DNA of 32,587 nucleotides, taken from contig CAMWTJ010000021.1 of the NCBI GenBank assembly GCA_947177185.1, positions 1 to 32,587 of the forward strand, read 5' to 3'. A program made the position numbers and the translations under genes. Below, piece by piece: positions 1 to 32,587 of this stretch. The stretch is from an uncultured Porphyromonadaceae bacterium (lineage in GTDB: Bacteria; Bacteroidota; Bacteroidia; Bacteroidales; Muribaculaceae). A model generated the notes under the pieces. The model did not search any database. It was not told the origin of the DNA and saw only the letters and a program-made list of their open reading frames with translations. Positions within the stretch are counted from its first letter, which is position 1, and every line of letters starts with the position of its first letter.

Positions 1-487
1 GTTGGGTTAGCTTTGGGAAATTGTTTTCTTTCGCCGCCTTGAATAGCCACGAATTGCTGATGCCGAATTTTTCCAGCACCTCTTTGGTGGTGTAGAACTC
101 AGTGATAGTCTGCTTCTCCTTTGCCGGACGTAACTGATAGAGATGTGAACCATCGAAAAGAGAATTAAGGCTGTCTCTACTGATAATAGTTTTTCCCTTG
201 AACTGGAAACAAGGGATAGAATTAGCGGCAAGATAATTGTAGATGGAAGCACGACATACTCCGAGAAGTCTGGCACATTGAGCCGGAGTTATGAATAAGC
301 GTTTGTCATCGCTCATTTGAGGCATTGAAGCCTTGGCTTGTTCACGCTCGACATGCTGTTTGCGCTTCGCATCCTTGTAGGAGTGTTCGGCGCATCTTTT
401 ACAGCAATAGCGTGTCGTACATTTTCTTGCTATGAACGTGCTGCCACACCATTCACAGGTCTTGGTGATTTCGATTGTACTGCTCAT
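1..487 (-). CDS. Mobile-element helix-turn-helix protein (partial, C-terminus off window)
   Basis: The frame opens with ATG at 485-487 and stays open to the window edge, giving 162 codons without a stop, so only the N-terminal part is present. Residues 11-35 hold a zinc-ribbon-like set (C11xxC14, then C28/C29 and C32, H35). Two MerR/excisionase-style helix-turn-helix segments follow, at about residues 66-110 (ITPAQCARLLGV...) and 130-162 (FYTTKEVLEKFGIS...). Proteins of this architecture are common next to tyrosine integrases in Bacteroidales conjugative and mobilizable elements (established knowledge from recall). The DNA is AT-richer than the rest of the window, which fits a transferred element. 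The exact role (excisionase, regulator or integrase cofactor) is not known from the sequence. The next gene, off the window, may be an integrase. Confidence 0.8.
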   Translation of the reverse strand, partial: MSSTIEITKTCEWCGSTFIARKCTTRYCCKRCAEHSYKDAKRKQHVEREQAKASMPQMSDDKRLFITPAQCARLLGVCRASIYNYLAANSIPCFQFKGKTIISRDSLNSLFDGSHLYQLRPAKEKQTITEFYTTKEVLEKFGISNSWLFKAAKENNFPKLTQ

Positions 488-500
488 TTTACGTTGTTAT

Positions 501-560
501 TTCTGTTAATTTTCTGTTAAAAGTGTCTAACCGCGTCTATTGGTGTCTAAGGGTGTCTAA
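501..560. repeat. Helically phased 10-base direct repeats upstream of the HTH gene
   Basis: Two copies of TTCTGTTAA (501-509 and 512-520) are followed by four 10-base units at 521-530, 531-540, 541-550 and 551-560, three of which contain GTGTCTAA and one GCGTCTAT. The units recur once per DNA helical turn, so the motif would face one side of the helix. The array lies 13 to 73 bases upstream of the HTH start and within 250 bases of the mnmE end. That position would suit a binding array for the HTH protein or arm-type sites of an integrase (inference). Confidence 0.75.
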
Positions 561-648
561 ACCCTCTACTGCCTCTCTGACAGGTTAGCCCCGATTGAGT
601 AACGAGATACAACCGGGATACAAAAATGGGCGTAAAATCGAGCAGAAA

Positions 649-660
649 CGGTTAAAACCG
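649..660. repeat. Short inverted repeat CGGTT-AA-AACCG
   Basis: A perfect 5-base inverted repeat around AA sits in the non-coding stretch between the element HTH gene and the mnmE end. It may be a protein-binding site; nothing more can be said. Confidence 0.4.
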
Positions 661-674
661 AGAAATGCGGCAAC

Positions 675-700
675 AAAAATGGCACCCTGTAAAGAGTGCC
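675..700 (-). terminator. Probable terminator after mnmE
   Basis: On the minus strand a GGCAC/GTGCC stem, extended by two further pairs across one mismatch and closed by a four-base loop, is followed by ATTTTTG. It lies about 45 bases beyond the mnmE stop. It falls on the proposed mobile-element side of the junction, so the element may supply the terminator for the host operon. Confidence 0.45.
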
Positions 701-745
701 ATACTAACAGATTATGCTATTTTGTAATCGTTTCTAACTATATTG

Positions 746-763
746 TCATTTTCCAATGCAGAA
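746..763 (-). other. Candidate attachment site: last 18 bases of mnmE
   Basis: The mnmE 3' end reads TTCTGCATTGGAAAATGA. The same gene end is the integration site of Salmonella genomic island 1 (attB TTCTGTATTGGTAAGTAA, from memory), which differs at only a few positions. An AT-rich sequence with a mobile-element gene begins directly after it. That this is an attL- or attR-type junction is inference; the second copy of the repeat would be outside the window. Confidence 0.5.
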
Positions 764-2131
764 GCGGGAGAAGATGGTGGAGAGGATTTCGGGGGTGGTG
801 ATGGCGCCGGTTATGGAGCCGAGGGCGGCAAGACATTCGCGGAGGTCCTGAGCAACAAGATCGCCGGGTATTCCGGCCTGTAGGGCCTCGAGGACGCGTG
901 CGGCTGCGGCGGATGCTTCGCGTAGCGCCTGATAGTGCCTGGCGTTGCTCACGAGGACTCCACTGTCGGCATCGGTGCCGAGGGCTGCGCTTATTGCCGA
1001 ACTCAGAGTGCTCCGCAATTCATCAATGCCCCGGCCTGTAAGCGCGCTTGTCGACACCACCTCGGCCCTTTCCGCAGGGATATCCATATTGCAAATTTCG
1101 CCGACCAAATCAGATTTGTTGGCGGCAACTACAAGGCGCGTATGCGGCGACGTGGCCATGGCAGAGAGTATGTCGTCCCATGGCACGGGCGCTTCCGAAT
1201 TCGAAGCATCTATTACGAGCAGTATCACTGCCGCTTCCTGCAGCGCGCGGCGCGAGCGTTCGATGCCGAGTCGCTCTATGGTGTCGGTCGTGTGCCGTAT
1301 GCCTGCGGTATCTTTGAGGCGCACAGTATAGTCGCCGATTGATATCAGGTCTTCCACGACGTCGCGCGTGGTGCCGTGTATATCACTGACGATGGCGCGC
1401 TCGTCGTCGGCAAGGGCGTTCAGAATCGAGGATTTACCTGCATTAGTCGCGCCGACTATAGCGACCGGCACACCGTCGCGAATCGCACGTCCGGCAGAGA
1501 ATCCGTCGGCAAGCCGTGCGGTCGCGTCACATACTTTTGCAGTAAGTTCCATCAGCCGTTCGCGCGACGCAAATTCCACGTCCTCCTCACTGAAATCAAG
1601 TTCCAGTTCGAGAAGCGCAGCAAGTTCGAGCAGTTCTTCGCGCAGCCGCTCTATCTTGTCAGAAAAGGCGCCTCTCATCTGCCGTAGGGCAAGGCGCTGT
1701 GTGGCACGCGAGGTCGACGCTATGAGGTCGGCCACGGCCTCTGCCTGCGTCAGATCCATCCGGCCCGACATAAACGCACGCATCGAGAACTCGCCGGCCT
1801 CGGCCATTCGTGCCCCGGCCTTAAGCAACGACATCACCAGCTCCTGCTGCACCCAGCGCGAGCCATGGACGCTTACCTCAACAACATCCTCGCCCGTAAA
1901 CGAGTGCGGAGCGTGGAACACTGTAGCCACGGCCTGGTCCAGGGCCTCGCCGCAGGTGTCAAGAACGGTTCCTACCAGGCACGTATTAGCCTGCGCGCTC
2001 GTAATGGCGCGCCGACCGCGCCATATTCGCTGCACCACGTCGCGCGCGTCGGGTCCGCTGACACGCGCCACAGCAATGCCGCCTACGCCCGGGGGCGTAG
2101 AGATGGCGCATATTGTATCGTTTTTAGTCAT
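746..2131 (-). CDS. mnmE: tRNA uridine-5-carboxymethylaminomethyl GTPase MnmE
   Basis: MnmE, with MnmG, modifies the wobble uridine (U34) of certain tRNAs using GTP, a folate one-carbon donor and an amine donor. The protein has the N-terminal folate-binding domain (TPPGVGGIAVARVSG), the helical domain and an inserted G domain with P-loop GATNAGKSS at residues 227-235, GTTRD, DTAG and NKSD. It ends in the family's FCIGK tail, whose cysteine is catalytic. I chose the ATG at 2129-2131 (461 residues) because it overlaps the upstream nuclease stop as ATGA and gives the usual MxxNDTICAI start; an ATG at 2144-2146 would add five residues. It is the last gene of the vor operon. The intact 3' end abuts the proposed mobile element. 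Confidence 0.97.
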   Translation of the reverse strand: MTKNDTICAISTPPGVGGIAVARVSGPDARDVVQRIWRGRRAITSAQANTCLVGTVLDTCGEALDQAVATVFHAPHSFTGEDVVEVSVHGSRWVQQELVMSLLKAGARMAEAGEFSMRAFMSGRMDLTQAEAVADLIASTSRATQRLALRQMRGAFSDKIERLREELLELAALLELELDFSEEDVEFASRERLMELTAKVCDATARLADGFSAGRAIRDGVPVAIVGATNAGKSSILNALADDERAIVSDIHGTTRDVVEDLISIGDYTVRLKDTAGIRHTTDTIERLGIERSRRALQEAAVILLVIDASNSEAPVPWDDILSAMATSPHTRLVVAANKSDLVGEICNMDIPAERAEVVSTSALTGRGIDELRSTLSSAISAALGTDADSGVLVSNARHYQALREASAAAARVLEALQAGIPGDLVAQDLRECLAALGSITGAITTPEILSTIFSRFCIGK

Positions 2132-3024
2132 CGCAGTGTCTGCCATCGCGGATAAGAATTCTGACGTTCGACAATCTGTTCTATCGAGTCGGGCAACGCG
2201 GAAAAGAAATCCATACCCGTGACGGCCTCTACCTCGTCGATGCTTACGGCGTGGCTCTGCACCCCACCCTGCACTTTTCCGTTAGGCATCAGAAAACCGA
2301 TGCCTCGAGGAGGGTCTGCATACGGTGCGAGCACCACTTTGAAAAAGCGCTCCGGCACCACCACCCTGCTCTTGCCTATATGCAGCGGCATGCGGTCCGT
2401 AAGCACCGGGCCTGCCACTATAATGATGGCACTGTCGCGACGTGCCCACGCGCGGCAGTTCTCCTCAAGAGTGCTCCAGCCGCCGCTGTTCATCGCCGCC
2501 GCCTGAGGGCATATGTTGGTGAGGTAATTCGAGGCACGCATAGCCTCGGCGCTCCACTTCATATCGGCGGCCGGCGCCATATGTCCGCGCGTATATCCCG
2601 ACTTACGATAGTCCTCCGGGGTAGCACATCCCGGCACGTCGGCATCCTTAAAAAAATTGGACAGACGCTTTTCCGTGCCGCCGCACTCTTCGGCAGTCAG
2701 TTCCCAGACCACATAATTCGGCACGTGCATATCAGGGTTAAAGTTTACTTTGAAACCCGGATATTCTACCATATGCTGCGCGACGTTTTCGGGCACACGC
2801 ACATCCTCAAGACTGCCGTCGAACTGCAAGGCACCACCGGCGCCTTCCGATTTATCTGCCGGGAGCGCCGGACCGGCGTTTGCCACCCAATACAGCGCAG
2901 CGACGATTATCGCCACACACCATATCAGGCCCAAAGGCCAGGCCGCACGCCTGCGTCTGGCCTGCCTGCGACGGCGTCCAGCGCTGCGCCGCGCGTAGGC
3001 GCCATTACTGCGTTTTACCGCCAT
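2128..3024 (-). CDS. Membrane-anchored DNA/RNA non-specific endonuclease (NucA/EndA type)
   Basis: This 298-residue protein has a very basic N-terminus (Arg-rich residues 11-27), one transmembrane segment at about 31-49, and a beta-beta-alpha-metal nuclease domain outside the membrane. The family motif DRGH appears as TRGH at 145-148, with H148 the expected general base, followed by MAPAADM. The Mg-binding asparagine is expected at N170 in NICPQ, and ENCRAWA is also typical of the family. The aspartate of DRGH is replaced by threonine, which occurs in some members. It starts 6 bases after the oxidoreductase gamma gene and overlaps mnmE by 4 bases. Its role beside a metabolic operon is unclear; periplasmic nucleic-acid scavenging is possible. 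Confidence 0.88.
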   Translation of the reverse strand: MAVKRSNGAYARRSAGRRRRQARRRRAAWPLGLIWCVAIIVAALYWVANAGPALPADKSEGAGGALQFDGSLEDVRVPENVAQHMVEYPGFKVNFNPDMHVPNYVVWELTAEECGGTEKRLSNFFKDADVPGCATPEDYRKSGYTRGHMAPAADMKWSAEAMRASNYLTNICPQAAAMNSGGWSTLEENCRAWARRDSAIIIVAGPVLTDRMPLHIGKSRVVVPERFFKVVLAPYADPPRGIGFLMPNGKVQGGVQSHAVSIDEVEAVTGMDFFSALPDSIEQIVERQNSYPRWQTLR

Positions 3025-3030
3025 AATCCC

Positions 3031-3576
3031 CTATCCTACCAGGCTCATTCCCTTCAGGAGTGCCTGCTCGTTCAGCGGAATCAAATGATGGTGACGTTCG
3101 GGAAGAGTCTTTTTCAGACCGCGCAACACGGCGTCCATAGGCACAACAGGACGCAGCCCGAGCAACGCCCCGAGCAAAATCATGTTATAAGCCTTGGCGT
3201 TGCCGAGCTCCATCATAGCGTCCATAGCATTGACCTCCACTACTTTTATATCAGTGCGTGTAGGCTTATGATGTATTCCCGACGGGTCGTACACAAGTGT
3301 GCCGCCACTCTTCACCTTGCTCTCGAATTTGTCGAGGCTCTGCTGATTCAGAATCACCGCTGTGTCATAACTGTCGAGCACAGGCGACGATATGGCGCTG
3401 TCGCTCAGTATCACGGTCACATTGGCCGTTCCGCCACGCTGTTCGGGACCGTAGGACGGCATCCAGGTCACCTCCATATCGTTCATCAGGCCGGCATACG
3501 CCAGTATTTTGCCCATCGACAACACTCCCTGGCCTCCAAAACCTGCTATAATTATCTCTTCCTTCATAGTAATCAT
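3031..3576 (-). CDS. 2-oxoacid:ferredoxin oxidoreductase, gamma subunit
   Basis: This is the gamma subunit of a ferredoxin-dependent 2-oxoacid oxidoreductase, which converts a 2-oxoacid plus CoA to acyl-CoA, CO2 and reduced ferredoxin. The hallmark GFGGQG lies at residues 12-17, followed by SYGPEQRGG. I chose the ATG at 3574-3576 (181 residues) because it overlaps the beta-subunit stop as ATGA; a second ATG at 3565-3567 is also possible. A longer frame reaching 3672 would run inside the beta gene and is unlikely. The substrate (2-oxoglutarate or branched-chain oxoacids) cannot be read from this subunit. Confidence 0.93.
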   Translation of the reverse strand: MITMKEEIIIAGFGGQGVLSMGKILAYAGLMNDMEVTWMPSYGPEQRGGTANVTVILSDSAISSPVLDSYDTAVILNQQSLDKFESKVKSGGTLVYDPSGIHHKPTRTDIKVVEVNAMDAMMELGNAKAYNMILLGALLGLRPVVPMDAVLRGLKKTLPERHHHLIPLNEQALLKGMSLVG

Positions 3577-4334
3577 TCGTTTTTCAGGTCGCCGAGCGGA
3601 TAATGCTCTGTCATATGTTCCGCCATCCAGTCGTTGGCCTGCGCGGGAGTCATCTTCCAGCCGCTGCTGCAAGTGCCCACCACCTCAACCACAGATGTGC
3701 CTTTTCCGGCCAATGCATTTTCAAAAGCCTTCTTTATGGCGGCTTTCGTCTTGCGCGCGGCAGCTGCGGTGTGCACAGCCTGGCGCGTCACATAGCAAGT
3801 GCCGCGCAACTGCGCGAGCAGGTCGGTGATGTTAAGCGGATAACCGTTCAGGTCGGCGCGACGTCCATAGGGAGTCGTGGCGGTCTTTTGGCCGAGCAGT
3901 GTGGTCGGAGCCATCTGTCCGCCTGTCATACCGTATATGGCGTTGTTGATAAATATGATGGCGATGTTTTCGCCACGGTTGGCCGCATGTATGGTTTCAG
4001 CGGTTCCTATCGCAGCCAGGTCGCCGTCGCCCTGGTAGGTAAAGACCAGATTGTCGGGATTAAGGCGGCTCAGGGCCGTAGCCACTGCGGGCGCACGCCC
4101 ATGTGCGGCCTCCACCCAGTCCACATCAATATAGTTGTAGGCAAACACCGCGCAGCCCACCGGCGCAACGCCCACCGCGCGGTTTTCCAGGCCCATTTCC
4201 TCGAGCAGCTCGGCTACGATGCGATGCACCACTCCGTGGCTGCATCCGGGACAATAGTGCGTGTTTGCCTCCGTGAGCAGGCGCGGACGCGCGTATACGC
4301 GGTTGGCGGGATTGATTATCTCTTCTGGGGTCAT
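3573..4334 (-). CDS. 2-oxoacid:ferredoxin oxidoreductase, beta subunit (thiamine diphosphate-binding)
   Basis: This 253-residue protein carries the catalytic cofactor half of the complex. The thiamine-diphosphate/Mg motif begins with GDGD at residues 102-105 and closes with the asparagine pair at 130-131 and TGGQ at 137-140. An N-terminal CPGCSHG at 28-34 is typical of Kor/Vor beta subunits. The lack of the C-terminal extension and iron-sulfur region of one-chain pyruvate enzymes fits the four-subunit type. The gene overlaps the alpha gene (4331-4334) and the gamma gene (3573-3576) by four bases each, consistent with translational coupling of stoichiometric subunits. Confidence 0.95.
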   Translation of the reverse strand: MTPEEIINPANRVYARPRLLTEANTHYCPGCSHGVVHRIVAELLEEMGLENRAVGVAPVGCAVFAYNYIDVDWVEAAHGRAPAVATALSRLNPDNLVFTYQGDGDLAAIGTAETIHAANRGENIAIIFINNAIYGMTGGQMAPTTLLGQKTATTPYGRRADLNGYPLNITDLLAQLRGTCYVTRQAVHTAAAARKTKAAIKKAFENALAGKGTSVVEVVGTCSSGWKMTPAQANDWMAEHMTEHYPLGDLKNE

Positions 4335-5419
4335 GGCTTTGCTTCAGGAAAATGATTATACAATGCGTCGAGCACCTCGTTAGGATTGGGAACTATTCCA
4401 CCCATTCGTCCGAAATGCGCTACAGGCACACGACATTCCGACGCCAGACGCACGTCGTCTATCATCTGACCGGCGTTCAGTTCCACAGTCAGGATGCCTT
4501 TTGCCTGCGATGCGAGCTCTCCTATGCGCGTCTTGGGGAAAGGCCACAGCGTAATCGGACGCAGCAGGCCCACTTTCACACCCTTGGCACGGGCATCCTC
4601 TATCGCTTTCAGGCATATGCGGGCCACCGAGCCGAACGCCACTATCAGATACTCGGCATCGTCGGTGTAATACTCGGCATAGCGCACCTCGTTGGCTTCT
4701 ATTTCGGCATATGTGCGCTGGAAGCGCTCATTGTTGAGCTCCATGCGCGAGGGGTCAAGTTCCAGGCTTGTCACCACATTGCGGTGCTCGCGGCCGTGCC
4801 GGCCGGTGGCCGCCCACGGGCATTGCGCTTCCACCTCTGCCTGAGTGCGCCGCGCACGCGGCTCGGGCAGCACCACTTTCTCCATCATCTGCCCCACGAT
4901 GCCGTCGGCCAAAATCATGGCAGGAGTGCGGTATTTGAAAGCAAGGTCGAAACCGAGCGCCACAAAATCGGCCATTTCCTGCACCGTGGCAGGCGCCAGC
5001 ACTATCAAATGATAATCTCCGTGGCCGCCTCCCTTGGTGGCCTGATAATAATCGGCCTGCGAAGGCTGTATGGTTCCCAAGCCGGGACCGCCGCGCATCA
5101 CATTTACTATCAGCGCAGGCAGCTCGGCAGCGGCTATATAGCTTATGCCCTCCTGCTTAAGGCTTATGCCCGGACTCGACGACGACGTCATCACGGCTTT
5201 GCCGGAAGCGGCGCCGCCATATATCATATTGATAGCCGCCACCTCGCTCTCGGCCTGAAGCACCACCATGCCTGTAGTTTCCCACGGCATTTCGGCTTCC
5301 AGAGTTTCGAGCACCTCGCTCTGAGGGGTGATGGGGTAACCGAAATAGCCGTCCGCACCATAACGGATTGCAGCGTGGGCTATCGCCTCGTTACCTTTCA
5401 TCAGTCTTACTTCTTCCAT
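4331..5419 (-). CDS. vorB: 2-oxoacid:ferredoxin oxidoreductase, alpha subunit (VorB/KorA type)
   Basis: This 362-residue alpha subunit has the pyrimidine-binding domain of the pyruvate:ferredoxin oxidoreductase superfamily. It starts with MKGNEAIAHAAIRYGADGYFGYPITPQSE, and later shows SSSSPGISL and RGGPGLGTIQPSQADY, which are conserved in the group that databases name VorB (3-methyl-2-oxobutanoate dehydrogenase) or KorA. It is preceded by the ferredoxin gene (10-base gap) and followed by the beta subunit with a four-base overlap. The complex would be cytoplasmic and would link amino-acid or oxoacid metabolism with reduced ferredoxin in an anaerobe. Which 2-oxoacid is preferred is not certain, so the gene symbol follows database naming rather than proven substrate. 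Confidence 0.94.
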   Translation of the reverse strand: MEEVRLMKGNEAIAHAAIRYGADGYFGYPITPQSEVLETLEAEMPWETTGMVVLQAESEVAAINMIYGGAASGKAVMTSSSSPGISLKQEGISYIAAAELPALIVNVMRGGPGLGTIQPSQADYYQATKGGGHGDYHLIVLAPATVQEMADFVALGFDLAFKYRTPAMILADGIVGQMMEKVVLPEPRARRTQAEVEAQCPWAATGRHGREHRNVVTSLELDPSRMELNNERFQRTYAEIEANEVRYAEYYTDDAEYLIVAFGSVARICLKAIEDARAKGVKVGLLRPITLWPFPKTRIGELASQAKGILTVELNAGQMIDDVRLASECRVPVAHFGRMGGIVPNPNEVLDALYNHFPEAKP

Positions 5420-5429
5420 GATACTTTAT

Positions 5430-5660
5430 TTATTTTTCAATGACGCGATACACCTCAATGCATGCATCAGGACAGACTGTGGCGCAGGCCGCGCAGCCTA
5501 TGCATGTCGCCATATCGGCTGCGTAAGCATAATGATAGCCACGGTCGTTCACATCGTTGCTTTTCAAGGCGAGAGTGTGTGTCGGACAAGCCACTACACA
5601 CAGTTCGCAGCCCTTGCAGCGCATGGCATCGACCGTCACTGCTCCTATCACTTTAGGCAT
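5430..5660 (-). CDS. 2x[4Fe-4S] ferredoxin subunit of the oxidoreductase
   Basis: This 76-residue protein has two classic [4Fe-4S] motifs: C15xxC18xxC21xxxC25P and C53xxC56xxC59xxxC63P. Spacing is that of bacterial 8Fe-8S ferredoxins and of the delta subunit of Vor/Kor complexes. As the first gene of the operon, 10 bases before the alpha gene, it most likely passes electrons from the thiamine-bound intermediate to soluble ferredoxin. The start codon lies about 25 bases downstream of the predicted transcription start. Confidence 0.95.
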   Translation of the reverse strand: MPKVIGAVTVDAMRCKGCELCVVACPTHTLALKSNDVNDRGYHYAYAADMATCIGCAACATVCPDACIEVYRVIEK

Positions 5661-5691
5661 GTTGAATATTGCTTTAGGATTTATTAATGCA

Positions 5692-5723
5692 CAAATATAG
5701 CGAAAACCCGCTTCCCTGCCAAA
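5692..5723 (-). promoter_or_regulatory. Promoter of the vor-nuclease-mnmE operon
   Basis: On the minus strand TATATTTG (5692-5699) matches the Bacteroidetes -7 consensus TAnnTTTG, and TTTG (5720-5723) matches the -33 element with a 20-base spacer. It sits about 30 bases upstream of the ferredoxin start. Confidence 0.75.
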
Positions 5724-5759
5724 GTTTTAACATTTGCCAACATTGGCCGGCGTCGGCCG

Positions 5760-6083
5760 TCAGTTGAGCCGCTCGTCAAGCCGGCTGCGCTCGGGCACAA
5801 AGCGCCGTGCGGCCTCACGGGCTGCCCGCGCCGAATCGCGGCGTGCCTCGCGCATACGCTTTTTCTCGGCCCGCACACTGTCGCGTGCCGAGCGTATGCT
5901 GTCGTCGCGTTGCTGTGCTGAGTCGATGCGGTGCTGCGCTTCGAGCTCACGCGACAGCGCCGCGGCGCTGTCGCCGCCCCCTGCTCCGCCCCACGCGAGG
6001 TGAAACACTATCGGAAGGGCCACCAACAGCAACAGCACGGCCATGCCGATGCTGTCGCCGGAGGTCATCCTGAAACGCTTCAT
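5760..6083 (-). CDS. Small membrane protein with charged Arg/Ala/Ser helix
   Basis: This 107-residue protein has one hydrophobic segment at about residues 13-31, then a long, highly charged helix with repeated DS(I/V)R and ARRDSAR patterns, likely a coiled coil. It ends with a PERSRLDERLN tail. It resembles the membrane-plus-linker part that precedes helix-hairpin-helix domains in some Bacteroidetes proteins, but no such domain is present. Its start overlaps the stop of the thioredoxin-like gene by four bases (ATGA), so the two are translated together. I do not recognise a function; a structural or scaffolding part in the envelope is possible. Confidence 0.7.
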   Translation of the reverse strand: MKRFRMTSGDSIGMAVLLLLVALPIVFHLAWGGAGGGDSAAALSRELEAQHRIDSAQQRDDSIRSARDSVRAEKKRMREARRDSARAAREAARRFVPERSRLDERLN

Positions 6084-7099
6084 TTGCCTGACATGGCAGC
6101 AGCCACGTCGGCTTTAAGGGCATCGTCCTGCTTGTCGCGGCTCAGAATTGTGCCGTCGGGGCCGTAAAGGATAATGCACGGTATGCCCATTATGCCGTAA
6201 ATGTCCGTAGGCACACTGCCTCCGTTCACCCAGCACTCCCAGGGCAGGTCGTGTTTTTTCACGGCGGCACGCGTGGCGTCGGGCTCATCCCACACAGCCA
6301 CGCCGAGCACATTCAGACCCTTGTCCTTATACTCTTTGTAAAGGTCTTTCAGCACGGCGGTCTGGCGGATGCACGGGCCGCACCAGCTTGCCCAGTAGTC
6401 CACGAGCACATAGTCGCCTTTGCCCACCACATCGCTGAGGCGGTGCTTCACTCCGTCGCTTTCAATCTCGAAATCTGCAAATTTGCGACCCACGGCCGTG
6501 GCTTCCTGACGGTCGAACGACTGACGGTAGCGCTGCACTCGCTTGTACTTGGCCATGTCGGGATATTTAGCCAGCGCGGCGGCAAACTCTTCGCGCGACA
6601 AAGCACCGGCCTGGTCGAGGAACACATAATAGCCTATGGGATTGTCGGAATTCTCGTCGAGCACGCCCTCCATGTACTTGTTATACGCCTCGATTATGGC
6701 CTCGCGCTCGGCCTCGGACGTGGCCTTGCTATAGCTGGCGCGCACGCTGTTTATGTGCGCGCCCATTTCGTTGAGCCTGTCGTTGAGCATAGAGCCCACG
6801 GCGTCGCGATTCTTATTGACGGCAATACCGCCTTCCTCAAGGATAAATGTGCAGTAGCGCTGCCCGTCGAGCAGCAGCCGAGCCAGCACGGGCTCGTCGA
6901 TAGTGCCGCGGAATTCCGCCACGCCGTCGGTCACCAGCACCGAATCCAGGCGCTCGCCCGTATCGAAATTCTCAATCTGCACCATAGCGCCTTCATCGTC
7001 GGCCGACATAGGCACCGTCACATGATACGGAGCCGCGCTCGCGCTGCCCGCCGTAAGCGCGGCGGCAAGGGCCGCGCCTGCAAAAAATTTCATAGCCAT
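6080..7099 (-). CDS. TlpA-like thioredoxin-fold protein with DUF4369-like N-terminus
   Basis: This 339-residue exported protein has a signal peptide ending near residue 22 (SASAAP). A beta-rich N-terminal domain resembling DUF4369 follows, then a helical linker and a C-terminal TlpA/ResA-type thioredoxin domain. The redox motif is W239-C240-G-P-C243 and the cis-proline is in GIPC near residue 307. Such proteins reduce or exchange disulfides in the periplasm, and Bacteroidetes have many paralogues whose substrates are mostly unknown. The start at 7099 (MAMKFF) could also be the ATG two codons later. It overlaps the small membrane protein gene that follows. Confidence 0.9.
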   Translation of the reverse strand: MAMKFFAGAALAAALTAGSASAAPYHVTVPMSADDEGAMVQIENFDTGERLDSVLVTDGVAEFRGTIDEPVLARLLLDGQRYCTFILEEGGIAVNKNRDAVGSMLNDRLNEMGAHINSVRASYSKATSEAEREAIIEAYNKYMEGVLDENSDNPIGYYVFLDQAGALSREEFAAALAKYPDMAKYKRVQRYRQSFDRQEATAVGRKFADFEIESDGVKHRLSDVVGKGDYVLVDYWASWCGPCIRQTAVLKDLYKEYKDKGLNVLGVAVWDEPDATRAAVKKHDLPWECWVNGGSVPTDIYGIMGIPCIILYGPDGTILSRDKQDDALKADVAAAMSGK

Positions 7100-7157
7100 A
7101 TTCTTATGCTTATTTATGTTTTTCAGACTGTCACGGACCTTTTACGCCCGTATTCCG

Positions 7158-7165
7158 CAAAGTTA
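7158..7165 (-). promoter_or_regulatory. -7 promoter box of the thioredoxin-like gene
   Basis: TAACTTTG on the minus strand matches TAnnTTTG. It lies about 60 bases upstream of the start codon. I do not see a good -33 element at the usual distance. Confidence 0.6.
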
Positions 7166-7186
7166 CTAAATTTTATGCCAAAATAA

Positions 7187-7210
7187 AAACTGCCGCTCGC
7201 GCGGCAGTTT
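7187..7210 (-). terminator. Intrinsic terminator of the outer-membrane barrel gene
   Basis: AAACTGCCGC and GCGGCAGTTT form a perfect 10-base stem with a 4-base loop, followed on the minus strand by a T-rich TTTATTTT. It lies 38 bases past the stop codon of the barrel gene. Confidence 0.85.
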
Positions 7211-7226
7211 AATTTTGTCAAGTAAT

Positions 7227-7264
7227 ATCATATGCCTATGCGCATAATCATATGCCTATGCGCA
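7227..7264. repeat. Tandem 18-base direct repeat across the stop codon of the barrel gene
   Basis: The sequence ATCATATGCCTATGCGCA occurs at 7227-7244 and again at 7247-7264, a 20-base period. The inner copy contains the last codons (RIGI) and the stop of the barrel gene; the outer copy is a non-coding duplicate just downstream. Since 20 is not a multiple of three, it does not extend the reading frame. Confidence 0.85.
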
Positions 7265-7772
7265 CGCCCACCTGCAGCAGGCCCTGCGCCCCGTAGCCCA
7301 GCTCGCCGTACAGCGACACATTGCGGCTCACAGCGGCGTTGACGCCTATAGGCGAAATCTGCACGCCGAAATACGTATTGTTGTAGTTGTCGCCGCCCCA
7401 CGGTTGCATATAGCTGATTATCACACCCAGGCCGAGATGGCCGTACAGGGTGAAGATGTTGCTGCGGTAGTAGTCATAGCGTCCGTTGGCAAGAAGCACA
7501 TGGTAAGCTATGTAGGAGCGTTCGGGGCCGCCTTTGGTGTTTGTGCTCGAGAACGTGTAGCTCGGTCCCACCCACAGACGGTTGGTAAGTCTGAAGTTGA
7601 GGCCCGCTGTAAGGGCTCCCCATGCGTTCTTCACGCCGTGCCAGCCGTCGTGGCAGTCGGTGGCGTCCATCTGTGTATAGCCGCCGTAGCCTAAGGATAT
7701 TTCCGTTCGTTGGGCGTTGACGCCTGTAGCGCAGGCGAGCATCAGAGCAAAAGCAATGAGTAGTTTTTTCAT
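7248..7772 (-). CDS. Small outer-membrane beta-barrel protein
   Basis: This 174-residue protein has a clear signal peptide (MKKLLIAFALMLACATGVNAQ). The mature part alternates polar and hydrophobic residues with many Tyr, Gly and Asn, as in eight-stranded OmpW/OmpX-like barrels. Candidate strands include ISLGYGGY, WGALTAGLNFRL, LWVGPSYTFSS, FTLYGHLGLGVII and VSLYGELGYG. It ends in QVGVRIGI, a hydrophobic strand rather than the classical terminal Phe. It is a single gene with its own terminator. The specific function is unknown; adhesion, small-molecule passage or assembly-related roles are all possible. Confidence 0.8.
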   Translation of the reverse strand: MKKLLIAFALMLACATGVNAQRTEISLGYGGYTQMDATDCHDGWHGVKNAWGALTAGLNFRLTNRLWVGPSYTFSSTNTKGGPERSYIAYHVLLANGRYDYYRSNIFTLYGHLGLGVIISYMQPWGGDNYNNTYFGVQISPIGVNAAVSRNVSLYGELGYGAQGLLQVGVRIGI

Positions 7773-7830
7773 AAATAAACAGTTTTTAAGCTTTATGAAA
7801 AAACAACACGCGTCCCGCCGTAAAAGTTTA

Positions 7831-7865
7831 GCCCCCTATCCTATTATTTTTTTCGGAAAGGGGGC
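7831..7865 (-). terminator. Terminator of the LruC-type lipoprotein gene
   Basis: GCCCCCTATCC and GGAAAGGGGGC form an 11-base stem with one mismatch, 24 bases after the stop codon of the lipoprotein gene. The T-tract on the minus strand is weak. Confidence 0.55.
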
Positions 7866-7888
7866 CAAAACTTATGTTATAATGATTC

Positions 7889-10063
7889 TCAATCGATACG
7901 GCGGTATAGCAGATGGTCGTTGTGTTCGCCCACACCCGTCCAGCCGTGATGGTCGGTCGGTTTGCCTATCCATCCTTTGAAATCAGGATAGCCGCGCGTT
8001 ATATTCAGGCGCTCCATGGGCCAGCGCCAGCCTTCGGGCAGCAGAAGCATCTGCGGCGCGCGGAATTCGCCCTCGCTGTTGGCTTCGTGGTCAATCCACA
8101 CCCCCTGGTTCATCTGCGTGGCATCTTCGGGAAGAGTCCAGATATGGAAATCGTGCAGGCTCTCGCTCATCAGCCAGCCTTCGGGCACAGAGCGGCCTAT
8201 CAGCTTCACCTTGCTGAAATCGATATCGGGCGTTCCGTTGCCCACGCCGGCCATCACGCCTCGCTTCACACCCAGCAGGTCGTGGATTTCGCCGAGGGCA
8301 TGCTCGGGCTCGGTGCCGCCGAAGTACACGAAGCTTTCCAGCACGCCGCCGCACGCCAGCGGGCGTATCGTTATCATGTTTTCACCCGAGATATGATTCA
8401 CAGCGAGCACTATATCGTTGAAATCATAGTCGTCGGTGCTGCCGAGGTCCTCGCAGGCCACAATCCACTCTTTCGGCTCAGCCACGGGGAAATCGTCGGG
8501 CGTAAGGTCCGTTTCGGGCGGCCATGTGTTGTGTATGCGGAACACGATGTCGTTGATGTCGTTGTCGCCGCCGCCTTCTTCGAAGCCCACATAGTTGCTG
8601 CCGTCGAAACGATACTTAGCAGCGAATATACTGTAATTGTCGGGCTTCTCGTCCGGGGTAAAGTCATTGCCGCCCATTACATACATGTGATAGTGGAACA
8701 GATAGTAGTTCATGGCCGCGTTGCCGAAGTAGAACTTGTTGCTTCCGCTCACGCTGCCATAGAAGAAGCCTATGCGCGTGCCGGCCGGGAAGGTGTACGA
8801 GCCCTGCTCGCTGTCGCCGTGCTCGCCGAAATACACCAGCCGTATGCGCACGCTGCGGAACTGCGCGGGGCGGAATTGTTTTATCTGCGTGTTTATGGTC
8901 TTGGCGCGCGTGCTTTCAAGGTTCTCCCACTCGCCGAACACATGGTCGCCCTCATGGTTCATGTTCGGATTGTATTTGTCGGGATGCGAGCTCCACTGAT
9001 TGCAGTAGCGGAACTGCATAAGGGCATTGTTTCCGCTAAGACTGTGCTCCGGCTCCACCTCATTGCGGCGGAAAACTACGTATTTCGGAACCTCTTCAAA
9101 AAATTTCTTCGGGTCGGCGTATAACTCGGCCTCGTCTTCGGGAGAATAGTAGTAGTATCCCCAATATGTGTCGCCCTCCATGGTGCGCCACATCAGGTCC
9201 ATGGTCACGTCGCCTTCCTCCCTGACCGTCATGGTCACGTCGGGGTCCAGAATCTGCTCCTTGAAGAAATAGTGCGTCACATTGTCGTCGGAGCCGTATT
9301 CCGACTGGTCAGACTGGTTGCCGAACACACCGCGCTTTTCCTCACCTTCATCATTTATGTAGGTATGCACCACCGGCACTATGTCGAGATTGCTGAACTC
9401 GGGAGTGCGCTGGCTGTAATCGAAATTGTTCAGAGAATACAATCTCGGCACGCTCACCTCAACCTTATTGTCGATGGGGTCCATGCCGTCGTGGCCGATT
9501 ATTTTGTAATACAAATCCTCCCACGTGGTAGTGCCGTCGCCTACGTACGGCTTTATTACATCAAGGTTCCTGTCGGTCACACGCACGGTTTTGTAATCAA
9601 GCGGCGTAGCCGTCACCGGGCAGTCGCCGCCGGCTCGCGAACCATTGTCGGCTATGCGCACTGTGCCATTTTCGGGATACACATATCCGCCGAACACCAC
9701 GGTGCCGTCCGGGCGCTCAACGCGCGCGTAAAGGCTTTTGGTGCCTGTTTCAATGTCGAAACGCATCGACGCGCGGCCGCCGCTCACAGGCACCGCGGCC
9801 AATATCGAACTGCCGGGAGCGTTGGGCGAATCGGTGTAAAACCTGGCTGTGCCGCTGACGGATGGCGCCAGGGCCACCTCAGCCCTGATGGGCTCGGCCA
9901 TGCTCCAGGTGTGGTCCTTGGCCGGCACACCGAATTCTTTTATGAAACCGCGCAGATACAGCTCGTCGGTGGACAGCTGCGGCACCTCGTCGGTACAAGC
10001 AGCCGTAGCGACGGCTATTCCGGCTATCGCAGCCGCACATCTGATACTCTTAAAAATTGTCAT
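7889..10063 (-). CDS. Large surface lipoprotein with LruC/DUF4842-type C-terminal region
   Basis: This 724-residue protein begins with a lipoprotein signal ending in a lipobox TAAC, cysteine 23. The following TDE could act as a Bacteroidetes surface-export signal. The N-terminal third is beta-rich. Near residues 500 and 545 are two acidic motifs, GGGDNDINDIVFRI and DDYDFNDIVLAV, resembling DUF4114 and LruC-domain signatures, which likely bind Ca2+ (family knowledge). Proteins of this type occur as secreted or surface proteins of gut Bacteroidales and have been linked to adhesion or fimbria-like roles, but the role here is not known. Its promoter touches a 10-base C/G tract, a possible phase-variation switch. 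No partner genes adjoin it. Confidence 0.82.
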   Translation of the reverse strand: MTIFKSIRCAAAIAGIAVATAACTDEVPQLSTDELYLRGFIKEFGVPAKDHTWSMAEPIRAEVALAPSVSGTARFYTDSPNAPGSSILAAVPVSGGRASMRFDIETGTKSLYARVERPDGTVVFGGYVYPENGTVRIADNGSRAGGDCPVTATPLDYKTVRVTDRNLDVIKPYVGDGTTTWEDLYYKIIGHDGMDPIDNKVEVSVPRLYSLNNFDYSQRTPEFSNLDIVPVVHTYINDEGEEKRGVFGNQSDQSEYGSDDNVTHYFFKEQILDPDVTMTVREEGDVTMDLMWRTMEGDTYWGYYYYSPEDEAELYADPKKFFEEVPKYVVFRRNEVEPEHSLSGNNALMQFRYCNQWSSHPDKYNPNMNHEGDHVFGEWENLESTRAKTINTQIKQFRPAQFRSVRIRLVYFGEHGDSEQGSYTFPAGTRIGFFYGSVSGSNKFYFGNAAMNYYLFHYHMYVMGGNDFTPDEKPDNYSIFAAKYRFDGSNYVGFEEGGGDNDINDIVFRIHNTWPPETDLTPDDFPVAEPKEWIVACEDLGSTDDYDFNDIVLAVNHISGENMITIRPLACGGVLESFVYFGGTEPEHALGEIHDLLGVKRGVMAGVGNGTPDIDFSKVKLIGRSVPEGWLMSESLHDFHIWTLPEDATQMNQGVWIDHEANSEGEFRAPQMLLLPEGWRWPMERLNITRGYPDFKGWIGKPTDHHGWTGVGEHNDHLLYRRID

Positions 10064-10113
10064 TTTGCTTGTTGGTGTGTAAGTATTAGAACGCTTTCTT
10101 TTGTTTTAACACG

Positions 10114-10132
10114 CAAATATATAGCAAATTTA
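10114..10132 (-). promoter_or_regulatory. Two tandem -7 promoter boxes of the LruC-type lipoprotein gene
   Basis: On the minus strand TAAATTTG (10125-10132) and TATATTTG (10114-10121) both match TAnnTTTG and are 11 bases apart. They lie about 50-70 bases upstream of the start codon. The upstream box directly touches a run of ten G (minus strand). Confidence 0.7.
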
Positions 10133-10142
10133 CCCCCCCCCC
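10133..10142. repeat. Homopolymer tract of ten C (ten G on the lipoprotein promoter strand)
   Basis: Ten consecutive C residues lie immediately upstream of the TAAATTTG box of the lipoprotein promoter, followed by ATTTTTTG. Such tracts are prone to slipped-strand length change (established for phase-variable genes). Here length changes would alter promoter spacing rather than the reading frame. Confidence 0.85.
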
Positions 10143-10241
10143 ATTTTTTGTAACACATCTGACACAAAAGCCGCGTTTTTTTTGATGTTTTCACTATTCA
10201 GACCATAAAATCACTCAAATCGTACACTCCTGTCAGAGCCT

Positions 10242-10288
10242 CCGCATCCTGCGCCTCCGCCTGCCGGCTGCGGAGGCGCAGGACGCGG
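10242..10288. repeat. Large GC-rich hairpin in the divergent spacer 10064-10398
   Basis: TCCTGCGCCTCCGC (10247-10260) pairs perfectly with GCGGAGGCGCAGGA (10270-10283) around a 9-base loop, and the stem continues a further 4 pairs on each side past one mismatch. No T-tract follows on either strand, so a terminator is unlikely. The 335-base gap between the divergent lipoprotein and TPR genes holds this hairpin, the C10 tract, the promoters and no gene I can support. Confidence 0.75.
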
Positions 10289-10379
10289 GCACAGGACCGA
10301 TGCGCGCGCAATTATGCAAACATATGTGAAAGATATGCCGATTTTGCATCTTTTCGGTAGTACGATTGCGATTTTTGCT

Positions 10380-10387
10380 TAACTTTG
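10380..10387 (+). promoter_or_regulatory. -7 promoter box of the TPR gene
   Basis: TAACTTTG matches TAnnTTTG 11 bases upstream of the ATG at 10399, giving a very short leader. This argues against longer N-terminal extensions of the TPR gene. Confidence 0.65.
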
Positions 10388-10398
10388 CAACTGAAACA

Positions 10399-12417
10399 AT
10401 GATCATTTTTTCCCACATACGCAAACGCGCCGCAGCCATGGCTCTGATAGTGGCCACTGCTGCGGCAGCCTCTGCACAGATTAATACCGAACAGGTGATA
10501 CGTGTGGGCCGCAACGCCCTCTATTTCGAGGACTACATGCTATCCATCCAGTATTTCAACCGCGTGATAGATTCGAAACCGTATCTGGCAGAGCCCTACC
10601 TGCTGCGCTCCATCGCCAAATACAATCTTGAAGATTATGCCGGAGCGGAAGCCGATGCCTCGCGCGCCCTCGACCTGAACCCGTTCATAGCCGATGCATG
10701 GGAGGTGCGCGGCGTAGCGCGCCAGAACATGCAGCGCGACGCCGACGCCATCACCGACTACGAAGAAGCGCTGCGCCTGCTCCCGCGCAACCGCAATCTG
10801 CTCTTCAACCTGGCCATGGCTCAGCAGGCTGCCGACCACAAGGCCGACGCCGACTCCACATTCGGCGTTCTGCTGCGATACTATCCCAACTACGACAACG
10901 CCTACCTCGGCCGCGCGCAGCTGCGCCTCGGCGCCAACGACACCACCGGCGCCGCCGCCGACATAGAGCGCGCGCTGGAGCTGAACCCAAACGCACTCAA
11001 CGGCTATATACTCCGCGCCGACATGGCCATGCGGTCGGGCCGCGACCTGAAGGCCGCCCTCGCCGACATAAACGAAGCCGTGAAGCTGCAGCCCAAAATG
11101 GCCGGTCTGTATATCAACCGCGCGTATCTGCGCTACTCTCTCAACGACTATTTCGGAGCAATGGCCGACTACGACTACGCCCTGCAGCTTGAGCCAGCCA
11201 ATGCCACCGCCCTGTTCAACCGCGGCCTTCTGCTTGCGGAAGTGAACGCCAACGACCGCGCGCTCGACGATTTCAGCAGCGTGCTCGACATCGAGCCGGA
11301 CAATTATCGCGCGCTCTACAGCCGGGCCCTGATCCACCGCGCCAAAGGCAACTATCGTGCGGCCATAGCCGACGTAAACCGCGTGGCAGAAGCGTTTCCC
11401 GATTTCCCCGACGCCCTTTGGCTACGGGCCGACATCGAACGCTCCATGGGGCAGACCTCCAGAGCCGAAGCCACCTACAACCGCGCCAAGCAGCTTGCGG
11501 CTGCCGCACGACCCGTCGACGAAAGCGAAGCCACGGCGGCCGTCGCATCAGCCGACGTGCCCGAGGAACTGGTTTCGCGACGATTTGCCTCGCTCCTGAC
11601 CGTCGACGACAACGCCGACATACGCGAGCAGTACAACAACAGCGCCATCCGCGGGCGCGTGCAGGACCGCAATGTGGCCATCGAAATAGAGCCCATGATG
11701 GAGCTCGGCTACTATTCGGCACCGTCGGAGCTGCGCACAAACACATATTACATAAAGGAAATCGACGAACTGAACGCCACGCGTGCGCTCCGCTTCGCGG
11801 TGGTAGTGACCAACCGCCGCCCCACCCTCGACCAGGATATCATACAGCGGCATTTCAGTTCCATCGACTACTACAACTCGCTCATGTCCACGCACACGCC
11901 GCGCGCCGTGGACTACATAGGCCGTGCCCTCGATTTTGTGACCACGCGCAACTATTCTGCTGCCATCGACGACGCCACAAAAGCCATAGAACTGATGCCC
12001 GACTATGCGCCCGCCTACTGGCTGCGCGCTCAGGCACGCTACCACAAACTGCAGGTCGACCGCGACACACCCGACGAAACAGGCAGCATCGACCCCACTG
12101 CCCGCAGGCAGGTGGCGGAAGCGGCCATGACCGAAATACTGGCCGACATAGACCGCGGCATAGAGCTGAGCCCCACCACCGCCGTGGCATGGTACAACAA
12201 AGGCAACCTTATGCTTGAAAACCACGACTACACCTCGGCCATAGCAGCCTACACGCGCGCTATCGAGCTCAAACCCGACATGGGCGAGGCGTACTACAAC
12301 CGCGGATACATCTATCTCAAACTCGGCAACAGACAGGCCGGCATCTCCGACCTCGGCAAAGCCGGAGAAGCAGGCATAGTGCCGGCCTACAACCTCATAA
12401 AACGAATACGCAAATAA
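10399..12417 (+). CDS. Secreted tetratricopeptide-repeat protein
   Basis: This 672-residue protein has a signal peptide (MIIFSHIRKR then a hydrophobic stretch to ASAQ). At least nine TPR units fill the first half, for example LYFEDYMLSIQYFNRVIDSKPYLAEPYLLRS and YRAALIDVN-like units, followed by a less regular segment at about residues 380-510. A second TPR block near the C-terminus includes YNKGNLMLENHDYTSAIAAYTRAIELKP. TPRs are protein-binding scaffolds. The start at 10399 fits the promoter box at 10380-10387. The DUF4301 gene follows after 41 bases, suggesting one operon. The specific partner is unknown. Confidence 0.88.
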   Translation: MIIFSHIRKRAAAMALIVATAAAASAQINTEQVIRVGRNALYFEDYMLSIQYFNRVIDSKPYLAEPYLLRSIAKYNLEDYAGAEADASRALDLNPFIADAWEVRGVARQNMQRDADAITDYEEALRLLPRNRNLLFNLAMAQQAADHKADADSTFGVLLRYYPNYDNAYLGRAQLRLGANDTTGAAADIERALELNPNALNGYILRADMAMRSGRDLKAALADINEAVKLQPKMAGLYINRAYLRYSLNDYFGAMADYDYALQLEPANATALFNRGLLLAEVNANDRALDDFSSVLDIEPDNYRALYSRALIHRAKGNYRAAIADVNRVAEAFPDFPDALWLRADIERSMGQTSRAEATYNRAKQLAAAARPVDESEATAAVASADVPEELVSRRFASLLTVDDNADIREQYNNSAIRGRVQDRNVAIEIEPMMELGYYSAPSELRTNTYYIKEIDELNATRALRFAVVVTNRRPTLDQDIIQRHFSSIDYYNSLMSTHTPRAVDYIGRALDFVTTRNYSAAIDDATKAIELMPDYAPAYWLRAQARYHKLQVDRDTPDETGSIDPTARRQVAEAAMTEILADIDRGIELSPTTAVAWYNKGNLMLENHDYTSAIAAYTRAIELKPDMGEAYYNRGYIYLKLGNRQAGISDLGKAGEAGIVPAYNLIKRIRK

Positions 12418-12458
12418 CTCTAAGACCAACAGTGTCCAACACTCTATATACAAAAACC

Positions 12459-13970
12459 ATGCTCAACAACTCAGACCTTGAAAACCTTGCCCTGCGCGGT
12501 ATATCGCCAGAGCAGTTCGAAGCGCAGATGAAGCGTTTCGCCACCGGATTCCCCTATCTGCGCCTCCAGGACTCCGCACGCCCCGAGGCCGGCATACATG
12601 TGCTCGGCGAGGCAGAGCAGGACGCTGCCATAGCCCGCTGGGAGCGCTTTCTTGCCGACGGCGGACGCGCGGCCAAATTCGTGCCCGCATCAGGTGCGGC
12701 ATCGCGCATGTTCAAGGCCCTCTTCGCCTTTGCTGAAGGTCAGGAGCAGACGGCTCCCGAAGGCAGCCCCGTGGGCGAGCTCGTGGCCGGACTCGACCGC
12801 CTTCCATTCAAGGCGGAACTTGACGAAGCCGCTCGCGCCATGTACGGCGCCGACGCCGCCGCACTCGCCGCTGCCGGCCGCCACCGCGACATCGTCAAGG
12901 CCATAATAGCTCCCGAAGGCATGAACTACGGCGCGCTGCCCAAAGCCATGCTCACCTTCCACCGCTATGCCGACGGCTCCACGCGCACATCGCTCGAGGA
13001 ACAGCTCTATGAAGGCGTGCAGACCGTAGCGGCCGACGGACGCGTCGACATACATTTCACCGTGTCGCACGACCACCGCAAACTGTTCGAGGACAAGCTC
13101 GCCAAGGCCGTGCCCGCTGTCGAGGCTGCCACCGGCGTGAAAATCAACGTGAGCATGAGCGAGCAGAAGCCCTCCACCGACACCCCCGCGGCGGCGATGG
13201 ACGGCACACCCTTCCGCGACGACGCCGGACGCATCGTATTCCGCCCCGGCGGCCACGGAGCCCTCATCGAAAACCTCAACGACCTGGATGCCACCGTGGT
13301 GTTCATTAAAAACATCGACAACGTGGTGCCCGAAGGTCTGCGCGCCGACACCCTGCGCTACAAGCGCGTGCTGGGCGGAACCCTCATGCAGGTGCACGAC
13401 ACCATCGAGCAGTATGCCGAACTGCTCGCCTCTGGCGACTACGACCCGGCCGACCTCGCCGAGATAGCCGATTTCATGCAAGAAACACTCTGCATCACAG
13501 CCCCCGAGATAGAAGCTGCCGACCCGGACTACATGCTCGCCAAACTTGACCGCCCGCTGCGCGTGTGCGGCATGGTGCGCAACGAAGGCGAACCCGGCGG
13601 CGGACCCTACCTGGCGTTCAACGCCGACGGCTCTGCCTCGCCGCAGATACTCGAGAGCACACAGATCGACAGCAACAATCCCGAGGCCGTGGCAATGATG
13701 GCGGAAGCCACGCATTTCAACCCCGTAGACCTCGTGTGCTACGTGCGCGACCTTGACAACGAAGCCTACGACCTGCGCGAATACGTCGACCCCGACACCG
13801 GCTTTATCTCGTCGAAAAGTTTCGCCGGACGCGAGCTGCGCGCTCTTGAGCTTCCCGGCCTGTGGAACGGCGCCATGAGCGACTGGAACACCGTTTTCGT
13901 CGAAGTGCCCGCCTCGACCTTCAACCCCGTAAAGGTGGTCAACGACCTGCTCCGTCCCGCCCACCAGTAA
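12459..13970 (+). CDS. DUF4301 family protein
   Basis: This cytoplasmic protein of 503 residues (from the ATG at 12459; a GTG at 12432 would add nine) matches the Bacteroidetes DUF4301 family. Typical stretches are LRGISPEQFEAQMKRFATGFPYLRL at the start, KFVPASGAASRMFKALF, and the central GGHGALIENLNDLDA and IKNIDNVVPE. The family's biochemical function is not established; the PASGAASRM segment recalls a nucleotide-sugar transferase-like loop, which is only a hint. It follows the TPR gene by 41 bases and is followed by a strong hairpin at 13987-14023. Confidence 0.9.
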   Translation: MLNNSDLENLALRGISPEQFEAQMKRFATGFPYLRLQDSARPEAGIHVLGEAEQDAAIARWERFLADGGRAAKFVPASGAASRMFKALFAFAEGQEQTAPEGSPVGELVAGLDRLPFKAELDEAARAMYGADAAALAAAGRHRDIVKAIIAPEGMNYGALPKAMLTFHRYADGSTRTSLEEQLYEGVQTVAADGRVDIHFTVSHDHRKLFEDKLAKAVPAVEAATGVKINVSMSEQKPSTDTPAAAMDGTPFRDDAGRIVFRPGGHGALIENLNDLDATVVFIKNIDNVVPEGLRADTLRYKRVLGGTLMQVHDTIEQYAELLASGDYDPADLAEIADFMQETLCITAPEIEAADPDYMLAKLDRPLRVCGMVRNEGEPGGGPYLAFNADGSASPQILESTQIDSNNPEAVAMMAEATHFNPVDLVCYVRDLDNEAYDLREYVDPDTGFISSKSFAGRELRALELPGLWNGAMSDWNTVFVEVPASTFNPVKVVNDLLRPAHQ

Positions 13971-13986
13971 CTCTCGGCAGTACAAC

Positions 13987-14023
13987 GCAAAGCCGGAAGC
14001 CGCGCCGCGGCCTCCGGCTTTGC
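13987..14023 (+). terminator. GC-rich hairpin after the DUF4301 gene
   Basis: GCAAAGCCGGAAGCCGCG and its near-complement CGCGGCCTCCGGCTTTGC form an 18-pair stem with one mismatch, 17 bases after the stop codon. No T-tract follows, so the termination mechanism is uncertain. Confidence 0.6.
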
Positions 14024-14127
14024 TGCAAATGCGCGCCAACGGCGCTACGGCAGGCTTCCAGACCATAATTTACGTTAAAGTAGCGCGGTTTTTGTGTTAA
14101 AGTTGTGTGCATTTCAGGGAAAAAGTG

Positions 14128-14135
14128 TAATTTTG
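14128..14135 (+). promoter_or_regulatory. -7 promoter box of bamD
   Basis: TAATTTTG matches TAnnTTTG, 13 bases upstream of the bamD start. A weak TTG at 14103-14105 could be the -33 element with a 22-base spacer. Confidence 0.7.
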
Positions 14136-14148
14136 TAGACTCAAAACT

Positions 14149-14961
14149 ATGAATTTTCCGATGCGAAACTACATCCTCGTCATATTGCTTGCTCTGCTCA
14201 CGTGCTCGTGCGGCGAATATCAACGTGCTCAGAAGAGCTCCGACTTCAACTATAAGTTCGACTACGCCAAGCGAGCCTACGAAGCCAAGCACTATGTGCA
14301 GGCGGCCACGCTGCTCAAAGATTGCATCACTGTGTTCAAAGGCTCCGACAAGGCTGAGGAATCGCTCTACCTGCTCGGCATGAGCCACTACGAGAACAAG
14401 GACTACGTGACGGCCGGCCCGTATTTCCGCAGCTACTACCAGCGCTACCCTAAAGGCAAGTTCGCCGAGCTCGCGCGCTTCTACTGCGGCTACGGCTACT
14501 ACCTCGACTCGCCCGAGCCGCAGCTCGACCAGTCGGGCACCATCACAGCCATCAAGGAGCTGCAGGGATTTCTCGACTATTTCCCCCGCAGCGACAAAGT
14601 GAATGTGGCGCAGAACGCCATCTTCGAGCTTCAGGACAAACTCACCCTCAAGCAGCTGCAGAACGCACAGCTCTACTACAACCTCGGCACCTACATGGGC
14701 AACAACTACGAAAGCGCCGTGATTGTGGCAAAGAACGCCATCAAGGACTATCCCTACTCCAAGTACAAGGAAGACCTCGAGATGCTCGTGCTCAAGGCAC
14801 GCTATCAGGAAGCCGACCAAAGCGTGGAGGAACGCAAGGAAGACCGTTTCCGCGAAGTCATAGACGAGTACTACTCTTTCATAAACAACTATCCCGAAAG
14901 CCCCAACCGAGCCGAGGCCGACAATATCTTCAAGATCGCCTCGCGTTACGTTAAAGACTAA
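14149..14961 (+). CDS. bamD: Outer-membrane assembly lipoprotein BamD
   Basis: BamD is the essential lipoprotein partner of BamA in inserting beta-barrel proteins into the outer membrane. The 270-residue protein has a lipoprotein signal with cysteine 21 (LTCSC). Five TPR-like units follow, including YEAKHYVQAATLLKDCI, SHYENKDYVTAGPYFRSYYQRYP and YESAVIVAKNAIKDYPYSKY, with the typical final unit FINNYPESPNRAEADNIF. Length and layout match BamD (YfiO). The start at 14149 is 13 bases after a -7 box; an ATG at 14161 is also possible. rpoZ follows after 22 bases, a usual Bacteroidetes neighbour. Confidence 0.95.
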   Translation: MNFPMRNYILVILLALLTCSCGEYQRAQKSSDFNYKFDYAKRAYEAKHYVQAATLLKDCITVFKGSDKAEESLYLLGMSHYENKDYVTAGPYFRSYYQRYPKGKFAELARFYCGYGYYLDSPEPQLDQSGTITAIKELQGFLDYFPRSDKVNVAQNAIFELQDKLTLKQLQNAQLYYNLGTYMGNNYESAVIVAKNAIKDYPYSKYKEDLEMLVLKARYQEADQSVEERKEDRFREVIDEYYSFINNYPESPNRAEADNIFKIASRYVKD

Positions 14962-14983
14962 TATACAACACCTAATAAAACTC

Positions 14984-15319
14984 ATGGACTACAAGAAGAC
15001 CAATGCCCCGCTCAACACCGTGACCCGCGACATGATTGAGCTCTCTGAAGACACCGGCAACGTCTATGAAACCGTGTGCATCATAGCCAAGCGCGCCAAC
15101 CAGATCGCCGGCGAAATGAAGCACGACCTCGAAAAGAAACTTCAGGAATTTGCTTCGCTCAACGACAACCTGGAGGAAATATCCGAGAACCGCGAGCAGA
15201 TAGAAATCTCGCGCTACTACGAAAAGCTGCCCAAGCCCACGCTTATCGCAACACAGGAGTACGTGGACCACAAGCTCTTCTTCCGCAATCCTCTCAAGGA
15301 GCGCGACAGCCAGGACTAA
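14984..15319 (+). CDS. rpoZ: RNA polymerase omega subunit-like protein (Bacteroidetes RpoZ)
   Basis: This 111-residue protein matches the Bacteroidetes omega family, with MDYKKTNAPLNTVTRDM at the start, AKRANQIAGEM in the position of the omega core helix (the ARRAxQL-like motif), and an EKLPKPTL stretch near the end. Omega helps fold and hold the beta-prime subunit of RNA polymerase. It is in an operon with bamD. In Bacteroides, coenzyme-A biosynthesis and recN-linked genes often follow; here a convergent glycan-related gene follows instead. Confidence 0.9.
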   Translation: MDYKKTNAPLNTVTRDMIELSEDTGNVYETVCIIAKRANQIAGEMKHDLEKKLQEFASLNDNLEEISENREQIEISRYYEKLPKPTLIATQEYVDHKLFFRNPLKERDSQD

Positions 15320-15343
15320 GCCCCCTGCCCTCTCTCCATCGAT

Positions 15344-15380
15344 GCGCCCCGGCGTCCGCACCACAGCGGCGCCGGGGCGC
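15344..15380. terminator. Bidirectional hairpin between rpoZ and the DUF6056 gene
   Basis: GCGCCCCGGCG and CGCCGGGGCGC form an 11-base perfect stem with an inner CCGC/GCGG pair set separated by a bulged T. It lies between the ends of convergent genes and lacks a strong T-tract. Confidence 0.6.
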
Positions 15381-15385
15381 GCGCG

Positions 15386-16954
15386 TTATCGCTGCTCCGA
15401 GGGAGCAGGTACTATAGAGATGCTGTCAAGGCCTATGAAGCGGAAAGGATACTCGCAGCGCACTATCACGCCTTCCCAGCCGGGAGTAGCTACATCGGGA
15501 TGCGAGAAATCCACCTCGACAGTCTTATATGCGCGACGCACCGGCCCCATGCCCACACTGTGGTGGCTTCGGAAAACCGCCGACGAACCTGCCGGACGCA
15601 CAGCCACCCACACATCAGGCCCGAAAGGCGCCGCGTAAGGCGCCGATATCGAATCGTCAAGGCCGGGCATGGCCGACGGCACAAGACGCAACGGCCGCGC
15701 ATGAGGATAAAGCGAGCGGAACGACGCACGCCACGCACGCTCCATGCGTGAATCGCTCACAGGCATCATGTAGGAGAACGACACATCCGGCGTGAACAGC
15801 ATCTTCGGCAACACCGGCGACGACTGCACACAGCCGCCTCCGCGCTCCATGAACTCCCGCTCTATGCGGTCATATTCCGCGCGCGAGGCACTCGTGTAGG
15901 TCCACTCCGAAAGCAGCACACAGCCGGCAAGCACAGCCGTAAGCACGAGCGCAGCATTGGAGAAGCCTCGACGCGGAAGCAGGCGTATGGTCAGCACAAG
16001 CGAGGCAAGCGCCGCACCGAACAGCATGCGGTTGGCCCACAGACCGAGCAGCGAAGCAAACACCGCACACGCCACGAGCGTATCGAACCAGAACGCTCCC
16101 GACGCATACATGCTGCGGAAGCTAACGTGCCGACGCAACTTGGCGCGCAGCATCACAATCACAAGCGGCACCAGCCACATGCCATAGCTCACCCAGTACA
16201 GCACATTCAGCACCGAGAACCCGGCTCTGCGCGCACGCGCAAAATTACCCGGCGAGAACACCAGGAAGGCGCAGCCCACGGCATAACCGACTATGAGCAC
16301 ATACTGCGCCGTGGTCACAGAGCGCAGATTGCGCAGCCACCACACGAACACCGCCACCGAAAGACCCACGCAGAGCGCCTCGTTGCCGTTGCCGGCCAGC
16401 ACACCGAGCACAAAAGCCGCCGGCAAAGCCCAATGCGGAGTCCGCGCCTTGCGGAAAAGCCACAGCAGCCACAGCATGGCCACGGCAAACGTCCACATGT
16501 AGCATATCTGAAAGGCCGGGGTCATATGGGTGATAAAAAACAGAAAATACAATCCCACGGCCGTGGCCACCGGGCGCGGCCGGCCTACGCCGGTTCCGGC
16601 GTGGGCCAGCACAAGCACTATAAACGCCACGAACACCGCCGCATTGCACACCGCAAACAGCGTGCGGCCGCCGATGCCGCAGAAAAACTGTATCAGCGTG
16701 TGGGCGAAGGCACGGCCGTTCACGTCCAGCCAGTGCACCCGCTGAGAGCTCACGATATCGGCGGCGGTTTCTATATGCCGCGGAGTTTCATCGCCCGTCA
16801 CGCGCTCGATAATGGGAATATAGTCATGAGTGAACACGAAGCCATAGTCCATATCGTCGCTTATCCACACAGCCTTCATGCAGAAGGCGAACACTATTAT
16901 GGCGCCGGCGAGAAGAATCAGGCCGGAGATGGCGCGCCGCGAAGTCGTGGTCAT
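15386..16954 (-). CDS. DUF6056 family polytopic membrane protein (GT-C-like)
   Basis: This 522-residue protein has about ten hydrophobic segments and an extracytoplasmic C-terminal part. The first loop contains SDDMDYGF and later WLDVNGRAFAHTLIQFF, features of the DUF6056 family. The acidic SDDxD after the first membrane helix, the position used by GT-C glycosyltransferases for catalysis, supports a polyprenyl-phosphate-sugar-dependent transferase (inference). Its start overlaps the stop of the upstream GtrB-like gene by four bases, so the two are almost certainly coupled. GtrB would make the polyprenyl-phosphate sugar and this protein would use it outside the membrane. The acceptor is unknown. 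Confidence 0.82.
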   Translation of the reverse strand: MTTTSRRAISGLILLAGAIIVFAFCMKAVWISDDMDYGFVFTHDYIPIIERVTGDETPRHIETAADIVSSQRVHWLDVNGRAFAHTLIQFFCGIGGRTLFAVCNAAVFVAFIVLVLAHAGTGVGRPRPVATAVGLYFLFFITHMTPAFQICYMWTFAVAMLWLLWLFRKARTPHWALPAAFVLGVLAGNGNEALCVGLSVAVFVWWLRNLRSVTTAQYVLIVGYAVGCAFLVFSPGNFARARRAGFSVLNVLYWVSYGMWLVPLVIVMLRAKLRRHVSFRSMYASGAFWFDTLVACAVFASLLGLWANRMLFGAALASLVLTIRLLPRRGFSNAALVLTAVLAGCVLLSEWTYTSASRAEYDRIEREFMERGGGCVQSSPVLPKMLFTPDVSFSYMMPVSDSRMERAWRASFRSLYPHARPLRLVPSAMPGLDDSISAPYAAPFGPDVWVAVRPAGSSAVFRSHHSVGMGPVRRAYKTVEVDFSHPDVATPGWEGVIVRCEYPFRFIGLDSISIVPAPSEQR

Positions 16955-17961
16955 ACCTTTGAATCGTTATAAATGTCGGCTATGTAGACGGGCCGGCGCT
17001 TGCTTTCCATGAAAATGCGCCCTATGTATTCGCCTACTATGCCTATGGCGCAGAGCTGCAGACCGCCCAGCAGAAGCAGCACGCATATCAGCGTGGGATA
17101 TCCGGCCACGGGGTCGCCGTACAGCAGCGTGCGCACCACAGTGAATATCAGATATACAAATGCGGCTATCGCGGTGACGAAACCCACCACCGACGCTATG
17201 CGCAGCGGAGCGGTGGAGTGGCTTGTGATGCCTTCCACGGCAAGATTGAACAGCCGGCGGTAGCTGAACGACGACGCCCCTTCCTCGCGGTCGGCGGTGA
17301 CAAACTCCACATCCTTCTTGCTATAGCCTATCCAGGCAAACAGCCCTTTGCTATAGCGCTGGGTTTCGCGCAACGAGCGCACCGCGTCGACACAGCGCCT
17401 GTCGAGCAGGCGGAAATCGCCCACATTGGGCATCACGTCTATGTCGGAGGCCGACTGCAGCATGCTGTAATAGGCCATGGACAGACGCCGGCGAAGCCAG
17501 CTTTCGCGCCCGCGCGTGGCACGGCGGCCATACACATCGTCGTAGCCGCTCTCCCACTCTGCTATCATGCGCGGGATGGCCTCCACGGGATGCTGAAGGT
17601 CAGCATCAAGAATCACCACACAGTGGCCCGTAGCGTAATCGAGCCCCGCGAGCATCGCGGCTTCCTTTCCGAAATTACGCGACAGGCTCACGTAGCAGAA
17701 GCGCGGGTCGGCGGCGCGCAGTTCGCGCAGCACCTGCAGCGTGTCGTCGCGCGAGCCGTCATTGACGAGCAGCACCTCATAATCGTATTCGGCTATCTCG
17801 CGCCCGTCGGAGAGGGCGCGCATGCGGTTGTCGAGCAGCGGTGTCAGCGCATCGCGCAGACGCAGCAGTCCGCGTCCCTCGTTGTAGGCCGGAATCACAA
17901 GCGACACCTTGCGTCGCTCGTCCACAGGCATTGTGGTATCGTGGTGTGTGTGCATATCCAT
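16951..17961 (-). CDS. GtrB-like polyprenyl-phosphate glycosyltransferase (GT2, DPM1-like)
   Basis: This 336-residue GT2 protein has the nucleotide-binding start VSLVIPAYNEG, the DGS (NDGSRDDT), and DADLQHP at 119-125, where DAD binds metal. SRNFGKEAAMLAGLD is typical of the DPM1/GtrB group. Two transmembrane segments near residues 240-310 are typical of GtrB, which transfers a sugar from a nucleotide sugar to undecaprenyl phosphate at the cytoplasmic face. It is followed by and overlaps the DUF6056 gene. No GtrA-like flippase adjoins it. The start is the ATG at 17959-17961; M11 is also possible. Confidence 0.92.
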   Translation of the reverse strand: MDMHTHHDTTMPVDERRKVSLVIPAYNEGRGLLRLRDALTPLLDNRMRALSDGREIAEYDYEVLLVNDGSRDDTLQVLRELRAADPRFCYVSLSRNFGKEAAMLAGLDYATGHCVVILDADLQHPVEAIPRMIAEWESGYDDVYGRRATRGRESWLRRRLSMAYYSMLQSASDIDVMPNVGDFRLLDRRCVDAVRSLRETQRYSKGLFAWIGYSKKDVEFVTADREEGASSFSYRRLFNLAVEGITSHSTAPLRIASVVGFVTAIAAFVYLIFTVVRTLLYGDPVAGYPTLICVLLLLGGLQLCAIGIVGEYIGRIFMESKRRPVYIADIYNDSKV

Positions 17962-17971
17962 AGTATTTCTG

Positions 17972-18003
17972 CAAATTTACGTTTTTTTCGTCACCTAAGC
18001 AAA
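17972..18003 (-). promoter_or_regulatory. Promoter of the GtrB-like/DUF6056 operon
   Basis: On the minus strand TAAATTTG (17972-17979) matches TAnnTTTG and TTTG (18000-18003) is the -33 element with a 20-base spacer. It is 10 bases upstream of the start codon. Confidence 0.75.
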
Positions 18004-18050
18004 TTCGCAGACAGACAGATACGAAAATAATGCCCGGGCATTTCAAGCCG

Positions 18051-18080
18051 AGAGCCGGCCCGATATAACGGACCGGCTCT
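18051..18080 (-). terminator. Hairpin downstream of the NTF2-like gene
   Basis: AGAGCCGG and CCGGCTCT pair perfectly, extended by CCG/CGG across one mismatch, around a 6-base loop. It lies about 95 bases after the NTF2-like stop codon and lacks a T-tract. A nearby palindrome TGCCCGGGCA occupies 18031-18040. Confidence 0.45.
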
Positions 18081-18173
18081 TATTCATGCGCACGGTTTTT
18101 AACTCCGGGGACTAACGGACGCCGCCCGGCCTTCTGACGTGTGATGCGAGTGTACAGCTGGCAATCAACACAT

Positions 18174-18557
18174 TCACTTGCCTATGGTGTCGGAGTTCTG
18201 ATTGTAGGCCTTGGCCACGCATTTCCACTCGCCGTCGAGCTTGAGCAGCAGGAGGAAGTCGGTGAAGTCGATGGAGCCGCCCCAGCCCTCTTCGAGGACG
18301 CGCACTACGGCAACGGTTTCTTCCACGGCGAGCACATCGATGCGGGCCTTGAAGTCAGCTCCGGCACCAACCGTGTCTACATTGTGGTAGAACTGCTCGA
18401 TAGAGCCGCGCTCAACTGTGCCGTTCAGTATGCCGAACAGCACGGCGTCGTCAGTGAATAGAGTCTTTGCGTACTCGCTGTTGCCTTCAGCCACGCTCTT
18501 CACAAACTTCTCGGCGGCCTTGGCCACTGCTTCGTATTCTTTGATTTCGCTTCTCAT
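18174..18557 (-). CDS. NTF2-like (lumazine-binding/SnoaL-type) protein
   Basis: This 127-residue cytoplasmic protein has the layout of NTF2-like family proteins of the Lumazine_bd_2/SnoaL type: an N-terminal helix VAKAAEKFVKSVAEGN, FTDDAVLFG, then a beta-sheet ending with DGEWKCVAKAYNQN. Such proteins form small cone-shaped pockets and may be enzymes or ligand binders; the substrate cannot be read here. It is divergent from the first HxlR regulator and shares with it a region containing a 15-base inverted repeat, so it is likely regulated by it. Confidence 0.82.
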   Translation of the reverse strand: MRSEIKEYEAVAKAAEKFVKSVAEGNSEYAKTLFTDDAVLFGILNGTVERGSIEQFYHNVDTVGAGADFKARIDVLAVEETVAVVRVLEEGWGGSIDFTDFLLLLKLDGEWKCVAKAYNQNSDTIGK

Positions 18558-18588
18558 GTCGTTATGTATTAATGTGATTTTATGTATG

Positions 18589-18596
18589 CAAAGTTA
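18589..18596 (-). promoter_or_regulatory. -7 promoter box of the NTF2-like gene
   Basis: TAACTTTG on the minus strand matches TAnnTTTG. A CTTG at 18617-18620 could be the -33 element with a 20-base spacer. The start codon lies about 30 bases downstream. Confidence 0.6.
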
Positions 18597-18631
18597 CTGT
18601 CACAATACGTCAAAATCAAGTACCGAAAAAT

Positions 18632-18667
18632 TTTTCATATACCGAATATTTTTTCGGTATATGAAAA
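18632..18667. promoter_or_regulatory. Operator: 15-base inverted repeat between the NTF2-like and HxlR genes
   Basis: TTTTCATATACCGAA (18632-18646) and its exact complement TTCGGTATATGAAAA (18653-18667) are separated by 6 bases. The right arm overlaps the region expected to hold the -33 element of the hxlR promoter, so binding there would repress the regulator gene. A further half-site TACCGA occurs at 18621-18626. That the first HxlR protein binds here is inference. Confidence 0.8.
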
Positions 18668-18683
18668 TTAGACAGTTATTTAG

Positions 18684-18691
18684 TATCTTTG
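18684..18691 (+). promoter_or_regulatory. -7 promoter box of the first HxlR gene
   Basis: TATCTTTG matches TAnnTTTG, 28 bases upstream of the ATG at 18719. This also argues for that start rather than the upstream in-frame one at 18689. Confidence 0.65.
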
Positions 18692-18718
18692 CGTATCAAT
18701 CAACGATATTACAATCCG

Positions 18719-19093
18719 ATGGCTTACGAAAAGAAAATTCCTGTGGACCTGGACTGCCCTTTGCGGCTCACAATGAGTCTGATTGAGTCGAAATGGAAAT
18801 CTTGTATTCTTGATGAGTTGAGAGCAGGAAAGCCTATGCGTCCGAGCGAAATCCACAGATGTCTGCCGGAGGCAGCTCCGCGGGTGCTCGACATCCAGCT
18901 CAAAGAGATGGTGGAAGACGGGCTCGTCGCAAAAACCATTTATCCAGAACTGCCCCCGCGCTCCGAATATGCGATAACCGACCTTGGGCTGTCGCTAATT
19001 CCGATAATTGACCGAATGCTGAAATGGGGCGAGGAGCATTTCGATATTTTTGAGAAAAAATATGGCAGGAAGCGTAGCGGATGCAACAGCTGA
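18719..19093 (+). CDS. HxlR family winged-helix regulator, first copy
   Basis: This 124-residue protein matches the HxlR family: a DNA-binding winged helix from DCPLRLTMSLIESKWKSCILDELRAGK through RPSEIHRCLPEAAPRVLDIQLKEMVEDGLV, then the dimer region. A cysteine at residue 13 lies where HxlR members such as YodB carry a redox-sensing cysteine. It likely binds the inverted repeat at 18632-18667 and controls itself and the divergent NTF2-like gene (inference). It is convergent with the second HxlR gene, with 12 bases between stops. The start is 19 or more bases past the predicted transcription start. Confidence 0.92.
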   Translation: MAYEKKIPVDLDCPLRLTMSLIESKWKSCILDELRAGKPMRPSEIHRCLPEAAPRVLDIQLKEMVEDGLVAKTIYPELPPRSEYAITDLGLSLIPIIDRMLKWGEEHFDIFEKKYGRKRSGCNS

Positions 19094-19105
19094 TCAGCGC
19101 CCTAT

Positions 19106-19462
19106 CTACTTTTCGGCGCCGCCGTGCTCTACGGCCCACGCCACAAGATTGCGTATTATCGGCATAAGGCTCTGCCCTTTGGGTGTAAGCGAATATTCCA
19201 CGCGCGGTGGTATTTCGGCATAAAGCCGGCGGCTCACCAGGCCGTCGGCCTCGAGCGTTTTCAGAGTCGATGCGAGCACCTTCGGGGAGATGTCGGGAAT
19301 CACCCTCCCCAATGCGTTGAACCGCAGCGGAGCTTCGTCGGCGAGCACGCACAACACAAGCAGCGACCACTTGCCCGAAAAGCGCGCTATCACGTTGCGC
19401 ACCGGGCAGGCCTCTATATTTGTATATTTTTTTAAGTTGTTTTCTATCGCCAAGTCGTTCAT
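19106..19462 (-). CDS. HxlR family winged-helix regulator, second copy
   Basis: This 118-residue HxlR protein has NIEACPVRNVIARFSGKWSLLVLCVLADEAPLRFNALGRVIPDISPKVLASTLKTLEADGLV, the normal winged-helix region, and cysteine 19 at the redox position. It is divergent from the cupin gene. The shared spacer carries GTAAG/CTTAC half-sites at 19485-19508, so it likely controls the cupin and itself (inference). Although it differs from the first HxlR throughout, both sit in the same arrangement with a target-like gene upstream. Confidence 0.92.
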   Translation of the reverse strand: MNDLAIENNLKKYTNIEACPVRNVIARFSGKWSLLVLCVLADEAPLRFNALGRVIPDISPKVLASTLKTLEADGLVSRRLYAEIPPRVEYSLTPKGQSLMPIIRNLVAWAVEHGGAEK

Positions 19463-19472
19463 ATTCAGCTTT

Positions 19473-19510
19473 GGTTACTTGCGGGTAAGTGCCTTACGTT
19501 TTGGTAAGTT
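19473..19510. promoter_or_regulatory. Operator-like array of GTAAG/CTTAC half-sites before the cupin gene
   Basis: GTAAG (19485-19489), CTTAC (19493-19497) and GTAAG (19504-19508) alternate, forming two overlapping inverted repeats with 3- and 6-base spacers; TTAC at 19475-19478 may be a fourth half-site. The array lies between the HxlR start and the -33 element of the cupin promoter. Binding by the second HxlR protein is inference. Confidence 0.65.
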
Positions 19511-19511
19511 G

Positions 19512-19542
19512 TTGTATATCAATAAATTTAATATTACCTTTG
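19512..19542 (+). promoter_or_regulatory. Promoter of the cupin gene
   Basis: TTG (19512-19514) and TACCTTTG (19535-19542) match the Bacteroidetes -33 and -7 elements with a 20-base spacer. The half-site array ends at the -33 element. Confidence 0.7.
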
Positions 19543-19607
19543 CACTATCAAAAAGAAAGCGGCTTTCTGTCGCAAAGTTAGTAATTAATTTCAACACCCA
19601 AAACCAC

Positions 19608-20018
19608 ATGAGCGAATTAACACTTTTACACCGTGGCAAAAAATATGCCCACGCATCCGTGGGCAATCTCGGCGGATTCGAAGGAAAACAGTTTCTGAAA
19701 GACGCCATCGGCGCCACGTCTTGCGAAATCTCCTTCGGCACTCTCCCGCATGGCGCTTCCGTGCCGTTTTTCCACAGCCACAAGGCCAATGAGGAAAACT
19801 ACATCATACTCTCGGGCGCAGGACGCTTCCAGGCCGACGACGATGTGTTCGAGATAGGCGAAGGTTCGGTGGTGCGTGTCAGCACCGGCTGCGACCGCAA
19901 CCTGCTCTGCACATCCGATGTGCCCATGACCTACATCTGCATACAGGCCAAAGAAGGCAGCCTCGAGGCATGCACCGCCGACGACGGCGTAATCACCGAA
20001 CGCCCGTCAGCGCTCTGA
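19608..20018 (+). CDS. Cupin domain protein
   Basis: This 136-residue protein is a single cupin barrel. The metal-binding first motif is FFHSHKANEENYIILSGAGRF and the second part includes DDDVFEIGEGSVVRVSTG. Cupins bind a metal and act as small dioxygenases, isomerases or sensors; the reaction here is not evident. It is divergent from the second HxlR gene and likely controlled by it. The longer frame starting at 19290 would read backward over the HxlR region and is not real. It ends 3 bases from the end of the convergent xerC gene. Confidence 0.88.
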   Translation: MSELTLLHRGKKYAHASVGNLGGFEGKQFLKDAIGATSCEISFGTLPHGASVPFFHSHKANEENYIILSGAGRFQADDDVFEIGEGSVVRVSTGCDRNLLCTSDVPMTYICIQAKEGSLEACTADDGVITERPSAL

Positions 20019-20021
20019 ACG

Positions 20022-20954
20022 CTACTGCGAGTCGCCGCGTTTCTTGCGTGAGGCGCGCGGGTGTGCCTGCTCATAGTTGTTTTGCAGGTCGCGGTAGCTC
20101 AGGTGTGTGTATATCTGCGTTGTGGCCAGCGACGAGTGGCCGAGCAGCCGCTGCACGGCGTTGAGGTCGGCGCCGTTGTTGAGCATATCGGAAGCGAAAG
20201 AGTGGCGCAGAACATGCGGCGAGCGCTTGCGCGCATGCACGGCACCGTCGAGCGCGGCGTGCACTATGCGGTTCAGCAATCCGTAGTACAGCGGTTCGCC
20301 CGTCGGGCGGACAAAAAAGGCCTCGGTCGGGCCTCCCACAGTGCGCCGGCGCACTCCGCGATACTGCTCTATGGCAGCGCGGAGTTCGCCGGCAAATGGT
20401 ATTATGCGTTCTTTATTGCGTTTTCCCAGCACTTTGAGCTCGCTGCGGTCGGTGCGCACGTCGGCGTCGAGCAGGCCTATGAGTTCCGACGCACGCATGC
20501 CTGTGGCATACAGCATGAGCAGTATGGTATGGTCGCGCACCGCTTCGAAGCTGTCGGCGTCGGGCACCTCGTCCAGCACGCGGGCGGTTTCGTCCGGGCG
20601 TATGAAATCGGGCAGACGATGGTCGAGGCGCGCCGGCGTGAGTTCGGCGGCCGGGTTGGTGCGCAGGCCGCGCGTGCGCATGGCCCACGCAAACAGCGCG
20701 CGCAGCGACTGTATGCGCCTGCGGAGCGTGCGCGCCGACGCGCCCGCCGCGGCCATCGAGGCCACCCAGGCGCGCAGGTCGTCGAGCGTGACAGCCGCGA
20801 GCTCCGGCTCCTGGCCTCCGGCGGCAAACTCGCACCAGTGCCGGAGGTCGGAGCCGTAGGCGCGGACAGTGTGCGGCGATGCGCCCGCTTCCGCTTCGAG
20901 ATGTGTGAGAAATTCGTCTATCACTGCCCGGAAGTTGCTATTACTGAGCGGCAT
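20022..20954 (-). CDS. xerC: Tyrosine recombinase XerC
   Basis: This 310-residue recombinase likely acts with a second Xer protein to resolve chromosome dimers at dif. The N-terminal SAM-like domain (VIDEFLTHLEAEAGASPHTVRAYGSDLRHWCEF) precedes the catalytic domain with R154 (GMRASEL), K178 (GKRNK), H247-x-x-R250, H273 (LGHSS) and nucleophile Y282 (QIYTHL). The YEQAHPRA tail resembles Bacteroidetes XerC. I chose the ATG at 20952-20954, which overlaps the amylase end by 14 bases; a longer start at 21035 would lie inside the amylase gene. No mobile-element genes adjoin it, so a host role is more likely. Confidence 0.85.
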   Translation of the reverse strand: MPLSNSNFRAVIDEFLTHLEAEAGASPHTVRAYGSDLRHWCEFAAGGQEPELAAVTLDDLRAWVASMAAAGASARTLRRRIQSLRALFAWAMRTRGLRTNPAAELTPARLDHRLPDFIRPDETARVLDEVPDADSFEAVRDHTILLMLYATGMRASELIGLLDADVRTDRSELKVLGKRNKERIIPFAGELRAAIEQYRGVRRRTVGGPTEAFFVRPTGEPLYYGLLNRIVHAALDGAVHARKRSPHVLRHSFASDMLNNGADLNAVQRLLGHSSLATTQIYTHLSYRDLQNNYEQAHPRASRKKRGDSQ

Positions 20955-22371
20955 ACAGTATGCACGTGGCGTGCGGAGCGAGCGAGCCGCGCAGCAGGCC
21001 GTTGCGCACCGCAAACGCGGCGCCGCACGTGGCATCTGTATAATCGCCGTCGGGCAGCGTGGTGTCGAGGCGCACGTTCTGCCTGCGGCCTGAAAAGTTC
21101 ACCAGCGCGGCTCCGCGCTCGCCGCGGGCCACCTCGACCACGGTGCCGTCCTTCGACGCGAACAGGTGCTCCACCTCTCCGTGCATGGCACGCCGAAACG
21201 CTATCGCAGCGCGCACCTCGGGGTGCATAAACTCATCGTTGCCGCGGGCGCCGAGCACGTTGTTGCCCCAATAGTTCTCGCGGGTGGATCCCGCCGGACG
21301 GCTGAAAAACAGCGGTGTGCCGTGCTGACGCGCCGTGAGGAACACAAATCCCGCACGCACCTGATCGTCGGTCATGCCTGCCGATTCGTGCTCGTTGCAG
21401 TAGGTGTCGTGGCTCTCCACCCAAGTCACGAGGCGGTCGGGGGAGGCGGGGTGATGCCAGCTCACAAGGTCGGCTGCTCCGTAGCTTCCTTTGTTGAGAG
21501 CCTCGCGCAGCGCGTGCCCGTAGCTGCTGGCCACGACATCCATATATTCTGCATACTCGCGCTCCTTCACATTGCGGTCCTGAAGCACCTCGCCGTAGAT
21601 GTACAGGCTGTCGGGCATGAGCAGCGACAGGCCGCGCACAGCCTCGCGCCCCGTGGCTACATCCCAGAAATTGTTGCGCTCGGCGCGCGCGTCGAGCGGG
21701 TCGGAAGGCAGGCCTATGTGCTTGGCCGTATCATATCTGAAGCCGCGCGTGCCGAGATTGATCAGGTCGTTGACGTACTGCAGATAATAGTATTGGAAAT
21801 CCGGGTTCTCGGTGTTCACGTCCGGCAGGCCGCCCATCTTGCCTGTGGTGCACTGCATGCGGTCGTTGTAGTCGGTGATGTCGGTAAGGCCGTTGGCGTG
21901 AAACAGCTTGTCGTGGCCCCCCACGGCGTTGTCAAGTCCGGGAAGCACCGCCGTGTGGTCCACCGCCGTGTGGTTCGGAAGCACATCCACTATCACCTTC
22001 ACGCCATGCGCATAGGCGCTGTCGCACATGGCCTTGAACGACTCGCGCGATCCCAGCGCATAGTTGCCGATGGTCCAGTCCGTGGGCTGATAGTAATAGT
22101 ACCACTTGCCGCGCACGCTGTCGCCGGGCTGGCTGTAAAGCGCTTTGCCGCCGCCTTCGCCCACATAGCAGGCCTGCGCGGGCGAGGTCTGCACATAGGC
22201 ATAGCCTGCGGCCGCAATATCGGCCATGTTGGCGGCTATGGTATCAAAACTCCACGACCACGCGTGCAGTATCACATCGTCCTGCGTCGGAGCAGTGGCC
22301 GGAGGGGTGGCCGCCCCTGCCTGCAGGAAGGCTGTCAGGAGAGCGGCGGGAAGAACAAATCTGATTTTCAT
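20941..22371 (-). CDS. Secreted GH13 alpha-amylase
   Basis: This 476-residue glycoside hydrolase has a signal peptide (MKIRFVLPAALLTAFLQAGA) and the four GH13 regions: I DVLPNH (129-134), II GFRYDTAKH (210-218, nucleophile D214), III YGEV (acid/base E261) and IV ESHD (319-322). A C-terminal beta domain follows. It would cut alpha-1,4-glucans such as starch in the periplasm or outside. There is no lipobox and no SusC/SusD neighbour, so it is not part of an obvious starch locus. It slightly overlaps xerC by gene end, an odd but likely neutral arrangement. Confidence 0.95.
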   Translation of the reverse strand: MKIRFVLPAALLTAFLQAGAATPPATAPTQDDVILHAWSWSFDTIAANMADIAAAGYAYVQTSPAQACYVGEGGGKALYSQPGDSVRGKWYYYYQPTDWTIGNYALGSRESFKAMCDSAYAHGVKVIVDVLPNHTAVDHTAVLPGLDNAVGGHDKLFHANGLTDITDYNDRMQCTTGKMGGLPDVNTENPDFQYYYLQYVNDLINLGTRGFRYDTAKHIGLPSDPLDARAERNNFWDVATGREAVRGLSLLMPDSLYIYGEVLQDRNVKEREYAEYMDVVASSYGHALREALNKGSYGAADLVSWHHPASPDRLVTWVESHDTYCNEHESAGMTDDQVRAGFVFLTARQHGTPLFFSRPAGSTRENYWGNNVLGARGNDEFMHPEVRAAIAFRRAMHGEVEHLFASKDGTVVEVARGERGAALVNFSGRRQNVRLDTTLPDGDYTDATCGAAFAVRNGLLRGSLAPHATCILYAAQ

Positions 22372-22403
22372 GGAAACAGTATGATATAATGATTATGATT
22401 AGG

Positions 22404-22435
22404 CAAATTTACTCCATTTGTGGATAAAAAGCAAA
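22404..22435 (-). promoter_or_regulatory. Promoter of the alpha-amylase gene
   Basis: On the minus strand TAAATTTG (22404-22411) matches TAnnTTTG and TTTG (22432-22435) gives a -33 element with a 20-base spacer. Confidence 0.75.
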
Positions 22436-22474
22436 AAACGGCCAAAAATATGGGCGTTTTTGGCGAAAATAAGG

Positions 22475-22482
22475 TATTTTTG
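22475..22482 (+). promoter_or_regulatory. -7 promoter box of the phosphoethanolamine-transferase-like gene
   Basis: TATTTTTG matches TAnnTTTG, 24 bases upstream of the ATG at 22507. Confidence 0.65.
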
Positions 22483-22506
22483 CACTTTCAATAGGAATAA
22501 CGGTCT

Positions 22507-24273
22507 ATGACATTATCATATTTCGCAGCCTCGCCTGTAGTCTGGGCAGTGGCTATGGTACAATATCTAATATTCTCACGAAAACCGTACGCAGGCCGAG
22601 CAGCCGGTGTGGCCGCGCGCTATGCCGCGTCCGCCGTCCTCGCCATGCTGCCCATAAGCGTGGCCGGACATACGCCCGCCACGCGCCCCCTGATATTCGC
22701 CGCCGCAAGCGCCTTCATATATCAGTTGGCGTGCCCGCTGCTCACGCGTGCGGGCGGCCGGCGCGACTCCGAGGTGCTGCTTGCGGGTGCCGACGCAGCC
22801 GTAGGCATGCTCGCCTTCGGCATGCTTTCGGCCTTGCTGCTCATCGGCGGTCCGTGCTGCTGGCTCGTAGGGCCGCTGGAGCTCGCCTTGCTCGCCACGG
22901 TGATAGTACAGGCCACATATTTCATAATGTACGGGAGCGCCATGGACGCCTACGGATTCAGGCTCATGACGCAGACCAACACCAACGAGGTGATAGAATT
23001 CATCCGCTATTACCCTGTGTGGGTGTCGGGCCTGCTCGTGTGCGCCATAGCCGGAGTGCTTACGGCGTGCGAGTGGGTCAACCTGCCTGCGGCATCTCTG
23101 CTGCCGCTGCCCGACGCGGCCATGGTGGGCGCGGCAGGGCTGGCATGCGTGATTGCGGCATGCGCCGGGGGCAGAAACTCGCTTGCGGCGCACAGCGGTT
23201 TTGTGAGCTTCTGGCTCGACAAGCGCGACGCCATGCGCAGGCTGCGCGACTATCCGCAGTTCCGCGGCGAGCGCGAAAAAGGCATCAGACTGCAGCATCT
23301 CGGCCGACCGTACGACGGGCCGTCCACCATAGTGCTCGTAATAGGCGAATCCGCCAACCGCGACTATATGAGCGCCTTCGCCGATACCGGCGACAGAGAA
23401 ACCACCCCGTGGATGTCGGCTTGCAGCCGCGACGACTCACGCCACTGGACTCTCTTTCCCAACGCCTACTCCTGCGGCATGCACACGTTCAAGGCGCTCG
23501 AACACGGCCTCACGGAAAAGAACCAGTTCCGCGACGTCGATTTCGCCACGGCCGCCAGCATTGTCGACATGGCGCGCGCTGCCGGAAGGCGCGTGCACTG
23601 GTACAGCAACCAGGGGCATCTCGGCGCCAGCCTGTCGCAGGTGTCGGTGATAGCCGAACAGGCCGACGAAGCCATGTGGACCAACCAGCAGCCGGGGCTT
23701 CCGCCCTACGACCGCGAACTGCTCGCGTTCCTCGACCGCGTGGACCCGTCGCGCGACAACCTTGTGGTGCTGCATCTGAAAGGCAACCATTTCAGTTTCG
23801 AGAACCGATACCCTGCCGAGGCGGAAACATGGCGCCCCGACAGCGAGGCCGACACCCGCACCACCTACATGAACTCCATACGCTACGTCGACACCCTGCT
23901 GCGCGACGTATGGCGCGAAGGCACCGAGCGCCTCAACATGAAAGCCATGGTGTACTGCTCCGACCATGCCATAATACCCGACCGGCACCGCGCCCCCACC
24001 TTCACGGGCTTCGGCGATGTGCGCATCCCGCTGGCAGTATGGACCTCGGAGGATTTCATAGCTTCGCATGCCGAGCGCTACACCGCGCTGCGCGCCAACG
24101 CGCAGTGCTGCTGGACCAACGATTTTCTCTACGACCTGATGTGCGGCCTGATGGACGTGCAGTCGCCGCGCTTCGACCCTTCGGGCTCGCTCGCGCACAG
24201 CGCCTACAACTACCGTCGCGAGCAGCTCACCGTTCTGGACGGCACCGTGCGGCTCGCCGGCGACACCGAATAA
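22507..24273 (+). CDS. Phosphoethanolamine transferase-like enzyme (EptA/sulfatase fold)
   Basis: This 588-residue protein has about five N-terminal membrane helices (to about residue 220) and an alkaline-phosphatase-fold domain outside the membrane. Zinc- and catalysis-related residues are E281 (VIGESANRDYM), T327 as the likely nucleophile in CGMHT (the position of MCR-1 T285, from memory), HxxGNH at 423-428, and SDH with D486/H487. EptA-type enzymes add phosphoethanolamine to lipid A or glycans. The segment after the nucleophile (FKALEHGLTEK) lacks the usual PCM and its disulfide cysteine, so this is a divergent branch and the acceptor is uncertain. It is followed by tandem hairpins and stands alone. 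Confidence 0.85.
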   Translation: MTLSYFAASPVVWAVAMVQYLIFSRKPYAGRAAGVAARYAASAVLAMLPISVAGHTPATRPLIFAAASAFIYQLACPLLTRAGGRRDSEVLLAGADAAVGMLAFGMLSALLLIGGPCCWLVGPLELALLATVIVQATYFIMYGSAMDAYGFRLMTQTNTNEVIEFIRYYPVWVSGLLVCAIAGVLTACEWVNLPAASLLPLPDAAMVGAAGLACVIAACAGGRNSLAAHSGFVSFWLDKRDAMRRLRDYPQFRGEREKGIRLQHLGRPYDGPSTIVLVIGESANRDYMSAFADTGDRETTPWMSACSRDDSRHWTLFPNAYSCGMHTFKALEHGLTEKNQFRDVDFATAASIVDMARAAGRRVHWYSNQGHLGASLSQVSVIAEQADEAMWTNQQPGLPPYDRELLAFLDRVDPSRDNLVVLHLKGNHFSFENRYPAEAETWRPDSEADTRTTYMNSIRYVDTLLRDVWREGTERLNMKAMVYCSDHAIIPDRHRAPTFTGFGDVRIPLAVWTSEDFIASHAERYTALRANAQCCWTNDFLYDLMCGLMDVQSPRFDPSGSLAHSAYNYRREQLTVLDGTVRLAGDTE

Positions 24274-24346
24274 GACCCCGTTCGCCAATGTTTGTCAACG
24301 GGGTCTAAGAGCATCGGGGCGCCCTCCTCGCGGTGGTCGCCCCGAT
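24273..24346 (+). terminator. Two tandem hairpins after the phosphoethanolamine-transferase-like gene
   Basis: AGACCCCGTT pairs with AACGGGGTCT (24273-24306) and ATCGGGGCG pairs with CGCCCCGAT (24313-24346). The first stem begins in the last base of the stop codon and the second is followed by ATTT. They lie between convergent genes. Confidence 0.7.
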
Positions 24347-24435
24347 ATTTGCTGTCGCAATATTCGCATAATCAATTTTCCTGATGCAAAGTTACTGCTG
24401 CCGGCGGCGCCATGCAATACCTAAAAGTAGGTATT

Positions 24436-25470
24436 TCAACGCGCGGCCATGCGGTAGAACATCTTGGCGGCACGGTGCAACGGCATATACAGCGGCGAGG
24501 TGGCACGCAGGCCGCTGGCCAGCTCCACACGCAGCAGCGACAGCGAAAGCCAAGCGGCAGGGCTGTCCCACGGGCGCAGAGCGCGCCTGAGCCCCCTCAC
24601 CACGGCAGCAAACGCGCGCCCGTCGCGCGACGCGGCAAACGGGGCGTCGCCGGCCTGCCACCGCAGGGCGGAAGCCATGTCCACAGCCCTGTCGAGCAGC
24701 CACAGCACCTGACGCGACGCTGCCGGCCGGTCGATAAGCCGCGCGCAACGCATCATGATGAGCATAAGGTCGCGCATGCGCCGACGCGCCTTTTCGGGGC
24801 TCTGCATTATCGAGCCGGGGCGTATGCGGTAGTTGTACACCACGCGCGGCTCTATGGCCAGCGACTCCACATGGCGCGACACACGGAAGGTCATGTCGAA
24901 GTCCTCGCACAGCACCCGCGGAGCGAAGCGGCAGCCGCTCGCGCGCAGGAAGGCACTCGACACGAGTTTGCCGCACATCTCGCACCGCATGGTGCGGTGC
25001 GTGTATATGGCCTTGCGGCATGCGCGCCGGCCGCGGAAGGCAAGCCGCGTGTTAAGCGACACGCGGGGCGCGGCCGTGCAGTCGCACCCGTCGCCGTACT
25101 CACGTATCTCGCCGGCCACAATCTGCGCGTCGGGATGCGCCGCCACGCGCTGCAGGAGATACTCCATGGCACCGGGCGGCAGCGTGTCGTCGCTGTCGAG
25201 AAAAAACAGCCACTCGCCTCGCGCAGCCTCAATGCCTGTGTTGCGAGCCTCGCCGAGGCCGCGGTTTTCGTCGTGGCGCAGCACCCTGAACGCTACCGGC
25301 CCGCTATAGGCGTCCACAAAACGCGCTGCGCGCTCCATGCTGCCGTCGGGCGAACAGTCGTCGACGAGTATGCACTCCAGCGGCTCGCCGCACGTCTGCG
25401 CGACTACCGACGCGAGGCACTCCTCAATGAAATCCTCGACACCATAAATCGGTATAATAATAGAAATCAT
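24436..25470 (-). CDS. GT2 glycosyltransferase, second in cluster
   Basis: This 344-residue protein is a GT-A-fold family 2 glycosyltransferase: MISIIIPIYGVEDF at the start, VDDCS at 36-40, DSDD at 92-95 as the metal-binding motif, and LCEDFDMTF in the acceptor region. It has no membrane segments. The start at 25470 overlaps the stop of the pyruvyl-transferase gene by four bases; longer frames have no matching homology. It aligns without gaps over its first 95 residues with the other GT2 of the cluster (26456-27481), and the ends LHRAAKMFYRMAAR and VHRASKMFYNLAK also match, showing a duplication. The sugar is unknown; envelope or capsule glycan is likely. Confidence 0.9.
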   Translation of the reverse strand: MISIIIPIYGVEDFIEECLASVVAQTCGEPLECILVDDCSPDGSMERAARFVDAYSGPVAFRVLRHDENRGLGEARNTGIEAARGEWLFFLDSDDTLPPGAMEYLLQRVAAHPDAQIVAGEIREYGDGCDCTAAPRVSLNTRLAFRGRRACRKAIYTHRTMRCEMCGKLVSSAFLRASGCRFAPRVLCEDFDMTFRVSRHVESLAIEPRVVYNYRIRPGSIMQSPEKARRRMRDLMLIMMRCARLIDRPAASRQVLWLLDRAVDMASALRWQAGDAPFAASRDGRAFAAVVRGLRRALRPWDSPAAWLSLSLLRVELASGLRATSPLYMPLHRAAKMFYRMAAR

Positions 25471-26459
25471 GGTGCTACGTAGGGTCTGAACATTTCGGGA
25501 CAGTCGGACAGCCACGTATCCACAAAGGCGCCGAGCTTGCCCGTAAGATTGTCGACATACTCCACAGGCTTTCCGAGCATCCCGGCGAGTATCATGCCGT
25601 GGAGGCGCGTCGACACCACGCGGTCGTAGGGCGCTATCATACGGCAGCCGCGGCGCATGGCCACGCCCCGCATGAGGCAGTTGTAGTGCGTGCGCAGCAT
25701 GCTTCCGGCCGCCTTGGCGGCCAAACTGCCCGAAAACCGCGTGTACGACAGGCGCACGTTGAGCCACAGCAATTTCTTCCCGATCCAGAAACCCGGATGG
25801 AAGCGGTCGTCCCAGTCGCGCACGTCGCCATAGCCGGCAGCGGCCTTACGGCCCGCGCCGGTGATTTCCTCGTCGAGGCGCCTGATGTAGAGCGCGCCCG
25901 GCCGCGAGGCGCGGCTGCAATATGGCTCAAGCCTTGAAAAGTCGATGCAGAACGCCATATCGGGCACCAGGAGCACCCTGTTGGCAGGAAAATGCCTGCG
26001 CATGAAATCGTACGACACGCGGTCGCGCGCACACATCACGGCATCACTATGGGCGCTGAAGGCCTCCACATCGGCCGCGAGCTCGCGACGTCCGGCCTCG
26101 TCGTCGGAATAATACACCGACTGCGGCATCATCACCACCCTGTGGTGCGGATAGCGCCCGAGCACCTTTCGGCGAAAAGCGCCGGCCGTGGGATACAGCG
26201 TGCCGAAGTTGCCCCCGCCGTGCAGCAGAATGGTCACATCGCCATCAAGCTCAGGGTAGCGGCACGTCCACTCGTTGTCGCACCCTTCCACCCGCACGCC
26301 GAGCTTCCGCAGCAGGTCGAGCTCGCCCTGCCATATGAGCGTATCGCCGATATTGGCATGGTATGGCGCATGCCACAGCACGGCCCGACGCCCCACAAGC
26401 GGCCTCACGAGCTCGCATGCCATCCGGCTCAGCCTCTGTTTGAAAATCGGTTCTGTCAT
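25467..26459 (-). CDS. Polysaccharide pyruvyl transferase family protein
   Basis: This 330-residue protein matches the polysaccharide pyruvyl transferase/CsaB family, which attaches pyruvate ketals to surface sugars. Signatures include NIGDTLIWQGELDLL near the N-terminus, the ILLHGGGNFG central motif, QSVYY, and the C-terminal VVSTRLHGMILAGMLGKP with the catalytic histidine region. It overlaps both neighbouring GT2 genes by four bases, so all three proteins are made together. Phosphoenolpyruvate would be the donor by family knowledge; some members use other substrates, so pyruvylation of the glycan made by the neighbours is inference. Confidence 0.9.
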   Translation of the reverse strand: MTEPIFKQRLSRMACELVRPLVGRRAVLWHAPYHANIGDTLIWQGELDLLRKLGVRVEGCDNEWTCRYPELDGDVTILLHGGGNFGTLYPTAGAFRRKVLGRYPHHRVVMMPQSVYYSDDEAGRRELAADVEAFSAHSDAVMCARDRVSYDFMRRHFPANRVLLVPDMAFCIDFSRLEPYCSRASRPGALYIRRLDEEITGAGRKAAAGYGDVRDWDDRFHPGFWIGKKLLWLNVRLSYTRFSGSLAAKAAGSMLRTHYNCLMRGVAMRRGCRMIAPYDRVVSTRLHGMILAGMLGKPVEYVDNLTGKLGAFVDTWLSDCPEMFRPYVAP

Positions 26460-27481
26460 TTCGCAAGGTTGTAAAACATTTTCGACGCACGGTGAACCGG
26501 GAAAAACAAGCGCGATGACATCGTCATGCCCGAGTGTATCTCAAGCTGCAGAAGCAGCAGCGACAGCCACAGCATCGGCTGCGACAGCATACGGCTGCTG
26601 CGCCAGAGCGCGCGCACCGCAGCGGCCCACAGGCGCAGCGTGCGGCTGCGCGCCGGCGCCACATCGCCCGCCCGCCAGCGCAGTTCCGTGTCGAGGTCTA
26701 TAAGCTGCGCCAGCGCCCAGCGTATCTGCCACGCCAGCGCGGGCGGCCCGAAACGGCGCGCGCAGCGCAGCACGGACAGCATGATGTCGGCAGCGCGCGC
26801 GTCGGCTTTGGCCGCATCGGTCATTATGGAATTGCCGCGCACGCGATAGCGGTACGTGCACGCGTCGCACACGGCCACATAGTCTGTGCTTTCAGCCATT
26901 CTGAAGGACCACTCCACATCCTCGCACAGCATGCGCGGCTTGAAATACAGGCCCGCGTCCGTGAGCATGCGGCGGTCCACAAGTTTGTTCCACGCCGAAA
27001 ACGGCGCGCACGCCACGTCGAGCAGACGCCGGCGCACCTCCTTGCTTCCGCGGGCCGAATCCCACCCGCTGTCGGCTATGCCCGGCAGCCCGGGAGCGCC
27101 GTCGCCGAAAGATTCGTAGTTGCCCACCACCATCTGTACGCCGGGGTGAGAGAGCGCCACGGCGTGTAGGCGCTGCAGCGCCGTAGCGGAAAGCAGGTCG
27201 TCGCTGTCAAGAAAATAAAGCCAGCGGCCGCGCGCGGCGCGGATGCCGGTGTTCCGGGCCTCAGACAGCCCCTTGTTGCGCTCGTGGCGCAGCACCCTGA
27301 ACTCCACGCCGCCGGTATATGAGGCCAAAAAACTGCGCACCGCGTCCATGCTGCCGTCGGTCGAACAGTCGTCGACAAGCACGCACTCCACCGGGCCGCC
27401 GTAGGTCTGTGCGGCTACCGATTGCAGACAATCCCCGATAAAGGCCTCTACTCCGTATATAGGTACAATGATTGATATCAT
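26456..27481 (-). CDS. GT2 glycosyltransferase, first in cluster
   Basis: This 341-residue protein is the paralogue of the GT2 at 24436-25470: MISIIVPIYGVEAF, VDDCS at 36-40, DSDD at 92-95, LCEDVEWSF. It is the first gene of the three-gene operon, with its own promoter box about 15 bases upstream. I chose the ATG at 27479-27481 because the homology starts there; the open frame extends to 27655 but would overlap the promoter and the divergent gene's start region. It overlaps the next gene by four bases. Donor and acceptor sugars are not known. Confidence 0.9.
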   Translation of the reverse strand: MISIIVPIYGVEAFIGDCLQSVAAQTYGGPVECVLVDDCSTDGSMDAVRSFLASYTGGVEFRVLRHERNKGLSEARNTGIRAARGRWLYFLDSDDLLSATALQRLHAVALSHPGVQMVVGNYESFGDGAPGLPGIADSGWDSARGSKEVRRRLLDVACAPFSAWNKLVDRRMLTDAGLYFKPRMLCEDVEWSFRMAESTDYVAVCDACTYRYRVRGNSIMTDAAKADARAADIMLSVLRCARRFGPPALAWQIRWALAQLIDLDTELRWRAGDVAPARSRTLRLWAAAVRALWRSSRMLSQPMLWLSLLLLQLEIHSGMTMSSRLFFPVHRASKMFYNLAK

Positions 27482-27496
27482 GGCGGCGGATTGATG

Positions 27497-27504
27497 CAAA
27501 TGTA
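27497..27504 (-). promoter_or_regulatory. -7 promoter box of the glycosyltransferase operon
   Basis: TACATTTG on the minus strand matches TAnnTTTG. It is 15 bases upstream of the first GT2 start. Confidence 0.6.
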
Positions 27505-27547
27505 CTAATTTATTTTTGATTATATGTCCCGATTGGCATTTATTTGC

Positions 27548-27555
27548 TATTTTTG
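27548..27555 (+). promoter_or_regulatory. -7 promoter box of the PP-loop-like gene
   Basis: TATTTTTG matches TAnnTTTG, 32 bases upstream of the ATG at 27588. It faces away from the glycosyltransferase operon promoter 43 bases away. Confidence 0.6.
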
Positions 27556-27587
27556 CAGCAAACGCACACCAAAAAACACACCACAAA

Positions 27588-28853
27588 ATGAAGAACAGGA
27601 TAATCGTGGAATCCGTGTCTGTCGGAACCCACACGCTGGATATCGGCTTCCGCACCGAAGGCGATATATCAGCTTATTTTACTGACGAGCGGATTTTCCG
27701 ATGCGAATACAGCGCCGACATCAGCGCCTTGCCGGAGGCTGTGGCCGTGGTGCCTTTCGTGTGCAGTGTGCTGCCTCTTGTATGGCTCACCGACGCGGAA
27801 CTCACGGCCGGCAGCATCGACAAGGATTTCCACGACTGCCTGCCGCACGTGCGCCGCGGCTACGAGGACATGTACCCTATGCTTCAGTTCAGAGGTCGGC
27901 TGAAAGCCGGGCTCTGCCTTACGCGCGTAAGGCATGCTAAAAATTGCGCAGCCCTTTTCAGCGGCGGCGCGGACGCCTTCTGCACCATGTTCGCGCACCT
28001 GGAGGAACGTCCGGCTCTTATTACGATATGGGGCGCCGACATAGCGACATGCGACACCGAGGGATGGCACAACGTGAGCAGCCGCGCGCAGCACACGGGC
28101 AGGCAATACGGACTTGACAACGAGTTCATCAAATCCAATTTCCGGGAATTGCTGCGGGAGGACAGACTGTCGGCACTCGTAAGCAAGTCCGGCGACGGTT
28201 ACTGGCACGGATTCCTGCACGGCATTGCGCTCCTGGGGCTCTGTGCGCCGATCGCCTTCACCGGGCAGCTCGACACGCTGTACATAGCGTCGTCGTTCAC
28301 CACCGCCGACAAAGGCAAAATCAAATGCGCGTCGGACCCCTCCATTGACAACCACGTGCGCTTCTGCGGGGCAAGAGTCGTGCACGACGGCTACGATCTC
28401 AACCGCCAGCAGAAAATAGAGCTGATATGCAATGCCGCCGAGAGCACGGGATATACCCCGGAAATGCATGTGTGCTGGCAATCGAGCGGAGGCGGCAACT
28501 GCTGCCGGTGCGAAAAGTGTCTGCGCACCATATATTCGCTGCTCGCCTGCGGACGCAACCCTTCGCACTACGGATTCGGCCTGTGGGAGCAATACATCGG
28601 CTCGTCGCGACGCACCGTGCTGCGCGAAGCCACATACACAACGCTGTGGAACTGCATATCGGAGCGCCTCGGGCAGCAGCCGGCCGAGAGTCTGCCGGAA
28701 GGCGTGCTATGGCTGCGCGGGCGCGACCTGCGCAGGCTGCAGCAGCGCTATCGGCGGCGGCCGGCAGCTCTGCTGTCGCGGCTGAGGCATCTGGTGGGCT
28801 CACGCGTCATATCGCCGGCCGTCACGGCAGCCGTGCGCCTGCGCCGCCGCTGA
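27588..28853 (+). CDS. PP-loop-like protein with CxxCxxC cluster, possibly glycan-linked
   Basis: This 421-residue protein has FSGGADAF at 124-131, a shortened form of the SGGxDS pyrophosphate-loop of QueC, asparagine synthase and tRNA-modifying ATPases. Around 229-255 is a SSFT...SDPSIDN segment and HDG at 266-268. At 304-313 a NCCRCEKCLRT motif carries C305, C308 and C311 in CxxCxxC spacing, a likely zinc or iron-sulfur site. I recall proteins of this layout near glycosyltransferases in Bacteroidetes surface-glycan loci, but no proven function. ATP-dependent activation of a small acid or amide transfer is possible (inference). It is divergent from the glycosyltransferase operon. Confidence 0.75.
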   Translation: MKNRIIVESVSVGTHTLDIGFRTEGDISAYFTDERIFRCEYSADISALPEAVAVVPFVCSVLPLVWLTDAELTAGSIDKDFHDCLPHVRRGYEDMYPMLQFRGRLKAGLCLTRVRHAKNCAALFSGGADAFCTMFAHLEERPALITIWGADIATCDTEGWHNVSSRAQHTGRQYGLDNEFIKSNFRELLREDRLSALVSKSGDGYWHGFLHGIALLGLCAPIAFTGQLDTLYIASSFTTADKGKIKCASDPSIDNHVRFCGARVVHDGYDLNRQQKIELICNAAESTGYTPEMHVCWQSSGGGNCCRCEKCLRTIYSLLACGRNPSHYGFGLWEQYIGSSRRTVLREATYTTLWNCISERLGQQPAESLPEGVLWLRGRDLRRLQQRYRRRPAALLSRLRHLVGSRVISPAVTAAVRLRRR

Positions 28854-28866
28854 TGCGAGCACAAAT

Positions 28867-28900
28867 AAAAAGCGGAACCCGATGCCGGATTCCGCTTTTT
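28867..28900. terminator. Strong bidirectional intrinsic terminator
   Basis: AAAAAGCGGAA and TTCCGCTTTTT form a perfect 11-base stem around a 12-base loop, with T-tracts on both strands. It sits between the convergent ends of the PP-loop-like and beta-helix genes. Confidence 0.85.
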
Positions 28901-28925
28901 ATTTTAATGAGTGTCTGAGCGACGT

Positions 28926-30515
28926 TTATTTCACGTACACCTTGACGGTCTTTGTGCCCTGACGCTTAACGTACACGCCGGGGGTAAGGCTGTCGCCGTT
29001 GACACGCATGCCGCTGAGGTTGTAGTATTCCGCGGGAGCGTTTTCTACGGTCACATCTTCAATGCCGGTTGTCTTGTGGTCGCTGAGCACCAGATTGCCA
29101 TCTACAGGGATAAGATAACGGCCGGTGTTGGTCAGTTCGAACTTATCATAGTCAGTTGTGCCATTTACTACGACACTGTTAAGCTCGGTGGTTTCAGGAA
29201 GTGTGAGCAAAATGGGCTCTTCGTTGGTGAGCTCGCCACCTTCGGGAACACTGATTGTTCCGGTTTCACCAAGTTCTACAGGGATATTGTTGTTGCCGTT
29301 AAGCGAAAGATTACCTGCCATTACGATACCTTTTGTGCCTTCATCCGTACCTTCGGCTGTAACATTGTTGAGCGACACATTGCGACCTGCTGCAGTTGCC
29401 ACAATAAGACCTACAGAAGATTTGGCGTTCAGGAATTTCACGTTTTCAAGCACAATGCCACTACCGCCGTTGTTATGGATTGACACAACAGGCTTGTTGA
29501 TGTTTATGTTGTTGCAGTCAAACGTCAGATTCTGAACAGTCAGAGTCCTGTTTTTGGATTCAATCATAAGATTGTTGCTGTTGTTGTCTGTACGGGTAAG
29601 AACGATACCATCAGTTGCACCTTTGAGCGTGATTGTCTTCTCACCTAACAGACGTCCTGTAAGGTCGCAGCTTTCAAGAACAACTACTGTCTGATCGTCT
29701 TCTGCTGCGTTGAAAGCGTCGACAACAGAGGTGTAGTACTTCTGAGTGCCATCAACATCAATCATTGCCACGTTCTTTGCGAAGTCGACAAAGAGTTCGT
29801 TATTGGCTTCATTGAGTTTGAAGCTATAGCCTTCCGAAGCACCACAGAGAGTGTACACATCGGGAGTGGTGCAGTTTTTAACGACAACGCGGTTCGTGGC
29901 AACATTCTGCAGATACACATTTACCGCACCTGTGAGATTACCGTCTTGTGTGACGGTGTACTGGTTTTCAATATACAGATTGCACTTGATTTCACCAGCC
30001 AGCGTGGTGCTGCTGTTACCGACAAACAGAGCCTGCGAATACTCGCATGTGCTCATGTCGATATTCTTGAAACTTGCCTCCTTGTTTGTCTGGATTACCT
30101 GTGCGGTGGCAGGGAAATTTACGAACGAGCAATCCTCGACTACAAGCTTGGAGCCATTGTTTTTGTTCTCGATGGCCTTACTTGCATAGTCTGCGCCATC
30201 AAGAATGAGATTCTTAATGGTTACATTGCTGTTTTTCCAAAGAAGAAACAGCATGTTGTTGGCGTCGCGAGTGATTTTTACGCCATCTTCACCTTGTATC
30301 GTGTAGGCGATTTTAGTATCTCCGCCACCGATTTCAACGCGTTTTGACAGAGTCTGATTGGCGGTAACTTTAATGACATCGCCTTCTTTGGCGGCTGCGC
30401 ATGCATCGCTGAGGTTGTCATAGCCGGTTTCGCCGATGAATACGGTCTGCTGGGCGAAGGCAGAGCCGGCGGCGAGCAGCGCGAAGGCTGCTGCGGTGAG
30501 TAGATTTTTGATCAT
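28926..30515 (-). CDS. Secreted parallel beta-helix protein with sorting-type C-terminus
   Basis: This 529-residue protein (start at MIKNLLTAAAF; a longer in-frame ATG at 30578 is unlikely) has a signal peptide ending AFAQ. The rest alternates short beta strands with many Asn, Val and Thr, as in pectin-lyase-like beta-helices, for example VTIKNLILDGADYASKAIENKNNGSKLVVEDCSF. Two internal units resemble each other: an N-terminal DACAAAKEGDVIKV segment and a later VVDAFNAAEDDQTVVV segment, hinting at duplication. The tail EYYNLSGMRVNG...GVYVKRQGTKTVKVYVK resembles type IX or Por-like sorting domains. The gene is visibly AT-richer than its neighbours. Ligand or substrate is not known. Confidence 0.78.
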   Translation of the reverse strand: MIKNLLTAAAFALLAAGSAFAQQTVFIGETGYDNLSDACAAAKEGDVIKVTANQTLSKRVEIGGGDTKIAYTIQGEDGVKITRDANNMLFLLWKNSNVTIKNLILDGADYASKAIENKNNGSKLVVEDCSFVNFPATAQVIQTNKEASFKNIDMSTCEYSQALFVGNSSTTLAGEIKCNLYIENQYTVTQDGNLTGAVNVYLQNVATNRVVVKNCTTPDVYTLCGASEGYSFKLNEANNELFVDFAKNVAMIDVDGTQKYYTSVVDAFNAAEDDQTVVVLESCDLTGRLLGEKTITLKGATDGIVLTRTDNNSNNLMIESKNRTLTVQNLTFDCNNININKPVVSIHNNGGSGIVLENVKFLNAKSSVGLIVATAAGRNVSLNNVTAEGTDEGTKGIVMAGNLSLNGNNNIPVELGETGTISVPEGGELTNEEPILLTLPETTELNSVVVNGTTDYDKFELTNTGRYLIPVDGNLVLSDHKTTGIEDVTVENAPAEYYNLSGMRVNGDSLTPGVYVKRQGTKTVKVYVK

Positions 30516-30618
30516 AATTGGTATGAGATTTTTGTTGGTTTTGATGGTTAATTCGCGCGACGCGTGGCTACTACTCAACGCGGTAGCATTTTTTTGTGAT
30601 TTTTTTTTGAGCGTCGCT

Positions 30619-30650
30619 AAAAAAAAGTCCCCCGGCGCGGGCCGGGGGAC
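30619..30650 (-). terminator. Terminator of the lyase gene
   Basis: GTCCCCCGG (30627-30635) and CCGGGGGAC (30642-30650) form a 9-base stem, followed on the minus strand by eight T (30619-30626), 24 bases past the stop codon. Confidence 0.88.
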
Positions 30651-30673
30651 AGAAATCGGTTATATGGCTGAGA

Positions 30674-32092
30674 TTATTCAGCGGGGCGATAGTGCATCAG
30701 AGTGGAGAATCCGAGCTGGTCGAAGCCGCCCGAGTTGCCGCCGTAGTGGCCGCCGCCGCCGTCGGGACGGAAATGTTCGGCAATCTCGCCCACATACTTG
30801 CCGGGCACGTTGTGGCTATTGCAATAGCCGGCCCATATATCCCATCCCGGACGGATTTCGCCGCGGCCGGCGCCGGATATGGCAGTCATGATACCGCCGT
30901 TGTAAGTGTATTCGTTGAAGGGGAGCGAGCTTTCCGAGTAGAGGAACGAGGTGCTCGACAGGTTGTTTTTGTCGTAGTCCTTGCCTACCTCGGGGCGCAC
31001 CACATTGTATTTTGCGATATACTGTGCGAAAGCTATGGCGCGGCCGTCCTCGAAGGAGAAGAGGTCTTCGCCGATGCCCAAAGCCATCTGGCAGAAAGCA
31101 CCCACCATGGAAGCGCAGAGAGTGTTGTGGCCCTGGTCGCGGCCGCTTTCATTGCCCTGTGCGAGCATCTGTCCGCTGCCGTCGGGGTCCTCGAACACGC
31201 CGATCACGCCCTTGCGCATGATGCAGCCGGGGCCTTCGCCGTGCTTGAAGTGAAGGATCGCCTCGTTGACCATGTCCTGATTGTCGGCGAGGATGCCGAT
31301 GGAGAGGATGGCGGTCATGCTGGCGAGGTCCCAGTTCATCCACCAGTGGTCGGTATTGTTCATGGCAATGAAACGCGAGCAGAAGGGATAGAAATAGGTG
31401 GTCATCCAGTCCACTACGCCCTTGAAGCCGTCGCTCTTACCCCAGGAGTTGTAGTCGCGCACAAGTTCGGCGGCGTTGGCAGCCTGGTGTATCTGGAACA
31501 TGATCAGATATTCGTTGGAGTCAATCACATCGTCTTTCCACTTGTCGCGGCCGAGAAGCAGGCCCTTGTTTACAGCGGCCCAGTCCTCAAGAATCTTGAT
31601 GGCCGCGGCGGCAGCCTGTCCGTCGCCTTCGAGCTGCCATTTGAGGCCGAGCTGATAGGCTGCGGCGCAGTCGCGGAAAAAGTTGGTGTAGTTGTTGTGA
31701 ATACCGGGATAGAACTCGTCGCGCAGGCCGGCGAGGTCCCAGCGGCCGCCGCCGTCGCCCCAGTTGTTGGCGTCGAGGCGGGCCAGATATTTCACGGGGC
31801 TTGCCTGGTAGGTCACGTTGCAGAAGGCGGTGTTGGTCACCAGCTTGGTGTAGGCGTCGCTCCAGGGCTGCTGGCCGAGGTGGGCCTTGGTGTACTCGAT
31901 ATCGGCACGCGTGTGGAGCATGCAGGGGTGGTTGAAGGCGTAGGTCTTGGGCTCGTACACCTTATAGTCGAGTTCGGGCTCGGGAATCTCCCAGCTGTCG
32001 ATGTCGGTCCAGCCGTCCTCGATTTCGGAGCATGCTGTGGCGCCCATGGCGAGAGCTGCAGCTGCAAATATGATGGAAAATGCTTTTTTCAT
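30674..32092 (-). CDS. Alginate/glucuronan-lyase family lipoprotein
   Basis: This 472-residue protein has a lipoprotein signal (lipobox GATAC, cysteine 21) followed by SEIEDGW, an acidic stretch like the Bacteroidetes surface-export signal. The body matches the alginate lyase superfamily (PF05426-like, possibly PL38): a helical toroid with NDHWWMNWDLASM in the centre, and NESGRDQGHNTLC near residue 320, typical active-site neighbourhoods. The family cuts uronic-acid polymers by beta-elimination; PL38 members act on glucuronan, and the exact substrate here is not proven. It follows a DUF4979-like gene, forming the end of a polysaccharide-utilization locus whose SusC/SusD genes would be off the window. 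Confidence 0.85.
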   Translation of the reverse strand: MKKAFSIIFAAAALAMGATACSEIEDGWTDIDSWEIPEPELDYKVYEPKTYAFNHPCMLHTRADIEYTKAHLGQQPWSDAYTKLVTNTAFCNVTYQASPVKYLARLDANNWGDGGGRWDLAGLRDEFYPGIHNNYTNFFRDCAAAYQLGLKWQLEGDGQAAAAAIKILEDWAAVNKGLLLGRDKWKDDVIDSNEYLIMFQIHQAANAAELVRDYNSWGKSDGFKGVVDWMTTYFYPFCSRFIAMNNTDHWWMNWDLASMTAILSIGILADNQDMVNEAILHFKHGEGPGCIMRKGVIGVFEDPDGSGQMLAQGNESGRDQGHNTLCASMVGAFCQMALGIGEDLFSFEDGRAIAFAQYIAKYNVVRPEVGKDYDKNNLSSTSFLYSESSLPFNEYTYNGGIMTAISGAGRGEIRPGWDIWAGYCNSHNVPGKYVGEIAEHFRPDGGGGHYGGNSGGFDQLGFSTLMHYRPAE

Positions 32093-32121
32093 CTGATTGT
32101 TTTTGTAAGAGTTTTAGATTG

Positions 32122-32198
32122 GCAGAGATGTACCCGGCGCATCCGCATATCGGGAGCACATCGAGGTGCGTGGCGTATTACGCCGGGAGCATCTCTGC
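32122..32198 (-). ncRNA. Structured spacer between two PUL genes (77-base hairpin)
   Basis: GCAGAGATG (32122-32130) pairs with CATCTCTGC (32190-32198) and CCCGGCG (32133-32139) with CGCCGGG (32181-32187), separated by a TA/AG internal loop, around a 41-base loop. Smaller hairpins are possible inside, such as GGCGTATTACGCC at 32172-32184, which competes with the outer stem. It lies 10 bases after the partial gene's stop and before the lyase gene. It has no T-tract, so a role in mRNA stability or differential expression is more likely than termination (inference). Confidence 0.55.
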
Positions 32199-32207
32199 TA
32201 TGGTCTA

Positions 32208-32587
32208 TCAGTTGGACGCTTCGGCCGTGGCAAACGCCTGGGCTTCGTCGGCCGAACGGAAGGTGCGTATCCAGTACACGTCGTAGTAGGCCTTGGCCGG
32301 ATCCACATTGTCGTGGGGGATATCGGCCGCCTTGAGCTGCCAGAGGTTGAAATCGTGGGTAGTGGTGCCCCATTCGCCGAACTTGGCGGTGAGGTCAATC
32401 ATTATAAGACGGGTGCCGTCTGGCAGGTCGAAGCCGTTGTTGTCCTTGGGATTGCCGGAGTCGCGCACGTCCCAGGTGTTGTTGCCGCCCTTGGGTATGG
32501 TACACTTGATGGCCAGCACAGGACGCGCAGACGCCATGGTGAACATATTGTTGTTGTTGACGTCCATCTTGATGTCGCGGCGCCATT
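32208..32587 (-). CDS. DUF4979-like surface protein (partial, N-terminus off window)
   Basis: The frame is open to the window edge and stops at 32208, giving the last 126 codons. The sequence includes PVLAIKCTIPKGGN, GTRLIMIDLTAKFGEW, DFNLWQLKAADIPHDNVDPAK and YYDVYWIRTFRSADEAQAF. It resembles the C-terminal part of DUF4979-type proteins found in Bacteroidetes polysaccharide-utilization loci, usually lipoproteins bearing glycan-binding domains. It is upstream of the lyase gene in the same direction, with the structured spacer between. The 5' end, with the signal peptide and binding domains, is not visible. Confidence 0.65.
   Translation of the reverse strand, partial: WRRDIKMDVNNNNMFTMASARPVLAIKCTIPKGGNNTWDVRDSGNPKDNNGFDLPDGTRLIMIDLTAKFGEWGTTTHDFNLWQLKAADIPHDNVDPAKAYYDVYWIRTFRSADEAQAFATAEASN

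Follow-up and report, generated by a model that had tools for sequence, protein, structure and literature searches.

A promoter element built around a homopolymeric G run, with the form TTAAC-N5-TTAAC-N0..6-G8/9-TA(A/T)ATTT-...-TAnnTTTG, is present in the source genome and in the family Muribaculaceae, and a G10 tract in the 32,587-nucleotide stretch of DNA analyzed here (the window) lies in the promoter region of a predicted surface lipoprotein gene. We posit that this tract is the core of one copy of the element, which extends to some relatives of the family, and that slippage in the run tunes or switches each gene behind it; taken as a whole, we consider this proposal somewhat probable. The poly-G promoter element is apparently undescribed: in the accessible text of the literature covered, which was mainly openly accessible, we found no homopolymer promoter described in Bacteroidetes.

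The Tract, Its Boxes, and Its Gene

Positions 10114 to 10153 of the window read, on the minus strand, TTAC-AAAAAAT-G10-TAAATTTG-CTA-TATATTTG (written out, TGTTACAAAAAAT-GGGGGGGGGG-TAAATTTG-CTA-TATATTTG). The G10 tract occupies positions 10133 to 10142, TAAATTTG follows directly at 10125 to 10132, and TATATTTG lies at 10114 to 10121, 11 bases beyond the tract; the coordinates given for this arrangement in the preliminary description are thus confirmed. A TTAC at 10150 to 10153 precedes TAAATTTG by 17 bases. From the tract, it is 69 bases to the ATG of the gene at 7889 to 10063 (minus strand), which encodes a 724-amino-acid predicted surface lipoprotein. The surface-type lipoprotein proposed as the target is supported. 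Its N terminus is lipobox-like and DUF4114 is matched at 31 bits, above the Pfam cutoff of 27; matches to DUF4842 and to LruC, the latter at the C terminus, fall below the cutoff.

Is the tract simply a chance homopolymer? G or C runs of at least 10 are expected 0.03 times per window under a first-order model, the window holds no second G or C run of at least 7, and the three 8-mers found compare with a shuffle mean of 0.52, a count of 3 being reached in 5 of 100 shuffles. Comparison with a sister species, G033, is more telling. G033 is the closest other genome with a homologue of the lipoprotein (the orthologue is 91% identical), and its intergenic region conserves the stretch TGTTACAAAAA(A/T)T-G-TAAATTTGCTATATATTTGC, including both TAAATTTG and TATATTTG, within otherwise more diverged sequence. 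The run sits at the same place, as G8; tract length differs between these two species. The conserved stretch around it is stronger evidence against chance than the run statistics. The same assembly does contain two artefact-like G52 runs exactly at contig ends, which lends something to the idea of a chance homopolymer or sequencing artefact in intergenic DNA; given the G033 run and a family-wide element for which the reversed control is zero, we regard that idea as highly improbable. An assembly artefact at the window site itself was rejected, the artefact-like runs sitting at contig ends instead. A G-quadruplex inside one tract was also rejected, the Gs being, we presume, too few.

The G52 runs (contig C13, L035:5540-5591; contig C3, L032:4118-4169) are probably read artefacts. 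The break in contig C13 comes about 20 bases short of the TACCTTTG box belonging to a further LruC-type lipoprotein gene, a location at which one would expect a G run.

Within 9950 to 10420, three inverted repeats of at least 10 bases were found, all upstream of the tract and none enclosing it. A homopolymer mechanism would differ from the invertible promoters of the phylum, as the preliminary description had argued. A 19-base inverted repeat with a 9-base loop, at 10242 to 10288 between two divergent genes, is poorly conserved in G033.

Homologues of the lipoprotein were found in 4 of 49 genomes of the genus, the source genome included (E 0.001). Among 15 homologues with a placeable start, six have a G8 to G10 run within 130 bases of it, one has a run 428 bases away, one is truncated where its contig ends, and seven have no G run of at least 7 in the 166 to 450 bases of upstream DNA. 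Given those seven and the distant run, the G run is not tied to this lipoprotein family everywhere. Two homologues, in G156 and G114, have no G run in their upstream DNA (within the same 166 to 450 bases examined across homologues). The first (G156:C82, L263; 45% identical) has a C9 run immediately behind its start codon and is out of frame from there on, although the run may be an assembly error; the second (L264) is intact and lacks a run of this type.

A Recurring Element in Muribaculaceae

The source genome holds ten G or C runs of at least 10, of which two are the G52 runs and two (on C19 and C40) look unrelated. The six remaining runs are all followed, in the G orientation, by a -7-like box, which is an exact TAnnTTTG in four (contigs C11, C13, C16, and C21) and one letter off in the near-identical copies on C45 and C55. 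The latter belong to about 119 bases with a G10 element, duplicated at 97% identity in different contexts (L039:1489-1606 and L040:2934-3052); one of the two copies is near a contig end.

Across the family, the pattern TTAACN{0,9}G8TN{6,36}TANNTTTG matches 110 of 197 genomes, with 254 matches in sum, compared with 0 of 197 for the reversed pattern and 3 of 197 when C8 replaces G8. The -7 box is needed for this specificity: in a scan of the genus, TTAAC-G8-T alone gave 126 matches against 65 for its reversed control and is thus not specific, whereas versions with the box are. In the genus, with the central three positions of a 7-base block open to any base, 54 of 68 matches were pure G, and the reversed control gave 3. 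A stricter pattern matched 7 of 295 genomes of the order, that is, all five from the family itself and 2 of 290 others, both of these belonging to a single additional family represented by four genomes in the sample.

A scan of species genomes yielded at least 120 stretches with the element. Among the matches listed, 77 of 80 loci carry Bacteroidales or higher Bacteroidota labels, including Paramuribaculum intestinale DSM 100749 and Hoylesella timonensis S9-PR14, and the record titles place relatives with the element in ruminants and other hosts. Three of the matches listed are labeled otherwise: L110 (Clostridium), which has its promoter and gene in common with a Paraprevotella locus (88% protein identity); L129 (Nitrospirae), which by eye appears unrelated; and L173 (Staphylococcus). 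A viral origin was considered and rejected: six viral-contig matches to a G7 pattern were found, none with a TA flank after the run. In several cases (G003:C82, G034:C1, G041:C36, G041:C65, and G127:C29), no more than 100 bases separate the element from a contig end, as though assemblies break at it.

Anatomy of the Element and the Place of the Window Copy

In the family element, the homopolymer lies within the promoter, between an upstream site and the -7 box. Two of its features were not part of the query and appeared nonetheless in the 80 loci among the matches listed: TA(A/T)ATTT directly after the run, and a second TTAAC-like box that precedes the queried one by 10 bases. Spacing was measured at 146 family sites among the matches listed (of 254). 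The distance from the run end to the -7 box is 18 to 19 bases in 87 of the 146, which puts the run end at roughly the position of a -33 box, and the distance from TTAAC to the -7 box is 30 to 33 bases in 117. At the 129 of these listed sites with a -7 box 16 to 25 bases from the run, longer spacers before the run tend to go with shorter ones after it, so that the two compensate (rho -0.57); the spacer before the run is weakly related to run length (rho -0.21), and the spacer after it shows no such compensation for run length (rho 0.03).

The window copy follows this plan in part. Against an independent-base background, its downstream flank fits a flank matrix built from the 80 listed loci (p 0.00045), and the 20 bases upstream of the tract do not rise above background (p 0.27). 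The TTAAC repeats are absent, the upstream site is unrecognizable, and the TTAC is at best a decayed half-site. A -7 box 9 to 15 bases after the run, as here, is found at 14 of the 146 listed family sites. With the TTAAC pair absent and the -7 box at this minority distance, the window copy is a partial member. It is not alone in this: at seven other sites in the source genome, p values range from 0.004 to 0.11 for the upstream part and from 0.001 to 0.17 for the downstream part, which makes several of the copies there imperfect.

Which of the two window boxes would serve as the -7 box? The preliminary description took TAAATTTG for it and the TTAC for a weak -33 box, with the tract setting the spacing between them. 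Both boxes are conserved in G033, which agrees with that model, and within the source genome the window is the only site where a TAnnTTTG lies within 3 bases of a G run of at least 7. This single occurrence tells against the model; so does the TAAATTT-like sequence that follows the run in most copies, with a separate -7 box about 19 bases on. We therefore consider it very unlikely. Since TAAATTTG corresponds to the usual 3' flank of the element and the -7 box stands apart from that flank elsewhere, TATATTTG, itself a sigma-ABfr-type TAnnTTTG conserved in G033, is more likely to be the -7 box of the window. Nor is the TTAC supported as a -33 box: the G run of the element occupies about that position, and the upstream boxes that recur are the TTAAC repeats. 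In sigma-ABfr promoters, 19 to 21 bases separate the TTTG near -33 from the -7 box; in the window sequence, no TTTG stands at this distance upstream of either box.

Run Length: Dial, Switch, or Fixed Block?

Run lengths at the 146 sites among the matches listed are G8 (64), G9 (65), G10 (12), and G11 (5), that is, 8 or 9 Gs at 129 sites and never more than 11. Lowering the minimum to four Gs in the genus brought in runs of 6 (2) and of 7 (8), and those shorter still were chance-like. Five tracts in the genus (at sites in G022, G024, G025, and G038) sit in the same frame and are interrupted by an A; in four of the five, this A is the fifth base counted from the 3' end (GGGAGGGG or GGGGAGGGG). 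An uninterrupted run is thus not required in every case.

Lengths were compared between relatives as well: 127 distinct sites, 115 of them with an open reading frame, yielded 11 pairs of orthologues whose proteins share at least 75% identity. Of these pairs, four are G8/G8 at protein divergences of 0 to 12%, so G8 is not very unstable. In the seven pairs with a run longer than 8, three of which stem from one trio of genomes, lengths differ in six (9/10, 10/8, 11/9, 10/9, 10/9, and 9/10) and agree in one (10/10). All three pairs at this identity between the source genome and G033 differ, with the source genome longer each time; a fourth, more distant pair (45%) has 9 in the source genome and 10 in G033. 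These between-species differences fit length-dependent slippage, and they fit drift as well. No second assembly of the same species was found, and the 12 sites present in both collections come from the same assemblies, with contigs of equal length.

The G run could instead be a fixed recognition block, either a substitute for the -33 box or a part of an activator site, with an optimum of 8 to 9 Gs, no phase variation, and length differences that reflect drift. The narrow range of lengths, the G8/G8 pairs, and interrupted forms such as GGGGAGGGG all favor such a block. Two observations, neither of them decisive, speak against it, namely, that the spacer after the run does not compensate run length and that the longer runs so often differ between orthologues. 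We regard a fixed block as possible though doubtful. Under the slippage proposal, run length could act as an expression dial or switch, and phase variation at the tract would be plausible, an expectation tempered by the interrupted tracts and by lengths that stay near 8 to 9.

Genes Behind the Element and a Proposed Mechanism

The genes behind the element are mostly of the secreted or surface type. Among the matches listed, 25 of 80 sites have no clean downstream gene; at the others, N termini that resemble signal peptides by a simple hydrophobicity rule were found in 43 of 55 downstream genes versus 116 of 387 other genes at the same loci, and such an N terminus together with a lipobox was found in 15 of 55 versus 28 of 387. 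Pfam was run on 53 of these 55 listed genes (L137 and L151 were left out) and returned DUF3575 (6), BspA-type LRR (3), and TonB plug, CotH, RHS, and T9SS tail (2 each). One SRP54 gene and one glycosyltransferase gene are also among the 53, so not all downstream genes encode surface proteins.

In total, these observations are consistent with a mechanism in which two TTAAC half-sites, 10 bases apart and 0 to 6 bases upstream of the run, would probably form an activator site, to be followed by 8 to 9 Gs, TA(A/T)ATTT, and a sigma-ABfr-type -7 box mostly 18 to 19 bases after the run. RNA polymerase, probably with the help of the activator, would read the G block, leading to transcription of genes for envelope and secreted proteins. 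Slippage in the homopolymer would alter run length and with it how far the upstream site stands from the -7 box; each gene might thereby be tuned or switched separately. The window, with G10, no TTAAC pair, and a -7 box 11 bases after the tract, would represent a partial copy. What the sequences show directly is the element itself, with its spacing and gene preference, and a run length that changes between species; we infer that an activator takes part, that expression depends on run length, and that switching occurs within a population.

Could the same mechanism operate across a whole genome? We speculate, more tentatively, that surface-protein promoters genome-wide each carry a slippable G run, that a population continuously reshuffles the proteins it displays, and that runs in the coding sequences of some homologues join in, which would amount to contingency by homopolymer within a phylum known for inverting its promoters; this extension falls somewhat short of what we would expect to hold. 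Muribaculaceae are abundant in the mouse gut. If the proposal is true, the family uses, mostly for envelope and secreted proteins, a promoter class absent from the accessible description of the Bacteroides promoter (PMC7366714). Surface variation in Bacteroidales would then arise by slippage as well as by inversion, and the variable part of the promoter could be read directly from existing metagenomes. The element would also offer a searchable motif for finding the regulator.

Comparison with Known Systems

Based on the accessible text of PMC7366714, the sigma-ABfr promoter of Bacteroides fragilis has TAnnTTTG at -7 and TTTG near -33, Bacteroides thetaiotaomicron has a resembling motif with an AT-rich spacer, and in Flavobacterium johnsoniae no -33 motif was found; given this last case, a missing -33 box is not in itself unusual. 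The -7 box of the Muribaculaceae element is identical to that of the sigma-ABfr promoter. Unlike that promoter, the element has a G run with upstream TTAAC repeats and no TTTG near -33, and a G block does not figure in the description of the Bacteroides promoter in the same accessible text.

With the invertible promoters of Bacteroidales, the element would have in common the supposed purpose of switching genes from upstream, as far as the accessible parts of PMC8748976 and PMC10939037 describe them. The mechanism would be different, namely, slippage at a tract that inverted repeats do not bracket.

The nearest known case is the C-stretch of the Bordetella fim genes, as presented in the accessible text of PMC1891110. 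There, fim2, fim3, and fimX combine a C-stretch with a fim box, so that likewise a box and an adjoining homopolymer are common to surface-protein promoters in one genome, and a change from C7 to C8 at fimX accompanies a 3.8-fold lower transcript. Bordetella belongs to another phylum and the sequence is another one; the Muribaculaceae run consists of Gs on the coding strand, varies within narrow lengths, and ends near -33. In contrast to the length effect on transcript in Bordetella, the effect in Muribaculaceae is a proposal made from sequence.
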